A DNA stretch of 64,000 bases. It comes from Pseudomonas synxantha. Its GTDB lineage: Bacteria > Pseudomonadota > Gammaproteobacteria > Pseudomonadales > Pseudomonadaceae. A program made the position numbers and the translations under genes. The DNA is taken from NCBI RefSeq assembly GCF_900105675.1, contig NZ_LT629786.1, positions 3,720,001-3,784,000 on the forward strand, written 5' to 3'. Position 1 is the stretch's first letter. Every line of letters starts with the position of its first letter. This document shows, piece by piece, positions 1 through 64,000 of this stretch. The notes below the pieces were generated by a model. The model was not told where the DNA came from. It ran no database searches and saw only the letters and a list, made by a program, of their open reading frames with translations.

Positions 1-1
1 C

Positions 2-529
2 GACCCGGTGCAGCACCTGGCGTTGAGCACGGTATCGCCGTTTGTCTGGTCCTATGAGGAGAAGACAGAGACGGCGCTGCAGAAGATCATCGACCCGTGC
101 CACGCGCCCGTATCCTCTTACTTGCACGAACGTGAGTTGACCTGTGGCGTCAGCGTCCCTATTCACCTGCCCCGGGGCGGCTTCGCGTCGCTGACCGGGT
201 TGCGCACCGGCAAGGCGCGCACGGTATTGAAGGACGCACAACATACGTTGGCCGATTTCAGCCTGATTACCCATGCCTTGCAGGAAGCGGCCTACCCGTT
301 GTTCAGCAAGGAGCTAAGGGCCTACCCGCATATCCACCTGACCAAGCGCGAACGCGAATGCCTCAAATGGGCCGCCGACGGCCTGACCGCTGCCGAAATT
401 GCCACGCAATTGAGTCGTTCCCTGGCGGTGGTCACCCTGCACCTGGCCTCGGCCATGCACAAACTGGGGGCCAAGAACCGCGTACAGGCGGTGGTGCGAG
501 CCACCCATTACCGTCTGCTGGAAGGTTGA
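2..529 (+). CDS. LuxR-family regulator, 5' end missing (likely plant-associated LuxR solo)
   Basis: C-terminal part of a quorum-sensing type LuxR regulator; the reading frame is open at the window edge, so the true start lies upstream and the GTG at 8 is probably internal. The visible part begins inside the autoinducer-binding domain: the Asp-Pro pair (D-P-V-Q-H), a following Trp (F-V-W) and the G-V-S-V-P-I-H strand match conserved ligand-pocket positions of the family. The last ~65 residues are a LuxR helix-turn-helix starting L-T-K-R-E-R-E-C-L-K-W. No luxI-type synthase is seen in the window, and the next gene is a proline iminopeptidase. That pairing is the hallmark of the PsoR/OryR/XccR/PipR group of plant-responsive LuxR solos. 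The diagnostic W/Y substitutions lie upstream of the window, so subgroup assignment is inference. Confidence 0.85.
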   Translation, partial: DPVQHLALSTVSPFVWSYEEKTETALQKIIDPCHAPVSSYLHERELTCGVSVPIHLPRGGFASLTGLRTGKARTVLKDAQHTLADFSLITHALQEAAYPLFSKELRAYPHIHLTKRERECLKWAADGLTAAEIATQLSRSLAVVTLHLASAMHKLGAKNRVQAVVRATHYRLLEG

Positions 530-541
530 CCCACCGGAAAA

Positions 542-561
542 ACCTAGCTGTTTTGCTAGTT
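542..561. promoter_or_regulatory. Candidate lux box upstream of the iminopeptidase gene
   Basis: ACCTAGCTGTTTTGCTAGTT is an imperfect inverted repeat whose outer halves (CTAGC / GCTAG) are symmetric. It fits the LuxR-type consensus CT-N12-AG exactly. It lies 12 bp after the LuxR stop codon and about 60 bp before the iminopeptidase start. Binding by the adjacent regulator is inferred from position and symmetry only. Confidence 0.55.
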
Positions 562-621
562 ACCTAAACTTTTTGTTCAGACTATCGTAGCCCTGATCCT
601 TTTTTCAGAGCGGGGCACGAA

Positions 622-1554
622 ATGGAATTCATCGAAAAAGTTCGCGAAGGCTACGCGCCCTTTGGCGCCTATCAGACCTGGTATCGCGTCACGGGCGACC
701 TGACCACAGGCCGTACGCCGTTGGTGATCATCCATGGCGGCCCGGGCTGCACCCACGATTACGTCGATGCCTTCAAGGACGTCGCCGCCAGCGGCCACGC
801 GGTGATTCACTACGATCAGTTGGGCAATGGCCGCTCCACGCACTTGCCGGATAAAGACCCATCGTTCTGGACCATCAGCCTGTTCCTCGACGAGTTGAAT
901 AACCTGCTGGACCACCTGCAGATCAGCGATAACTACGCGATCCTCGGCCAATCCTGGGGCGGCATGCTGGGCAGCGAACACGCGATCCTGCAGCCCAAGG
1001 GCCTGCGCGCGTTTATTCCCGCCAACTCACCGACCTGCATGCGCACCTGGGTCAGCGAAGCCAACCGCCTGCGCAAGTTGTTGCCTGAGGGCGTGCATGA
1101 AACCCTGCTCAAGCACGAACAGGCCGGCACCTATCAAGATCCGGAATACCTGGCCGCCTCGCGGGTTTTCTATGATCAGCACGTGTGCCGCGTCAAACCC
1201 TGGCCGGAAGAAGTGGCGCGCACCTTCGCCCAGGTCGATGCAGACCCGACGGTGTACCACGCCATGAGCGGTCCGACCGAATTCCACGTGATCGGTAGCT
1301 TGAAGGACTGGAACGTGAACGGTCGCCTCGCGGCAATCAAGGTGCCGACCCTGGTGATTTCCGGCCGACATGACGAGGCCACGCCGCTGGTGGTCAAACC
1401 GTTCCTGGATGAAATCGCAGACGTGCGCTGGGCATTGTTTGAAGACTCCAGCCACATGCCCCATGTGGAAGAACGCCAGGCGTGCATGGGGACGGTGGTG
1501 AAGTTTCTGGATGAGGTGTGTTCAGTCCCGCACACAGCCCGCAAGGCCGGCTAG
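622..1554 (+). CDS. pip: Proline iminopeptidase-family alpha/beta hydrolase
   Basis: A 310-residue alpha/beta hydrolase of the prolyl aminopeptidase family, predicted to remove N-terminal proline (or similar residues) from short peptides in the cytoplasm; there is no signal peptide. Visible motifs are the oxyanion-hole H-G-G-P-G at about 38-42, the nucleophile elbow G-Q-S-W-G-G with Ser111, a late Asp in G-R-H-D-E-A-T-P, and the catalytic His in S-S-H-M-P-H. Length is normal for the family. It follows a LuxR-type regulator and a candidate lux box, the neighbourhood of pip genes controlled by plant-sensing LuxR solos. Its role there may be to process a plant-derived peptide or amide signal, which is inference. 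True substrate could differ, since the family also includes amidases. Confidence 0.85.
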
Positions 1555-1560
1555 ATTCCA

Positions 1561-1652
1561 ATGTGGGAAGGGGCTTGCTCCCGATGACGGTGTATCAGTC
1601 AATATCTTCAGTGGCTGACACACTGCTATCGGGAGCAAGCCCCCTCCCACAT
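1561..1652. repeat. REPIN (two REP copies in inverted orientation)
   Basis: Two copies of the GTGGGA-GGGGCTTGCTCCCGAT motif face each other around a short spacer. It sits between the convergent iminopeptidase and permease genes. The first copy has one base difference from the common motif. Confidence 0.9.
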
Positions 1653-1654
1653 TT

Positions 1655-3157
1655 TTAGACCTCTGTAGTTTCGGGTTTTGCGGTTTTCTTTGAGGTATCC
1701 GCTACCAGGGGAATCTCCTTGCCCTCTGCATCAAACAACTTCCCGCCCCTGTAGTAATCCCCGTCACGCAACGCGGCCACATCGCGGAAGCACAAACTGC
1801 GCTCAGTCCCCGCCACAAACACTGACTGCTGGTCCGAGTTACCCGCGGTGAAGTGGTTGAAGGCCAGGTTCAGCAGGATCGCCATGATCGCCGACGAACT
1901 GATGCCCGAATGGAAGATGGTCGCGAACCAGCTTGGAAAGTGATCATAGAAGCTCGGCGCGGCAATTGGGATCATGCCGAAGCCAATGGACGTGGCCACG
2001 ATGATCAGGTTCATGTTGTTGCGGTAATCCACCTTGGACAGCGTGCGGATACCACTGGCCGCCACCGTGCCAAACAACACAATGCCTGCACCGCCAAGCA
2101 CCGAGGTTGGCACTGCGGCGATCACCCGGCCCATGAACGGCAACAGGCCGAGCACCACCAGGAATACCCCGCCGGTAGCCACCACAAATCGGCTCTTCAC
2201 TCCAGTCACCGCCACCAGGCCAACGTTCTGGGCGAACGCGCTTTGGGTGAAGGAACCGAAGATCGGTGCAAACATACTCGACAACATATCCGCACGCAGG
2301 CCATTGCCCAGGCGCTTGGAATCCACCTTGGTGTCGATAATCTCACCCACCGCCAGGATATCCGCCGAGGTTTCCACCAGGGTCACCATCACCACGATGC
2401 ACATGGAAATGATCGCTGCCACATGAAAGGTCGGCATGCCGAAATGGAAAGGTGTGGGGAAGCCGAACATCGGCCCCTGGGTCACGCCGGAGAAGTCAGC
2501 CATGCCGAGCAGCACCGCGATCACCGTGCCAATCACCATCGCCAGCAGGATCGACAAGCGCGAGATGGTTGCGCTGCCGATTTTGCTCAACAACAGCACC
2601 AACACCAGGGTCAATGCGGCCAGGCCGATATTCGACATGCTGCCGAAATCCGCCGCACGGCTATTGCCACCCATGGCCCAACGCGCCGCCACGGGCATCA
2701 GGGTCAGGCCGATGGTGGTGATCACAATGCCGGTCACCAGCGGCGGGAAAAACTTGGTAATTCGCGAGAACACCGGGGTGATCAACAGGCCGATCAACGA
2801 AGCGGCCATGACTGCGCCAAGAATCGCCGGGATCCCTCCCGCACCGTCACTGCCGACAATCGCCACCATGGTGGCCACGCCCGCGAACGACACGCCCTGC
2901 ACCAGCGGCAACTGACAGCCGAAGAACGGCAGGCCAAGGGTTTGCAACAAGGTGGCCAGGCCACCGGCAAACAGCGATGCCGCGATCAACAGGCCGATAT
3001 CCGCTGGCGACAACCCGGCGGCCTGGCCGACGATCAACGGTACGGCGACGATGCCGCCATACATGGTGAGCACATGCTGCAGGCCGTAAGCCATGTTGGC
3101 GGCGACGCCCAGATTCTCGTCTTCGGGCCGCTGCGGTGACGCCTTCGGGATAGTCAT
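1655..3157 (-). CDS. NCS2-family purine/pyrimidine permease (uracil-xanthine permease type)
   Basis: A 500-residue inner-membrane transporter of the nucleobase:cation symporter-2 (NAT) family, which imports xanthine, uric acid or uracil with protons. It is rich in hydrophobic segments, about 12-14, and carries the family signature around the stretch Q-S-A-F-A-Q-N-V-G followed by T-G-V-K-S-R. The S/T-G-V-K-S-R form resembles xanthine/urate carriers more than UraA, but specificity is not certain. The C-terminal ~40 residues form a charged cytoplasmic tail. It diverges from a Tsx-like outer-membrane channel gene, with a palindrome between them, and lies close to punC/punR. This suggests a purine scavenging and export locus. 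Confidence 0.9.
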   Translation of the reverse strand: MTIPKASPQRPEDENLGVAANMAYGLQHVLTMYGGIVAVPLIVGQAAGLSPADIGLLIAASLFAGGLATLLQTLGLPFFGCQLPLVQGVSFAGVATMVAIVGSDGAGGIPAILGAVMAASLIGLLITPVFSRITKFFPPLVTGIVITTIGLTLMPVAARWAMGGNSRAADFGSMSNIGLAALTLVLVLLLSKIGSATISRLSILLAMVIGTVIAVLLGMADFSGVTQGPMFGFPTPFHFGMPTFHVAAIISMCIVVMVTLVETSADILAVGEIIDTKVDSKRLGNGLRADMLSSMFAPIFGSFTQSAFAQNVGLVAVTGVKSRFVVATGGVFLVVLGLLPFMGRVIAAVPTSVLGGAGIVLFGTVAASGIRTLSKVDYRNNMNLIIVATSIGFGMIPIAAPSFYDHFPSWFATIFHSGISSSAIMAILLNLAFNHFTAGNSDQQSVFVAGTERSLCFRDVAALRDGDYYRGGKLFDAEGKEIPLVADTSKKTAKPETTEV

Positions 3158-3224
3158 GGTGAGAGGTTCTCTGTTTTTGTTGTGCGCTCACTGTATGCAA
3201 TATTAAGACTGTATGTCCATAGAG

Positions 3225-3234
3225 TTGTATACAA
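3225..3234. promoter_or_regulatory. Palindromic operator candidate between permease and channel genes
   Basis: TTGTATACAA is a perfect 10-bp palindrome. Related TGTATG words occur at about 3192 and 3210 in the same 158-bp divergent spacer. The motif resembles operators of GntR/FadR-subfamily regulators. No such regulator is encoded nearby, so the assignment is a guess from symmetry and position. Confidence 0.35.
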
Positions 3235-3315
3235 TCAATCGAACAAGATACCCTCCCGCGGCGTTACAAAAATAATCCGGCCGTCATGAGCCAGAACGCC
3301 AAAGGACCAACAATA

Positions 3316-4149
3316 ATGAAAAAGGCACTACAGGGCGCCACCGTTGCATTGACCCTTCTCGGCGGCGGCGAGGCTGTCGCGGTGGAATGGATGAACAACA
3401 GCGTAGGTTTTCGCTACGGCCAGCACTTCACCAACCCAAACAACCCCGACGATTTCAGCAAGCGCATCTACAGCTTTACCCACGCCAGCGGCTACCGCTA
3501 TGGCAGTAACTTCCTCAACCTGGATGTGTTCCTGTCCGACAGCCGCGACCCACGCAAGGGCACCGACCACGGCGGCAGCGAGGTGTACGCCGTGTACCGG
3601 CACCAGTTGTATGCCTCGCGGGTGTTCGATCTGCCGCCGGGCACTGGCCTGGTCAAGGATTACGCGCTGACCCTGGGTTTTGACGCCAACCGCAACAACA
3701 ACTTCGCCTCAGCCAAAAAGCGCGCCCTGGTGATCGGCCCGACCTTGAAGTTCAACACCGTCGGCGTACTGGACCTGAGCCTGATGTACTACAAGGAAAG
3801 GAACCACACCGGCATCCCCGGCGCGCGAGAGTCAAACCATACGTTCGACGACAGCTACATGCTCAACCTGACCTGGATGCGCTCTTTCGAGGTCGGCAAC
3901 CATGCGGCGAAGCTCCAGGGGTTTATCAATTATGTCGGGGAGAAAGGCGAGGACTACCATGGCCGCGATACCGCGCCAGAAGCGCTGATGCGTACGGCTC
4001 TGATGATGGCGGTACGGCCGGGGAAAAGCGTCAAGCCGAACCTGTACCTGGGGGTGGGCTATGAATACTGGCATAACAAATTCGGTGTGGACGGGGGGCG
4101 GGGAACCCGCACCTCAACACCCACCCTGAACATGGAAGTGACGTTCTAA
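3316..4149 (+). CDS. Tsx-like nucleoside-specific outer-membrane channel
   Basis: Outer-membrane beta-barrel of the OmpK/Tsx (nucleoside-specific channel) family, predicted to let nucleosides or nucleobases cross the outer membrane. The ATG at 3316 is chosen because it follows an AGGA Shine-Dalgarno at about 3302 and starts a clean signal peptide (M-K-K-A-L-Q-G-A-T-V-A-L...). An upstream in-frame start at 3286 would bury that signal. The mature protein has alternating aromatic strands and ends in Phe (M-E-V-T-F), the usual barrel-assembly signal. It diverges from the NCS2 permease and probably shares its regulation, giving paired outer- and inner-membrane uptake steps. The exact ligand is not visible. 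Confidence 0.8.
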   Translation: MKKALQGATVALTLLGGGEAVAVEWMNNSVGFRYGQHFTNPNNPDDFSKRIYSFTHASGYRYGSNFLNLDVFLSDSRDPRKGTDHGGSEVYAVYRHQLYASRVFDLPPGTGLVKDYALTLGFDANRNNNFASAKKRALVIGPTLKFNTVGVLDLSLMYYKERNHTGIPGARESNHTFDDSYMLNLTWMRSFEVGNHAAKLQGFINYVGEKGEDYHGRDTAPEALMRTALMMAVRPGKSVKPNLYLGVGYEYWHNKFGVDGGRGTRTSTPTLNMEVTF

Positions 4150-4168
4150 CTGAGTAAATTCAGCACCA

Positions 4169-4198
4169 ATGTGGGAGGGGGCTTGTTCCCTCCCACAT
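4169..4198. repeat. Minimal REP hairpin between convergent genes
   Basis: A compact inverted repeat in which the GTGGGAGGGGGCTTG half runs directly into TTCCCTCCCAC. It looks like a REPIN that has lost its spacer. It separates the convergent channel and punC genes and could act as a bidirectional terminator. Confidence 0.7.
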
Positions 4199-4211
4199 TT
4201 TGACCACATTG

Positions 4212-5402
4212 TCACTTCAGATCAGTTGCCAGCTCGGAGCAATCTGCTTTCGGCCGCGCCAGCCAATACCCCAACACCGCCAACGGCGCCGTCGCCAACA
4301 TAACAATCACCGTAATCATCAGCGGTTGCTCGATCATCGACGACACCAACAAGCTGGCCAGGAAGCACAGTCCCAGTTGCAGGGTGTTTTGCAGTGCCGC
4401 TGCCTTGCCGGAGTTTTCTGCAAACGGCATCAGCGCATTCGCCACCACAATCGGGTAGCTGGCGCCGTTGCACAGCGCCATCAGGCAGAACGGGATCAGC
4501 AAGGTGGTCAAGGTCGGCACGCTCAGGGTGGCGACCAGGTACAACGCCACCATGCTCAAGCAATACGCAGCCAGCAGCCACGGCAACAGGGCTTTGCCCG
4601 ACAGGTGTTGCAGGGCGCTACGGCAACTATAGCCACCAACGAGAAACGCCAGGGTCGGCAACACGTAGCTGAGGCCGATGTCATTCGGGCTGTAGCCCAT
4701 GCCCCCCAGGATGAACGGCGAGGCCGTAAGCCAGGCGAAGAAGCTGGCTGAGCAGGCAGCGAAGATCATCACATTGCCGGTAAACACTTTAGAGGTGAGC
4801 AACTGCCCATAACCGAGGCGCGTGGGGGCACCCTCCTGCTCAAGACGCTTGGGCAGGCTGCGCAGGAACAGCGTCGGCAACAGCAGCAACAGCGACACCA
4901 CCAGCAACACGCCGAAGATCGCCTGCCAGCCAAAGTGATTCAACACCAAGGCGCCTAACAGGGGCGCCAGGGCCGGTGACAGCGACATCAATGGCATGAT
5001 GCTGGCGAATACGCGGTGGGCCTTGTCGGCCGGGTAGCGATCGATCACCAAGGCCTGCCAGCTTACGGCGGCAGCACATACGCCAATCGCCTGGATAAAG
5101 CGCAGGGCCAGCAGTTGCGGCGCGGTCTCGACCCAGAACATACCCAGGCACCCGAGCACAAACAGGCTCAGGCCAGTGAGCAGGATCGGCTTGCGCCCAA
5201 GGCGGTCCGACAACGGCCCCCACACCAACTGCCCCACCGCAAAGCCGGCGAGGAAAATGCTCAAGCTGGCACCCACCGCGCCGGCGCCAATCTGTAACTG
5301 CTCGCCCATGGCGCCAAACGCCGGCAAGTACATGTCCATGGCGAGATAGCCGAGCATGCTCAGCCCCGCCAGATACCAGGTAAAACCAAAAGAATTTTTC
5401 AT
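4212..5402 (-). CDS. punC: MFS purine nucleoside efflux pump PunC
   Basis: A 396-residue, 12-TM transporter of the Bcr/CflA drug-efflux branch of the MFS. The whole sequence follows E. coli PunC (YdhC), which exports purine ribonucleosides: the start region [11 protein letters not shown], the motif-A loop [11 protein letters not shown], and [11 protein letters not shown] all correspond. It is divergently transcribed from punR, as in enterobacteria, so it is expected to be activated by PunR in response to purines. The 3' end faces the Tsx-like channel gene. Its position beside an NCS2 permease and a nucleoside channel supports a purine role. Assignment rests on remembered family sequence, not on a search. 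Confidence 0.85.
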
Positions 5403-5486
5403 CGAAGCCTTGTAGATACTGCCATCAAACTATTTGCTGACTGGCGCCTATTATGAAGCTGACAATGTGTGTGTGAAGCGATAATA

Positions 5487-5505
5487 ATTGGATACTCTTA
5501 TCAAT
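5487..5505. promoter_or_regulatory. Candidate PunR operator in the punC-punR spacer
   Basis: ATTGGATACTCTTATCAAT is a near-palindrome (GATA-N4-TATC core with ATTG/AAT flanks). It sits 20 bp before the punR start, within the 122-bp divergent region. LysR regulators usually bind interrupted dyads here. No binding data can be read from sequence. Confidence 0.35.
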
Positions 5506-5524
5506 AATTTTGAAGGCAATCGCC

Positions 5525-6481
5525 ATGTGGTCCGAATATTCTCTGGATGTGGTCGATGCGGTGGCCCGCCACGGCAGCTTCAGTGCCGCTGCCCAGGAAC
5601 TGCACCGCGTGCCGTCGGCCATCAGCTACACGGTACGTCAGCTTGAGGAATGGCTGGCCGTGCCCTTGTTTGTGCGCAGGCATCGTGACGTAGAGCTGAC
5701 TCCCGCCGGCCGTCTGTTTATCGACGAGGCCCGCGGCGTGATGAAAAAAATGCTTGGCACCCGCCGCTTGTGCCAACAGGTGGCCAATGGCTGGAGTGGC
5801 CAGTTGAAGGTGGCCGTGGACTCCATCGTCAAACCCCAGCGTTGCCGACAACTGGTGCTGGACTTCTATCGGCAGTTTCCCGAAGTGGAACTGCTGCTTG
5901 AATACGAGGTGTACAACGGCGTGTGGGATGCACTAGCCGACGAGCGCACCGACATCGTGATCGGCGCCACCAGCGCGGTACCGGTGTCCAGCCACTTTAG
6001 CTTCCGCGACATGGGCCTGTTGAACTGGTTGTGCGTGGTCAGTACGCGGCACCCGTTGGCGGCGGTGGAAGGTTTGCTCAGTGATGACCAACTGCGCCCC
6101 TTCGCCTCACTGTGCATGACCGACACCTCGCGCAACCTGCCCAAGCGCGACACCTGGACCCTGGATAACCAGCGCCGCCTGGTGGTGCCCAATTGGGCTT
6201 CGGCGCTGGATTGCCTGCGCGATGGCCTGTGTGTGGGCATGGCCCCGGCCCATCAGGTGTTGCCGTGGATCGAAAAGGGCGAGTTGGTGGCGCTGCAATT
6301 AAGTCGACCGTTCCCGGCCAGCCCATCATGTGTCGCCTGGGCGCAGAGCAAGCTTTCGCCGGCCATGGCGTGGTTGCTGGAGTATCTGGGGGATACACAG
6401 ACCATGAATCAGGAATGGCTGAATGGCCCACCCTCTGAACCCTACACAGAACCACTGTGGGAGGGGGCTTGCTCCCGATAG
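5525..6481 (+). CDS. punR: LysR-family regulator PunR
   Basis: LysR-type activator of the divergent punC pump. The N-terminal winged helix starts M-W-S-E-Y-S-L-D-V-V-D-A-V and continues S-F-S-A-A-A-Q-E-L-H-R-V-P-S, nearly identical to E. coli PunR (YdhB). The effector domain keeps Y-N-G-V-W-D-A-L and D-T-S-R-N-L-P-K-R. The ATG at 5525 is preferred over an in-frame TTG at 5510: GAAGGC lies 7 bp upstream and homologues begin M-W-S-E-Y. The last ~10 residues (E-P-L-W-E-G-A-C-S-R) are encoded by the first arm of a REPIN that overlaps the gene end, so the native tail has probably been replaced. The effect on function is likely small because the tail lies outside the domain. Confidence 0.88.
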   Translation: MWSEYSLDVVDAVARHGSFSAAAQELHRVPSAISYTVRQLEEWLAVPLFVRRHRDVELTPAGRLFIDEARGVMKKMLGTRRLCQQVANGWSGQLKVAVDSIVKPQRCRQLVLDFYRQFPEVELLLEYEVYNGVWDALADERTDIVIGATSAVPVSSHFSFRDMGLLNWLCVVSTRHPLAAVEGLLSDDQLRPFASLCMTDTSRNLPKRDTWTLDNQRRLVVPNWASALDCLRDGLCVGMAPAHQVLPWIEKGELVALQLSRPFPASPSCVAWAQSKLSPAMAWLLEYLGDTQTMNQEWLNGPPSEPYTEPLWEGACSR

Positions 6482-6542
6482 CGGTGTAGTCGATATCTTC
6501 AGTGGCTGAACCACTGCTATCGGGAGCAAGCCCCCTCCCACA
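6457..6542. repeat. REPIN overlapping the 3' end of punR
   Basis: Two inverted REP copies; the left copy lies inside punR and supplies its last codons and stop. It separates punR from the convergent aminotransferase gene, which ends 14 bp further on. Confidence 0.9.
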
Positions 6543-6555
6543 CTTTGATCGTATT

Positions 6556-7725
6556 TCAACCCAATAAGCGGGTGATGGCCCGCACAATCATTTCTACTTC
6601 CTGGCGCTGCAAAGTCAGCGGCGGCAACAGGCGAATAATCTTGCCCCGCGTGACGTTAATCAACAACCCATGCTCCTGGGCGGCACGTTGCGCCAGGTCG
6701 CGGTAAGGGCCGGCCAGTTCGATCCCGATCATCAAGCCCTTGCCGCGAATCGCCCGTACCTGCGGGTGCTCGTCCAATTCCATGTGCAACCGCGCCAGCA
6801 GGTATTCACCCTGGTGTGCCGCGTTCTGTAGCAAACCTTGCTGTTCAATAATCTCCAGCACGGTACAGCCCACGCGACAGGCCAGTGGGTTGCCGCCAAA
6901 GGTACTGCCATGGCTGCCTGGCGTGAACAGCTCGGCAACGGCGGCCCGAGCCAGGCAGGCGCCGATGGGCACGCCATTGCCGAGGCCTTTGGCCAGGGTC
7001 ATCACATCCGGCACGATGCCTTCGTGCTGGAAGGCAAACCAGGCGCCGGTGCGCCCGATGCCGGTCTGGATTTCGTCGAGCATCATCAACCAGCCGTTGC
7101 GCGTGCAGTGGTCGCGCAGGGCTTTGAGGTAACCCGGTGGGGCCACCAGCACACCACTTTCACCCTGGATCGGCTCGAGCAGCACCGCCGCGATGCGCGT
7201 GCCGTATTGCCGGGTAACCGCCTCCAAGGCGGCCATATCGCCAAAGCCAACCTTAATGAAGTCTCCGGGCAGGCGCTGAAACCCCAGGCGCACCGACGGC
7301 CCGTCGCTGGCGGCCATGGTGCCAAGCGTGCGGCCGTGAAAGGCGTTCTCCATCACCACCACCAGCGGCTGTTCAATGCCTTTTTTCCAGCCATGCAAGC
7401 GCGCCAGCTTCAGCGCCGTCTCGTTGGCCTCGGCGCCGGAGTTGTTGAAAAACGCACGGTCCAGCCCGGACAGTTGGGCCAGGCGCAGGGCAAGCCGTTG
7501 TTGCCAGTCGATGCTGTAGAGGTTGGACGTGTGCAGCAGCAGGCCGGCCTGTTCACTGATGGCCGCTACCAGCCTGGGATGGGAATGACCGACATTGGTC
7601 ACTGCCACGCCGGCAACTGCATCCAGGTATTCACGGCCTTGCTGGTCCCACAAGCGCGTGCCCAGGCCACGACTGAAGCTCAGGGCCAAGGGTTGATAGG
7701 TGCTCATCAGGCAGGCGGCGGTCAT
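6556..7725 (-). CDS. Class-III PLP aminotransferase, acetylornithine aminotransferase type
   Basis: A 389-residue omega/class-III aminotransferase of the ArgD family, predicted to transfer an amino group from acetylornithine or a similar terminal amine to 2-oxoglutarate. Visible motifs are [12 protein letters not shown] (phosphate site), [19 protein letters not shown] (the Asp contacting PLP) and T-L-A-K-G-L-G-N-G with the Schiff-base Lys. The ATG at 7725 has GGAGCC about 10 bp upstream; a second Met lies six codons in. It is divergent from a LysR gene that may control it. In Pseudomonas the main argD usually sits in another locus, so this could be a paralogue with a catabolic role. Substrate is unproven. 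Confidence 0.85.
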
Positions 7726-7827
7726 GGGGGTGGCTCCAGTGCATCGTTGGGATGGTTTCAGTATCGTTAACCACCCTTGCTGGATAAACTCTGAATTCCT
7801 GCAATGACTTTAAACCAGGGGTTGATA

Positions 7828-8733
7828 ATGGACTTGTTCCAGGCAATGTCGGTGTACGTGAAAGTCGTCGAGACTGGCAGCATGACCGCCGCCGCCCACG
7901 AATGCGGGATGTCGACCACCATGGTGGGCAACCATTTGCGTGCCCTGGAGCAACGGCTGGGCGTCAGCCTGCTCAAACGCACTACGCGTAAACAGAACCT
8001 TACGGAATTTGGCGCGCAGTATTATCAGCGCTGCCTGGAGGTATTGGGGCTGGTGGCCGATTCCGAGCTAATGGCCGAACAGATCCACAGCGACACCCCC
8101 AAAGGCAGCCTGCGTATCACTGCGCCGCCCGTGTTCGGCACCGAACGCCTGGTGCCGGCCCTAAGCGAGTTTTCCCAGCGCTACCCGCTTATCGACCTGT
8201 ACGTGGTGCTGAGCAATGAGCGGATGGACCTCGTAGACAGCGGCTTCGACGTGGCGATCCGCCTGGGCGAACTGGCAACATCCAGCGTGATCGCCAGGCC
8301 CATGCAGCCCTACACCCTCACGCTGTGCGCGTCACCTGCGTACCTGGCGCGACGGGGTACGCCGCAGACGCCAGATGACCTGCAGCAGCACGATTGCCTC
8401 GCGTTCGCCTACCCCGCGAATGACAACTGGCGCGACACCGATAAACTCTGGCGCATGACCGGGGATGAAGGCCAGGTGGAAGTCCCGGTTGGCGGCTCAT
8501 TGACCATCAACAGCTCGCAAGGCTTGCGCCAGGCGGCCATCAACGGCATGGGCATCATCATGCTGGCCGATGCCCTGGTGCAACCGGACCTGGAGAACGG
8601 CAAGCTGGTGGCCTTGCTAACCACCTATAAACTACCCAGCCGCCCCATGCACCTGCTGTATCGCCAGGACCGCTATCGCCTGCCCAAGCTGCGGGCGTTC
8701 GTCGACTTCGCCATGGAGAAATGGGCGCCCTAG
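7828..8733 (+). CDS. LysR-family transcriptional regulator
   Basis: A 301-residue LysR-type regulator of the CrgA/YafC-like branch, with an N-terminal winged helix (D-L-F-Q-A-M-S-V-Y-V-K-V-V-E-T-G-S) and a substrate-binding domain beginning near G-S-L-R-I-T-A-P. The ATG at 7828 is preferred: AGGGG precedes it by about 10 bp and homologues begin M-D-x-F; an in-frame start at 7804 lacks such a site. It is divergent from the class-III aminotransferase, 102 bp apart, the classic LysR-target arrangement, so control of that gene is plausible. Its stop codon shares bases 8730-8733 (CTAG) with the stop of the convergent HAD gene. Confidence 0.85.
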   Translation: MDLFQAMSVYVKVVETGSMTAAAHECGMSTTMVGNHLRALEQRLGVSLLKRTTRKQNLTEFGAQYYQRCLEVLGLVADSELMAEQIHSDTPKGSLRITAPPVFGTERLVPALSEFSQRYPLIDLYVVLSNERMDLVDSGFDVAIRLGELATSSVIARPMQPYTLTLCASPAYLARRGTPQTPDDLQQHDCLAFAYPANDNWRDTDKLWRMTGDEGQVEVPVGGSLTINSSQGLRQAAINGMGIIMLADALVQPDLENGKLVALLTTYKLPSRPMHLLYRQDRYRLPKLRAFVDFAMEKWAP

Positions 8734-9353
8734 AAGGCCACGCCCAACTCCCGCAAACGCGCAGCGGTACGATCGGCCGACACATGGTGGATACCCTGCC
8801 AGCCCAAGGCGACAGCCGCGTCGATATTGCCTTCGACATCGTCGATAAACACCACTTCACTCGGCTGGATATCCGGCAGATGGGCACGAACCTGCTCAAG
8901 GCTGGCGTGGTAGATCGCCGGGTCAGGCTTGATCAACTTCAATTCGCCGGACACGACGATGTTGCGAAAACGCTGCAGGAACGGGTAATTGGCCCGGGCA
9001 TAAGGGAAAGTTTCAGCCGACCAGTTGGTGAGGCCGAACAACGGCACATTGGCTTGGTGCAACGCCTCGAGCATCGCCACGCCTTCGGGCAACTCACCGC
9101 GCAGCATCTCGTGCCAGCGCTCGTAATAAGCCTGGATCAAGGTGTGGTGATCGGGGTGTTGGTCAATCAGGATGCGGGTGGCTTCAGCCAGGGTACGACC
9201 AGCATCTTGCTCGGTGTTCCAGGCCTGGGTGCAGATGTTGTCGAGGAACCACTGCCGTTCTGCATCGTCGGCAATCAGCTTGCGGTACAGGTGCTGCGGG
9301 CTCCAGTCGAACAGGACACCGCCGAAATCAAAAACTACTGCACGAATCGTCAT
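8730..9353 (-). CDS. HAD-superfamily hydrolase (subfamily IA, YihX-like)
   Basis: A 207-residue haloacid-dehalogenase-type phosphatase. Motif I is V-V-F-D-F-G-G-V-L-F-D-W with the nucleophile Asp9. Motif II is the Thr of L-T-N-W-S, motif III is K-P-D, and motif IV is F-I-D-D-V-E-G-N. An alpha-helical C1 cap lies between motifs I and II. This set resembles YihX (alpha-glucose-1-phosphate phosphatase) and related sugar- or nucleotide-phosphate phosphatases. It starts at an ATG preceded by GGAGGAT. It is tail-to-tail with the LysR gene, sharing the CTAG stop. Substrate is unknown. Confidence 0.8.
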   Translation of the reverse strand: MTIRAVVFDFGGVLFDWSPQHLYRKLIADDAERQWFLDNICTQAWNTEQDAGRTLAEATRILIDQHPDHHTLIQAYYERWHEMLRGELPEGVAMLEALHQANVPLFGLTNWSAETFPYARANYPFLQRFRNIVVSGELKLIKPDPAIYHASLEQVRAHLPDIQPSEVVFIDDVEGNIDAAVALGWQGIHHVSADRTAARLRELGVAF

Positions 9354-9457
9354 CAGATCCTCCGTTAGTGTGACTTGATAGCAGCTGGAGTCTGGCAGAT
9401 CTGGAAGAGAGAGGCGCGCGTCGGGGCGTAAGAAGTGTCTGAAAAGATTCGGATCAA

Positions 9458-9549
9458 ATGTGGGAGGGGGCTTGCTCCCGATAGCAGGGTGTCAGCCACT
9501 GAAGATAGTGACTGATGCACCGCCATCGGGAGCAAGCCCCCTCCCACAT
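9458..9549. repeat. REPIN between HAD gene and fabV
   Basis: Two inverted copies of the GTGGGAGGGGGCTTGCTCCCGAT motif around a spacer. This one lies between two co-directional minus-strand genes, just after the fabV stop. Confidence 0.9.
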
Positions 9550-9567
9550 TTTGGTCTGGATCAGACC

Positions 9568-10761
9568 TTAAGCTTGGATCAGGCCGTTGATCTTGACGGT
9601 CGGGTTCACGTCCGCATCGTAATCCACACCATCGACTTCAAAGCCGAACAAGCGCAGGAACTCAGCCTTGTACCCAGCAAAATCGCTGATCTCGTTGACG
9701 TTGTCGTCGGTAACCTGGTTCCACAGCGCAGCCACGGCGTCCTGCACCTTCGGTTCCAGCTCAGCGAGGTCGGCGCGCAGGCGGCCATCGGCGTCGAGCT
9801 TAGGCTCTTTACCGTACAGGCTGTCCTTGAACAGGCCGTAGACCTGCTCGATGCAGCCTTCGTGGGTGCCCTGCTCTTTCATCACCTTGAACAGCAGCGA
9901 CAGGTACAGCGGCATGATCGGGATCGCCGAGCTGGCCTGGGTGACCACGGCCTTGAGCACCGAGACGCGGGCATCGCCCTTGAGCGCAGCAAGGTTTTCG
10001 CGCAGGGTCAGGACTTTCTTGTCCAGGTCTTTCTTGGCTTCGCCGATGGAACCGTTCCAGTAGATATCCTGGGTCAGCTTCTCACCGAGGTAGGTGAACG
10101 CAGTGGTCTTGGCGCCTTCGGCCAGTACGTCGGCGTCACGCAGGGCGTCAATCCACAGCTGCCAGTCTTCGCCGCCCATGACCTTCACGGTGCCGTCGAT
10201 TTCTTCCTGGGTTGCAGGCTCAAGAGTGGTGTCTACCACTACGCCCTTGTCGGTGTTGATACCGCGCAGGGTCACGGCCTTGCCGATTGGCTTGAGGGTG
10301 GAGTTGTGCACCACGCCTTGCGGGTCGGTACGGCGTGGCGCGGCCAGGCTGTAGACCACCAGGTCGATCTTGCCCAGGTCTTTCTTGATGGTGTCGATGG
10401 TCAGGCGCTTGATCTCGTCCGAGAACGCGTCGCCGTTGATGCTCTTGGCGTACAGGCCTTTTTCCACGGCAAACTTCTCGAACGCCGCGCTGTTGTACCA
10501 GCCGGCGGAGCTCAGCTTGCCTTCTTCGCCTTCTTTTTCAAAAAACACGCCCAGGGTATCGGCGCCGCAGCCAAACGCGGCACTGATGCGCGCGGCCAGG
10601 CCGTAACCGGTGGAAGCGCCGAGCACCAGCACTTTCTTGGGGCCGCCTTCGATTACGCCATTCTTGGTTACGTAGTCGATCTGCTCTTTGACGTTCGCTT
10701 CACAGCCAACAGGGTGGGCGGTCACACAGATAAAGCCACGAACCCGCGGTTTGATGATCAT
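9568..10761 (-). CDS. fabV: Trans-2-enoyl-ACP reductase FabV
   Basis: NADH-dependent enoyl-ACP (enoyl-CoA) reductase of the FabV type, catalysing the last step of each fatty-acid elongation round in the cytoplasm. The ATG at 10761 gives the family-typical 397 residues beginning [10 protein letters not shown]; a longer frame from 10797 has no support. The N-terminal nucleotide-binding loop V-L-G-A-S-T-G-Y-G, the segment Y-S-L-A-A-P-R-R, and the diagnostic catalytic Y-X8-K pair ([10 protein letters not shown]) are all present. FabV is resistant to triclosan, unlike FabI, and is a known cause of intrinsic triclosan resistance in Pseudomonas. It appears to be monocistronic. Confidence 0.95.
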
Positions 10762-11037
10762 AAAAATTTCTGCCTCTTCCAAGGTGCCGAAGGCCAATGG
10801 TGGCCATTCAACTTCAATCGTACCGGTCTATGACGTCCAAAAAACCGAAGCGTCACGATAGTCGCAAATCTTCTGTTCTCAAAATTCAATCCACAAACCT
10901 TAGGAGGGTGCGCGGCAACGGTTACAAATTGTGCAAGGGCTTCACAATTTCGCCCTATTTAATAACCCCTCGCGGCTCTATAAACCCTTATGATGACGAT
11001 ATTGTTTCATTATGTTTCAAGGTTGGAGCCGTGTTCC

Positions 11038-11862
11038 ATGAGCAAAAGTGCTGTCGGCAAAAAGCTGGTGTCCCTGGCCTGGGTACTCGGCGTTCTGCTG
11101 TTGATCGACTGTTTCCCGCGTACCTGCCTGGTATTCCTGCTGCTGGTGGTGCTGTGCGGTATTTATGATTTCCTGCGCAACGGCCTCTATGACCGCGCCA
11201 CCCTCAAGAAATACTTCATCGGCAACGGCCGCAATACCTGGGTGCTCGCCCCCTTCAACACCCTGCTCGACCTGCTGAGCAGCCGCAACCGCCATGTCTA
11301 CACGATGCACGACCTGCCACCCGCCTGGCGCGAAGACCTGCAACACGTGATCGACGATGCCATGGCTCACAAGGATGAAATCATCGGCTACCTGGACGAG
11401 CGCATGGCCGAGAAGAAACGCGGCATGTTGTTTTTCCAGTGGTACGGCCGCCCGATCGAGACCACCCTGGATATTCCGCAGTTGCGCAAGAAATTGCCCT
11501 TCGTGAAGACCATCGGTGTCTCGGTGTTCAACGAAAACCGGTCCACCTCCTTCCACTTCGGCCCCCTGCGCATGATGTTCCGCGTGCTCTACAACATGGC
11601 GCCGGCGCTGCATCACGAGGGGGTGTATATCCAGGTGGGCAAGCACAAGCACTACTGGCACGACGACCCTTTGTTTATCTTCGATGACACCTTGATGCAC
11701 GCATCCTTCAACAAGAACGACGCCAAACGCTACTGCCTGTTCATCGACATCGTGCGGCCGACCCCGCTGCCCTCGGTGCTCAACGCCGTGATCGCGGGCT
11801 TTGCCGGCCTGGTCTTTACCCTGCGTCGGGTTTTCTACAAAAACTGGAAGCTGATTGAGTAA
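11038..11862 (+). CDS. lpxO: Membrane-anchored aspartyl/asparaginyl beta-hydroxylase family protein (LpxO-like)
   Basis: Fe(II)/2-oxoglutarate-dependent dioxygenase of the aspartyl/asparaginyl beta-hydroxylase fold. LpxO members put a 2-hydroxyl on secondary acyl chains of lipid A. The ATG at 11038 (GGAG about 10 bp upstream) gives 274 residues; an in-frame ATG at 10990 is less likely. One or two membrane segments occupy the first ~45 residues, and a further hydrophobic stretch lies near the C-terminus. The two metal His residues are visible in S-F-H-F-G-P and D-D-T-L-M-H-A-S-F-N, with a downstream R-Y-C-L-F-I-D-I strand that supplies the 2-oxoglutarate contact. LpxO is the likeliest role, but other membrane hydroxylases of this family exist. 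Confidence 0.75.
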   Translation: MSKSAVGKKLVSLAWVLGVLLLIDCFPRTCLVFLLLVVLCGIYDFLRNGLYDRATLKKYFIGNGRNTWVLAPFNTLLDLLSSRNRHVYTMHDLPPAWREDLQHVIDDAMAHKDEIIGYLDERMAEKKRGMLFFQWYGRPIETTLDIPQLRKKLPFVKTIGVSVFNENRSTSFHFGPLRMMFRVLYNMAPALHHEGVYIQVGKHKHYWHDDPLFIFDDTLMHASFNKNDAKRYCLFIDIVRPTPLPSVLNAVIAGFAGLVFTLRRVFYKNWKLIE

Positions 11863-12010
11863 GTTCTGCGGCATGATGGTGCTGGACGGTGTTTGCGCTT
11901 GGCCTCTGGCCTGAGGTAAATAACCGTCTCGTGCGACCGTAAACGGCGCCCACCATTCTCAGGCCATCGCAACTCAGTGAGCGCGGTGGCTATGCTTTCA
12001 AGGAATCAGA

Positions 12011-13384
12011 ATGCCCCAACGTCAAGTCATCAACGCCTCCGTCAGCCCCAAGGGCAGCCTCGAAACCCTGTCACAACGTGAAGTCCAGCAACTGAGTGAA
12101 GCCGGCAGCGGCAGCATCTACACCCTGTTCCGCCAGTGCGCCCTGGCCATTCTCAACACCGGCGCCCACATCGATAACGCCAAGACCATCCTCGACGCCT
12201 ACAAAGACTTCGAAGTGCGCATTCACCAACAGGACCGCGGCGTGCGCCTGGAACTGCTCAACGCGCCGGCCGATGCCTTCGTCGATGGCGAAATGATCGC
12301 CAGCACCCGCGAGATGTTGTTCAGCGCCCTGCGCGACATCGTCTACACCGAGAATGAGCTGGACAGCCAGCGCATCGACCTGAGCAACTCCCAGGGCATC
12401 ACCGACTACGTGTTCCACCTGCTGCGCAACGCCCGCACGCTGCGCCCGGGTGTGGAGCCTAAGATCGTGGTGTGCTGGGGCGGGCACTCGATCAACACCG
12501 AAGAATACAAATACACCAAGAAAGTCGGGCACGAACTGGGCCTGCGCAGCCTTGACGTATGCACCGGCTGCGGCCCCGGCGTAATGAAAGGCCCGATGAA
12601 GGGCGCGACCATTTCCCACGCCAAACAACGCATCACCAATGGCCGTTACCTGGGCTTGACCGAGCCGGGCATCATCGCCGCCGAAGCGCCGAACCCCATC
12701 GTCAATGAGCTGGTGATCCTGCCGGACATCGAGAAACGCCTGGAAGCCTTCGTACGCGTCGGCCACGGCATCATCATCTTCCCGGGCGGCGCCGGCACCG
12801 CCGAAGAGTTCCTGTACCTGCTGGGCATCCTGATGCACCCGGACAATCGCGACCTGCCGTTTCCGGTGGTTCTCACCGGGCCGAAACACGCCGCACCCTA
12901 CCTGGAACAATTGCATGCGTTCGTCGGCGCCACCCTGGGCGAAGCGGCGCAGCAGCACTACCAGATCATCATCGACGACCCGGCCGAAGTGGCTCGCCAG
13001 ATGACCACCGGGCTCAAGGACGTGAAGCAATTCCGCCGCGAGCGTAACGACGCGTTTCACTTCAACTGGCTGCTGAAGATCGACGAAGGCTTCCAGCGCC
13101 CGTTCGACCCCACCCACGAAAACATGGCCAGCCTGCAACTGAACCACAGCCTGCCCCCCCACGAACTGGCGGCCAACCTGCGCCGGGCGTTTTCGGGGAT
13201 CGTGGCGGGTAACGTCAAGGACAAGGGCATTCGCCTGATCGAGGAGAACGGCCCGTATGAGATCCACGGCGACCCGGCGATCATGAAACCGCTGGATGAG
13301 CTATTGAAGGCATTCGTGGCCCAGCACCGCATGAAACTGCCGGGCGGCGCAGCGTATGTGCCGTGTTATCGCGTGGTGCAGTGA
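12011..13384 (+). CDS. ppnN: Nucleosidase PpnN (LOG family)
   Basis: Pyrimidine/purine nucleotide 5'-monophosphate nucleosidase: it splits nucleoside monophosphates into base and ribose-5-phosphate, and in E. coli it is stimulated by (p)ppGpp. The 457-residue length and domain order match PpnN/YgdH: an N-terminal DUF4478-type domain to about 140, the Rossmann LOG core, and a C-terminal DUF3412-type domain. The LOG motif P-G-G-A-G-T-A-E-E is present, with C-T-G-C-G-P-G-V-M-K before it. Its start follows AAGGAATCAGA. It appears to be a single-gene transcription unit. Confidence 0.92.
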   Translation: MPQRQVINASVSPKGSLETLSQREVQQLSEAGSGSIYTLFRQCALAILNTGAHIDNAKTILDAYKDFEVRIHQQDRGVRLELLNAPADAFVDGEMIASTREMLFSALRDIVYTENELDSQRIDLSNSQGITDYVFHLLRNARTLRPGVEPKIVVCWGGHSINTEEYKYTKKVGHELGLRSLDVCTGCGPGVMKGPMKGATISHAKQRITNGRYLGLTEPGIIAAEAPNPIVNELVILPDIEKRLEAFVRVGHGIIIFPGGAGTAEEFLYLLGILMHPDNRDLPFPVVLTGPKHAAPYLEQLHAFVGATLGEAAQQHYQIIIDDPAEVARQMTTGLKDVKQFRRERNDAFHFNWLLKIDEGFQRPFDPTHENMASLQLNHSLPPHELAANLRRAFSGIVAGNVKDKGIRLIEENGPYEIHGDPAIMKPLDELLKAFVAQHRMKLPGGAAYVPCYRVVQ

Positions 13385-13531
13385 GGTAGCGGCGGTCGGA
13401 CATAGTTTGTATCTGTTTGAGCCGTGATCAAGGATGTGAAGAGCAAGCGTTCGGACTAGGGTTTTTCATGAGCGCGACGCCCCCCACACCTCAGAGAGCG
13501 ACCTATGGACCAACGGATATTGTCCTCCATC

Positions 13532-13555
13532 ATTCCTTACCCTATGGTAAGGAAT
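13532..13555. promoter_or_regulatory. Palindromic operator of the AbrB/PIN toxin-antitoxin operon
   Basis: ATTCCTTACC-CTAT-GGTAAGGAAT: perfect 10-bp arms around 4 bp, starting 45 bp before the antitoxin ATG. Antitoxins of this type autorepress their operon by binding such dyads, so this is the expected operator. It is seen in sequence; binding is inferred. Confidence 0.6.
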
Positions 13556-13576
13556 ATCACGATGGAGATCTTTACT

Positions 13577-13819
13577 ATGGCGACCGCCACGCTGACCTCG
13601 AAAGGTCAAATCACCATTCCTGTCCAAGTCAGGACAGCCCTGGGCCTGGAAACAGGCGACCGGGTTGAATTCGTAGAAACGGAAGATGGAAAGTTTTCCA
13701 TCATAGCCGCGAGCAAAACGGTGCACGACCTAAAGGGCTTGATCCGCAAGCCAGTCAAGGCGGTGTCCATCGACGAGATGAACCAGGCTATCGCCGCGCA
13801 GGGGGCCAAAGCCCGATGA
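13577..13819 (+). CDS. AbrB/MazE-type antitoxin
   Basis: An 80-residue antitoxin with a SpoVT-AbrB swapped-hairpin DNA-binding domain (A-T-L-T-S-K-G-Q-I-T-I-P and G-D-R-V-E-F), and a C-terminal toxin-binding tail. The ATG at 13577 is chosen because GGAG lies 9 bp upstream and the domain begins right after it; the in-frame start at 13505 would pass through the operator palindrome. Its stop overlaps the toxin start (ATGA), giving translational coupling. Such proteins neutralise the partner PIN RNase and repress the operon. Confidence 0.88.
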   Translation: MATATLTSKGQITIPVQVRTALGLETGDRVEFVETEDGKFSIIAASKTVHDLKGLIRKPVKAVSIDEMNQAIAAQGAKAR

Positions 13820-14211
13820 TTGGCCTGGATACCAATGTGCTGGTGCGCTACGTCACCCAGGATGACCCGATTCAATCAGCCAAGGCATCCGAACTGATCG
13901 AATCATTGACCACTGCTTCGCCGGGCTTTATCAGCCTGGTGTCAGTCGTCGAGTTGGTATGGGTGCTGCAGAGCTGCTACCAGTCGGCCAAGAGTGATGT
14001 AGTGACGGTGCTGGAAACCCTGCTGCGCACCCGCGAATTGACCGTAGAACATGCCGAGGTGATCTGGCAGGCGCTACGCAGGTTTGTGGCGAACAAGGCT
14101 GACTTCGCCGACTGCCTGATCGAACGCTGCGCCCATGCGGCCGGCTGCGAGTACACCGCCACCTTCGACCTGGACGCGGCCAAGGCAGCGGGTATGAAAC
14201 GGATCGGCTAG
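13816..14211 (+). CDS. PIN-domain toxin (VapC-like RNase)
   Basis: A 131-residue PIN-domain ribonuclease, the toxin of the AbrB/PIN pair; VapC-type toxins cut specific tRNAs or rRNA. The acidic metal-binding residues are visible: Asp5 (G-L-D-T-N-V-L-V-R), a Glu in S-V-V-E-L-V-W, Asp in A-D-F-A-D-C-L, and the C-terminal T-F-D-L-D. All expected catalytic positions are present, so it looks intact. It starts inside the antitoxin stop. A perfect 52-bp palindrome follows immediately. It is a common chromosomal toxin-antitoxin type; RNA target unknown. Confidence 0.88.
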   Translation: MIGLDTNVLVRYVTQDDPIQSAKASELIESLTTASPGFISLVSVVELVWVLQSCYQSAKSDVVTVLETLLRTRELTVEHAEVIWQALRRFVANKADFADCLIERCAHAAGCEYTATFDLDAAKAAGMKRIG

Positions 14212-14263
14212 GCCCTCTTTCGTTGTAGGAGCGAGCAAGCTCGCTCCTACAACGAAAGAGGGC
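14212..14263. terminator. Perfect 25-bp-arm palindrome between convergent genes
   Basis: Two perfect 25-bp arms separated by AA. The centre (TGTAGGAGCGAGC / GCTCGCTCCTACA) is a second Pseudomonas REP class; the symmetry extends beyond it. It begins right after the toxin stop and ends 7 bp before the stop of the minus-strand lipoprotein. It probably serves as a bidirectional transcription stop, although U-runs are short. Confidence 0.75.
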
Positions 14264-14269
14264 GATGGG

Positions 14270-14599
14270 TCAGCGAACCCAGCCACCTATCTGCCAGTGG
14301 TAGCCATCGTTACGCTGCACCCAATGCGGATGCACATAGCGGTAGCCCTCGCGCACCGGTTCCCAGTGACCATGCACCGCGACGTATCGCCCGCCTTGCC
14401 AGCGCCAGTAACCACGAGACCAGATATAACCTTCACGTACCGGCGGCTCGACTTCGATCACCTGTACGGGCGGCGGTTGCGGCGCTACAACCTCTACATA
14501 CTCACGTTGCATCGGCCTGCGCTCATGCACAACACGCTCTTGCACACACCCGGAAGCGGCGACCACCATGGCGGCCAATGCTGCATAACGTAGCAACAT
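14270..14599 (-). CDS. YXWGXW-repeat lipoprotein
   Basis: A small lipoprotein of about 109 residues. The ATG at 14599 starts a signal peptide (M-L-L-R-Y-A-A-L-A-A-M-V) ending in the lipobox A-A-S-G-C, so Cys18 would be lipidated. The mature part has a Pro-rich linker, then repeats of the aromatic pattern Y-x-W-x-x-G-x-W (G-Y-I-W-S-R-G-Y-W-R-W, V-A-V-H-G-H-W, Y-H-W-Q-I-G-G-W), typical of YXWGXW/BcpO-related envelope proteins. Function of the family is unknown. It is convergent with the PIN toxin. Confidence 0.75.
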   Translation of the reverse strand: MLLRYAALAAMVVAASGCVQERVVHERRPMQREYVEVVAPQPPPVQVIEVEPPVREGYIWSRGYWRWQGGRYVAVHGHWEPVREGYRYVHPHWVQRNDGYHWQIGGWVR

Positions 14600-14729
14600 A
14601 CAAAACCCTCGGGCGCGAACGCCCAATACCTGCACTGGTAAAAGTCCCCCCTTGTTTCAGCCGCGCTCCTGCTTAGGCATGGGTACTTTTTAACAGGTGG
14701 TGTCTGTCAGCTTGCTGAACCCGCCAGCC

Positions 14730-15629
14730 TCAGGAAGTACAGGCGACAGTCGGTCGCTTCAGACGCACCAGCACCAACCCGGCCACGACCACGGCTATGC
14801 CCGCGTAGGTCGATGCATGGATCACGTCGCCAAACATCAACGCCGCCCACACCAATGTCACCGGCGGTTCCAGATACACCAGCGTCGCCACATGGGTGGC
14901 GGTCATCACCCGCAGCAGCATCCACAGGCTCAAATAGGCGACGAAGGTGGAGAACAGAGTCAACCAGACAATCGAGATCAGTACGTTGGTGTCATGGGGA
15001 ATACTCAGGGTGTCGGTGTAGATCACGGCCGCGGTAAAACCTATCAAGGTCAACAGCGACTGGATAAACAGAGGCAACACCAACCCGCAGTCCTGGGCCT
15101 GCACCGAGCGACGCTCGTACAAGGTCGCCAGTGTCAGTCCCAGTGCCGATACCAGGGGCAACAGGTACATGACCAGCCCGACATCCTGCCCGCCACCACC
15201 GTACTGCCCGGCAATCACAATCGACACACCGACAAAGCCGATCACCAACCCCACCCATTGCCAGCCGCCACTGCGCTCGGAGGCCATGCCCGTCGACAAT
15301 GCCGCCGTCATCAATGGCTGCAACGCCGCAATAATCGCCGCGATCCCGGGTGGTAGGCCGTTCTGGATGGCGACGTAGACGCAGCTCAAATAGAGAAACT
15401 GCGACAGGAACCCGACAACCGCGTGATGGCGGAGTTGCTGCCAGGTCACCTCCAGCAACCGCCTATTCAGGAACAGCGCCAGGCACAGCGAGACCAGCAG
15501 GAAACGCCAGAACAGCAGATTGAACGCTCCACCACCCTGGGTGCCGAGCTTGGCGCCGATAAAGCCTGAACTCCACGACAAAACGAAAACCGCCTGCAAC
15601 AGCAGCAGCCCCAAGGTAGATCGCTTCAT
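14730..15629 (-). CDS. EamA-family (DMT) transporter
   Basis: A drug/metabolite transporter with ten predicted membrane segments arranged as two EamA repeats (about residues 10-135 and 150-285). The protein starts M-K-R-S-T-L-G-L-L-L-L-Q at 15629, about 299 residues, the family norm; an in-frame start at 15659 adds an unlikely polar leader. Members usually export amino acids or other metabolites; the substrate cannot be read here. It is divergent from a LysR gene 98 bp away, which is likely its regulator. Confidence 0.85.
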   Translation of the reverse strand: MKRSTLGLLLLQAVFVLSWSSGFIGAKLGTQGGGAFNLLFWRFLLVSLCLALFLNRRLLEVTWQQLRHHAVVGFLSQFLYLSCVYVAIQNGLPPGIAAIIAALQPLMTAALSTGMASERSGGWQWVGLVIGFVGVSIVIAGQYGGGGQDVGLVMYLLPLVSALGLTLATLYERRSVQAQDCGLVLPLFIQSLLTLIGFTAAVIYTDTLSIPHDTNVLISIVWLTLFSTFVAYLSLWMLLRVMTATHVATLVYLEPPVTLVWAALMFGDVIHASTYAGIAVVVAGLVLVRLKRPTVACTS

Positions 15630-15727
15630 ATCGCCTCCCATCGCTGTGATTTGACTCAAAGGCTAAAGGCTGCACATGCTTGCGTATATTTGAATTACAC
15701 GAACAATAAATCCGAAAAAACCGAATC

Positions 15728-16564
15728 ATGACTAAACAACTGAATATCGAGCTGTTGCGCACCTTTCACGCCGTAGCGCGCTTTAAGCGCTTTAACGAGG
15801 CGGCCGAGCATGTGCACCGCAGCGCGTCCACCGTCACCACGCAAATCCAGAAGCTGGAGGATCAGGTCGGTCAGCGTCTGTTCAGCCGCAGTAACCAAGG
15901 CGTGGAGTTGACCCTGTACGGCCAGAAATTGCTGGGCGAAACCACCGAGTTTCTCAAGAGTCATGACCGCCTGCTGATTTCGCTGATGCCCCAGCGCATG
16001 CAGGGCAAGATCCGCCTGGGGGTGCCGGATACCTACGCGCCCGCCTTCATCCAGGAATTTTTACCGCGACTGATCGCTGACAACCCCCTGCTGGAACTGG
16101 AGATCGAAGCGCGCACCAGCGGTGAGTTACTGGACTTATTCATGGCCAACCAACTGGACCTGGCGATCACCGTCAGCGCGCACCCACTCGCACAAGGTGA
16201 ACGCCTGGGGGCCGTGCAGCCGCTGTGGGTGGCGACCGAAGGCTTCAACTCGCCGCCGAACGTGCCATTACCCATCACTGTGCCCATCACTGGCTGCCCC
16301 TATCGCGCCGCAGCGCTGCAGTCGTTGAAGGATCATGGGGTCTACCACCGGCTACTGCTGGAAAGCCCCAACTCGTCTGCGGTCGAAGCCTGTGTACGCA
16401 GTGGCGTGGCGGTTGGCCTGATGGAGCAAAGCCGTATGGGCGAAGGGCTGATCCACATGTCAGAACTGCCACCTCTACCCGCGCAGCATCTGTACCTGAT
16501 GTGCGATACCGGCAATGCGCTGGCGCTGCATGTGCATGAGCAAATCCGCCACTTCAAGGTCTGA
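15728..16564 (+). CDS. LysR-family transcriptional regulator
   Basis: A 278-residue LysR-type regulator with an N-terminal winged helix (L-N-I-E-L-L-R-T-F-H-A-V-A; S-A-S-T-V-T-T-Q-I-Q-K-L-E). The effector domain starts near G-K-I-R-L-G-V-P-D-T-Y-A-P and is slightly shorter than average. It is divergent from the EamA transporter gene, so that gene is the likely target. A strong hairpin terminator follows. Ligand unknown. Confidence 0.85.
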   Translation: MTKQLNIELLRTFHAVARFKRFNEAAEHVHRSASTVTTQIQKLEDQVGQRLFSRSNQGVELTLYGQKLLGETTEFLKSHDRLLISLMPQRMQGKIRLGVPDTYAPAFIQEFLPRLIADNPLLELEIEARTSGELLDLFMANQLDLAITVSAHPLAQGERLGAVQPLWVATEGFNSPPNVPLPITVPITGCPYRAAALQSLKDHGVYHRLLLESPNSSAVEACVRSGVAVGLMEQSRMGEGLIHMSELPPLPAQHLYLMCDTGNALALHVHEQIRHFKV

Positions 16565-16572
16565 ACTGCGCC

Positions 16573-16617
16573 CACAAAAAAGCCCGCTGACCGTCACCGG
16601 TTCAGCGGGCTTTTTCG
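16573..16617. terminator. Bidirectional intrinsic terminator (LysR / mqo)
   Basis: AGCCCGCTGA and TCAGCGGGCT form a 10-bp stem with an A-run on the left and a T-run on the right. It can therefore stop both the LysR transcript (+) and the convergent mqo transcript (-). Confidence 0.85.
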
Positions 16618-16627
16618 TGGGTGTTGC

Positions 16628-18274
16628 TTACAGCGCCAGGTCAGACGCCGGCTTGCTCGGCTCAGCCGCAGGCTTGGCAGCCTCGGTAGCCTGTGGAGCA
16701 GCCAGTTGCGGGATCGCTGGCGGTGGGGTCAGTTGCAGCACACCGGCGGTATAGGCCCATTCCTTGGCAACAGCCTCAGGGCTGTCGTTCAGCTTGGTAC
16801 CGTAGCTTGGCACGATCTGGTGCAGTTTTTCCTGCCAGGCCGGGCTGGCTACCTTGTCCTTGAAGACCTTTTGCAGCACGGTCAGCATGATCGGAGCCGC
16901 GGTGGAAGCGCCTGGCGATGCACCCAACAGGCCGGCAATGGAGTTGTCGGCAGAGCTGACCACTTCGGTACCGAGTTTCAGCACGCCGCCCTGCTCTTCG
17001 TCACGCTTGATGATCTGCACGCGCTGGCCGGCTTGCCACAGGCGCCAGTCGGATTGCTTGGCGTTCGGGAAGTACTCTTGCAGCGCCTTGAAGCGGTCGT
17101 CATCCGACAGCATCAGTTGGCCGGCGAGGTACTCGACCAGTGGGTATTCACGAATACCGACTTTGGTCATGGGCCAGATGTTGTGGGTGGTGGTGCTGGT
17201 CAGCAGGTCCAGGTACGAGCCTTCTTTCAGGAACTTGGTCGAGAAGGTTGCGAATGGGCCAAACAGGATCACGCGCTTGCCATCCAGCACGCGGGTGTCC
17301 AGGTGCGGAACCGACATCGGTGGCGAACCGACCGAGGCTTTACCGTAGGCCTTGGCCAGGTGCTGCTCGGCGATAGTTGGGTTATCGGTTACCAGGAACG
17401 AACCGCCTACAGGGAAACCGGCGTATTCCTTGGCTTCAGGAATGCCCGACTTCTGCAGCAGGTGCAGGGCACCGCCGCCGGCGCCGATGAACACGAACTT
17501 GGCGTCGGTTTCAGTCTTGGTGCCGTCTTTCAGGTTTTTGTAGCTCACACGCCACGAACCGTCGTCGTTGCGGGTGATGTCCTGCACTTCGCTCGACAGT
17601 TTCAGATCGAACTTCGGCGTGGTTTGCAGGTGAGCGACGAACTGGCGGGTGATCTCGCCGAAGTTCACGTCGGTGCCGATTGGGCTCCAGGTGGCCGCGA
17701 TCTTCTGCTTCGGATCACGCCCTTCCATCATCAGCGGAACCCACTTGGCGATCTGCGCCGGGTCTTCGGAGTACTGCATACCGGCGAACAGCGGGCTCGC
17801 TTGCAGGGCTTCGTAGCGTTTTTTCAGGAACTTGATGTTGTCATCGCCCCACACAAAGCTCATGTGCGGCGTGGAGTTGATGAACGAACGCGGGTTCTTC
17901 AACACGCCCTGCTGAACCTGCCAGGACCAGAACTGACGGGAGATCTGGAACGCTTCGTTGATCTCGACCGCTTTCGGGATCTCAACGTTGCCGTTCTTGT
18001 CTTCCGGGGTGTAGTTCAGCTCAGCCAGGGCCGAGTGACCGGTACCTGCGTTGTTCCAGCCGTTGGAGCTTTCTTCGGCCACGCCATCGAGGCGCTCGAC
18101 CATTTCCATCGACCAATCCGGTTCCAGCTCATTGAGCCAGACACCCAGGGTTGCACTCATGATGCCGCCGCCGATCAGCAGCACATCGACTTTCTTTGCC
18201 TCTTCCGCTTGCGCGGACGTGATCCCCATCGACAAAGCCAGCCCCAGCAGGGCAGTGTTTACTTTTTTAAACAT
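16628..18274 (-). CDS. mqo: Malate:quinone oxidoreductase
   Basis: FAD-dependent, membrane-associated enzyme that oxidises malate to oxaloacetate and passes electrons to quinone, a TCA-cycle step used by Pseudomonas in place of or beside NAD malate dehydrogenase. The 548-residue form starts at 18274 with AGGTG upstream. The N-terminus ([14 protein letters not shown]...A-Q-A) looks like an export-type signal, as seen in some Mqo proteins. It is followed by the FAD-binding [11 protein letters not shown]. Long family blocks follow ([18 protein letters not shown]). The last ~27 residues are an Ala/Pro-rich tail. Pseudomonas genomes often hold two mqo copies; which one this is cannot be decided. 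Confidence 0.93.
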
Positions 18275-18755
18275 CAGTAGCACCTATGATAAAACGCCAT
18301 CCGCCCTACCGCCCCCCGTCATGGGCGACCCTCGATCACGCTACGTCAGGCAACGTCGCGCGGGGTCTGCACATGCACATGAGGACTGCAGGGTGGGCAC
18401 ACAAGGCCGGTTGAGCGACCTCACTGTTATGTCCCTTCTGCGCTGACTTCTTATCATTATTGGCTCAGCTACCTGGGCAACAGCCAACCGCTGGGACGTA
18501 TACGGGTGTACGCACCAGGGAAAGCCTAGACCAAGACGGCGCGCAGAATATCACGCTAAACAGCGTTTATGCGCCGTTTGGCCAATTGACAGGCCCAAAT
18601 CGCGGCTTTTAATGCGCCGGTGTCAAGCCTGACAGCCGCGACCTGCGGTCACAGGCCTGGAACTCTGGCGCAAATGGCGGTTCTAGACACCTTCGCCGTT
18701 GCCTGCGTAGCATCGGCGGCTGTCCTTCGTGCACACCTTCCACATAGAGTTACCC
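18275..18755. other. Intergenic region between mqo and MFS gene
   Basis: About 480 bp of divergent promoter region. Overlapping frames here look like shadows with no Shine-Dalgarno or domain. I see no convincing RNA gene, repeat or clear operator; it presumably carries both promoters. Confidence 0.5.
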
Positions 18756-19943
18756 ATGACTACCCAGCAAACACCCGGGCACGTACTGCCCGCGCGCAGC
18801 GCCGCGAAAATGGAAGCGGCCATGGCCGTAGGCGCCTTCGCGATCGGCACCGGCGAATTCGCCATCATGGGCCTGATGCCCGACATCGCCCAGAACCTGG
18901 GGTTAAGCGAACCCCAGGTCGGCCACGCCATCAGCGCCTATGCCCTCGGCGTGATGGTCGGCGCCCCACTGCTGGCCATCCTCGGCGCCAAGCTGCTGCG
19001 CAAACACATGCTGCTGTTGCTGATGGGCCTGTACGCCCTGGGCAACTTCGCCACCGCCTTCACCCCCACCTTCGGCTCGCTGGTGGCCTTCCGCTTTATC
19101 AGCGGCCTGCCCCACGACGCCTACTTCGGCATCGCCGCCGTGGTTGCCTCCAGCATGGTGCCCACCGACAAACGCGCCGGCGCCGTAGCCCGCGTGATGA
19201 TGGGCCTGACCCTGGCCATGCTGCTCGGCAACCCCATCGCCACCTTCCTCGGCCAACACCTGGGCTGGCGCTCGGCGTTCGCCCTGGTCAGCGTGATCGC
19301 CCTGCTCACCATCGCCCTGGTGTGGCAATTCGTGCCCCACCGCCACGACGAACAACGCAGCGACCCACGCAAAGAACTGCGCGCCTTCACCAAACCCCAG
19401 GTATGGATGGCCCTGTCCATCGGCGCGATTGGCTTTGCCGGGATGTTCTGCGTATTCAGCTATCTCGCGCCGACCATGCTGGAAGTGACCAAGGTCTCGC
19501 CGCAGTGGATTCCGTTTGGCCTTGCCGCGTTCGGCGTCGGCGGCATCATCGGCAACATTGCCGGTGGCAAGCTGTTTGATCGCATGCAGTTCCGGGCGGT
19601 GGGCTTGATATTGGTGTGGTCGATGGCCGTGCTGCTGTTCTTCCCCTTCGCCGCGGCGTCGCTGTGGGGCGTGCTGCTGAGCATGGGACTGGTTGGCACC
19701 ATGGTTGCGCTGGCAGCACCGTTGCAGATTCGCCTGATGGACATAGCACACGAAGCGCCGAGCTTGGCGGCAGCGTCTAACCATGCCGCGTTCAACCTGG
19801 CAAATGCCCTGGGCCCGTGGTTTGGCGGCATGGCCATAACTGCCGGCCTTGGCTGGACCAGCACCGGCTACATCGGCGCCGCAACAGCCCTGGTCGGCCT
19901 GGGCCTCTACCTGATTGCCCGGCGTATGAAAGGCGGCCACTAG
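18756..19943 (+). CDS. MFS transporter (AraJ/YdhP-like DHA1 family)
   Basis: A 395-residue, 12-TM major-facilitator efflux-type transporter. The first helix reads A-V-G-A-F-A-I-G-T-G-E-F-A-I-M-G-L-M-P, diagnostic of the AraJ/YdhP/NepI branch, which exports sugars, nucleosides or drugs. The ATG at 18756 is preferred to an upstream GTG at 18729 because homologues start close to this Met. A long alternate frame over the first 850 bp of the gene is a GC-rich shadow. It stands alone and is followed by a REPIN. Substrate unknown. Confidence 0.85.
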   Translation: MTTQQTPGHVLPARSAAKMEAAMAVGAFAIGTGEFAIMGLMPDIAQNLGLSEPQVGHAISAYALGVMVGAPLLAILGAKLLRKHMLLLLMGLYALGNFATAFTPTFGSLVAFRFISGLPHDAYFGIAAVVASSMVPTDKRAGAVARVMMGLTLAMLLGNPIATFLGQHLGWRSAFALVSVIALLTIALVWQFVPHRHDEQRSDPRKELRAFTKPQVWMALSIGAIGFAGMFCVFSYLAPTMLEVTKVSPQWIPFGLAAFGVGGIIGNIAGGKLFDRMQFRAVGLILVWSMAVLLFFPFAAASLWGVLLSMGLVGTMVALAAPLQIRLMDIAHEAPSLAAASNHAAFNLANALGPWFGGMAITAGLGWTSTGYIGAATALVGLGLYLIARRMKGGH

Positions 19944-19949
19944 GCTCTC

Positions 19950-20049
19950 TGTAGGAGCGAGCTTGCTCGCGAAAATCGCCAACGATAACGCGGGCATCCT
20001 GATTCACCACCGCGCCCTCAAGTTTTCCGCGAGCAAGCTCGCTCCTACA
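19950..20049. repeat. REPIN of the GTAGGAGCGAGCTTGCTCGCGAA class
   Basis: Two inverted copies of TGTAGGAGCGAGCTTGCTCGCGAA around a 50-bp spacer. It belongs to a different REP class from most in the window and lies just after the MFS stop. Confidence 0.85.
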
Positions 20050-20087
20050 CGTCATCACTCAAGCGGGCTGCACAGCAGCCCAGCGCG

Positions 20088-20187
20088 GCATCAATCATCA
20101 CGCAACAACCCCGAACCATACTCCCCGCCCACTGCCAACAAAATTCATCTTGGCAGCTTCGCTGGAGCTACGGTCGCCAAACGCCTG
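20088..20187 (-). pseudogene. Duplicated 3' fragment of the neighbouring small lipoprotein gene
   Basis: Bases 20088-20187 closely resemble 20271-20384, the 3' half of the adjacent lipoprotein gene. On the minus strand it would encode a similar tail (F-G-D-R-S-S-S-E-A-A-K-M-N-F-V-G-S-G), then diverges and stops. No start, signal peptide or lipobox is present, so it is a gene remnant. A single REP copy lies between it and the intact gene. Confidence 0.6.
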
Positions 20188-20205
20188 ACCACTGAAGATC
20201 AAACT

Positions 20206-20229
20206 GTGGGAGGGGGCTTGCTCCCGATT
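20206..20229. repeat. Single REP element
   Basis: One GTGGGAGGGGGCTTGCTCCCGAT copy without an inverted partner. It lies between the duplicated fragment and the intact lipoprotein gene. Confidence 0.8.
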
Positions 20230-20273
20230 GCCATGTGTCAGTCAACACACCACTGACTGCCTCACCACCCTCA

Positions 20274-20492
20274 TCAATCATCATGCAACAACCCCGCCCC
20301 ATACTCCCCATAACTACTCCCCAACCCACTGCCACCAAAATTCATCTTGGCGGCTTTGCTGGGGCTGTGGTCCCCAAACGACTGGCATCCGCCTGAAAAG
20401 CACGGGTCACTGCTCACGGCTGGTGAAGATGAACAAGCACTCAACAGCAACGTGCCGGCGATCATCACAACTTTGACGAGGTTCGAGATCAT
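20274..20492 (-). CDS. Small predicted lipoprotein
   Basis: A 72-residue protein with a type-II signal peptide: M-I-S-N-L-V-K-V-V-M-I-A-G-T followed by the lipobox L-L-S-A-C, so Cys20 would be lipidated. The mature part is short, Ser/Gly-rich and holds two further Cys (D-P-C-F-S-G-G-C). GGGAG lies about 10 bp before the ATG. I do not recognise the family. Its 3' half has been duplicated downstream. Confidence 0.65.
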   Translation of the reverse strand: MISNLVKVVMIAGTLLLSACSSSPAVSSDPCFSGGCQSFGDHSPSKAAKMNFGGSGLGSSYGEYGAGLLHDD

Positions 20493-20606
20493 GGTTTCAA
20501 CTCCCTATGGGCTGGAGGCGCTGGGGTCCTCTCTTGCAGGCAATCGTAGGCCTCAAAGGCGCAGGGAATTATGAAACTTTGCGGGGGGACAGCATGAGTT
20601 CAGGTT

Positions 20607-20627
20607 GCCGCCTTGGGGTAAGGCGGC
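20607..20627 (-). terminator. Hairpin after the DUF6124 gene
   Basis: GCCGCCTT-GGGGT-AAGGCGGC: perfect 8-bp stem, 11 bp past the minus-strand stop at 20639. There is no strong U-run, so termination strength is uncertain. Confidence 0.5.
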
Positions 20628-20638
20628 GGGGTTGGTTG

Positions 20639-21004
20639 TCAGGCTTTGACTGGAGCGGTCACAGGCGCAACTTGCTCCTGGGCTCGGTCAACAAGCAGCG
20701 AACTCAACTCGATTAACTGCTGAATGCCCAAGGCGATGGCGCGCTGGGAGTCGTCGAGGTCGAACGCCAGGGTGGCGGCCATTTCGTTAGCGGATGCCAG
20801 GTTTTCGGTGGCATTGGCCAGGAGGGTTTCAGGGTCGAGGGTTGGGTTTACGAGGAATAGGTTGTTGCTTGGGCGTTCGACGGGCGCAGCTTCGTCGGAT
20901 GGGGGCAAGTGATGATGGATTGCTCGGTGAGCTGCGGCTTGAAGCTTGGGAACAGAAAATGCAGCGTTTGAAGCATAAGGCGGATTAGGTGTGACCTTGT
21001 ACAT
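20639..21004 (-). CDS. DUF6124 family protein
   Basis: A 121-residue protein of a Pseudomonas-specific family often present in many copies per genome. Recognisable features are the start M-Y-K-V-T-P-N-P-P, a central F-L-V-N-P-T-L-D-P-E-T-L-L segment, and the C-terminal helix A-I-A-L-G-I-Q-Q-L-I-E-L. AAAGGAG precedes the ATG by about 8 bp. Biochemical function is unknown. It lies at the edge of the accessory region. The family call is from memory of related proteins. Confidence 0.75.
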   Translation of the reverse strand: MYKVTPNPPYASNAAFSVPKLQAAAHRAIHHHLPPSDEAAPVERPSNNLFLVNPTLDPETLLANATENLASANEMAATLAFDLDDSQRAIALGIQQLIELSSLLVDRAQEQVAPVTAPVKA

Positions 21005-21018
21005 GGCGAAGCTCCTTT

Positions 21019-21421
21019 AGCGTTTAAGGAACTGCCTATCTCACTTCCACATGAGGGGTGGCAGCTGTACGCAGGTGTGGAAGACCAGGGCTAAAGGACC
21101 CGGCGCACCGAAGTGCCCCGCGCACAGCCGCCATAAGCAATCATACAGACGTAAAAAAACGCCGGTAGGTGTTTATGCGCGATTGAGCGCCTTCAGCTTG
21201 GTCGGACTTCCACATCCGGCCGCTGGATTGCCAGCGGCTTGAGGAGGTTAGCTAGGGGAGGTCTGAGGGGCAAGCTGAGAAAATCGTAGGAAATCTCTTA
21301 TGCATTATAGTGAGCTGCACTCGTCTTGTTTTACCGAATTAACCTTAGATACTGAACGTCTCTGTCTTAAGAGCGATAGTTACTGAGTCTACCCAAGCAC
21401 TTTCACGCACAATTACAAACA
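21019..21421. other. Intergenic stretch entering the AT-rich island
   Basis: About 400 bp with no supportable gene. Base composition shifts from GC-rich to clearly AT-richer near 21,290. I see no integrase, tRNA fragment or obvious attachment repeat here. Confidence 0.5.
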
Positions 21422-22720
21422 TCACAAACAAAACGCCTTTCCAAATAGCTCTTGCGCGACAACCATTATGTTACGCCAAGAGGCATCAAGTTCGTTTATA
21501 TAAATGAACGAGTGTAGAGATACAGCTGCGATAGCAGGAACCCAAGCCAAAAATCTAAGCGCCCAAAGAGATCGCCCCAACATCCTTTCATTCTTTTTTA
21601 GTCCCCAAATAGCTGATCGCAAATACAGCCTAAGATCTTCAGGATAAATTTCGATCTTTTTTTCATGAGAGGAAAACAATAGCATTCTAGAGTGACAGAT
21701 CCGTTTATACTGCAGTCTCTGTGCTGCAATAGTCTCAGCCATTATAAAAGAAGTGAGTGTAACACCCAGCACTAAAACAGTACTCTCAAACACATTTTCA
21801 GCTTTCACAATGGCAATCAAGACAATTAGCGAAATAGGAATACTCAAAACCTTACCACTAATATCGCTTATTAGCTTTGACAATTGATCCGCAATACTCA
21901 ACTCAGCAGAACCAACTTCCTGCTTAGCCTTATGAAAAGAAAATCCACTTAAATAAGTATCCAGATTATTATTATAAAGCCTTAAAAACTCATCCCACTT
22001 TAAAACTAAAAGCTTAAATCTTTCTCTCGCATCAATTGACTCTTTAGAAAACTCCACAAGCGAAGCTCGGAAAATAGACCTTTCCTTAACAAGATGCGGA
22101 TTCTTATCAAAATTCGACTCTAAAAGGGCAGTAATTAAATTTGAGTTTACGCTACACTTCAACAATTCTAAATCTATATTTGGTTGCAAAGCTATAGTTT
22201 TTGCGCCTTTAGCCCCATCATCCTCAACAAAAATGAGCTTATACTCTTCACCCCTCAACTTTTCATCATGATAATGAGCAAGATCTGCAAGACACATGAT
22301 CAGTTGACAGATGGAATTAAGATTCCCTAAACGGGAATCTAAAAACTCTTCACCTTGAGAACAAACATCTTCATCAATTAGATATATTTCTTTTGGAAGT
22401 TTACCGCGCGCAATTGCCTTGCACTCAAGCAACAACTGCTGGAAGCCTTGATAAACATCAGCCTCGCCAGCGCCACTTAGCTTATAAGTAAATTCAAATC
22501 TTGACCAAACGTCTGGAATCTCGATTGTAGCGGCATCAATTTCTTTTCCATCAATCAAAATCTCATCAAACCGACCAGTTTGTGACGCCACAAGCTCCAA
22601 TACTGCAGGTCCTACCTCCGCATTGAACTGCTCCGCAAGAAAACAGAACGAGCTTTTCGTTTGTAGCTTTGGTTTACCCAAAGCACGATAGGCCTTTGCA
22701 AACCTCACGGAGGAAGCCAT
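21422..22720 (-). CDS. Hypothetical membrane protein, partner of YejK-like protein
   Basis: A 432-residue protein I do not recognise. The first ~285 residues are soluble and acidic-to-mixed. Then come two adjacent membrane segments at about 290-332 (V-L-S-I-P-I-S-L-I-V-L-I-A-I-V and V-L-V-L-G-V-T-L-T-S-F-I-M) and one at about 385-410 (R-F-L-A-W-V-P-A-I-A-A-V-S-L). It starts one base after the stop of the YejK-like gene (TAA-A-ATG), so the two are almost surely co-translated. Codon use is AT-rich, unlike the flanking core genes, which suggests horizontal transfer. The layout (soluble sensor partner plus membrane protein) resembles defence modules with a membrane effector, but that is only inference. 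Confidence 0.8.
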   Translation of the reverse strand: MASSVRFAKAYRALGKPKLQTKSSFCFLAEQFNAEVGPAVLELVASQTGRFDEILIDGKEIDAATIEIPDVWSRFEFTYKLSGAGEADVYQGFQQLLLECKAIARGKLPKEIYLIDEDVCSQGEEFLDSRLGNLNSICQLIMCLADLAHYHDEKLRGEEYKLIFVEDDGAKGAKTIALQPNIDLELLKCSVNSNLITALLESNFDKNPHLVKERSIFRASLVEFSKESIDARERFKLLVLKWDEFLRLYNNNLDTYLSGFSFHKAKQEVGSAELSIADQLSKLISDISGKVLSIPISLIVLIAIVKAENVFESTVLVLGVTLTSFIMAETIAAQRLQYKRICHSRMLLFSSHEKKIEIYPEDLRLYLRSAIWGLKKNERMLGRSLWALRFLAWVPAIAAVSLHSFIYINELDASWRNIMVVAQELFGKAFCL

Positions 22721-22721
22721 T

Positions 22722-23843
22722 TTACTTATTCACCCCTTCATCTTTCTTTTCATTGATGGCAGCACGTATGACTGCTACAGCCTCCTCTGACAAATTATTA
22801 AGTATCAATTTACGATCCTTTTCTAAAAAAAGAATCTCAGAATTGACATCCTCACCTAACGCATCTCGATCAAACTTTAACTGCCAATTTTCGGCCTTAA
22901 AAGAAACATGGGTATATTTTTGCAGCGTTGCTTTGCTGAGCGGAAACTCAACTGGAACCCCTACAGCTTCGCTATTTAAATGTGCTACAAACTCACCAGC
23001 CAAATCATCTGCTTGCCCTTCGTAAGTCGCGGGAAAAAACTGCCTGGCTATAGCTTCAACTTCAGTTAGCTTGACAGAATCACCCGACTCCCTTTTCTTC
23101 TCCAGGTAATGTAACACTTGGTCCTTCATCTCCAATCGACGCGGATAAAGATCCGGCCTTTCTCTAAAAAACTGTGTACTTTCCAAAATTAAGTTTTTAG
23201 TCGCTTGGGAGGAAGCGCTACCGACCATACACCCTAAAGAATTAACAAAATAACCCGCTGCCGAACGACCCGATGTCTGACTTAAGAAACTTAGGTAGTT
23301 CAACTCAAGACGCTCACCTTCATCAGCCGCCACATACTTACCATAACGTTCGAAATTTATTCGCGCAGCTTGATAAAGGCTGTTCAAATCAAGCTCAATC
23401 AATTCCTCCGGCTCTAAATTCTCATTTAGGCGCAGACCGTCTCGCTTTTTAAGCATAGCTATCAAAAAAAACCGACCTTGAGCACTTTCATAGTCTACAA
23501 ACAAAATATATCCGCCAGAAGCAGCTGGCAGTGGTTTTGCAGTCGCGTGCAATTCCCCCATTGCAGATTGCGTCAGCTCCATGAATGACTTTTCTGCAAG
23601 ATCGGGCTGAGAAAAATATGCATGAAAATCTTTCGGATACTCGCTTGCAGTTTTTTTTGCAAAAGTACCATAGTGAGCGTTGTTATTTTTCTTGCCGTAT
23701 ATACCTACTGCACCTTCTATCAACTTTAATACCGCTGGGACAGCTAAATCAAAGACAACATTCCGAATATTAGAATCAAGAATATCTTTATATTGCTCTT
23801 TAACCAGTTCGTGTACTACAGCAAAATTTACTTTCGTTTCCAT
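22722..23843 (-). CDS. Nucleoid-associated protein, YejK/NdpA (NA37) family
   Basis: A 373-residue protein of the 37-kDa nucleoid-associated family. Blocks shared with E. coli YejK include G-G-Y-I-L-F-V-D-Y, L-R-L-N-E-N-L-E-P, L-N-Y-L-S-F-L-S-Q-T-S-G-R and Y-F-V-N-S-L-G-C. It is somewhat longer than YejK (335). AGGAGC lies 6 bp before the ATG. It is the first gene of a two-gene operon with a membrane protein, inside AT-rich accessory DNA, so it is not the housekeeping yejK copy. DNA binding is the family's expected activity; coupling to a membrane partner suggests it may detect foreign or damaged DNA, which is inference. Confidence 0.82.
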   Translation of the reverse strand: METKVNFAVVHELVKEQYKDILDSNIRNVVFDLAVPAVLKLIEGAVGIYGKKNNNAHYGTFAKKTASEYPKDFHAYFSQPDLAEKSFMELTQSAMGELHATAKPLPAASGGYILFVDYESAQGRFFLIAMLKKRDGLRLNENLEPEELIELDLNSLYQAARINFERYGKYVAADEGERLELNYLSFLSQTSGRSAAGYFVNSLGCMVGSASSQATKNLILESTQFFRERPDLYPRRLEMKDQVLHYLEKKRESGDSVKLTEVEAIARQFFPATYEGQADDLAGEFVAHLNSEAVGVPVEFPLSKATLQKYTHVSFKAENWQLKFDRDALGEDVNSEILFLEKDRKLILNNLSEEAVAVIRAAINEKKDEGVNK

Positions 23844-23859
23844 ACGTGCTCCTGGCGAA

Positions 23860-24261
23860 TGAGATAATCACGTTTTATTTTGAAAGCACGTGATAGCAAA
23901 AAGACTTCATCATACGAGCGTTAGTAAATTCTGCATAGCCAGCGGAACCGAGTGTCACTTGGCACTGCATACCGCGACAACTGACGCATCCAGCATAGCC
24001 TAAAAGACAAAGAACTGTATGCATAAACAGTAAAAATCACAAGCCCGATTGAGCCTCCCGAATCCCGGGAGCTCAGTCCTTCTCAACACCTTCTTTGCAC
24101 ATGAATTCTAGCGGCTGTAGAGGTCAGATCACGTTATCCAGTCTTTCAAACTAGAGAAACAGCGCACATATCACTTCCGGATACACCTCTCGACGACCAG
24201 CTGATTCGAGCCAACGCACCACGGTGTAAGATGAGCACAAGCGTTCACCATCGAGGCCATC
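23860..24261. other. Intergenic region with an imperfect hairpin
   Basis: About 400 bp without a supportable gene. It contains the promoter region of the YejK-like operon. An imperfect hairpin (TGAGCCTCCCG / CCCGGGAGCTCA) lies at 24050-24075; its role is unclear. Confidence 0.45.
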
Positions 24262-24504
24262 ATGACTGGATTATCCCTAAACCTGCCAGAAGACCTATCC
24301 AACTCTTTCGCCGACCTGGACAAAACCAACGGTCAGACAGCGAGCTACCTTGCGATGGACGTTCTTCGCGACTACATCGAACACGAGAAAACGCTGACCG
24401 CCCAAATCGAGCTGGCAGTAAAGGAAGCCAACGAAGGCAAATTCGCCACCGATGACCAAGTGGCGTCCATGCGCGCTAGGTGCTGGAGCCGGAATGCAGG
24501 TTGA
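24262..24504 (+). CDS. RelB/ParD-like antitoxin (ribbon-helix-helix)
   Basis: An 80-residue CopG/ribbon-helix-helix antitoxin: the strand T-G-L-S-L-N-L-P-E-D-L, helices around S-Y-L-A-M-D-V-L-R-D-Y-I-E, and a toxin-binding tail. GAGG lies just upstream of the ATG. It overlaps the following toxin start by 11 bp, the normal operon design for this class. The antitoxin reads through intact, whereas the toxin is frameshifted. It therefore may persist as an orphan antitoxin, or could neutralise related toxins. Confidence 0.8.
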   Translation: MTGLSLNLPEDLSNSFADLDKTNGQTASYLAMDVLRDYIEHEKTLTAQIELAVKEANEGKFATDDQVASMRARCWSRNAG

Positions 24505-24777
24505 GTGGCTTGAAAAAGCACTCAAAAATCTGGAAGACGAAGTGAACTATGTCGCTCTCAAAAATCCAAAAGCCGCTGACGACTTCTCGGATGCCATTTT
24601 CGCCAGCGTCGACAGGCTGGCTCAGCTTCCTTCCATGGGACGTGAAGGTCGGGTGAAACACACCCACGATGGACAGCTCCCAACTGGTCCTATCTGATCC
24701 CGTACAGAGCTCGGGGTGATCGACTGCAGATCCTTGGCGTATTCCACACACGGCAACGGCCTCGTTCGAAGCGGTAA
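24494..24777 (+). pseudogene. RelE/ParE-family toxin, frameshifted
   Basis: Starts M-Q-V-E-W-L-E-K-A-L-K-N-L and runs as a normal RelE/ParE toxin to G-R-E-G-R-V near 24655. It then leaves frame at about 24668 and stops at 24697. In the next frame the family C-terminus continues cleanly (T-A-P-N-W-S-Y-L-I-P-Y-R, then L-Q-I-L-G-V-F-H-T-R) to a TAA at 24777. Restoring one base (CACGATGG read as CACGAATGG) gives a full-length toxin of about 94 residues. The lost C-terminal strands hold the catalytic region, so the toxin is predicted inactive. A sequencing error is the main alternative. Confidence 0.82.
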
Positions 24778-25048
24778 TGCGCGCAAAACTTGCCTCTCCG
24801 ACCCCCAAGATCCATTCGTGATAAGTGGAGGCCAGCCGGGAGAAGTCCTGAAAACAAACCTATCTCATGAAACAGGATTCCGATAAGCTTCACGCAGTAG
24901 AATCGAAACAGTTAATGGCGACGCAGGAAGCAAAGCGACGAGCGCTCAGAACAACAAAGCGTTTGGTGATTATTGATAAACAATGGCGGATTTTAACTCT
25001 ATAAACGGGCTAAAAAACCTCAATAAAATATTCAAGGATGAAAAAATC

Positions 25049-25633
25049 ATGGCAATTCGAACGATACCCAGCAATGGCGCTTGGGATTTAGCAGTAAGCC
25101 TCGACAAACACATTATTCGTTCCGTACCAATTGGCTACAATGATTATGGACACATGCAATTTGACACCGAAAGAACAGACATTGGTGAAGCCGTATTCCA
25201 ACTAAAATATCGCTTTGACTTTACAAAAGTAGAATACATAGCCAATCAAATAATAGCAGCATTAAATAGTCAACCATTCCCGAAAATCGAAGTTGTAATT
25301 CCAATGCCTGCAAGCAAAGTTCGCGCAAAACAACCAGTAACTGAAATCGCCAAAAAAGTGGCCGAATTACTGGGAATTTACTGTAGCGAAGACACTTTAG
25401 AAAAAATAAAACCTACGGGTGCAATGAAGGACCTGGAAACATATGCTGAGCGTTCCGCAGCCCTAGATGGATGCTTCGAAATTCGTGATAAGATCAGCAG
25501 AGGGCCATGGAATGCACTTCTAATAGATGACCTATATGATACTGGCGCATCATTAGAAGCCGCGTGCAATAAACTTAGACAAAACACCAACATCAAAAAC
25601 ATATCTGTCGTCGCCATAACCCGGAGACATTAA
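25049..25633 (+). CDS. ComF-like phosphoribosyltransferase
   Basis: Type-I phosphoribosyltransferase domain protein. The PRPP-binding loop reads L-L-I-D-D-L-Y-D-T-G-A-S-L at about residues 156-168, and V-V-I-P-M-P-A-S precedes it, as in ComF-like enzymes. ATG 25049 is chosen because AAGGA lies 10 bp upstream and related proteins seem to begin here; an in-frame ATG at 24983 would add 22 residues. It runs straight into the SLOG gene (stop followed directly by ATG), so the two are coupled. Codon use is AT-rich. PRTases join a base to PRPP; the partner may act on the same nucleotide pool. No known pathway gene is nearby, which argues against simple purine salvage or competence. Confidence 0.78.
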   Translation: MAIRTIPSNGAWDLAVSLDKHIIRSVPIGYNDYGHMQFDTERTDIGEAVFQLKYRFDFTKVEYIANQIIAALNSQPFPKIEVVIPMPASKVRAKQPVTEIAKKVAELLGIYCSEDTLEKIKPTGAMKDLETYAERSAALDGCFEIRDKISRGPWNALLIDDLYDTGASLEAACNKLRQNTNIKNISVVAITRRH

Positions 25634-26323
25634 ATGTCAAAAGTATTTATTTCTGGCTCCATAAACATCAAAAGCCTTGATGAAAAAGTAAAATCAAGGC
25701 TAAACAATGTTATTGCGTCCGGACTAGACGTTCTAATCGGCGATGCTGGTGGTGTTGACAAATCCGTTCAGCAATACTTCAAGCAACATAATTTTGCTGA
25801 GGTAACTGTATACTGTACTGGTAGTGTCCCAAGAAACAACGACGGTCAATGGCCTGTCGTGAATGTTGAACCACCTGTTAAAACAAAATCCAGAGCCTAT
25901 TTTACGGCCAAAGATTTGAAAATGGCTGACGACTCTGATTTTGGACTTATGATCTGGGATTGCAAGAGCCCCGGAACTTTGAGCAACGTAATAGAATTAC
26001 TTAAGAAAAAGAAGAAGTCTGTTGTTTACGTATCTTCAGAAAAATCGTTCTTCAACATAACCAACACATCAGATCTTAAAAAACTGGTTATGCTGATGGA
26101 TGAAGACGCCCTACTAGAAGCAAACAAAAAAGTATCCCTCGATAAAAAACTCGCGTCACTCGACGAAAACTACCCGGTATCACGTGAAAATGAAAAGCAG
26201 ATAATTTACGACAAAATAAAAGAGCATAGAGATATCATCGCAAAACACGAGTTAGAAATTTTATCCCTGCAGGAAAAACTTGACAAAACTCTTGAACCAA
26301 CTGATGACATGTTCACAAGTTAG
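25634..26323 (+). CDS. SLOG-like Rossmann domain protein
   Basis: A 229-residue protein. The N-terminal ~130 residues look like the SLOG/DprA-LOG nucleotide-binding fold: the first strand K-V-F-I-S-G-S, then L-I-G-D-A-G-G-V-D-K-S with a Gly-rich turn, and D-F-G-L-M-I-W-D followed by P-G-T-L. The C-terminal ~80 residues are charged and likely coiled-coil (I-I-Y-D-K-I-K-E-H-R-D-I-I-A-K). The ATG follows the phosphoribosyltransferase stop directly, with GGAG 8 bp upstream. SLOG domains sense or cleave nucleotide ligands and recur in bacterial conflict systems (established for the superfamily). The specific function of this gene is unknown. Confidence 0.7.
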   Translation: MSKVFISGSINIKSLDEKVKSRLNNVIASGLDVLIGDAGGVDKSVQQYFKQHNFAEVTVYCTGSVPRNNDGQWPVVNVEPPVKTKSRAYFTAKDLKMADDSDFGLMIWDCKSPGTLSNVIELLKKKKKSVVYVSSEKSFFNITNTSDLKKLVMLMDEDALLEANKKVSLDKKLASLDENYPVSRENEKQIIYDKIKEHRDIIAKHELEILSLQEKLDKTLEPTDDMFTS

Positions 26324-26717
26324 AAATCATTCAAAACCGCATGCAAATCGCAGCCACTAACTAACATACTCATGCGATTACGAAGTAGAGCGAATCAAGA
26401 ACGCAAACTTCCACGAATTCGCTCTCTTCATTCAAAAAAAGTATCTTTTATTGAGTTAATTATTCTCTGCGCTCGGGTTGATCGAGATGGTGACGGCGAA
26501 AAGGGATTACGCCCCCACAGGAATATCATAGGGTTTGAACCGCACAACCTCCTCACCATGCCAGTCATTCACCTGCACCATACGCGCCTGTGGACGGGCA
26601 AAAAACGGGGACAGATTATTTAATATTTAGGTCTCGCATCGCACGATCAACACCCAGCCTCCTCCGATCCATTCCTGATAAACTGCCCACCCTTCGCATT
26701 CTCCATCCAAGACTCCA
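26324..26717. other. Island edge with a degraded coding fragment and a GGGGACAGATT motif
   Basis: About 390 bp between the SLOG gene and dusA. On the minus strand, 26507-26626 reads as a coding-like tail (Q-A-R-M-V-Q-V-N-D-W-H-G-E-E-V-V-R-F) ending in a stop, without a proper start; I do not recognise it. Next to it, at about 26605, AACGGGGACAGATTATT resembles a motif often found beside Y1 (REP-associated/IS200-like) transposase genes. A plus-strand frame over the same bases looks spurious. Composition returns to GC-rich at about 26,640. Confidence 0.4.
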
Positions 26718-27713
26718 ATGCCTTCAGCCATAGCTCCACCGCAAGCCCTCTCCCGCCGCTTCTCCGTCGCCCCCATGATGGACTGGACTGACCGCCACTG
26801 CCGGTTCTTCCTACGCCTGCTCTCCAAACACGCCCTGCTCTACACCGAGATGGTCACCACCGGCGCTATCCTCCACGGCGACCACGAGCGCTTCCTGCGC
26901 CACAACGAAGCCGAGCACCCGCTGGCACTGCAATTGGGCGGCAGTGTTCCGGCTGATCTGGCCGCCTGTGCCCGTATGGCCGAGGCCGCAGGCTACGACG
27001 AAGTGAACCTGAACGTCGGCTGCCCCAGCGACCGGGTGCAGAACAACATGATCGGCGCGATCCTCATGGCGCACCCTGCCCTGGTGGCGGACTGTGTGAA
27101 GGCCATGCGCGATGCGGTGTCGATTCCGGTGACGGTAAAGCACCGTATCGGCATCAATGGCCGGGACAGTTATGCCGAGCTGTGTGATTTCGTCGGGACA
27201 GTGAAGGATGCCGGTTGCACCAGTTTTACCGTGCATGCGCGGATTGCGATTCTGGAGGGGCTGTCGCCCAAGGAGAACCGGGACATTCCGCCGTTGCGTT
27301 ATGACGTGGCGGAGCAGTTGAAGCGGGATTTTCCGGGGTTGGAGATTAATCTCAATGGTGGGATCAAGACGTTGGAGCAGTGCCAGGAGCATTTGCAGAC
27401 GTTCGATGGGGTGATGCTGGGGCGGGAGGCTTATCACAATCCGTATCTGTTGGCGGAGGTGGATCAGCGGTTGTTTGGCAGTGAGGCGCCGGTGATTAGT
27501 CGGGCGCAGGTGTTGGTGCAGTTGCGGCCTTATATTGCTGAGCATTTGGCCAGTGGTGGGACGATGCACCATATTACTCGGCATGTGTTGGGGTTGGGTA
27601 CTGGGTTTCCGGGGGCTCGTAAGTTCAGGCAGTTGTTGTCCGTGGATATTCATAAAGCGGCGGATCCGTTGGCGTTGCTGGATCAGGCTGGGGAATTGTT
27701 GGAAGGGCGGTGA
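26718..27713 (+). CDS. dusA: tRNA-dihydrouridine synthase A
   Basis: FMN-dependent enzyme reducing uridine to dihydrouridine at positions 20/20a of tRNA. The 331-residue protein starts with a short variable leader, then the DusA block F-S-V-A-P-M-M-D-W-T-D-R-H-C-R. The catalytic Cys lies in N-V-G-C-P-S-D near residue 102, and V-K-H-R-I-G-I follows. Length is normal. dusA is known as an integration site for prophages and islands in Gram-negative bacteria, and here AT-rich accessory DNA ends directly upstream. The gene itself appears intact. Confidence 0.93.
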   Translation: MPSAIAPPQALSRRFSVAPMMDWTDRHCRFFLRLLSKHALLYTEMVTTGAILHGDHERFLRHNEAEHPLALQLGGSVPADLAACARMAEAAGYDEVNLNVGCPSDRVQNNMIGAILMAHPALVADCVKAMRDAVSIPVTVKHRIGINGRDSYAELCDFVGTVKDAGCTSFTVHARIAILEGLSPKENRDIPPLRYDVAEQLKRDFPGLEINLNGGIKTLEQCQEHLQTFDGVMLGREAYHNPYLLAEVDQRLFGSEAPVISRAQVLVQLRPYIAEHLASGGTMHHITRHVLGLGTGFPGARKFRQLLSVDIHKAADPLALLDQAGELLEGR

Positions 27714-27763
27714 CTGGGTAGCTTGCAGCGGGTCAGTTCGTTATGGGTTGACTGACATACTGC

Positions 27764-27789
27764 AATCGGGGGCAAGCCCCCTCCCACAT
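27764..27789. repeat. Single REP element after dusA
   Basis: One copy (ATCGGGGGCAAGCCCCCTCC plus CAC) without an inverted partner, between co-directional dusA and tal. Confidence 0.75.
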
Positions 27790-27995
27790 TTGGTGCGGCG
27801 TGTGGCGATGAAGGCGCTATCGGGCAGTTGGGTTGAACCTGCCAGCGATTTTGCCCTCCTATTGAACACCACTGCCGGTAATTCAAACGGCCGTTTCCAG
27901 GTTATTGCCCCCGCAAACGACCTAACGCATTTGCGCCCTTGAGCGCCTGCCAGCGCTCGGGTAATGTCATCAGACCCACAGGACAGAGCACGCCC

Positions 27996-28922
27996 ATGAC
28001 TTCCAAGCTGGAACAACTCAAGCAATTCACCACCGTCGTAGCCGATACCGGCGATTTTTCTACCCTCGCCAAGCTCAAGCCGCAGGACGCTACCACCAAC
28101 CCTTCCCTGCTGCTCAAGGCTGCGTCGATCCCTGGCTATGCCAAGCTGCTGGATGAGTGTGTACAGGACTGCAACGGCGATGTGGGCCTGGCCAGTGACC
28201 GTTTTGCCGTGGCGGTCGGCCAGGAGATCCTTAAAGTAGTGCCGGGCCGTATTTCCACTGAGGTGGATGCGCGCCTGTCGTTCGACGAGGCGGCCATTCT
28301 CAAGCGTGCGCACCGTCTGATCGACCTGTACGACAAAGCCGGGGTCAGCCGCGATCGCGTGCTGATCAAAATCGCCTCCACCTGGGAAGGCATCCGCGCC
28401 GCGGAGAAGCTGGAAAAAGAAGGCATCCAGACCAACCTGACGCTGCTGTTCTCTTTCGCCCAGGCCGTGGCCTGCGCTGAAGCCGGTGTGTTCCTGATTT
28501 CGCCGTTCGTGGGCCGTATCTACGATTGGTACAAGAAGGCCAACGGCAACGACTACACCGGTTCCGATGACCCAGGCGTGCAGTCGGTGACGCGCATCTA
28601 CAACTACTACAAGGCCAATGGCTACAAGACTGTGGTGATGGGCGCGAGCTTCCGTAACCTGAGCCAGATTGAAGAGCTGGCCGGGTGTGACCGCCTGACC
28701 ATCAGCCCGGACCTGCTGGAGAAGCTGGCGGCGGATGAAGGCAAGCTGGAGCGCAAGCTGGCGCCAGGCCATGCCGGTGAGGCCCGCGTGCATATGACTG
28801 AAGCGCAGTTCCGTTGGGAGTCTAACGAGGATGCGATGGCGACTGAAAAGCTGGCCGAGGGCATTCGCCAGTTTGCTCGGGATCAGGAGAAGCTGGAGGC
28901 GTTGTTGTCGGCCAAGCTGTAA
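27996..28922 (+). CDS. tal: Transaldolase
   Basis: Cytosolic transaldolase of the TalB type. It moves a dihydroxyacetone unit between sedoheptulose-7-phosphate and glyceraldehyde-3-phosphate in the non-oxidative pentose phosphate pathway. The ATG at 27996 gives 308 residues beginning M-T-S-K-L-E-Q-L-K; an upstream in-frame start adds an implausible leader. The Schiff-base Lys is in [10 protein letters not shown] at about 125-134, preceded by the D-A-T-T-N-P-S-L block. A strong terminator follows. In P. aeruginosa tal likewise adjoins the STAS and response-regulator genes found next here. Confidence 0.95.
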
Positions 28923-28936
28923 GGGCAGATAGCAGC

Positions 28937-28973
28937 AAAAAGGGCGGCACCTGTGAGGGTGCCGCCCTTTTTT
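28937..28973 (+). terminator. Intrinsic terminator of tal
   Basis: GGGCGGCACC-TGTGA-GGGTGCCGCCC forms a strong GC stem followed by TTTTTT, 20 bp after the tal stop. An A-run on the left means it might also work in reverse. Confidence 0.9.
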
Positions 28974-29008
28974 GTGTGCGCCAGCCTCAAGCCAGTCGCA
29001 GATCAACT

Positions 29009-29096
29009 GCGGGAGGGGGCTTGCTCCCGATTGCGGACTGTCAGCTGGATATGTGCCGACTGATACACCGCTATCGGGAGCAAGCCCCCTCCCACA
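29009..29096. repeat. REPIN between tal and STAS gene
   Basis: Two inverted REP copies between the convergent tal and rssC-like genes. The first copy carries a C in place of T at its left end. Confidence 0.9.
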
Positions 29097-29123
29097 TGGG
29101 TATGTGTTTGGTCAGAGAAGCCG

Positions 29124-29606
29124 TCAGTGGCGCTCGAGGGCGTTGACCAGGTCGTGGAAGGCTTCGCGGTTGGACTCGTTGAGGCCCATGAGGATCTTGT
29201 GCGCTTCCAGCACCTTGACCCGTACGATCTCTTCGGACTGGTCTTGCGACGGCAGGTCGGTGAGGCATTCCGGGCAAGGGATTGGGCGGTCAACGATGTT
29301 GAACACCTGGTCGAAGCCCATGGACTGCAACAGACGGGTGATGTCTTCGTGGGTGGTGACGACCGTCGGCAACAGGCCGACCTTCTGTCGCGACAGAATG
29401 GACAGCTTGGCCAACAGCCCCAGGGTGGTGCTGTCGATGCTGCGGGTTTCGGTCAGATCGATCACGATCGCCGAGAAGTTCAGCGCTGTGAAGATCCGCT
29501 CAATCGTCGCATCCAGCGCCGAACACAAGGTCAGGCGCACTTCGCCGACAAACTTGAGGACGAAGGTCCCGTCTTGCTCGGCGAATTGGATTCTTCCGGT
29601 ACTCAT
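29124..29606 (-). CDS. rssC: STAS-domain anti-sigma factor antagonist
   Basis: A 160-residue STAS protein. The phosphorylatable Ser/Thr lies in I-D-S-T-T-L-G at about 60-66, following I-V-I-D-L-T-E. A C-terminal extension with C-P-E-C-L-T-D-L-P follows. The ATG at 29606 overlaps the stop of the response-regulator phosphatase gene (TGATG), so they are co-translated. By family logic the PP2C phosphatase dephosphorylates this antagonist to control partner switching. The pair matches P. aeruginosa PA2797-PA2798, called RssC-RssB. The symbol is by analogy. The C-x-x-C pair is unusual for a STAS protein. Confidence 0.8.
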   Translation of the reverse strand: MSTGRIQFAEQDGTFVLKFVGEVRLTLCSALDATIERIFTALNFSAIVIDLTETRSIDSTTLGLLAKLSILSRQKVGLLPTVVTTHEDITRLLQSMGFDQVFNIVDRPIPCPECLTDLPSQDQSEEIVRVKVLEAHKILMGLNESNREAFHDLVNALERH

Positions 29607-30787
29607 CAAAGATTCCTGCTCAACACCAATAGGGCGATATCATCCGGCATCTCCCCTAGCGTGGCCAATCCAAAAACCTGCCGCAGGCCATCCAGGCTGC
29701 CGCCCGCCGACTTGACCTTTTGGGGCAAGGCGGCTTCTTTCTCTTTGAGTGTAGGCTCTGGCAAAAGGTCCAGGATGCCGTCGGACATCAGCGTCAGGCT
29801 GAAGGTCGGCGGCAGTTCCAGGATGTGGTCTTCGTAGGTGGCTTCATTGAACAAGCCTACGGGCAGGCCACGCCCTTCCAGGTAGCGCACACTGTCAGGA
29901 GTGTACAAAACAGGCATCGGCAGGTGGCCGCCAATGCTGTAGGTCAAAAGACCGGTTTCTTCATCGATCACGCCGCCAACCATCGTCACGTGCTTGCCCA
30001 GCTTACAGCTGATCAGGCCCCGGTTGATGTGGCCCAGCACCTCGGAGGGGGTGAACTCCGGCAAGGTGCCATTGCGCTTGGACTCGAACAACAGCCGTGT
30101 GGTCATGAACTTCAACAACACGGTCACAAAGGCAGAAGAGGCGCCATGGCCGGAAACGTCGGCCAGGTAGAACGCCACGCGTCGCTCATCGACGCGGAAG
30201 TAGTCGACAAAATCACCCGACAGGTACAACGACGGGATGATCTGGTGGGCAAACTTGAACTCATCGATGCTCCAGGGGCTCACCGGCAGCATGTTCATCT
30301 GTACCTGGCGACCGGCGTTCTGGTCTTCCTGGAGCAGATTCAGGCTGGCTTCGAGCTCGCGGTTGGCGGTCTCGAGCTTTTCGCGGTAGCGCTGGTTTTC
30401 CAGGAGCAGGCGGGCACGGTCCAGGGCGCGGCGCACCGAGTGCTCCAGCACGGCCAGGTCTTCCAGGGGCTTGATCAGGTAATCGGCAGCGCCCAGGCGC
30501 AGGGCTTCCACGGCATCGTTCATGACCCCGGCACCGGACACGACAATCACCGGCGTCTGCGGGGCAAGCTCGGTCACCTGGCGAATCAGCTCCAGGCCGC
30601 CCATCTGGGGCATGCGCAGGTCGCAGATCACAAGGTCGGGCTTGTCGCGCTCGAATACCTGGAGACCCTGTTGGCCATTACTGGCCTGCAGGACGCTGAA
30701 GCCACTGTCTTCCAAATAGGCCGCGAGGCTCGCGCGCACTACTTCGTCGTCATCGATTATCAGCAGCGTGGCACTGGTTTTTTGCAT
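29606..30787 (-). CDS. rssB: Response regulator with PP2C-type phosphatase output (RssB-like)
   Basis: A 393-residue two-domain regulator. The receiver domain is at about 5-122, with the acceptor Asp in L-V-I-C-D-L-R-M-P. A coiled-coil linker follows at ~130-165, then a SpoIIE/PP2C Ser/Thr phosphatase from about 175 (Y-L-A-D-V-S-G-H-G, S-D-G-I-L-D, D-D-I-A-L-L-V-L). It is upstream of and overlaps the STAS gene. Pseudomonas RssB orthologues carry this phosphatase domain and, with RssC, affect RpoS-dependent stress responses; E. coli RssB lacks an active one. It is divergent from a PilZ gene. Likely active, since the metal-binding Asp residues are present. Confidence 0.87.
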   Translation of the reverse strand: MQKTSATLLIIDDDEVVRASLAAYLEDSGFSVLQASNGQQGLQVFERDKPDLVICDLRMPQMGGLELIRQVTELAPQTPVIVVSGAGVMNDAVEALRLGAADYLIKPLEDLAVLEHSVRRALDRARLLLENQRYREKLETANRELEASLNLLQEDQNAGRQVQMNMLPVSPWSIDEFKFAHQIIPSLYLSGDFVDYFRVDERRVAFYLADVSGHGASSAFVTVLLKFMTTRLLFESKRNGTLPEFTPSEVLGHINRGLISCKLGKHVTMVGGVIDEETGLLTYSIGGHLPMPVLYTPDSVRYLEGRGLPVGLFNEATYEDHILELPPTFSLTLMSDGILDLLPEPTLKEKEAALPQKVKSAGGSLDGLRQVFGLATLGEMPDDIALLVLSRNL

Positions 30788-31063
30788 GTGGGCAAACGGC
30801 GCCAGAATTAGGTTGGCGTAGGCGGCTCGGCAATGGCCGGACTCGCGTACTGGATTCGCTTTCTAGCCTCTCTGTCCTACAAAGCATTGGGATTTCGCCC
30901 ATGCACAACGGTAAAGCAGAGGTGCCCTTCTAAGGCGCAGACGGTACTCCCATCCGTGAGGGGTTTCAAGCTCATGCCGATGGTCGCCGGGCGTCTTTAC
31001 ATCGCAAATCACCGGGAGTTATAAGAACTGCCACTACCCCAACGTAAAGTAAGGATGGATGCT

Positions 31064-31360
31064 GTGAGCGAACACGAGCGCGACTACGCCGAAAAACGCG
31101 ATTTCATCCGCATGCGGGTGGACGCCAATGTGTCCCTGATCCACGCCGGGCAGGAGATTGAAGGTGTATGCCTGGACCTTTCCAGCTCCGGCATGCAGGT
31201 GCAGGCGCCGCGCCAGTTCAACGTGGGCGACCCACTGACCGTACGCATCGATTCAGAGCACGCAGCACTCAAGGGCCTGGAGGCAGACACTGAAGTCGTG
31301 TGGACCAAGGCTGCGGGCGATGAACAGCACTTGGGTCTCAGGATCTTGAAGATGCGCTGA
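31064..31360 (+). CDS. PilZ-domain protein
   Basis: A ~98-residue single PilZ domain, the usual receptor for cyclic di-GMP. The R-x-x-x-R signature is seen in K-R-D-F-I-R-M-R, and the D-x-S-x-x-G part in L-D-L-S-S-S-G-M. The GTG at 31064 is preferred because AAGGATGG sits 5-10 bp upstream; the in-frame ATG at 31055 overlaps that site and would add three residues. It is divergent from rssB and convergent with mlaA. The same neighbour order occurs in P. aeruginosa (PA2797-PA2800). Target protein unknown. Confidence 0.82.
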   Translation: MSEHERDYAEKRDFIRMRVDANVSLIHAGQEIEGVCLDLSSSGMQVQAPRQFNVGDPLTVRIDSEHAALKGLEADTEVVWTKAAGDEQHLGLRILKMR

Positions 31361-31371
31361 AATGCGCGCAC

Positions 31372-31404
31372 AAAAAAGGCGACCTTTCAAAAGGTCGCCT
31401 TTTT
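31372..31404. terminator. Bidirectional terminator (PilZ / mlaA)
   Basis: AAGGCGACCTT and AAGGTCGCCTT pair around a 4-5 base loop, with A-run left and T-run right. It can end both convergent transcripts. Confidence 0.9.
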
Positions 31405-31423
31405 CATTTCAAAACGTCACGGC

Positions 31424-32113
31424 CTAGAAGTCGTCAACGACCTTGCCATCCTTGACCTTGAACTCACGGTTCTGCAGGTAGGCGTTACGAATGAAGGTGT
31501 ACTTGTCGCCGCTGATCAGCTTTTCGCTGTCGAGCAAGCTGGCGCGCACGTCGACGACGTTCAGGCCGAAGGTGCTGTTACGCCAGCCGATGTCGTTCAT
31601 GTAGCGGTAGGGTTGGGTGTAGCTGTCGACGTATTTGGACGGCGCATCACGCAAGGTGCTTGGGCCGAGCAACGGGATCATCACGTATGGACCGCTGCCG
31701 ACGCCCCAGTAGCCGAGGGTCTGGCCGAAGTCTTCATCGCTGCGATGCAGCCCCATTTTGGTGCCGACGTCGATAAAGCCCAGCACGCCAAACGTGGTGT
31801 TGACCAGCAGGCGAGCCGTGTCGACGCCAGCATTGTAGGGCTTGAGTTGCAGGACGTTGTTGGCCAGGTTGCCGACATCACCGATGTTGCGGAAGAAGTT
31901 GTGAACGCCGTCCTGCACAAATTGCGGGGTCACGAACTGATAGCCCTGGGCGATTGGCTTGAGGGCGTAGGTATCAACGGTGTCGTTGAAGGTGAAGATC
32001 GGGCGGTTGACGCTTTCCCATGGGTCATCTTCCGACGCGGCTTGTACGGCGAAAGGTGCCAACAGCACGGTGGCACACACCGACAGCTGAGCGAAGTAAT
32101 GGCTCCAGCGCAT
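31424..32113 (-). CDS. mlaA: Phospholipid transport protein MlaA (VacJ)
   Basis: Outer-membrane component that removes mislocalised phospholipids from the outer leaflet and hands them to MlaC. The 229-residue protein has an N-terminal signal peptide ending A-V-Q-A. There is no lipobox Cys, so unlike E. coli MlaA it seems not to be lipidated, as in other Pseudomonas VacJ proteins. Family blocks include D-P-W-E-S-V-N-R-P-I-F, F-F-R-N-I-G-D-V, G-Q-T-L-G-Y-W-G and G-P-Y-V-M-I-P. It appears to be monocistronic. In Pseudomonas mlaA is normally apart from the mlaFEDCB operon. Confidence 0.92.
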   Translation of the reverse strand: MRWSHYFAQLSVCATVLLAPFAVQAASEDDPWESVNRPIFTFNDTVDTYALKPIAQGYQFVTPQFVQDGVHNFFRNIGDVGNLANNVLQLKPYNAGVDTARLLVNTTFGVLGFIDVGTKMGLHRSDEDFGQTLGYWGVGSGPYVMIPLLGPSTLRDAPSKYVDSYTQPYRYMNDIGWRNSTFGLNVVDVRASLLDSEKLISGDKYTFIRNAYLQNREFKVKDGKVVDDF

Positions 32114-32308
32114 AGCTTTTGCTCCTTGAATGGTCTGTCATGGGCGCTATGCCCTGAATAAGGCCGTCAGTATATGACGGAAGTGCGTGTTTAGGCAGCT
32201 ACTAGGATCGGTCTTACTGAAAATGCACAAAATTCCTACAATTACCGCCAGTGTCATGCCCTTGTCATCCCGCCCCGATAGTGTTGCTGCTATTTCAGGG
32301 ACGTTCAG

Positions 32309-32917
32309 ATGCCACACGCCGAGATTGCCATCGCCACAGCCCCCTCTTTGACCGCCGTGTTATTTGGCCTGAGTGGCTGCCTGGTGGATTTTGGTTCCCT
32401 GGCGCGTACCGATTCGCCCTGCCCCGGGTCCGTGGCCACACCCGGTGCTTTAAAAAGCCTGCGTAGCCTGAAAGAACTAGGCGTGCCCTGCGCCTGGCTG
32501 GATGAACTGCCGCCCTCGGTTACCACGCCCCTGTCCACCAGCCTGCCGGACTGGGTCAAGGCCGCCTCACCCTCCTCCATCCGCTGGCCCGCGCCCCACG
32601 CCTGCTGGCAAGCCTTGATGGAGTTGAACATCGAACGCCTGGAAGGTTGCGTACTGGTCAGTGGCGAGCCGCGCCTGCTGCAATCGGGCCTCAATGCCGG
32701 GTTGTGGACCATCGGCCTGGCCTCCTGTGGCTCGCTCTGCGGCCTGTCACCCGAGCAATGGCAGGCGCTGACCGCGCAGCAACGCGAATACAAACGCGGC
32801 AAGGCGACGGTGGCGCTCTATGGCCTGGGCGTGCACTCTGTGATCGACCACCTCGGCGAGCTCGGCAGCTGCCTGGCAGACATCAGCCTGCGCCGGCTCA
32901 AAGGCGAGAAGCCCTGA
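32309..32917 (+). CDS. Degenerate phosphonatase-like HAD protein
   Basis: A 202-residue protein related to phosphonoacetaldehyde hydrolase-type HAD enzymes. The first strand reads V-L-F-G-L-S-G-C-L-V-D-F-G, aligning with the F-D-W-A-G-T-x-V-D-F-G motif of PhnX. The nucleophile Asp is replaced by Gly and the Thr by Cys, so the usual phosphatase chemistry should be lost. Later parts are hard to align, and the metal-binding acidic motif is not evident. The position matches P. aeruginosa PA2803. It may be a binding protein or pseudoenzyme. No operon partner overlaps it; DUF4404 follows after 111 bp. Confidence 0.7.
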   Translation: MPHAEIAIATAPSLTAVLFGLSGCLVDFGSLARTDSPCPGSVATPGALKSLRSLKELGVPCAWLDELPPSVTTPLSTSLPDWVKAASPSSIRWPAPHACWQALMELNIERLEGCVLVSGEPRLLQSGLNAGLWTIGLASCGSLCGLSPEQWQALTAQQREYKRGKATVALYGLGVHSVIDHLGELGSCLADISLRRLKGEKP

Positions 32918-33028
32918 TCAAGATCATGCACGGTTGGCCCCAGTGGATTAATCTACAGGTCAGCCCGTAGACCTTTCGCGGCGTGCCGTGGTCTATGCCA
33001 GTGACTATCGATAAAAGGAAAGAACGTC

Positions 33029-33295
33029 ATGCCTGATCGCAAAAAGCTGGAAGAACAGGTCGAGATCCTGCGCGGGCAGTTGGAACAGGAGCCACCGCTG
33101 TCACCGGAAAAACGTGAAGCGTTGGAGGAACTGATTGCCAAGTTCGAAGTGCAACTTGAATTGGAACCGGCCACTCAGACGCCGAGCATCTCCGACGATG
33201 TGAATCAGGCTGCCATAGAGTTCGACGCTGAGCACCCGGTCATTTCCGGGACATTGCGCAATATCATGATCACCCTGGGCAATATCGGCATCTAA
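33029..33295 (+). CDS. DUF4404 family protein
   Basis: An 88-residue protein. The N-terminal ~50 residues are a charged helical segment, likely coiled-coil (K-L-E-E-Q-V-E-I-L-R-G-Q-L). The C-terminal part contains F-D-A-E-H-P-V-I-S-G-T-L-R, the conserved end of DUF4404 proteins. AAAGGAAAG precedes the ATG. Function is unknown. Confidence 0.8.
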   Translation: MPDRKKLEEQVEILRGQLEQEPPLSPEKREALEELIAKFEVQLELEPATQTPSISDDVNQAAIEFDAEHPVISGTLRNIMITLGNIGI

Positions 33296-33323
33296 CCTGC
33301 CCGCCAGCCAAGCAAAGACCCGC

Positions 33324-33414
33324 ATGTGGGAGGGGGCTTGCTCCCGATAGCAGAAGTTCAGACACAGATGCTGTGACTGACACGCCGCTATCGGGAGCAA
33401 GCCCCCTCCCACAT
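33324..33414. repeat. REPIN between DUF4404 gene and queF
   Basis: Two inverted copies of the common REP with ATGTGGGAGG and CCTCCCACAT ends, between convergent genes. Confidence 0.9.
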
Positions 33415-33432
33415 TTGCTTGTGTGTGCAGGC

Positions 33433-34263
33433 TTACTGACGCGCCAGGCGCACGTTCAGGAACTGCGTATTTTCAGTGCTGCGGTACGGGTTGATATCTA
33501 AACCGCCCCGGCGCACATAGCGCGCATACACAGTCAACTTCTGCGGCTTGAGCAAGCGCTGCAGGTCCAGGAAGATCCGCTCCACGCACTGCTCATGGAA
33601 GTCCGAGTGCTGGCGAAAACTCACGATATATTCCAGCAGGCTGGCGTGATCCAGCGCCGCGCCACGGTACTCCACCACCACACTGCCCCAATCGGGCTGG
33701 CTGGTCACCGGGCAGTTGGATTTGAGCAAGTGGCTGTGCACGCTCTCCTCAACAACACGCGAGTCATCACAGCGCAGCAGCTCCGGGCGCGGGTGCTCGT
33801 AGCTGCTGACATTGATATCCAGGCCGTCAATGCACGCACCCGGCAACGCCATCACACCTTCGGCCTCGATGTCGGCCAGGCTGCGGATGCGCACAGTCAC
33901 CGGCTTGCCGGCAGCAGCGCTGAGGTCGGTGCGCAAGGTAGCTTCAAGGCTTGGCGTATCGGCAAACGCAGTCTGGTTCAGCGAGTTGAGGTACAGCTTG
34001 AACGACTTGGACTCGATGATGTTCGGCGAGTCCGCCGGAATGCTGAACTCACCGATGGCCACCACCGGTTTGCCCGACGGCAGCAACCAGGACAGTTCGA
34101 AGCAATTCCAGAAATCCACGCCCTTGTACGGCAGGGTCTCGGCGCTCAGGCCCAGTTCGGCCCACTTGGCGGCACGCGGGATCGGGAACAGCAACGAAGG
34201 CGTATAGGTAGAGATGTATTCACTGGACTTGCCCAGCGGCGAATGTTCGGCTGCGGGATGCAT
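33433..34263 (-). CDS. queF: NADPH-dependent 7-cyano-7-deazaguanine reductase
   Basis: Reduces preQ0 to preQ1 in queuosine biosynthesis, the only known nitrile reduction in biology. The 276-residue length marks the long, YqcD-like (unimodular duplicated) QueF class of Gram-negatives. The QueF motif E-S-K-S-F-K-L-Y-L is visible at about 83-91. The catalytic Cys lies in [14 protein letters not shown] at about 185, which forms a thioimide with the substrate. It is a single gene, in the same neighbourhood as P. aeruginosa PA2806. Confidence 0.95.
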
Positions 34264-34329
34264 GGCGGAAACCTGGCTAAATAAACCGCGCCAGTCTACC
34301 AGCCTTTGCCCCCGCCCTTAACAAACGCC

Positions 34330-34851
34330 TCACTCAACGGTCAGTTTGCCGACCATGCCCGCTTGATAATGGCCGGGAAGGTTGCAAGCGAACTCCAGGC
34401 CCGTGGACTTGGTGAAGGTCCAGGTCAGTTCGGCCGTCTTGCCCGGCTCCACCAACACACTGTTGGGATCGTCATGTTTCATGCCGCCCATATCGCCGTG
34501 GCCCATGGCGCTGTGGTCCATCTTGCCCATGCCGGTGGCGGTGAGCATACCGCTGGCTTGCATCTGCAACATCTCCTTCTGGTGGGCGGCATGCATCGCC
34601 GCGTCGCCCAGGTTGAATTCGTGAAGCAGCTGGCCTTTGTTGACCAGTACAAACCGCACGGTTTCACCGGCCTTTACGTCCAGGGCCTTGGGCTCGAAGG
34701 CAATGTCCTGCAGCGTGACTTGCACAGTACGCGTGGCTTTATCCGCCGGTGCCGGCTGGCCGAACGCGTAGGTGTGAGCAGCGTCCGCCAGCGCATTGAA
34801 GCTCATCGCCAACAAGCAGCTCGCCAATAACAGGGGTGTGCGCAACGCCAT
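34330..34851 (-). CDS. Periplasmic cupredoxin (copper-responsive)
   Basis: A 173-residue exported copper protein. A signal peptide (M-A-L-R-T-P-L-L-L-A-S...A-L-A) precedes a cupredoxin fold. The type-1 copper ligands are visible: His in L-L-H-E-F-N-L-G, then Cys, His and Met in F-A-C-N-L-P-G-H-Y-Q-A-G-M. A Met/His-rich insertion (M-G-K-M-D-H-S-A-M-G-H-G-D-M-G-G-M-K-H) lies between the ligand loops and could bind extra copper. It is divergent from copRS with a Cus/Cop-type box between them, so induction by copper through CopR is expected. It matches P. aeruginosa PA2807. It probably buffers periplasmic copper. Confidence 0.87.
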   Translation of the reverse strand: MALRTPLLLASCLLAMSFNALADAAHTYAFGQPAPADKATRTVQVTLQDIAFEPKALDVKAGETVRFVLVNKGQLLHEFNLGDAAMHAAHQKEMLQMQASGMLTATGMGKMDHSAMGHGDMGGMKHDDPNSVLVEPGKTAELTWTFTKSTGLEFACNLPGHYQAGMVGKLTVE

Positions 34852-34930
34852 CTTTCACTCTCCAAAAAATAGGTGACCCGCTTGGGGCGCACTTTAAGAT
34901 AGCCTCGCTGCCAGCCAGCTGACTGCTAGA

Positions 34931-34944
34931 TTACAACTTTGTCA
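34931..34944. promoter_or_regulatory. Cus/Cop-type box (CopR binding site candidate)
   Basis: TTACAACTTTGTCA matches the copper-box consensus TGACAA-NN-TTGTCA at 11 of 12 defined bases. It lies between the divergent cupredoxin and copR genes, about 80 bp from each start. CopR binding is inferred from the match. Confidence 0.65.
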
Positions 34945-35010
34945 GCTTGCGCCCATCGCCTTGCGCCCAGGGTATAAAGGCCGGCTGCCATCCTTTACCA
35001 AGAGCCCGAT

Positions 35011-35691
35011 ATGAAACTGCTGATCGTCGAAGACCAACCCAAAACCGGCCACTACCTGCGTCAGGGCCTGGCCGAGGCTGGCTTTACCACCGAACTGGTG
35101 GCCGACGGCACGACCGGCCAGCACCTGGCGCTGACCGGTGACTATGACTTGTTGATCCTCGATGTGATGCTGCCGGGCCGCGACGGCTGGCAGATCCTGC
35201 AGGCGGTGCGCAGTGCCGGCCTGGATATGCCGGTGCTGTTCCTCACCGCCCGCGATGCCGTGGAAGACCGTGTGCATGGCCTGGAACTGGGCGCCGACGA
35301 TTACCTGGTCAAGCCCTTCGCCTTTTCCGAACTGCTGGCGCGGGTGCGCACCTTGTTGCGCCGTGGCAGCAGCACACCGCAGGAAACCACCCTGCAACTG
35401 GCCGACCTGAGCCTGGACCTGATCCGCCGCCGGGTCGAGCGCGACGGCCAGCGCATCGACCTCACCGCCAAGGAATTTGCCCTGCTGGAAATGCTGCTAC
35501 GCCGCCAGGGCGAAGTGCTGCCCAAGACCCTGATCGCTTCCCAGGTCTGGGACATGAACTTCGACAGCGACACCAACATCATCGAAGTGGCGATCCGTCG
35601 CCTGCGCCTTAAAGTCGATGACAACTTCCCCAACAAACTGATCCACACCGTGCGCGGCATGGGTTATGTGCTGGAGGAGCGGTTCACGTGA
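35011..35691 (+). CDS. copR: Copper response regulator CopR
   Basis: A 226-residue OmpR-type response regulator: receiver domain with the acceptor Asp in L-L-I-L-D-V-M-L-P at about 51, the conserved Lys in Y-L-V-K-P-F, and a C-terminal winged helix ([17 protein letters not shown]). Its gene overlaps copS by 4 bp (GTGA). The neighbouring cupredoxin and copper box point to copper sensing (CusR/PcoR/CopR group) rather than another metal. Confidence 0.9.
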
Positions 35692-37034
35692 TCAAGCGCC
35701 TGTCCCTGGCCAGCCGCCTGGCGCTGCTGTTTGCCGCCTGCACGGCGGTGGTCTCGTTGATTGCCGGGGTGCTGTTCAACCGCGCCAGCGAGGCGCACTT
35801 TATCGAACTGGACCAGCAACTGCTCGACAGCAAGCTGGTGGCCCTGCGCAGCGCCTTGCAGGGTGTCGACTCGCGGGAAGCCTTTGCCCTGCGAGGCCCA
35901 CAATTACGCGCAGAACTTGATCACCAGCCCGACTTCACCTTGCGCATCACGGCGGCCGACCAGCGCTGGGTGGACGGTGCGCCGTACCTCAGCGTGCCCG
36001 CAGCACCCGGCCTGCACAGCCTGCAAAATGCCGGCACCGACTACCGTGTGTACAACGCGCCGTTGACGCCCGGCCAACCCGGCTCGCCACAGCTGAGCCT
36101 GATCCTCGATATCACCCACCATCAGCACTTTCTGGAGCGTATGCAGCGTTTGATCTGGCTGACCGTCGGCCTCTCGGCCCTGGCCACTGCCCTGCTCGGC
36201 GCCTGGGCTGCGCGCAGTGGGTTGCGACCGTTGCGACGCATGGGCGAAGTGGCCGCCAGCGTTTCCGCCCACTCCCTGACCCAACGCCTGCCCCAGGCGC
36301 AAATGCCGGTGGAGCTGGCGGAATTGGCCCAGGCCTTCAATGCCATGCTGGAGCGCCTGGACGACGCGTTCCAGCGCCTGTCGGCGTTCTCCGCCGATAT
36401 CGCCCACGAACTGCGCACACCGCTCTCCAATCTGCTGACCCAGACCCAGGTGATCCTCACCCAGCCGCGCCCATTGGAGGATTACCGCGAAGCGCTGCAC
36501 AGCAATCTGGAGGAATTGCAATGGATGGCGCAACTGGTCAACGACATGCTGTACCTGGCCAAGGCCGACCACGGCTTGCTGGTACCGACACGTGAACCTT
36601 TGGCCCTGGCCGATGAAGTCGACGCGTTGCTGGAGTTCTTTGCGTTACTGGCAGATGAAGCACAGGTCAGCCTGGTACGCGAAGGCACCGCCCATACGCT
36701 GGGCGATCGCGGCATGTTGCGCCGGGCCTTGTCGAACTTGCTGGATAACGCGCTGCGGTTTACCCCACCAGGCGGTGAAATACGGGTGCGGATGGACGAA
36801 GGCGTGACACTTGCGGTTGAGAACACCGGGGATGGCATTCCAGCGCAGTTATTGCCGCGGTTGTTTGACCGTTTCTACCGGGCCGACCCGTCAAGGCGTG
36901 CAGGCAGTAGTGAGCATGCAGGGCTGGGGTTGGCGATTACCCAATCGATTGTGCGGGCCCATGGGGGGAGGATTTATTGTGAGTCGCAGGCGGGATGGAC
37001 AAGGTTTGTGATCGAGTTGCCCAAGGGAGATTGA
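35688..37034 (+). CDS. copS: Copper sensor histidine kinase CopS
   Basis: A 448-residue membrane kinase. TM1 is at about 10-30, a periplasmic sensor loop runs to ~150, TM2 is at ~152-175, followed by a HAMP domain. The HisKA box is [13 protein letters not shown] with the phospho-acceptor His near 240. The ATPase domain has N-L-L-D-N-A-L-R-F (N box), E-N-T-G-D-G-I-P (G1) and L-F-D-R-F-Y-R. GTG start overlapping the copR stop gives translational coupling. The periplasmic loop has few His/Met, as in other CopS. Copper specificity is inferred from neighbours. Confidence 0.88.
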
Positions 37035-37052
37035 TGCAGGCTGGGCCGGCCC

Positions 37053-37142
37053 CATCGGGGGCAAGCCCCCTCCCACATTTTGACCTCATTGTTCCTGAAT
37101 AAACGCGGTCCAGTGTGGGAGGGGGCTTGCCCCCGATAGCGG
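37053..37142. repeat. REP pair in reversed (tail-to-tail) order
   Basis: ATCGGGGGCAAGCCCCCTCC first, then GTGGGAGGGGGCTTGCCCCC: the two copies face the opposite way from standard REPINs here. It lies between convergent copS and the lol permease gene. Confidence 0.85.
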
Positions 37143-37151
37143 TCTGAGGCC

Positions 37152-38396
37152 TTACGAGTACCTCAGCGCATGCGCCGGCTCAATCTTCGCCGCCCGATAC
37201 GCCGGGTAAATCGTCGCCAAAAAGCTCAATACAAACCCCGCCGAACAAATCAGCAATACGTCCCCACCTTGCAACTCCGAAGGCAGGTTGCTGACGAAGT
37301 ACACGTCCGAGCTGAAGATATGCTGCCCGCTGACCCGCTCCAGCCAGCCCACCAACTCACTGACATTCAGCGCTGCGATCACCCCCAGCACCCCGCCAAT
37401 CAGGGTACCGACCACACCAATCACCGTGCCCTGCACCATGAAGATCGCCATGATCTGCCGGGGCGTGGCGCCGATGGTGCGCAGGATCGCGATGTCCGCG
37501 CCCTTGTCGTTCACCACCATGATCAAGGTAGCGATGATATTGAACGCGGCCACGGCGACGATCATCAGCAACAGCAGGCCGATCATGGTCTTTTCCATTT
37601 TCATCGCGCTGAACAGGCTGCCCTGGGTGTGGGTCCAGTCATCGGGCTTGTAGGCTGCGCCCAGGCTGGTGGCGATATCCGCCGAGACCTTGGGTGCCGC
37701 GTACAGGTCTTTTACCGCCAGGCGCACGCTTTGCACCTGGTTGGGCTGCCAATGCTGGATTTCTGCCGCGTCGGCCATGTGGATCAGCGCCATGGAGCCA
37801 TCCAGCTCGGCGCCCACCTTGAAGATACCCACCACGTTCAGCCGTTGCATGCGCGGTGTGATGCCACCTGGGGCGCTGCTGAGTTCCGGCACGATCAGGG
37901 TCAGCTTGTCGCCCACATTCAGGCGGAAGCGGCGTGCGGTGATATCGCCGACCACCACGCCGAACTCACCGGGCTTCAGGTCGTCCAGCTTGCCGCGCAC
38001 AATGTGCTGGGTCACGATCGACACCTTGCCTTCCTGGGCCGGATCGATGCCGCTGATCTCGATCGGCTGCATGGCGCCCTTGTAGGAGAACATACCGTCC
38101 ATCTGCGTGAAGGGTACGGCGGCGGTGACTTGCGGATTCTTCATCGCCGCGGCGGCCACCGGTTGCCAATCATCAATCGGCTTTACGCCGACGATGGTGG
38201 CGTGGGGCACCATGCCGAGGATGCGCGAGCTCATTTCGCGCTGGAAGCCGTTCATCACCGAGAGCACCACGATCATGGCCAATACGCCCAGGGCGAGGCC
38301 GATCATCGAGGTCATCGAGATAAACGAGACAAAACGGTTGCGGCGCTTGGCGCGGGTATAGCGCGTGCCGATGAAAATGGATAACGGTCTGAACAT
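37152..38396 (-). CDS. Lipoprotein-releasing ABC transporter permease (LolC/LolE family, second copy)
   Basis: A 414-residue FtsX/MacB-type permease of the Lol exporter, which lifts mature lipoproteins from the inner membrane for LolA. It has an N-terminal TM (after M-F-R-P-L-S-I-F-I-G-T-R-Y), a large periplasmic domain at ~50-260, and three C-terminal TMs. It is about half-identical to the 416-residue gene upstream of lolD. By gene order it corresponds to lolE of E. coli, but the two paralogues cannot be told apart by eye, so no symbol is given. A strong intrinsic terminator lies between it and lolD. Confidence 0.9.
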   Translation of the reverse strand: MFRPLSIFIGTRYTRAKRRNRFVSFISMTSMIGLALGVLAMIVVLSVMNGFQREMSSRILGMVPHATIVGVKPIDDWQPVAAAAMKNPQVTAAVPFTQMDGMFSYKGAMQPIEISGIDPAQEGKVSIVTQHIVRGKLDDLKPGEFGVVVGDITARRFRLNVGDKLTLIVPELSSAPGGITPRMQRLNVVGIFKVGAELDGSMALIHMADAAEIQHWQPNQVQSVRLAVKDLYAAPKVSADIATSLGAAYKPDDWTHTQGSLFSAMKMEKTMIGLLLLMIVAVAAFNIIATLIMVVNDKGADIAILRTIGATPRQIMAIFMVQGTVIGVVGTLIGGVLGVIAALNVSELVGWLERVSGQHIFSSDVYFVSNLPSELQGGDVLLICSAGFVLSFLATIYPAYRAAKIEPAHALRYS

Positions 38397-38410
38397 TCGC
38401 GTACACCGCC

Positions 38411-38448
38411 TGAAAAAATGAAAAAGCCCGACGCCAGGCGCCAGGCTT
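38411..38448 (-). terminator. Intrinsic terminator between lolD and the last lol permease gene
   Basis: On the minus strand AAGCCTGGCGC-CTG-GCGTCGGGCTT forms an 11-bp stem (two G-U pairs), followed by a U-rich run (TTTTTCATTTTTTC). It lies just after the lolD stop (38457) and 28 nt before the next start (38396). Confidence 0.75.
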
Positions 38449-38456
38449 GAAACAGG

Positions 38457-39140
38457 TCAGATGGCGACCAGGTGACCTTCCTGCAGGTGCAACACGCGGT
38501 CCATCTGCCGGGCCATGCTCATGTCATGGGTCACCACCAGGAACGCGGTGCGCATCTGGGTGCTCAGTTCCAGCATCAAGTCCTTGATGCCCTGGGCGGT
38601 GTGGGAGTCGAGGTTGCCGGTAGGCTCGTCGAGCATCACCAGGCCCGGGTTGTTCACCAGGGCGCGGGCAATCGCCACACGCTGGCGCTCGCCGCCGGAC
38701 AGTTCGGCCGGCTTGTGCTCCAGGCGGTGGCCGAGGCCGACGCGCTCCAGCAAGGCGGTGGCACGCTGGCGCGCTTCGGGGATCGCGGTCTTGCCGATCA
38801 ACAGCGGCATGCACACGTTTTCCAGGGCGGTGAATTCCGGCAACAGGTGGTGGAACTGGTACACAAAGCCCAACGAACGGTTGCGCAGTTGCCCACGGGC
38901 CTTTTCATTCAACGCCGAAAGCTCTTCGCCGGCCAGCCACACGCTGCCCTGGGACGGCGTATCGAGGCCGCCCAGCAGGTTGAGTAAGGTACTTTTGCCG
39001 GAACCTGAACTGCCGACGATTGCCACGCGCTCGCCCGGGTGCAGTTCAAGTTGCAGGTTGGACAGCACCACCACAGACTCCGGGCCTTCCTCGTAGGATT
39101 TGCCCAGGTTGCGGCAGCTCAGGATTGCTTTTTCACTCAT
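38457..39140 (-). CDS. lolD: Lipoprotein-releasing ABC transporter ATPase LolD
   Basis: ATPase of the LolCDE exporter, on the cytoplasmic face. Walker [10 protein letters not shown] at about 41-49, signature [10 protein letters not shown], Walker B V-M-L-D-E-P-T-G, and the LolD block [10 protein letters not shown] are clear. The ATG at 39140 (M-S-E-K-A-I-L-S-C) matches homologues. A Met at 39155 overlaps the upstream gene stop (ATGAGTGA) and would add five residues. It is coupled to the upstream permease. Confidence 0.95.
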
Positions 39141-39147
39141 GCCCGAT

Positions 39148-40398
39148 TCACTCATAACGTAATGCCTGTGCTGGCTGGGTACGTGCCGCGCGCCAGGCTG
39201 GATACAGGGTGGCAAGGAAGCTCAGGACCAACGCAGCGCCGCCCACCATCAGCACGTCCTGGGTTTGCACCTGGGACGGCAGGTAATCGATGAAGTAGAC
39301 GTCAGCGTTGAGAAACTTGTGGCCGATCACTTTTTCTAGCAGGGCGATGGCGGCGCTGACGTTCAACGCGGCGAGGATGCCCACCGCCGTGCCGATCAAG
39401 GTGCCGACCACGCCGATCACGGTGCCCTGCACCATGAAGATCGCCATGATCTGCCCCGGCGTGGCGCCCAGGGTGCGCAGGATGGCGATATCGCCCTTCT
39501 TGTCGTTCACCACCATCACCAGCGTGGAAATGATGTTGAAGGCAGCAACCGCCACGATCAGCAGCAACAGCAGGCCGATCATGGCTTTTTCCATGCGGAT
39601 GGCCTGGTACAGGTTGCCGTGGGTGCGGGTCCAGTCGCGGGCATAGTACTGCGACTCGCCCAGGTGCTGGGCGATTTCCCAGGCGCCGCGCGGCGCATCG
39701 AACAGGTCATTGAACTTCAGGCGCAGGCCCTGCACCTGGTCCGGCTGCCAGCGATGCAGGCGGGCCAGGTCGGTGAGGTTGGTCAGGCCGATGTAACCGT
39801 CGATCTCGCCGGCGCCGACATGGAAGGTGCCAACCACGGTAAAGCGCTTCATGCGCGGGAACATGCCGGCCGGGGTCACGGTGACTTCCGGAGCGACGAA
39901 GGTCAGCTTGTCACCGACGCCCACGTCGAGCTTGGCCGCGGCCTTGTCGCCGATGACGATGCCAAAACTGCCGGGCGCCAGGTCGTCGAGCTTACCCTGC
40001 AGCATGAACCGGTCGATGATCGAGACGTTGCGCTCCTGGGCCGGGTCGATGGCATTGAGCAGGATCTTCTGCACCTTGCCGTCGTTGGTCAGCAACCCCT
40101 GCATCTGGGTAAACGGCGCAACGGCCACCACCTTGGGGTTCTGCTTGACCTTGGCGGCCAGGCTTTGCCAGTCATCGATGGGCGCGTCGCCCTCGATGGT
40201 CGCGTGGGGCACCATGCCCAGCACGCGGGTACGCATCTCATGATCGAAGCCGTTCATCACCGACAGCACCACGATCATCACGACCACGCCCAGGGCGAGA
40301 CCGATCATCGAGGTCAAGGAAATGAACGACACAAAATGATTGCGACGCTTTGCACGGGTATAACGCGTGCCAATAAATACGAAGAGAGGTCTGAACAT
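39148..40398 (-). CDS. Lipoprotein-releasing ABC transporter permease (LolC/LolE family, first copy)
   Basis: A 416-residue membrane subunit of the lipoprotein exporter, first gene of the lol cluster. It shares the N-terminal [13 protein letters not shown] stretch, the periplasmic MacB-like domain and three C-terminal TMs ([28 protein letters not shown]) with its paralogue. By order it would be lolC, the subunit that recruits LolA in E. coli, but this is not certain. Its stop abuts lolD. Expression of all three is essential in most Gram-negatives. Confidence 0.9.
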
Positions 40399-40492
40399 GT
40401 CGGGGCTTGTTCGGAGGAAAAGAAGACGTCCCGGTGGCGGGGTCTGGTAAGCAGCTTTACACTCAGACCATTACCGTAACCTGGGGTTCGCC

Positions 40493-41077
40493 ATGTCGAC
40501 ATTAGATGAAGAAGAGCGCCGCGAATACTACCGTATCGACGACATGATCGCACTTCAAATCAGCACATTGTCTGGCCCCGAAGCGGCGAGCAAGGAAGTG
40601 TTGCTGGATGATTCGCCGCTGTTCAACCTGCTGAGCGAACTGCACCTGAGCGAATTCGAAGCCCAGCACCTGCTGCGCCAGATCAGCGAGAAAGACCGCA
40701 GCCTGGCAGCGTTCCTCAAAGTGCAGAACAAACGCCTGGACCTGCTCAGCCAGGTCATGGCCCGCGGCCTGCTGAATGAAGTAGGCGCGCCGCAACCGGT
40801 GATTCTTTCCGAGGGCGGTATCGACTTCCAGCACCCTACCCCGCTGGCACCCGATACTCACCTGGCGGTCAAGCTGGTGCTGATGCCCCAGGCGCTCGGC
40901 CTGTTGCTGCGCGCGCGGGTGACCCATTGCGATCCCAAGGGCGACGGCTTTGCTGTGGGCACGGAATTCGAATCCATGACCGATGCCCAACGCCAGTTGC
41001 TGGCGCGCTACATCCTGCAGAAACAGGCGCAGGAACGGCGCCTGGCGCGAGAACAAAGTGACGCCCAGGACACCTGA
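40493..41077 (+). CDS. PilZ-domain protein (PA2989-like)
   Basis: A 194-residue protein starting M-S-T-L-D-E-E-E-R-R-E-Y-Y-R-I-D-D. The N-terminal R-R-E-Y-Y-R is the PilZ RxxxR-like motif. The middle is helical, and the C-terminal half forms a beta-rich PilZ fold (G-G-I-D-F-Q-H-P-T-P-L; G-T-E-F-E-S-M). It resembles xDGC/YcgR-N-terminal-like Pseudomonas proteins found next to lolE. Cyclic di-GMP binding is likely but the second motif (here S-E-G-G-I-D-F in place of D-x-S-x-x-G) is imperfect. It diverges from the lol cluster. Confidence 0.75.
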   Translation: MSTLDEEERREYYRIDDMIALQISTLSGPEAASKEVLLDDSPLFNLLSELHLSEFEAQHLLRQISEKDRSLAAFLKVQNKRLDLLSQVMARGLLNEVGAPQPVILSEGGIDFQHPTPLAPDTHLAVKLVLMPQALGLLLRARVTHCDPKGDGFAVGTEFESMTDAQRQLLARYILQKQAQERRLAREQSDAQDT

Positions 41078-41120
41078 ATTCGTATGACCCCGCCAGATCA
41101 CCTGGCGCAAAGGAGCAACT

Positions 41121-41843
41121 GTGACCCTGATCTACGGCCACCGCGGTGCCAAAGGCGAAGCACCGGAAAACACCCTGACCAGCTTTCAGGAGTGCCTCAA
41201 GCACGGCGTGCGCCGTTGCGAACTGGATTTGCACCTATCCATGGACGGCGAGCTGATGGTCATCCACGACCCGACCCTCAAGCGCACCGCCGACCGGCGC
41301 GGCAAAGTCGTCGAGTACTCGGCAGCCGACCTGGTGAAAATGGACGCGCGCAAAGGCGGCCCAGGCTGGGTCACCCCGTGCCCGATCCCGCGGCTGGAGG
41401 AGCTGTTCGAAAAGTGCGACTTCGATCACTGGCAACTGGAAGTCAAAAGCGCCTCGCGTACCCGTGCTGCGACCACCGTGCTGGCAATCCGTGAAATGGC
41501 CGTGCGTTTTGGCCTGATGGACAAGGTCACCGTGACGTCAAGCTCGCGGGAAGTGCTCAAGGCGGCGGTCGAACTCACCCCGGACCTGTCACGCGGCCTG
41601 GTCGCCGAATATGCCTGGCTCGACCCGTTGAAGGTCGCGCAGAACTATGGCTGTGAATACTTGGCGTTGAACTGGACGCTGTGCACCCCTGAGCGGCTGG
41701 AAAAAGCCCAGCGCCAGGGCCTGCACGTGTCCGTGTGGACAGTCAACGAACCCGCGCTGATGCGCAGGCTCGCCGACTTCGGCGTAGATAGCCTGATTAC
41801 AGACTTTCCCGGTTTGGCCACTGCCACCCTCGGGAATTACTGA
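41121..41843 (+). CDS. Glycerophosphodiester phosphodiesterase
   Basis: A 240-residue GDPD-family enzyme that cuts glycerophosphodiesters to glycerol-3-phosphate and an alcohol. Catalytic parts are seen: H-R-G-A near residue 6, E-N-T-L-x-S-F, E-L-D-L-H-L, and I-H-D-P-T-L-K-R-T. The GTG start follows AAAGGAG by 6 bp. No signal peptide is present, so it is cytosolic, as UgpQ rather than periplasmic GlpQ. It is 44 bp after the PilZ gene and may be co-transcribed. A GC-rich hairpin lies downstream. Confidence 0.9.
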   Translation: MTLIYGHRGAKGEAPENTLTSFQECLKHGVRRCELDLHLSMDGELMVIHDPTLKRTADRRGKVVEYSAADLVKMDARKGGPGWVTPCPIPRLEELFEKCDFDHWQLEVKSASRTRAATTVLAIREMAVRFGLMDKVTVTSSSREVLKAAVELTPDLSRGLVAEYAWLDPLKVAQNYGCEYLALNWTLCTPERLEKAQRQGLHVSVWTVNEPALMRRLADFGVDSLITDFPGLATATLGNY

Positions 41844-41854
41844 AATCGGTCTCC

Positions 41855-41879
41855 CCGGCCGGCTCAGGCCACCGGCCGG
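41855..41879. terminator. GC-rich hairpin between convergent GDPD and sthA genes
   Basis: CCGGCCGG-N9-CCGGCCGG gives an 8-bp stem, extendable by a few pairs. No U-run follows on either side, so it may stop RNA polymerase only weakly or protect 3' ends. Confidence 0.55.
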
Positions 41880-41885
41880 AGCCGC

Positions 41886-43280
41886 TCAAAAAAGCCGGTT
41901 GAGGCCGTCGTAGGCGGCCACCCGATAGGCTTCGGCCATCGTCGGGTAGTTGAAGGTGGTGTTGACGAAATACTTGAGGGTGTTGAGATCACCCGGCTGG
42001 CTCATGATCGCCTGGCCGATGTGCACGATCTCCGACGCCTGGTAGCCGAAGCAATGCACGCCGAGGACTTCCAGGGTTTCCCGGTGGAACAGGATCTTCA
42101 GCATGCCTTGCGGCTCACCGGCGATCTGCGCACGCGCCATGCTCTTGAAGAACGCCTTGCCCACTTCGTAAGGCACCTTGGCCTTGGTCAGCTCGTGCTC
42201 GTTCTTGCCGATGGAGCTGATCTCGGGAATCGTGTAGATCCCGGTCGGCACATCGTTCACGTAGCGCCAGCTGCCATTGTCGACGATGCTGCCGGCGGCC
42301 GAACGGCCCTGGTCATGGGCGGCGCTGGCCAGGCTGGGCCAGCCGATCACGTCACCGGCACCGTAGATATTGGTCACACAGGTGCGATAGTTCTCGTCCA
42401 CTTCGATCTGGCCACGGCTGTTGACCTTGACCCCGATGTTTTCCATGCCCAGCTTGTCGGTGTTGCCGGTACGGCCGTTGCACCACAGCAAGGCGTCGGC
42501 CTTGATCTTCTTGCCGGACTTGAGGTGCAGGATCACCCCGTTGTCCAGGCCTTCGACCCGCTCGTACTCTTCGTTGTGACGCACGGTGATGTTGTTGTTG
42601 CTGAAGTGGTAGCTCAACGCCTGGGAGATTTCCGAGTCGAGGAAGCTGAGCAACTGGTCACGGTTGTCCACCAGTTCCACCAGCACACCCAGGCCGCTGA
42701 AGATCGAGGCGTACTCACAGCCAATCACGCCGGCGCCATAGATGATCAGTTTGCGCGGGGTGTGGCCCAGGCTGAGGATGGTGTCGCTATCGTAGATACG
42801 CGGGTGGTGGAAATCGATGTCCGCCGGACGATACGGGCGCGAGCCGGTGGCAATGATGATGTGCTTGGCCACCAGCTTCTCGACCACACCGTTGGCGCAG
42901 ACCACTTCGACGGTTTGCTCATCGGCGAAGCTGCCGGTGCCGAAGAACAGGTCGACGCGGTTACGGGCGTAATAGCCGGTGCGCGAGGCGACTTGCTTGG
43001 AGATGACTTTTTCGGCGCTCTTCAATACATCCGGGAACGAGAACCAACGTGGCTCGCCAATGGCCCGGAACATCGGGTTGGTATTGAATTGCATGATCTG
43101 GCGCACCGAGTGACGCAACGCCTTGGACGGGATGGTACCCAGGTGGGTGCAGTTGCCGCCGACCTGGCGACGGCTATCGACCATCGCCACCTTGCGCCCT
43201 GCTTTGGCAGCGTTCATCGCCGCACCTTCTCCAGCTGGGCCGGAACCCAGTACCACCACGTCGTAGTTGTAGACAGCCAT
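41886..43280 (-). CDS. sthA: Soluble pyridine nucleotide transhydrogenase
   Basis: FAD enzyme that transfers reducing equivalents between NADPH and NAD+, mainly reoxidising excess NADPH in the cytosol. The 464 residues start with the FAD loop [12 protein letters not shown]. The site that holds a redox disulphide in related reductases reads [13 protein letters not shown]: the second Cys is replaced, a known mark of SthA. The NAD(P) site is [11 protein letters not shown]. It stands alone and is convergent with the GDPD gene. Confidence 0.95.
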
Positions 43281-43535
43281 GCGTACTCCTCAGAACAGGC
43301 CAGGCGTACGGTTGGACGCCGGGCTAAATCATGCCGCGGCCAGCGGGCATGAAGGACAATTTGGCTCAAGTGTGTGAACCGGGGCACAGTCTATAGAAGG
43401 CCGAGCGCCGCGAACATTAACCCTTGGTCGCGTCGTAGGCCAGTGTTGCCATACTACAGGACGCAAATCAGCGCCGATTTCGGAATGAGCATTATGCGAC
43501 AACTCTCATCTGTTTAATGTGTCGACTGAGCCATC

Positions 43536-43563
43536 GCTATCGGGGGCAAGCCCCCTCCCACAT
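43536..43563. repeat. Single REP element
   Basis: One ATCGGGGGCAAGCCCCCTCC-type copy in the spacer between sthA (upstream side) and gap. No partner copy is seen. The rest of this ~390-bp spacer shows only the gap terminator. Confidence 0.75.
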
Positions 43564-43623
43564 TGTCATGTGTACGCAAATCACACTGTGGAGGCCCTCC
43601 AGGCAACACAAAATCCACAGCCA

Positions 43624-43655
43624 TAAAAAAGCCCCGAACCAGTCGGGGCTTTCTC
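43624..43655 (-). terminator. Intrinsic terminator of gap
   Basis: AAAGCCCCGA and TCGGGGCTTT pair around AACCAG. On the minus strand the stem is followed by a U-run, 18 bp past the gap stop. Confidence 0.85.
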
Positions 43656-43670
43656 ATTCAGCCCAAAGGC

Positions 43671-45134
43671 TTAGCGCGGGAACGCAGGCGGGTTGACCCC
43701 AGCCATGTCTTCCATCACGCGAACCACCTGGCAGCTGTAGCCGAACTCGTTGTCGTACCACACGTACAGCACAACGCGGTTGTCCTGGGTGATGGTCGCT
43801 TCGGCATCCACCACACCGGCGTGGCGCGAGCCGACGAAGTCGGTGGAGACCACTTCCTGGGAATTGACGAAGTCGATTTGCTTGTGCAGATCGGAGTGCA
43901 GCGCCATGTAGCGCAGGTACTCGTTCATCTCTTCACGGGTGGCGGCTTTCTCAAGGTTCAGGTTGAGAATGGCCATCGACACGTTTGGCGTCGGTACGCG
44001 GATCGCGTTACCGGTCAGCTTGCCGGCCAGCTCAGGCAGGGCCTTGGCAGCAGCGGTGGCAGCACCGGTCTCGGTGATCACCATGTTCAACGCGGCGCTG
44101 CGACCACGGCGATCGCCCTTGTGGAAGTTGTCGATCAGGTTCTGGTCGTTGGTGTACGAGTGAACGGTTTCAACGTGGCCGTTGACGATGCCGAACTTGT
44201 CATTCACCGCCTTGAGCACCGGCACGATGGCGTTGGTGGTGCAGGACGCGGCGGAGACGATCTTGTCGTCAGCGGTGATTTCAGCGTGGTTGATACCGTG
44301 CACGATGTTCTTGAGCTTGCCTTTGCCAGGCGCGGTCAGCACAACGCGGTCGATACCCGGGCAAGCCAGGTGCTGGCCCAGGCCCTCGGCATCACGCCAT
44401 ACGCCGGTGTTGTCCACCAGCAGGGCGTCCTGGATGCCGTACTGGGTGTAATCCACCTCAGTCGGGTTCTTCGCGTAGATCACCTGGATCAGGTTACCGT
44501 TGGCGGTGATGGTGTTGTTTTCTTCATCGATGGTGATGGTGCCGTTGAACGAACCGTGTACCGAATCGCGACGCAGCAGGCTGGCGCGTTTGGTCAGGTC
44601 ATTCTCGGCGCCTTTGCGCACCACGATGGCACGCAGGCGCAGGCCGTCGCCGCCACCGGTTTTCTCGATCAGGATGCGCGCCAGCAGGCGGCCGATACGC
44701 CCGAAGCCGTACAGCACTACGTCGGTACCTTTGCGAGGGGCGGCGTTTTGCTGGCCAACCACATCGGCCATTTCTTCACGCACGAACTGCTCGGCGCTAC
44801 GGCCGGCACCTTCCTTGCGGAACTTGTAGGCCAGCTTGCCCAAGTCTACCGAGGCCGCGCCGAGCTTGAGCTCGCTCATGGCCTTGAGCAGTGGGAATGT
44901 TTCGTGGACGGAGAGTTCGCTGTCGTCGGCGGAGCGATGGCGCGCAAAGCGGTGCGCCTTGAGAATCGCGATGACAGACTGGTTGATCAGGCTGCGGCCA
45001 TAGATCGAGCTCACCACATTGTTATTGCGGTACAGCTGGCCGATAAGCGGAATCATCGCTTCTGCGAGTGCTTCACGGTCGATCCATTCACCAAGACACT
45101 GGTCGGGCTTCTGAGTCACGGGAACCTTCCACAT
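43671..45134 (-). CDS. gap: Glyceraldehyde-3-phosphate dehydrogenase (long form)
   Basis: NAD(P)-dependent GAPDH of central carbon metabolism. At 487 residues it is ~150 longer than classical GAPDH: the N-terminal ~125 residues are an extra helical domain, and the catalytic core starts near V-V-L-Y-G-F-G-R-I-G-R. The active-site Cys is in S-A-A-S-C-T-T-N-A at about 296, and the substrate loop W-Y-D-N-E-F-G-Y is intact. Pseudomonas carry this long form (as P. aeruginosa PA3001) beside a classical one; it is associated with gluconeogenic growth. It is divergent from mfd across a 340-bp spacer. Confidence 0.92.
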   Translation of the reverse strand: MWKVPVTQKPDQCLGEWIDREALAEAMIPLIGQLYRNNNVVSSIYGRSLINQSVIAILKAHRFARHRSADDSELSVHETFPLLKAMSELKLGAASVDLGKLAYKFRKEGAGRSAEQFVREEMADVVGQQNAAPRKGTDVVLYGFGRIGRLLARILIEKTGGGDGLRLRAIVVRKGAENDLTKRASLLRRDSVHGSFNGTITIDEENNTITANGNLIQVIYAKNPTEVDYTQYGIQDALLVDNTGVWRDAEGLGQHLACPGIDRVVLTAPGKGKLKNIVHGINHAEITADDKIVSAASCTTNAIVPVLKAVNDKFGIVNGHVETVHSYTNDQNLIDNFHKGDRRGRSAALNMVITETGAATAAAKALPELAGKLTGNAIRVPTPNVSMAILNLNLEKAATREEMNEYLRYMALHSDLHKQIDFVNSQEVVSTDFVGSRHAGVVDAEATITQDNRVVLYVWYDNEFGYSCQVVRVMEDMAGVNPPAFPR

Positions 45135-45474
45135 GTAGGGGCTGAAAAAAGGGGCTACATTATGTCGCCCGGCTGCACGATGAGCAATGCGCGAGGGGCA
45201 ACAAAAAGCCCTTGCAAAAAATTACCACCGCGCTACAGCCCAGGAAATACGCGGGTTCCAGAAGGCCACTAGTTGAGCAGACGGGTCGACTTGTCCGTAA
45301 CCCTCCTAAACATTCGCGCTTTTTGGCACTACATATTGAGTCAAAACCCGGCATTGTTTGTCTTAGCCACTACATTTCCTACAAACCGTAATAGGCACAG
45401 TCAGCAACTGACAGGCGGCACCTCGGGCCGTTACAATTACCGACTTTGTCGCAACGCTTGGAGCTCAACCTTCC
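45135..45474. other. Divergent promoter region gap / mfd
   Basis: 340 bp without a gene. It must carry the promoters of gap and mfd, but I could not pick a convincing -35/-10 pair, operator or RNA. Confidence 0.45.
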
Positions 45475-48400
45475 GTGCCCGTTCTGCGTCTACCGCTTCT
45501 CCCTGCCGCGGCAGGTAAACAGCACTGGGGCAACCTGCCCGGTGCCGCCCTGAGCCTGGCCATTGCCGAGGCTGCCAGCGCAGCCAAGCGCTTTACCCTG
45601 CTGCTCACCGCCGACAGCCAAAGTGCCGAACGGCTGGAGCAGGAGCTGAGCTTCTTCGCCCCGGATTTGCCGGTGCTGCATTTTCCCGACTGGGAAACCC
45701 TGCCCTACGACCTGTTCTCGCCGCACCAGGACATCATCTCCCAGCGCATCGCCAGCCTGTACCGCCTGCCGGAACTGGCCCACGGCGTGCTGGTGGTGCC
45801 GATCACCACCGCCCTGCATCGCCTGGCGCCGACCAAGTTCCTGCTCGGCAGCAGCCTGGTGCTGGATATCGGCCAGAAGCTTGACGTAGAACAGATGCGC
45901 ACGCGCCTGGAAGCCAGCGGCTACCGCTGCGTCGACACGGTGTACGAGCACGGTGAGTTCGCAGTGCGCGGCGCCCTGATCGACCTGTTCCCGATGGGCA
46001 GCAAGTTGCCGTATCGCATCGACCTGTTCGATGACGAAATCGAGACCTTGCGCACCTTCGATCCGGAAAACCAGCGCTCCATCGACAAGGTCGACTCGAT
46101 CAAGCTGCTGCCGGCGCGGGAATTCCCGCTGCAAAAAGATGCGGTGACGCGCTTCAAGGCGCGCTTTCGTGAGCGCTTTGACGTGGATTTCCGTCGCTGC
46201 CCAATCTTCCAGGACTTAAGCAGCGGGATTACCCCGGCGGGTATCGAGTACTACCTGCCGCTGTTTTTCGACGAAACCTCCACCCTCTTCGACTACCTGC
46301 CCCAGGACACCCAAGTGTTCTCGCTGCCAGGCATCGAACAGGCGGCGGAAAATTTCTGGAACGATGTGCGCAACCGCTATGAGGAACGCCGCGTCGATCC
46401 GTCCCGGCCTTTATTGCCGCCCGCCGAACTGTTCCTGCCGGTGGAAGACTGCTTCGCCCGCCTGAAAAACTGGCCGCGTGTAGTTGCCAGCCAGCAGGAT
46501 GTGGACGCCGGCAGTGGCCGTGAGCGCTTCCCGGCGGGGATGCTGCCGGACCTGGCGATCCAGGCCAAGGCCACCCAACCGCTGGAAGCCCTGTCCAACT
46601 TCCTCGGTGACTTTCCCGGCCGCGTGCTGTTTACCGCCGAATCCGCCGGGCGTCGCGAAGTACTGCTGGAGCTGTTGGAACGCCTGAAACTGCGGCCGAA
46701 GACCGTCGACAGTTGGCCTGACTTTGTCGCCAGTAAAGAGCGCCTGGCGATCACCATCGCGCCGTTGGACGAAGGGCTGCTGCTGGACGACCCCGCCCTC
46801 GCCCTGATCGCCGAAAGCCCGCTGTTCGGCCAGCGTGTGATGCAGCGCCGTCGCCGTGAGAAGCGCGCAGACGCCAACAATGATGCGGTGATCAAGAACC
46901 TCACCGAACTGCGCGAAGGCGCGCCGGTGGTGCATATCGACCACGGCGTCGGTCGCTACCTGGGCTTGCAGACCCTGGAGATCGACAACCAGGCCGCCGA
47001 ATTTCTCACCATGGAATACGCCGAAGGCGCCAAGCTCTACGTGCCAGTGGCCAGCCTGCACCTGATCGCCCGCTATACCGGCAGCGACGATGCCCTGGCG
47101 CCGTTGCACCGCCTGGGCTCCGAGACCTGGCAGAAAGCCAAGCGCAAGGCCGCCGAACAGGTGCGCGATGTCGCCGCCGAATTGCTCGACATCTATGCCC
47201 GCCGTGCGGCCCGCGAAGGCTATGCCTTCGCCGACCCGAAAGCCGACTACGCCACCTTCAGCGCCGGCTTCGCCTTCGAAGAAACCCCGGACCAGCAGAC
47301 CACCATCGAAGCGGTGCGCGCCGACATGCTCGCGCCCAAGCCGATGGACCGCCTGGTGTGTGGCGACGTGGGCTTCGGCAAAACCGAAGTGGCGATGCGC
47401 GCAGCCTTCATTGCGGTACACGGCGGCAAGCAAGTGGCGATCCTGGTGCCGACCACCCTGCTCGCCCAGCAACATTACAACAGCTTCCGCGACCGCTTTG
47501 CCGACTGGCCGGTGACCGTTGAGGTGATGAGCCGTTTCAAGTCCGCCAAGGAGGTGAACGCCGCCATCGCCGACCTGGCCGAAGGCAAGATTGATATCGT
47601 CATCGGCACCCACAAGCTGCTGTCGGACGATGTGAAGATCAAGAACCTGGGCCTGGTGATCATCGACGAAGAACACCGCTTCGGTGTGCGCCAGAAAGAA
47701 CAGCTCAAGGCCCTGCGCAGTGAAGTCGACATTCTTACCCTGACCGCCACGCCGATTCCGCGCACGCTGAACATGGCGGTTTCGGGCATGCGCGACCTGT
47801 CGATCATCGCTACGCCGCCGGCGCGTCGCCTGTCGGTGCGCACCTTTGTAATGGAACAGAACAAGAGCACGGTCAAGGAAGCACTGCTGCGCGAACTGCT
47901 GCGTGGCGGCCAGGTGTACTACCTGCACAACGATGTGAAGACCATCGAGAAATGTGCCGCCGACCTCGCCGAGCTGGTGCCCGAAGCACGCATCGCCATC
48001 GGCCACGGGCAGATGCGCGAGCGCGAACTCGAACAGGTGATGAGCGACTTCTATCACAAGCGCTTCAACGTGCTGATCGCCTCGACCATCATCGAGACCG
48101 GCATCGACGTGCCGAGCGCCAACACCATCATCATCGAGCGCGCCGACAAGTTCGGCCTGGCCCAGCTGCACCAGCTGCGCGGGCGCGTCGGGCGCAGTCA
48201 CCACCAGGCGTATGCCTACCTGCTCACGCCGCCGCGCCAGCAGATTACCGGCGACGCGGAAAAGCGCCTGGAAGCGATTGCCAATACACAGGACTTGGGT
48301 GCCGGCTTTGTACTGGCGACCAACGATCTGGAAATCCGTGGCGCCGGCGAACTGCTCGGTGACGGCCAGAGCGGCCAGATCCAGGCGGTCGGCTTCACCC

Positions 48401-48924
48401 TGTATATGGAGATGCTCGAACGCGCAGTGAAAGCCATCCGCAAGGGCGAGCAACCGAACCTCGACCAACCCCTGGGCGGCGGCCCGGAGATCAACCTGCG
48501 CCTGCCGGCGTTGATTCCCGAAGACTACCTGCCGGATGTGCATGCACGGCTGATCCTGTACAAGCGCATTGCCTCGGCGACTGACGAAGAAGGTCTCAAG
48601 GACCTGCAAGTGGAAATGATCGACCGCTTCGGCCTGCTGCCGGAACCGACCAAGAACCTGGTGCGCCTGACCCTGCTCAAGTTGCAGGCCGAGCAGTTGG
48701 GTATCAAGAAGGTCGACGCCGGACCGCAAGGCGGACGCATCGAATTCGAAGCGCAGACGCCGGTAGACCCATTGGTGCTGATCAAGCTGATCCAGGGCCA
48801 GCCTAATCGCTACAAGTTCGAAGGGGCTACGCTGTTCAAGTTCATGGTGCCGATGGAACGTGCCGAAGAACGCTTCAATACCCTGGAGGCGCTGTTTGAG
48901 CGCCTCCTTCCGAAATCCGCTTGA
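45475..48924 (+). CDS. mfd: Transcription-repair coupling factor Mfd
   Basis: DNA translocase that removes stalled RNA polymerase and recruits UvrA. The 1149 residues show the normal layout: UvrB-homology region to ~350, the RNA-polymerase interaction domain around I-D-H-G-V-G-R-Y-L-G-L (~490), the helicase core with Walker A G-D-V-G-F-G-K-T-E at ~630 and D-E-E-H at ~729, the TRG region R-G-R-V-G-R-S, and the C-terminal UvrA-masking domain. GTG start with GGAG upstream. The next gene, csiV, starts 11 bp later, so they are probably one operon. Confidence 0.96.
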   Translation: MPVLRLPLLPAAAGKQHWGNLPGAALSLAIAEAASAAKRFTLLLTADSQSAERLEQELSFFAPDLPVLHFPDWETLPYDLFSPHQDIISQRIASLYRLPELAHGVLVVPITTALHRLAPTKFLLGSSLVLDIGQKLDVEQMRTRLEASGYRCVDTVYEHGEFAVRGALIDLFPMGSKLPYRIDLFDDEIETLRTFDPENQRSIDKVDSIKLLPAREFPLQKDAVTRFKARFRERFDVDFRRCPIFQDLSSGITPAGIEYYLPLFFDETSTLFDYLPQDTQVFSLPGIEQAAENFWNDVRNRYEERRVDPSRPLLPPAELFLPVEDCFARLKNWPRVVASQQDVDAGSGRERFPAGMLPDLAIQAKATQPLEALSNFLGDFPGRVLFTAESAGRREVLLELLERLKLRPKTVDSWPDFVASKERLAITIAPLDEGLLLDDPALALIAESPLFGQRVMQRRRREKRADANNDAVIKNLTELREGAPVVHIDHGVGRYLGLQTLEIDNQAAEFLTMEYAEGAKLYVPVASLHLIARYTGSDDALAPLHRLGSETWQKAKRKAAEQVRDVAAELLDIYARRAAREGYAFADPKADYATFSAGFAFEETPDQQTTIEAVRADMLAPKPMDRLVCGDVGFGKTEVAMRAAFIAVHGGKQVAILVPTTLLAQQHYNSFRDRFADWPVTVEVMSRFKSAKEVNAAIADLAEGKIDIVIGTHKLLSDDVKIKNLGLVIIDEEHRFGVRQKEQLKALRSEVDILTLTATPIPRTLNMAVSGMRDLSIIATPPARRLSVRTFVMEQNKSTVKEALLRELLRGGQVYYLHNDVKTIEKCAADLAELVPEARIAIGHGQMRERELEQVMSDFYHKRFNVLIASTIIETGIDVPSANTIIIERADKFGLAQLHQLRGRVGRSHHQAYAYLLTPPRQQITGDAEKRLEAIANTQDLGAGFVLATNDLEIRGAGELLGDGQSGQIQAVGFTLYMEMLERAVKAIRKGEQPNLDQPLGGGPEINLRLPALIPEDYLPDVHARLILYKRIASATDEEGLKDLQVEMIDRFGLLPEPTKNLVRLTLLKLQAEQLGIKKVDAGPQGGRIEFEAQTPVDPLVLIKLIQGQPNRYKFEGATLFKFMVPMERAEERFNTLEALFERLLPKSA

Positions 48925-48935
48925 AGGACGCCGCC

Positions 48936-49502
48936 ATGCGCCTGTTCCGCATTCTGAGCCTGTTGTTGCTGGTACTTGCGCCGTCGGCATTTGCCGACAG
49001 CCTGTACCAGGTGGAAATGATCCTGGTACGCCAGAATGCCGAGCCGGTGATCAACAGTCGCGCCGCACCGGAAAACTGGGATGAAGGTGCGCCGCGCCTG
49101 GGCGAACGGATGAGCCCGCCGCGCCTGGGCAATATCGTCGACAAGCTGCGTGCCGATGCCAACTACACGGTGCTCGCCCACAAGGCCTGGGAACAGAACC
49201 TGGGCGAGCAGCCGGTCAAAGTCGCGATCACCGACGGCCAGGAGCAATTCGGCCAGTTCCCCATCGAAGGTGTGTTGAGCCTGCAATTGGGGCGCTTTAC
49301 CGATATCGACGCGGATTTCTGGATCAACCAGTTCGACAATAACGGCAGCGTGATTACCAGCGAACACCTGAGCCAGAAAGACGTGCGCACCAAGAACAAC
49401 CAGCTCAACTACCTGGACGGCGGTCACCTGGCGCTGCTGATCAAGATCACCTCGCTGACCGCCAAGCCACCCAGCGCTCCACCGCCCGACCTTCAGGACT
49501 GA
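48936..49502 (+). CDS. csiV: CsiV family protein
   Basis: A 188-residue exported protein with a signal peptide (M-R-L-F-R-I-L-S-L-L-L-L-V...A-F-A-D-S). It then shows the CsiV-type start of the mature domain (L-Y-Q-V-E-M-I-L-V-R-Q-N). CsiV in E. coli/Vibrio relatives modulates peptidoglycan crosslinking enzymes. The ATG at 48936 (GAAGGA 7 bp upstream) is preferred to a TTG at 48921 inside the mfd end. The C-terminus ends in a Pro-rich tail. It lies in an operon-like run with mfd and the SNF2 gene. Confidence 0.78.
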   Translation: MRLFRILSLLLLVLAPSAFADSLYQVEMILVRQNAEPVINSRAAPENWDEGAPRLGERMSPPRLGNIVDKLRADANYTVLAHKAWEQNLGEQPVKVAITDGQEQFGQFPIEGVLSLQLGRFTDIDADFWINQFDNNGSVITSEHLSQKDVRTKNNQLNYLDGGHLALLIKITSLTAKPPSAPPPDLQD

Positions 49503-49511
49503 TCCAGCGCC

Positions 49512-52202
49512 ATGCCCCTGACGTCGTCACTGACCAAACCCCTGGCCCCTTCGTGGGCCAATCGCTTTAAAGAGCAAAGCCTTGAGCGCGGACGGCGCTA
49601 CGCCCTGGAAAACCGCGTACGCATCGTCGAGTGCGGCGACAGCACCATCATCGCCAGCTGCGAAGGCTCGGGTGGCAATGTGTACCGCCAGACCATCTCG
49701 CTGCGCGAGTCGGCCAAGGGCATGCTGATCCTGGTGGACAGCCGTTGTACGTGCCCGGTGCATACCAACTGCAAACATATCGCAGCGGTGCTGCTCAAGG
49801 TCCAGGAAACCCTGGCCTACCCGGCGGCGGCCCAGGATGCCGAACTGTTGGAGAAGCTCCAGGCCGTACTGGATAACCGCGTGGTGTTGCCACAGGTGGT
49901 GATGGACGATGTACATCCGGTGCCACGCTTGTGGCTGGCCAGTGTGGAGTTCAGCGCGTTCGAGCCGCGCAACGGCAAGATGCAGCGCTATATCCAGCAT
50001 CGTGCGGCGCTGTCATTCAACTACCTGGGCAACTATGTCAGCGGGCAAAAAAATGCCGACATTATCGTGCGCCAGGAAACTCAGAGCCTGCGCATCAGGC
50101 GCCATCCCGAGCTGGAGCAATCCTATCGCGAGCAACTGCGCCTGCTCGGCTTCAAGATCGCCACGCGCCAGAGCAAGGCCCTGCCGGAAAGTGCCGGCGA
50201 GCTGTTCGAGATGGTCAACGACAGCGCCTGGCTGAACTTCACGCTCAACTCATCGCCAACGCTGCGGGCCGAGGGCTGGGAGCTGCAAATTGATGAAGAC
50301 TTCGGTTTCGACCTGAGCCCGGTGGACGACTGGTACGCCAGCGTCGATGAAGCACCCGAGCGTGACTGGTTCGACCTGGAGCTGGGCATCATCGTCAATG
50401 GCGAGCGGTTGAGCCTGCTGCCGATCCTGTTGAACCTGATGCGCTCCCACACCGAGATCCTCAACCCGGAAAAACTCGCAAGGCGCCGCGATGATGAACT
50501 GATCCTGGTGAATATTCCCGGGCTGCCCAACGGCCACGGCCCGCTGCAAGTGGCGCTGCCCTACGGGCGCTTGAAGCCGGTGCTGGCGACTCTCGGCGAG
50601 TTCTACCTGCAGGAAACCGGCACCACGACGTTGCGCCTGGCCAAGGCCGACGCGATCAGGCTCAACCCGCTGGAAGACCTGCCGTTGCAATGGGAAGGCG
50701 GCGAGAAGATCCGCAACTTCGCCCAACGCCTGCGGGACATCAAGGACTTCACCTGCGTCGCGCCCGAGGGCCTGAACGCAACCTTGCGCCCCTATCAACT
50801 GGAAGGCTTGAGCTGGATGCAGTCACTGCGCCAGTTGGAAGTGGGTGGGATTCTCGCGGACGACATGGGCCTGGGCAAAACCCTGCAAACCCTGGCGCAT
50901 ATTCTCACCGAGAAAATCGCCGGGCGCCTTGATCGGCCCTGCATGGTCGTGATGCCCACCAGCCTGATTCCGAACTGGCTCGACGAAGCTGCGCACTTCA
51001 CCCCGCAACTGCGGGTGCAGGCACTGTACGGCGCAGGGCGCAAGAAACACTTCGCCAACCTGCACGACTACGACCTGCTGCTGACCACCTATGCCCTGCT
51101 GCCCAAGGACATCGACACGCTCGCCGCCCTGCCCTTGCATGTATTGATCCTGGATGAAGCGCAGTACATCAAGAACCCGTCCAGCAAGGCCGCCCAGGCC
51201 GCACGCGAGCTGAATGCCCGCCAGCGCCTGTGCCTGAGCGGCACGCCATTGGAAAACCACTTGGGTGAACTGTGGTCGCTGTTCCACTTCCTGTTACCGG
51301 GTTGGCTGGGCGACGTGAAGAGCTTCAACCGTGATTACCGCGTGCCGATTGAAAAACGCGCCAGTGACGTGCGCTTGCAGCACCTCAACGGTCGAATCAA
51401 ACCCTTCCTGCTGCGCCGCACCAAGGAACAGGTGGCGACCGAATTGCCACCCAAGACTGAAATCATCCACTGGGTCGACCTCAACGAGGCCCAGCGCGAC
51501 GTGTACGAAACCATGCGGCTGGCCATGGATAAAAAGGTCCGCGATGAGATCACCCGCAAGGGCGTGGCGCGTAGCCAGATCATCATTCTTGAAGCCCTGC
51601 TCAAGCTGCGCCAGGTGTGCTGCGACCTGCGCCTGGTCAACGATGCCAGCCTGGCGGTGCGTGGCAGCAGCTCGGGTAAGCTCGACAGCCTGATGGAAAT
51701 GCTCGACGAGCTGTTTGCCGAGGGCCGGCGAATACTGTTGTTTTCCCAGTTCACCTCAATGCTGAGCCTGATCGAGATCGAGCTGAATAAACGCGGGATT
51801 GCCTATGCACTGCTGACCGGTCAGACCCGTGACCGGCGCACACCGGTAAAGGATTTCCAGAGCGGCAAGCTGCAGATCTTTCTAATCAGCTTGAAGGCCG
51901 GTGGCGTGGGCTTGAACCTGACCGAAGCCGACACCGTGATTCATTACGACCCGTGGTGGAACCCGGCCACGGAAAACCAGGCCACTGACCGTGCGTACCG
52001 TATCGGGCAGGAAAAGCCGGTGTTTGTGTACAAGATGATTGCGCGGGGCACGGTGGAGGAGAAAATCCAGCACCTGCAAAAGGAGAAATCCGACCTGGCG
52101 GCGGGCGTGCTGGATGGGCGTACGACTGGGGATTGGCAGTTGGGTAATGAAGAGATTGAGGCGTTGTTTGCGCCACTGCCCAACAAGCAAGAAAAGCGCT
52201 GA
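49512..52202 (+). CDS. SNF2-family DEAD/DEAH helicase with SWIM zinc finger
   Basis: An 896-residue Swi2/Snf2-type ATPase. An N-terminal SWIM zinc finger (C-T-C-P-V-H-T-N-C-K-H) lies at about 77-90, a family-specific middle domain to ~420, then the helicase core: Walker A D-D-M-G-L-G-K-T-L at ~449, D-E-A-Q-Y-I-K-N at ~546, and motif VI D-R-A-Y-R-I-G-Q. Such bacterial SNF2 proteins remodel protein-DNA complexes; the exact role is unknown. It starts 10 bp after csiV. It is convergent with a longer paralogue, with a REP pair between. Confidence 0.88.
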   Translation: MPLTSSLTKPLAPSWANRFKEQSLERGRRYALENRVRIVECGDSTIIASCEGSGGNVYRQTISLRESAKGMLILVDSRCTCPVHTNCKHIAAVLLKVQETLAYPAAAQDAELLEKLQAVLDNRVVLPQVVMDDVHPVPRLWLASVEFSAFEPRNGKMQRYIQHRAALSFNYLGNYVSGQKNADIIVRQETQSLRIRRHPELEQSYREQLRLLGFKIATRQSKALPESAGELFEMVNDSAWLNFTLNSSPTLRAEGWELQIDEDFGFDLSPVDDWYASVDEAPERDWFDLELGIIVNGERLSLLPILLNLMRSHTEILNPEKLARRRDDELILVNIPGLPNGHGPLQVALPYGRLKPVLATLGEFYLQETGTTTLRLAKADAIRLNPLEDLPLQWEGGEKIRNFAQRLRDIKDFTCVAPEGLNATLRPYQLEGLSWMQSLRQLEVGGILADDMGLGKTLQTLAHILTEKIAGRLDRPCMVVMPTSLIPNWLDEAAHFTPQLRVQALYGAGRKKHFANLHDYDLLLTTYALLPKDIDTLAALPLHVLILDEAQYIKNPSSKAAQAARELNARQRLCLSGTPLENHLGELWSLFHFLLPGWLGDVKSFNRDYRVPIEKRASDVRLQHLNGRIKPFLLRRTKEQVATELPPKTEIIHWVDLNEAQRDVYETMRLAMDKKVRDEITRKGVARSQIIILEALLKLRQVCCDLRLVNDASLAVRGSSSGKLDSLMEMLDELFAEGRRILLFSQFTSMLSLIEIELNKRGIAYALLTGQTRDRRTPVKDFQSGKLQIFLISLKAGGVGLNLTEADTVIHYDPWWNPATENQATDRAYRIGQEKPVFVYKMIARGTVEEKIQHLQKEKSDLAAGVLDGRTTGDWQLGNEEIEALFAPLPNKQEKR

Positions 52203-52215
52203 CTGCTCCATCGCC

Positions 52216-52287
52216 ATCGGGGGCAAGCCCCCTCCCACATTTTGATTTGTGAATAGATTCAAGTGTGGGAGCGGGCTTGCTCGCGAA
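52216..52287. repeat. REP pair of mixed class, reversed order
   Basis: ATCGGGGGCAAGCCCCCTCC is followed by GTGGGAGCGGGCTTGCTCGC, the second being a different REP variant. It lies between the two convergent SNF2 genes. Confidence 0.8.
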
Positions 52288-52303
52288 GGGCGCGCCGCGA
52301 TTT

Positions 52304-55300
52304 TCAGCCAGGTAAAGGTGCAAACAGCGCCTCAATATCCCGCTGCTCCAGCTTCCAACCCGCACTGGCGCCACCTTCCAGCACCCCATCGGCCAACGCG
52401 GCCTTCTCCAACTGCAACGCCTGAATCTTCTCCTCGACCGTGCCCCGCGCAATCATCTTGTACACAAACACCGGCTTTTCCTGGCCTATACGATAAGCTC
52501 GGTCAGTAGCCTGGTTCTCCACTGCCGGGTTCCACCACGGGTCGTAATGAATCACCGTATCGGCCGCCGTCAGGTTCAAGCCCGTACCGCCCGCTTTCAG
52601 GCTGATCAAGAACAACGGTGTCTTGCCGTCCTGGAAGTTCTTCACTGGCGTACGTCGGTCAAGGGTGTCTCCAGTCAGGATCGAATACTCAAGCCCACGC
52701 TGCTTGAGCTCTTCTTCAATCAACGCCAGCATCGAGGTGAATTGCGAGAACAACAAAATCCGCCGCCCCTCGCTGAGTAACTCTTCCAGCATCTCCATCA
52801 AGTTGCCCAACTTGCCGGCGCCGGCCTTGGCAGCCTTAGTCACCGGTGCAGACTTGACCAGCCGCAAGTCACAGCACACCTGGCGCAGTTTGAGCAGGGC
52901 TTCAAGAATGATGATCTGGCTGCGGGCCACGCCATGCCGACTGATTTCGTCGCGCACCTTTTTATCCATTGCCACGCGCACCGTTTCGTAAACATCCCGC
53001 TGTGCATCACTCAGCTCGACCCAGTGCACGATTTCTGTCTTGGGCGGTAATTCCGTCGCGACCTGCTCCTTTTTACGTCGCAACAGGAACGGTTTGATAC
53101 GCGCGCTGAGGTGCTGCATACGCTGCGCATTACCGTGTTTCTCGATGGGCGTACGGTAATCACGATTAAAGGTTTTGCTGTCGCCCAACCAGCCCGGTAA
53201 CAGGAAGTGGAACAGCGACCACAGCTCACCCAAGTGGTTTTCCAAAGGCGTACCGCTCAAGCATAAACGCTGACCGGCCTCCAACTGACGAGCAGCCTGG
53301 GCCGCTTTGCTGTTGGGGTTCTTGATGTTTTGCGCTTCGTCCAGGATCAGCACGCTCCAGCGCTGAGGCTGCAGGACTTCAAGGTCCCGTGGCAACAGTG
53401 CATAGGTGGTGAGTACCAGGTCGTAATCGGTCAAGCGCGTGAAGTCAGCCTGACGCTGCGCACCGTGCAGTGCCAGGACTTTGAGCTGTGGCGTAAAACG
53501 CGCAGCTTCGTCCATCCAGTTCGGGATCAAGCTGGTGGGCATTACCGCCAGTGCAGGCGCCTGTAAACGGCCAGACTGCTTTTCGCAGAGCAGATGGGCG
53601 AGCGCCTGCAGGGTTTTGCCAAGCCCCATGTCGTCACCCAGAATACCGCCGACTTCCAGCTCGCGCAGGGTTTGCATCCAGTTCAGCCCTTCGAGCTGAT
53701 AGCCGCGCAGTTCGGCGTTCAGGCCCCGAGGAGCCGGCACATGAACGTGAATGGAGTCTTTAAGGCGCTTGGCGAAATCACGCAGTCGCTCGCCGCCCTG
53801 CCAGACCAAGGGTAGTGCATCCAGATTACTGAGCCGTGCCGCATCCGGCGCACTCAGCCGCAGTGCATCGCCTTCTGGTGCACGCAGGTAGAGTTCGCCG
53901 AGGGTCGCCATCAGGGGTTTGATACGACCGTAGGGCAGCGCGACTTTGGTATGAGTGCGGGTGCCAAGACTGACCAACACGCGCTCCTGATCATCACGCT
54001 CGGCCATGTAGGCGGCGTCAAGCAGTTTGGGTTGACGACGCATCAAGTCTAATACGATTGGCAGCAGGCTGTGACGCTCGCCGTTGACCTCAATGCCCAG
54101 CTCAAGGTCAAACCACTCGTGGCCGGGCGACTCTTCGATGTCCGCGTACCAGCCGTCTACAGCCTCCACATCGTAATAAAACCCCGGATGGATGACGACG
54201 TCCCATCCTGCCTCACGCAAAACCGACAGCCCGCTCTCAACAAACGCCAGCCAGGCTTCATCATTGGGTAGATCGAACATCTCTCCTGCACTGGCAGGCA
54301 GCGCACGGGTTTTACGATTGACCGTTTTGAAGCCGATTTTTGTGAGCGTCTTGCGCAGGGCTTTTTCAGCCGCCGGCTTGCGTTGAATGCGCTGGGTTTC
54401 GGTGCCGTTGAGAAACAGGATGTCTTCAGTGCCCTTGCCGCTGACCAGGCTGGTGTCGTAACGGAAAGCCAAGGCAGCGCGGTGTTCCAGGATGGGCATT
54501 CGTCGATAGTCGGTCTGGCTGTAGACGTAGGATTCGTCGCTTCCCAAGGTGAGGCAGCCTTGTGGTTCCAGCGTATCCACGACGCGCTCGGTCAGCTCAC
54601 GTGGCGGAGGAATGGCTTGGGACACCACACTGAGCCGATGACTGAACATCGCCACCTGATCAGCTGGAATCACGGGCAGGCCACATAAATGTATCGCCAG
54701 GTTCTCATCCACCCCAGGCTCAAGCACGCCCAACTGCATGTTGTCCAAGTCCAGATAATGGAGCGGCTTGAGAGGCAATACTTCGTCCAGTTCACGACCA
54801 TTGCTGAGCCATTCAGGACAATAATTGCCGTCAGGCATCACGGCCCAATTGAAACGAGCGGCACGGACAGGCCCCGGGTTAAGCGCTAACCCAGCATCCA
54901 AATCAAAGAACAGACGCTGGGTTTTCAACGCCAGCTGGAGTATTTCGGCGCCCGCCTCACCCGCTAACTGAAAAGTGCTGCCGTAGCTCAGGTAAGGACG
55001 GCTCAACATGAGCAAGCGACCAAGGCTTATATCCAGCTCATGCATATAAGCGGGAGTACGCCGCAATATTTCATCCATCGAGTGCAGCGGCTTGATATCG
55101 CTGTAGTCACCTTTCTTCGTCACGCGTGCCCGATATACCTCCAGTGACCACCTCATTGAATAAGCATCGGGGGCGAGTTGGTACAGCAAACAGGTACCGG
55201 TGTTCTTGTGTTGTACATCATCGGCAGATGTGGGCTTGGGGATACTCTCAAGCCAGTTTTCGAGCTGCGGGCTCAGACGGTCAGCCACCTGCTTTTTCGG

Positions 55301-55609
55301 GGCGTTCAGCTCGTCATACAGCACGGTCAACGTAAACAAGGTCGCAGCGGCGTGCTTGCAATTGATCGCCACCGGGCAGGAACACACACACCTGATACCC
55401 GTCCAACGGGATGCTGCACCCTCCAGGGTAATCGCCAGGGTATAGACATTACGGCCAGACCCCTTGCACTGTGCAATCAGCCTGTCATGTCCGAATTCTT
55501 TTATTTCAAGACGATGTTCGCCAGCATACTCAAACCCACGCTCCAACGAACGAGGGTCAAAGTATTCCTGCCAATCCAACTCGACGATACGTGCAATCAG
55601 GTCATTCAT
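52304..55609 (-). CDS. SNF2-family DEAD/DEAH helicase with SWIM zinc finger (second paralogue)
   Basis: A 1101-residue Swi2/Snf2 ATPase. SWIM finger C-S-C-P-V-A-I-N-C-K-H at about 75-88; a longer middle region than its neighbour; Walker A D-D-M-G-L-G-K-T-L at ~662; D-E-A-Q-N-I-K-N at ~757; motif VI D-R-A-Y-R-I-G-Q near the end. The core is very close to the convergent 896-residue gene (for example A-R-S-Q-I-I-I-L-E-A-L-L-K-L-R is identical), while the N-terminal halves differ. Its N-terminal coding part is less GC-rich than neighbours. Likely chromatin-remodelling type translocase; substrate unknown. Confidence 0.87.
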   Translation of the reverse strand: MNDLIARIVELDWQEYFDPRSLERGFEYAGEHRLEIKEFGHDRLIAQCKGSGRNVYTLAITLEGAASRWTGIRCVCSCPVAINCKHAAATLFTLTVLYDELNAPKKQVADRLSPQLENWLESIPKPTSADDVQHKNTGTCLLYQLAPDAYSMRWSLEVYRARVTKKGDYSDIKPLHSMDEILRRTPAYMHELDISLGRLLMLSRPYLSYGSTFQLAGEAGAEILQLALKTQRLFFDLDAGLALNPGPVRAARFNWAVMPDGNYCPEWLSNGRELDEVLPLKPLHYLDLDNMQLGVLEPGVDENLAIHLCGLPVIPADQVAMFSHRLSVVSQAIPPPRELTERVVDTLEPQGCLTLGSDESYVYSQTDYRRMPILEHRAALAFRYDTSLVSGKGTEDILFLNGTETQRIQRKPAAEKALRKTLTKIGFKTVNRKTRALPASAGEMFDLPNDEAWLAFVESGLSVLREAGWDVVIHPGFYYDVEAVDGWYADIEESPGHEWFDLELGIEVNGERHSLLPIVLDLMRRQPKLLDAAYMAERDDQERVLVSLGTRTHTKVALPYGRIKPLMATLGELYLRAPEGDALRLSAPDAARLSNLDALPLVWQGGERLRDFAKRLKDSIHVHVPAPRGLNAELRGYQLEGLNWMQTLRELEVGGILGDDMGLGKTLQALAHLLCEKQSGRLQAPALAVMPTSLIPNWMDEAARFTPQLKVLALHGAQRQADFTRLTDYDLVLTTYALLPRDLEVLQPQRWSVLILDEAQNIKNPNSKAAQAARQLEAGQRLCLSGTPLENHLGELWSLFHFLLPGWLGDSKTFNRDYRTPIEKHGNAQRMQHLSARIKPFLLRRKKEQVATELPPKTEIVHWVELSDAQRDVYETVRVAMDKKVRDEISRHGVARSQIIILEALLKLRQVCCDLRLVKSAPVTKAAKAGAGKLGNLMEMLEELLSEGRRILLFSQFTSMLALIEEELKQRGLEYSILTGDTLDRRTPVKNFQDGKTPLFLISLKAGGTGLNLTAADTVIHYDPWWNPAVENQATDRAYRIGQEKPVFVYKMIARGTVEEKIQALQLEKAALADGVLEGGASAGWKLEQRDIEALFAPLPG

Positions 55610-55735
55610 GGAACAGAACTCTATAGCGGTCAGCAGCGAGATTTAAAGCAGGGCGACTCCTACTAAGCGGTAAGAGATAGCTACAGCTACATTCAGATAC
55701 TTCTTACACCAAGCTTCTAACAGCACAGGCACCGT

Positions 55736-56746
55736 TTACTCAATCAGCTGAGCGTCCCGCAACGCTGTGAGAGCCGTCAACCAGCGCGGATCCTGTTTGT
55801 AATCAGTTGACGCAACCGCCTGCCCACGCATACGCGCAATCCGTGCCGACGGCGTGACCTTCATCCGCTGCGCGGCGGTGAGTGCCAGCTCGGCAGCCGC
55901 GCGGTCATTGCATACCAGCCCCATATCACAACCCGCCGTCAGCGCCGCCTCGATCCGACTGGCCGCATCGCCGACCACATGGGCGCCCGCCATGGACAGG
56001 TCATCACTGAAAATAACCCCGTCGAACTGCAACTCGCCGCGCAGGATGTCCTGCAACCAGCGGCGCGAGAAGCCGGCGGGCTGGCTGTCCACCTGCGGGT
56101 AGATCACGTGCGCGGGCATCACTGCGGCCAATTTCTTGCTCAAGCGTGCGAAGGGCACCAGGTCATTGGCGCGAATTTGTTCCAGGCTGCGCTCGTCATT
56201 GGGAATGGCGACGTGAGAATCGGCCTCGGCCCAACCGTGCCCGGGGAAGTGCTTGCCCGTGGCGGCCATACCGGCGCCGTTCATGCCACGGATAAAGGCG
56301 CCAGCGAGGACGGCGGCACGCTCGGGGTCGCCTTCGAAGGAGCGAGTGCTGACCACGGCGCTGCGTTGGTAGTCGAGGTCCAGTACCGGGGCGAAACTCA
56401 AGTCGAGACCCACAGCCAGTACTTCGGTGGCCATGATCCAGCCGCACTGTTCTGCCAGGTATTCAGCGTTGGGGTTATCGGCCAGCGCACGCATGGCCGG
56501 CAAGCGCACGAAGCCTTGGCGCAGGCGCTGTACGCGGCCACCTTCCTGGTCGACCGCCAGCAGCAGGTCCGGGCGCACTGCACGAATCGCCGCGCTCAAC
56601 TCGCGAACCTGGCGTGGGTGCTCGATATTGCGCGCAAAAATGATCAGGCCGCCCACCTCCGGTTGGCGCAACAGATGGCGATCCTCGGCCGTCAGCCAGG
56701 TGCCGGCCACGTCGACCATCAAAGAACCTTGCAGGGCAGCAGTCAT
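55736..56746 (-). CDS. nagZ: Beta-N-acetylhexosaminidase NagZ
   Basis: Cytosolic glycoside hydrolase family 3 enzyme that removes N-acetylglucosamine from recycled anhydromuropeptides; it influences AmpC induction in Pseudomonas. The 336 residues contain V-D-Q-E-G-G-R-V-Q-R, the catalytic loop K-H-F-P-G-H-G with D-S-H following, and the nucleophile Asp in I-F-S-D-D-L-S-M. AAGGAAGG lies upstream of the ATG. It is followed upstream by psrA in the same direction. Confidence 0.95.
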   Translation of the reverse strand: MTAALQGSLMVDVAGTWLTAEDRHLLRQPEVGGLIIFARNIEHPRQVRELSAAIRAVRPDLLLAVDQEGGRVQRLRQGFVRLPAMRALADNPNAEYLAEQCGWIMATEVLAVGLDLSFAPVLDLDYQRSAVVSTRSFEGDPERAAVLAGAFIRGMNGAGMAATGKHFPGHGWAEADSHVAIPNDERSLEQIRANDLVPFARLSKKLAAVMPAHVIYPQVDSQPAGFSRRWLQDILRGELQFDGVIFSDDLSMAGAHVVGDAASRIEAALTAGCDMGLVCNDRAAAELALTAAQRMKVTPSARIARMRGQAVASTDYKQDPRWLTALTALRDAQLIE

Positions 56747-56882
56747 AAACCTTCCTTAAATAACGCACACAACCCGTCGCCCTTACCAGACACGGCAAGC
56801 ACGACGGGTTGCGAATAGATAGCTGAAATCGGCATGGCGGCTAGCTTAGCGGATGCAAGCGGCCACGCACACCCGGGGGCAG

Positions 56883-57590
56883 TCAAACCTTGGCGGCGGT
56901 CGGTGCGCTCTTGCTGCGTGGGCGCAACTGGGCAGCGGCCATGGCCGGGTCGGTGACGCCGGTTTCGGCGCGCATGCCGGCAGCGAGGAATGGCACCATC
57001 AGCCGCATTACCTGCTCGATGGAGGTGTTCACCCCGAAATCGGTCTCGGCAATTGCTCGCAATGCCTTGATACCGGACATGCTGAAAGCCGCGGCGCCGA
57101 GCATGAAATGCACGCGCCAGAACAGTTCGATAGGCGGAATACGCGGGGCGGCTTCGTTGACCAGCAACATATAGCGGCGGAACACCTTGCCGTACATGTC
57201 TTCCAGGTAACGCCGCAGGTGGCCCTGGCTCTGGCTGAACGCCAGGCCCAACAAACGCATGAAGATTGACAGGTCGTTGCCGCTGCGTGGCTGCACGACC
57301 AACGCTTGCTCAACGAGGATTTCCAGCAGGTCTTCCAGGCTCGGCTTGTGATCGGTCTTGGCCTGACGACGCTCCAGCTCACGGTCAAGACTGGCGCAGA
57401 ATGGCCCCAGAAAGCGCGAAAACACTGCCTGGATCAGGGCCTTTTTTGAGCCGAAATGGTAGTTCACCGCGGCAAGGTTGACCCCAGCCTTGCTAGTGAT
57501 CAGCCGCAGTGAGGTTTCAGCAAATCCTTTTTCCGCGAACAACTGCTCGGCAGCATCGAGAATGCGTTCAACGGTTTCCGACTGGGCCAT
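56883..57590 (-). CDS. psrA: TetR-family regulator PsrA
   Basis: A 235-residue TetR regulator. PsrA represses itself and beta-oxidation genes until long-chain fatty acids bind, and activates rpoS in Pseudomonas. The ATG at 57590 gives M-A-Q-S-E-T-V-E-R-I-L-D-A-A, matching known PsrA. A longer in-frame extension to 57809 would run through its own operators and the spacer with lexA. The HTH reads T-S-L-R-L-I-T-S-K-A-G-V-N. Two palindromic PsrA boxes lie just upstream. It is divergent from lexA, the conserved Pseudomonas order. Confidence 0.93.
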   Translation of the reverse strand: MAQSETVERILDAAEQLFAEKGFAETSLRLITSKAGVNLAAVNYHFGSKKALIQAVFSRFLGPFCASLDRELERRQAKTDHKPSLEDLLEILVEQALVVQPRSGNDLSIFMRLLGLAFSQSQGHLRRYLEDMYGKVFRRYMLLVNEAAPRIPPIELFWRVHFMLGAAAFSMSGIKALRAIAETDFGVNTSIEQVMRLMVPFLAAGMRAETGVTDPAMAAAQLRPRSKSAPTAAKV

Positions 57591-57605
57591 GGCTACTCCG
57601 CCTGA

Positions 57606-57632
57606 CAAACACTTGTTTGAAACATACGTTTC
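57606..57632. promoter_or_regulatory. Two overlapping PsrA boxes
   Basis: CAAACACTTGTTTG (57606-57619) and GAAACATACGTTTC (57619-57632) both fit the PsrA consensus (G/C)AAAC-N4-GTTT(G/C), sharing one base. They begin 16 bp before the psrA start, fitting autorepression. Confidence 0.85.
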
Positions 57633-57808
57633 AGAGTATGTCTTGTCAAGCCTGCGGGTTCGTTTTCCGGCCGGATAGTCATCACGCGCATGGCTATTTA
57701 ACCACATCCCTCTCGCTCTGTAGGGAGCACTATTTCTGGGCCGTAGGAAGGATGACGCACGACCGTCCAGCGGAGCCGATGAAAAGGATGATTGCCAAGC
57801 GCAGTCCA

Positions 57809-57843
57809 CTGTATATAATCCCAGTCACTGTATAAAAAGACAG
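57809..57843. promoter_or_regulatory. Two LexA boxes upstream of lexA
   Basis: CTGTATAAAAAGACAG (57828-57843) is a full CTGT-N8-ACAG SOS box; CTGTATATAATCCCAG (57809-57824) is a near match, with CCAG for ACAG. They are spaced 3 bp apart, ending 10 bp before lexA. Confidence 0.9.
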
Positions 57844-57853
57844 AGCGATCAAC

Positions 57854-58462
57854 ATGCTAAAACTGACGCCACGCCAAGCTGAGATTCTGGCTTTTATCAA
57901 GCGTTGCCTTGATGACAATGGTTACCCGCCGACCCGTGCGGAGATTGCCCTGGAATTGGGATTCAAGTCCCCGAACGCCGCAGAGGAGCACCTCAAGGCT
58001 CTCGCCCGCAAAGGCGCGATCGAGATGACCCCGGGTGCCTCGCGGGGTATTCGAATCCCTGGCTTCGAAGCCAAGGCCGACGAATCGACATTGCCGATCA
58101 TCGGTCGCGTCGCCGCCGGTGCGCCGATCCTGGCGCAGCAGCACGTCGAGGAATCCTGCAATATCAACCCGACCTTCTTCCATCCTCGCGCCGACTACCT
58201 GTTGCGCGTGCACGGCATGAGCATGAAGGACGTGGGCATTTTCGATGGCGACCTGCTGGCCGTCCACACCACCCGCGAAGCCCGCAATGGCCAGATCGTC
58301 GTGGCCCGTATCGGCGATGAAGTCACCGTCAAGCGCTTCAAGCGTGAAGGCAGCAAGGTCTGGCTGCTGGCCGAGAACCCTGAGTTTGCCCCGATCGAAG
58401 TCAACCTGAAAGACCAGGACCTGGTGATCGAAGGCTTGAGTGTCGGCGTCATTCGCCGCTAA
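57854..58462 (+). CDS. lexA: SOS repressor LexA
   Basis: Repressor of the SOS regulon; RecA filaments trigger self-cleavage. The 202-residue protein has an N-terminal winged helix ([17 protein letters not shown]), the cleavage site Ala88-Gly89 in V-A-A-G-A-P, and the catalytic Ser123 (H-G-M-S-M-K) and Lys160 (V-T-V-K-R-F). All autoproteolysis residues are present. sulA follows by 10 bp in the same operon, and twin SOS boxes lie upstream. Some Pseudomonas have a second LexA; this is the lexA-sulA type. Confidence 0.97.
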
Positions 58463-58472
58463 AGGAGGCATC

Positions 58473-58946
58473 ATGCAGCTCGTGCACACCCCACAACACA
58501 CCCAACTGTCGCTCTTCGAGGCCTTCATGGCCCAACCCCTTGCGCCCATCCTCAACGAAACGGTCGAGGCCCCCTGGGGCGGCGAACCTGAGGCGTTCAG
58601 TGAATTGTCGTTGCGCGGTGCGGCTGGGAGCTGCCTGAACCTGCTGGCTCCCATCTTGCGCGAATTGAGCGAAGACAAGGACGCACGCTGGCTGACGCTG
58701 ATCGCCCCGCCCGCCAGCCTGACACAGGCTTGGCTGCGGGAGGCCGGCCTCAACCGCGAGCGCATCCTGTTGCTGCAACCACGCGGAACGCAGAGCGCCC
58801 AACAGCTGACCTGCGAAGCCTTGCGCCTGGGTCGTAGTCATACGGTAGTGAGTTGGCTGAATCCGCTGAATGCCAGCGCCAAGCAACAGTTGATCAGTGC
58901 CGCACGCACGGGTGATGCACAGAGCTTGAATATTCGCTTGGGATAG
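58473..58946 (+). CDS. sulA: SOS cell-division inhibitor SulA
   Basis: Blocks FtsZ assembly during the SOS response. The ATG at 58473 has an ideal AAAGGAGG site 5-6 bp upstream; the frame opens earlier inside lexA but without a start site. The 157 residues include L-L-A-P-I-L-R-E-L, L-T-L-I-A-P-P-A-S-L and I-L-L-L-Q-P-R-G-T, typical of Pseudomonas SulA. Operon with lexA, so SOS-regulated. Confidence 0.92.
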   Translation: MQLVHTPQHTQLSLFEAFMAQPLAPILNETVEAPWGGEPEAFSELSLRGAAGSCLNLLAPILRELSEDKDARWLTLIAPPASLTQAWLREAGLNRERILLLQPRGTQSAQQLTCEALRLGRSHTVVSWLNPLNASAKQQLISAARTGDAQSLNIRLG

Positions 58947-58984
58947 AGGGGGCTTGTGGTGGCGAGCGAGCTTGTTATCGGGGC

Positions 58985-59218
58985 TCAGTGAAGAACCCGC
59001 GGGCCATCGTCTTTCTCAGGCTCGCCTTCCGCCAGACGACCTGCCATCTGCACGCCCACGCTCAACATGGCCTTGGCCACTTCCACATGCTGACCTTGCA
59101 GGAACACTTTGGCATCTTCGGAGAAATCCAGAATGACTAGAGAACCTTCGTCCTCAGCTCGGCGCAGTTCGATTCGGCCATCAGGCAGTTCAACAATTTC
59201 CAGAAAGGACGTTGGCAT
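58985..59218 (-). CDS. Conserved hypothetical protein (PA3009-like)
   Basis: A 77-residue protein found in this position in Pseudomonas between sulA and topA. ATG 59218 (M-P-T-S-F-L-E-I-V-E-L-P-D-G) is chosen; GGAG precedes it by about 12 bp. It has a strand-rich N-terminus (G-R-I-E-L-R-R) and a helical middle with no membrane segment. Function unknown. Convergent with sulA. Confidence 0.72.
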   Translation of the reverse strand: MPTSFLEIVELPDGRIELRRAEDEGSLVILDFSEDAKVFLQGQHVEVAKAMLSVGVQMAGRLAEGEPEKDDGPRVLH

Positions 59219-59333
59219 AAAAGTCTGTTCTCCACGAAAGGCCGGGATTATATCAGTCATCCACCCAGCCTCGCAGGGTAACTGGGCAGGTTTCTTTACC
59301 GCGTGATGAATGGTGCCGGGCAAGTGCCCACTT

Positions 59334-59855
59334 TCAGCACTCGTTCAAACCCTCACGAAACCGCAGCGCCATCTTTTTCAGCTCCTGGCGCCAGCTTTCC
59401 AACTCTTCGCGGCTCAGGGGCTTGGGCTCATCCTGTTCCAACGCCACGGCGACGATCAGCGGCTGGGTGACATCGCCTTTGGGCACATGAGGAATACGCG
59501 GCGGCTGAAAAATATCTGCATGCGCCTTGAGCAACCGCGCCACCCAACTGTCAGGGCTCTGGGTCATTTCCACCAGCTCTGCCAACTCAGGGATCGCCAT
59601 GGATTCCAGCACTTCGTGATTCATGATCATTTCCGCTCTGGGCGAGCCGGCCTGGGGCAAGCGATAGAACCCTGCGATTTCATGACACAAACCCAGCAAA
59701 GCGCCATACAGATGGAACAAGGCCGCCTCGCGCCCCGCCTGGACCAGCGCGATGGCGTTCATCTCCTTCCCTTCCTCGGCCCGACCAAGGGCCTCCAGGG
59801 ACAAACCCGCGAAGTAAATTTTCTGATTGGTACGGGTATAGAGTTCGTTGGCCAT
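59334..59855 (-). CDS. DUF6586 family protein (PA3010-like)
   Basis: A 173-residue, mostly helical protein starting M-A-N-E-L-Y-T-R-T-N-Q-K-I-Y-F-A at 59855. The longer frame to 59981 would run into a REPIN and is rejected. It lacks signal peptide and membrane segments. The position before topA is conserved in Pseudomonas. Function unknown; the family name is from memory. Confidence 0.75.
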   Translation of the reverse strand: MANELYTRTNQKIYFAGLSLEALGRAEEGKEMNAIALVQAGREAALFHLYGALLGLCHEIAGFYRLPQAGSPRAEMIMNHEVLESMAIPELAELVEMTQSPDSWVARLLKAHADIFQPPRIPHVPKGDVTQPLIVAVALEQDEPKPLSREELESWRQELKKMALRFREGLNEC

Positions 59856-59933
59856 GACGGCAATCTCCACAACGAATAGGCGTGATGCTGGCTGAACAGT
59901 GTCACGGAACGGCCGGGCGTACTGCAAGTGCAA

Positions 59934-60024
59934 ATGTGGGAGGGGGCTTGCCCCCGATAGCGGTGCATCAGTCATACACATGGCGACTCATACACTGTCA
60001 TCGGGGGCAAGCCCCCTCCCACAT
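59934..60024. repeat. REPIN between topA and DUF6586 gene
   Basis: Two inverted REP copies (GGCTTGCCCCCGAT variant) with ATGTGGG ends; both flanking genes are on the minus strand. Confidence 0.9.
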
Positions 60025-60049
60025 TTGGAACTTCAGCACATGCGATGGA

Positions 60050-62671
60050 TCAAGCGCCCTGGCGCTTGTCCTCGACCTTCCACTTGCCGCCGTCGTAGAA
60101 CGCTTTCCAGCCGGTAGGCTTGCCGTCCACTTCGGTCTGCACGTACTGCTCCTTGGTCTTGCGGCTGTAGCGGATCACGGCTGGACGACCATCCGGGTCC
60201 TTCTTCGGCGCTTCACACAGGAAGTGGTACTTGGGATCGATCTCGTCCTTGTGCGGTACGATTTCCATCACCAGCGGTGCACGGGTCTCGCGGTTTTTCG
60301 GGAACTGGCTGGCCGCCAGGAACAGGCCCGAAGCACCGTCACGCAGGATGTAGGTGTCGTTGACCTTCTCGCACTTGAGCTCGGGCATCTTCACCGGGTC
60401 CATCTTCGGCGGTGCCGCGTCACCGCTTTTCAGCAGTTTGCGGGTGTTTTTGCACGTGGGGTTGGTGCAGCCGAAGAACTTGCCGAAACGGCCGGTCTTG
60501 AGCTGCATCTCGCTGCCGCATTTGTCGCATTCCAGGCTCGGGCCTTCGTAGCCCTTGATGCGGTAAGTGCCCTCTTCAATCTCGTAGCCATTGCAGTCCG
60601 GGTTGTTACCGCAGATGTGCAGCTTGTGCTTTTCGTCCAGCAGGTAGGCGTCCATCGCCGTGCTGCAGATCGGGCAGCGGTGCTTGCCACGCAATACCAG
60701 CGACTCGGATTCGCCCTCGTCATCGGCCGCGATCTCATCACCCGGAACCAGGTTGACGGTCGCCTTGCAGCGCTCTTTCGGCGGCAGGCTGTAACCCGAG
60801 CAACCGAGGAACACGCCGGTTGACGCAGTACGAATCTGCATCGGACGGCCACAGGTCAGGCACGGGATGTCGGTCATCACCGGCTGGTTGGCACGCATGC
60901 CGCTCTCAGGGCTTTCAGCCACTTCAAGTTTTTTCTTGAAGTCGCCGTAGAACTCGTCGAGCACGTTTTTCCAGTCGCGCTCGCCCTGGGCTACGTCATC
61001 GAGATTCTCTTCCATACCGGCGGTGAAGCCGTAGTCCATCAGGTTGGAGAAGCTCTCGGACAGGCGCTCGGTAACGATGTCGCCCATCTTTTCCGAATAG
61101 AAACGACGGTTGTGCAGCGCGACGTAGCCGCGGTCCTGAATGGTGGAGATGATCGCCGCATAGGTCGACGGGCGACCGATACCGCGCTTTTCCATCTCCT
61201 TCACCAGGCTGGCTTCCGAATAGCGCGCCGGCGGCTTGGTGAAGTGCTGGGACGGGTCGAGCTTGATCAGCTTCAACGTATCGCCCTGGGCCATGTCCGG
61301 CAGCACATCGTCATCGCCTGGCTTGGCGATTTGCGGCATGACGCGGGTGTAGCCGTCGAACTTGAGGATGCGGCCCTTGGCACGCAGCTCGAAGTCGCCA
61401 GCGCCCACACTGACGGTGGTAGACAGGTATTGCGCCGGCAGCATCTGGCAGGCCAGGAACTGGCGCCAGATCAGCTCGTAGAGGCGCTCAGCGTCGCGCT
61501 CCATGCCGCTCAGCTTGGAGGGCTCGGTGTTGGCATCGGAAGGACGAATCGCTTCGTGAGCCTCCTGGGCGCCCTCTTTGCTGCTGTAGACGTTGGGCTT
61601 CTCCGGCAGGTACTTCTTGCCGAATTCGCTTTCAATATAGGTCCGCGCCATCGCCACCGCGTCTTGCGACAGGTTGGTGGAGTCGGTACGCATATAAGTG
61701 ATGTAGCCGGCTTCGTACAGACGCTGGGCCATCATCATGGTTTTCTTCACCCCGAAACCCAGGCGGTTGCTCGCGGCCTGTTGCAGGGTGGAGGTGATGA
61801 ACGGCGCCGACGGCTTGCTGCTGGTCGGTTTGTCTTCACGCTTGACGATGCTGTAGCTGGAAGCCTTGAGCTTTTCCAGCGCGGCCATGGCCTGGGCTTC
61901 GTTCAGCGGCTTGAAGGCCTCGCCTTTCTCACGGGCCACTTCGAAGCGCACGTTGGCGCCCTTGGCGGTGCCGAGATCGGCGTGGACTTCCCAGTATTCT
62001 TCGGGGTTGAACGCACGGATCTCACGCTCACGCTCCACCACCAGCTTCACCGCGACCGATTGCACACGGCCGGCGGACAGGCCACGGGCGATCTTCGCCC
62101 ATAGCAGTGGCGAGACCATATAGCCCACCACGCGATCGAGGAAACGACGGGCCTGCTGGGCGTTGACGCGATCAATATCCAGCTCCCCCGGCTTGGAGAA
62201 GGCTTCCTGGATGGCTTTTTTGGTGATTTCGTTGAACACCACACGCTTATAGCGGCTGTCATCACCGCCGATGGCTTCGCGCAGGTGCCAGGCAATGGCT
62301 TCCCCTTCGCGGTCCAAGTCCGTCGCGAGATAGATGGTGTCAGCATCCTTGGCGAGCCGGCGCAGCTCTTCGATGACCTTTTCCTTGCCCGGAAGGATTT
62401 CGTACTTGGCCTTCCAGCCATGGTCCGGGTCCACCCCCATGCGCGAGACCAGCTGCTTGCGCGCTTTCTCTTTAGGGCTGAGCACCGGACCTTCGCCCGC
62501 AGCCGCCTTGCCGCGCTTGGCGGCAGGCTCCTTGCTGGCGCTAGCCGAACCGCTGGTGGGCAGGTCTCGGATATGGCCGATACTCGACTTCACCACGTAC
62601 TCGTTGCCCAAGTACTTGTTGATGGTCTTGGCCTTAGCCGGGGATTCCACAATGACCAGCGATTTGCCCAT
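60050..62671 (-). CDS. topA: DNA topoisomerase I
   Basis: Type IA topoisomerase that relaxes negative supercoils. ATG 62671 begins [16 protein letters not shown], the TOPRIM start; an upstream frame to 62749 is not used. Length 873. The TOPRIM acidic D-x-D-x-E is seen in D-L-D-R-E-G-E-A-I. The active-site Tyr lies in [11 protein letters not shown] at about 324. Three C-terminal Cys4 zinc modules follow (C-L-T-C-G-R-P; C-P-I-C-S; C-D-K-C-G). Order sulA-PA3009-PA3010-topA is conserved in Pseudomonas. Confidence 0.96.
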
Positions 62672-62785
62672 GGATCGGAAAGTTCCTGAATTCGAGAAGT
62701 GAAAGGCAGTTGGCGCCTGACGCGGCAACGCTATATATAGTGGCAACAAGGTGAGGTCAAGCGCAGCATTCTGCGCGACCTGCCG

Positions 62786-63022
62786 TTATTGCCCTTTAAA
62801 AAGACTGGGTTCGGCCTGGACCAAAGCAAAGCGCGGGACCTGCTCGCCGTCAACTTCGACGGTCTCCAGAAACATGCTCAAGGGGCGTACCCAAAAGCCG
62901 TATTCGCCATACAGTGCTTGGTAGAACACCACTTCTTCCTCGGTTTCAGAGTGGCGTGCCACGCTGAAAACGCGGTACTGCGGCCCCTTATAATGCTGGT
63001 AGAGCCCTGGTTCGACTTTCAT
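62786..63022 (-). CDS. DUF1653 domain protein
   Basis: A 78-residue protein with the DUF1653 signature: G-L-Y-Q-H-Y-K-G-P-Q-Y-R-V near the start, Y-Q-A-L-Y-G-E-Y-G-F-W-V-R-P-L in the middle, and V-P-R-F after that. It is compact and beta-rich. Function unknown. It sits between fadA and topA on the same strand, as in other Pseudomonas (PA3012 position). Confidence 0.82.
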   Translation of the reverse strand: MKVEPGLYQHYKGPQYRVFSVARHSETEEEVVFYQALYGEYGFWVRPLSMFLETVEVDGEQVPRFALVQAEPSLFKGQ

Positions 63023-63069
63023 GCTCTGGCCCCTTACAAAATTTGTTGAAAAAAAATATTAAAAAGTTT

Positions 63070-63101
63070 CAAAAAACAAAAACCGGGGCACTGGGCCCCG
63101 G
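63070..63101 (-). terminator. Intrinsic terminator of fadA
   Basis: On the minus strand CCGGGGC-CCAGT-GCCCCGG is followed by TTTTTGTTTTTTG. It lies 18 bp after the fadA stop and before the DUF1653 gene. Confidence 0.88.
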
Positions 63102-63119
63102 CTTCCGTCAACGAAACGC

Positions 63120-64000
<881 letters not shown>

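Follow-up and report, generated by a model that had tools for sequence, protein, structure and literature searches.

A mobile phosphoribosyltransferase-SLOG gene pair in Pseudomonas synxantha, a probable toxin-antitoxin-type module similar to ShosTA and PsyrTA

The stretch of Pseudomonas synxantha DNA analysed in this work (64,000 nucleotides, hereafter the window) encodes on its forward strand a ComF-type phosphoribosyltransferase (PRTase) and, directly downstream, a protein with a SLOG fold. We consider it fairly probable that the two genes form a mobile module of the toxin-antitoxin type, similar to ShosTA and PsyrTA, in which the PRTase would be the toxin and the SLOG protein the antitoxin; the pair would probably serve in phage defence or in the stability of the elements that carry it. 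A likely role in conflict had been put forward in an earlier note made from the sequence alone, and this view is supported here; the note had overlooked a DS-1-like, probable defence neighbour.

The PRTase frame is open from 24983 to 25633 (24983-25633, +, 216 aa), although the candidate toxin/effector itself is probably encoded by 25049..25633, with translation starting at M23 (25049), since residues 1-21 of the open frame showed pLDDT values <50, this N-terminal stretch is absent in 8/9 aligned relatives and the sequence AAGGATG stands in front of the ATG at 25049. The protein matched the comF model TIGR00201 (E 1.8e-7, 31.3 bits) below the curated cut-off of 233.55 and, among the PADLOC models, PsyrT (best match, 6e-16, over the C-terminal part, positions 536-683 of 689) and ShosT (3.3e-7). 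Together with a PRPP loop, these matches bear out the ComF-like PRTase call of the earlier note; Pfam PRTase models were matched only at ~0.05. The loop, LLIDDLYDTGAS (25517..25552, +), contains the two acidic residues and the TG that characterize the type I PRTase fold, and D182, D183 and G188 are each conserved in 49/49 sequences of the family alignment, as is Lys149 (25427..25429, +). In phmmer searches against PDB sequences neither of the two proteins of the pair had a convincing relative (best E 0.32 and 0.14).

The SLOG-fold protein, candidate antitoxin or sensor, occupies 25634..26323 (+, 229 aa). At the junction, CATTAAATG, the TAA of the PRTase gene is followed by the ATG of the SLOG gene on the next base (0-nt gap), just as the earlier note had read it, and the coupling of the two genes in the window is therefore tight. 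The AlphaFold model of the SLOG protein (pLDDT 93.2) retrieved ShosA as its best Foldseek match in the PDB, with DprA close behind and YpsA, LOG and ThsA-SLOG also matching; the model and these matches indicate a Rossmannoid fold, so the SLOG assignment of the earlier note survived structural comparison. The resemblance to ShosA is modest (8zva, E 1.4e-4, TM-score 0.48 by query, rmsd 12.1), and the protein matched no Pfam or PADLOC model at E up to 1, including DNA_processg_A, ShosA and PsyrA; a Listeria relative matched PADLOC ShosA at 0.0026. In the GDAGGVD motif of the SLOG domain (25739..25759, +), G36, D37, A38, G40 and D42 are all invariant (60/60). The charged C-terminal helix described previously was also found in the model (residues 184-219; 26183..26290, +) but does not characterize the family: of 105 relatives, 78 are no longer than ~200 aa and 20 reach at least 250 aa, and 16 of the 19 such long proteins that come from genomes fall under Alphaproteobacteria. 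A model of the two proteins joined by a one-residue tether, built on an alignment with 11 in-frame read-through rows, retrieved ComF, ShosT and ShosA as top-ranked matches; its pTM of 0.73 was obtained without an interface error value and the tether may force contact, which makes it suggestive at most of a PRTase-SLOG interface.

The GC content of the pair is 0.393 vs 0.586 for the window. Several observations indicate that the pair is mobile. It lies in a segment of 1857 bp (start to start) bounded by two 16-bp direct repeats, the left one at 24809..24824 (+) and the right one at 26666..26681 (+), 15/16 identical to the left. Two related genomes lack the pair at this site: the alignment of G017 extends to window position 24807 and resumes at 26746, and that of G004 extends to 20606 and resumes at 26748, the latter gap showing that the rest of the island is absent too. 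Near the junction each of these genomes carries a single diverged copy of the repeat (3 mismatches in G017, 2 in G004). The earlier description of this region as AT-rich accessory DNA thus holds. Within the repeat-bounded segment no integrase was recognised. The gene starting at 26718 was named by eye and is presumably dusA, and an integrase ORF upstream of dusA was confirmed in one relative (L207). Insertion by a dusA integrase was considered and is unproved, as the right repeat ends 36 bp before the start of this gene vs a published integration site within the 5' end of dusA (PMC4482086).

Upstream of the pair, a two-gene operon on the reverse strand (21422-22720 and 22722-23843) matched the models of the DS-1 anti-phage system, DS1_2 at 7.1e-24 and DS1_1 at 4.4e-28, respectively, both below the cut-offs, the DS1_1 gene also matching Pfam NA37. 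These matches suggest that a probable defence neighbour is present beside the pair; the stretch is absent in G017 (between ~21292 and 24170). The YejK nucleoid-associated domain is among those described as newly validated in defence by DefensePredictor (PMC13092281), and that the DS-1 of that study is the system of the models used here is inferred from the name. ParD/ParE-type genes lie at 24262-24697 (+), with a ParE frame of 81 aa (Pfam ParE, 1.2e-8 over 53/89 positions) whose end differs from that of the 94-aa frame in G017.

Beyond this genome, the pair is widespread. Among 72,556 plasmid records, 98 had SLOG matches and 61 PRTase matches, whereas the GenBank phage collection (50,697 records) yielded neither protein at E up to 1e-5. 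A SLOG profile scan of species genomes gave 373 relatives, of which the best 80 ranked by E-value were kept; by record title these belong to Pseudomonadota (73), Acidobacteriota (2), Myxococcota (2), Bacillota (1), Bdellovibrionota (1) and Minisyncoccota (1, without a PRTase), several of them being MAGs. A full PRTase was found directly upstream in 62 of these 80 loci, a broken or partial one in 10 and none in 8. On viral contigs (29 loci) the PRTase was full in 22, partial in one, at the contig edge in one and missing in one, and four loci had only weak SLOG matches. By record title, intact pairs span at least five phyla, in part as MAGs, and they are found on plasmids, prophages and islands. 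The gap between the genes was -4 to +11 nt in 84/84 intact pairs. The Listeria innocua plasmid pLI100 carries the pair, as do 8 of 5,426 Escherichia coli genomes, both genes being present in 8/8. The two E. coli copies viewed, out of seven chromosomal ones, are located between a VgrG/Pvc8-family gene and ogr, in what we take to be P2-like prophages. A survey of 274 genomes of the class returned the pair of the window and one more (G506); in addition, G621 has two PRTase matches without a SLOG, one of them at a contig start and the other forming the C-terminal portion of a protein of 531 aa (L187, 466-2061), whose N-terminal part received no Pfam assignment. SLOG relatives without an adjoining PRTase were seen near DUF2493 and toprim genes on two rhizobial plasmids (L011, 4001-4534; L017, 4001-4537) and likewise on two cyanobacterial plasmids (L013, L016).

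The relationship between the two genes was examined in 398 Pseudomonas genomes. The PRTase family model matched 109 of them at E up to 1e-8, 20 with scores of 72 bits or more; the remaining 89 (36-50 bits, frames of 163-292 aa) were taken as host ComF and excluded. Matches of at least 185 bits were present in 19/398 genomes and were full-length in 18. The SLOG gene was complete in 26 genomes, and upstream of it the PRTase was full in 17, 5'-truncated in one, reduced to remnants in three and not detectable in the fetched flank in five; two further genomes had a broken SLOG and no family PRTase. Thus 17/18 full-length PRTases adjoin a SLOG gene, a pairing that exceeds chance and agrees with the co-occurrence the earlier note would predict. 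The exception, G025, is also devoid of Lys149, and retains 31/33 strongly conserved positions. The SLOG protein therefore persists without its partner and the reverse is rare (9/26 SLOGs without a full PRTase, 1/18 PRTases without a SLOG). This asymmetry rests on the Pseudomonas surveys, because the selection of the best 80 of 373 relatives, a set which overlaps them in part, favours intact SLOGs. In a quick tree of 79 SLOG sequences (the window and 78 of the 80 loci, after exclusion of L065 and L096 as doubtful) the PRTase state was not clustered and changed 14 times, at least 12 of them forced by starred branches; not all of these changes need be losses. Pooled pN/pS was 0.068 for orphan SLOGs (14 comparisons) and 0.068 for paired ones (8 comparisons), with sequences shared between comparisons; judged from this ratio, the constraint on orphan SLOGs seems equal to that on paired ones, although recent losses would mimic constraint. 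On an Enterobacter plasmid the SLOG gene is intact and the PRTase gene is split by an IS3-family element. Persistence of the SLOG without the PRTase is what one would expect of a dispensable toxin and a retained antidote, and does not prove such a relationship.

Among known systems, those closest to the pair are ShosTA, PsyrTA and RqlHI. A system of P2-like phages consisting of DprA and a PRTase was reported to confer protection from T7 and lambda; in shosTA, psyrTA (printed syrTA) and rqlHI, homologues of DprA were described as the antitoxins (PMC9122126). As summarized in a review, ShosT combines PRTase and pyrophosphatase activities that disturb purine metabolism, ShosA binds DNA and Gp0.7 of T7 is the trigger (PMC12593503). 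The pair in the window is alike in that a PRTase, of the same fold as ShosT and related to it, is adjacent to a protein of the SLOG superfamily, solved ShosT and ShosA are the top structural matches and the setting in E. coli (two copies viewed) is a prophage. It differs in that solved ShosT chains have 393-424 residues, of which ~149-401 were matched, whereas the window PRTase stands alone, and in that its SLOG protein matches neither the DNA_processg_A nor the ShosA model. Among five loci found with the ShosT model, four were read: three partners, of 312, 321 and 187 aa, matched Pfam DNA_processg_A, the fourth (348 aa) is a DprA by eye, and the two scanned in PADLOC both matched ShosA. The 187-aa partner (L194) shows that length alone is not the difference. 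In profile comparisons by hhalign, the link between the SLOG family and the DprA proteins that accompany ShosT was weak (E 0.02, probability 2.3) and that between the PRTase family and ShosT-like PRTases modest (E 4e-4, probability 35).

With PsyrTA and RqlHI the pair shares the match to the C-terminal part of PsyrT, but the window PRTase has no RecQ-like helicase and its 229-aa partner shows no PsyrA similarity, so that the pair does not belong to PsyrTA; partners at PsyrT loci are 452 aa (L195; PsyrA, 4e-162) and 463 aa (L196) long. The PsyrT search matched 99/99 genomes at 1e-30, in nearly every case through the helicase part alone, and whole-model spans, three among the matches listed, were present in G109 and G125. 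In RqlH, toxicity was reported to need the PRTase domain, which by itself was not toxic, and RqlI to restrain RqlH (PMC4670107). A resemblance to the PRTase effectors of type III-A retrons is weak (PADLOC PRTase_III-A, 0.0094 for the window PRTase and 7.5e-6 for the Listeria relative). From ComF/ComFC the window PRTase is set apart by its low comF score, its accessory location and its SLOG partner, and host ComF-like genes score separately on the family model. In searches of open-licence PMC papers, no description of a lone PRTase with a SLOG protein other than DprA was recognised. The legend of Fig. 4 of the DefensePredictor paper defines "PRTase" (PMC13092281), and one of the systems validated there may or may not be the present family. 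The earlier claim of an undescribed system is thus only partly right: the PRTase is a lone one and its SLOG protein falls outside the DprA models, but a system without known relatives is not supported, because both halves match solved ShosT and ShosA.

On the evidence of folds and genetics, the pair probably works like ShosTA, and we infer the following course of toxicity, neutralisation and release. Free PRTase would use PRPP, disturbing the nucleotide pool or modifying a nucleotide, and growth would stop; the SLOG protein, encoded directly downstream, would check the PRTase, probably by binding, and where an HTH is fused to it, as in some lineages, this part could act as a repressor of the operon as well. 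The PRTase would be set free upon infection or when the element is lost, resulting in abortive phage defence and/or element stability.

The earlier note had suggested instead that the pair could make, exchange or sense a modified nucleotide; in such a model this nucleotide would be made and cleaved by the pair and serve in signalling or as an intermediate of salvage. In the LOG motif PGGxGTxxE the Glu is catalytic, and the LOG-family proteins of the same genome carry it (CPGGFGTLDE and FPGGAGTAEE). The SLOG family shows KSxGTLSN at this place, with N118 as well as K93 and D94 conserved in 60/60, according to an alignment made by eye, hhalign of the family vs two single LOGs having given no usable alignment. 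Since the Glu position is an invariant Asn, ordinary LOG catalysis is unlikely, and for this protein binding is a more probable function than hydrolysis of the LOG type, some other activity of a conserved pocket being also possible. The same substitution, and the PRTase neighbour in most loci, distinguish it from LOG, YpsA and MoCo-carrier SLOGs. Beside the pair in the window neither salvage nor competence genes were recognised by eye, in agreement with the earlier note and against its own model, which in our view is improbable. We give just as little credit to a ComF-DprA-like pair that handles single-stranded DNA in conjugation or uptake with neither protein being toxic, which does not readily explain why the SLOG is often found without an intact PRTase and the reverse is rare, nor the antidote-type HTH found on SLOG relatives. 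Of these, two plasmid proteins were scanned (L006 and L010), with matches to HTH_37 (1e-19) and "Probable addiction module antidote protein" (3.3e-20), and the one with the antidote model is named addiction module antidote in the plasmid record; the SLOG core is therefore fused to antitoxin-type DNA-binding parts in some lineages.

The same fusion favours a pure addiction module that would hold plasmids, prophages and cassettes, its selected role not including phage defence, as do the conjugative typing of 55/98 SLOG-bearing and 38/61 PRTase-bearing plasmid records and the lack of matches in the phage collection. We think this unlikely as the whole explanation: a DS-1-like operon adjoins the pair, the structural kin ShosTA are anti-phage and defence models occur among the neighbours, each in at most 2/143. 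The two roles are not exclusive. In the scan of the neighbours, covering 143 of 151 picked ORFs (seven long and one surplus left out), 123 PADLOC families gave hits at E up to 1e-15, each in at most two members, and in a control with 43 ORFs of the rest of the window 22 families matched, 20 in two members each, mostly helicase models; the comparison is weak and no rate test, as the figures count families rather than members with any hit, and choosing the longest ORFs first brings spurious frames into either set. Among ordinary genes in the 143, Pfam recognised four integrases and two resolvases. Against the toxin-antitoxin reading as such count the non-toxicity of the RqlH PRTase domain alone, given that the window PRTase stands alone, the weak to modest hhalign links, the modest TM-scores, the missing PADLOC match of the SLOG and the PRTases without SLOG in G025 and G621; the SLOGs without adjoining PRTase on the four plasmids viewed make a solo function possible.

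Within the toxin-antitoxin reading, it is conceivable, though we hold it only tentatively, that the pair represents a third, minimal class of PRTase toxin-antitoxin defence, in which a bare SLOG core binds the PRTase or its nucleotide product, unlike the DNA-repair rescue proposed for ShosA, and orphan SLOGs are antidotes kept by hosts vs incoming PRTase elements. Orphan constrained SLOGs offer a direct test of the latter idea, and the reduction of the PRTase toxin concept to two small domains makes a simple test-bed for nucleotide-pool effects and their restraint by SLOG proteins. Although the pair is widespread and mobile, among the rows listed most SLOGs are named only "hypothetical protein" and most PRTases "ComF family protein", and the 2023 PADLOC models flagged the window PRTase only partly and missed its partner; toxins may thus hide under "ComF" labels on mobile elements.

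The surroundings of other copies are diverse. A distant pair of the class (L186, 974-3469) adjoins a GmrSD-like restriction gene, and on an Agrobacterium plasmid (L010, 1-8369) the pair is near a CBASS phospholipase, a VapC toxin and an ImmA/IrrE gene. A gonococcal record of 2.17 Mb that is listed as a plasmid (L015, 3435-4549) has it between genes judged by eye to be carA-like and carB-like, with three similar ORFs ~280 bp apart upstream of it.
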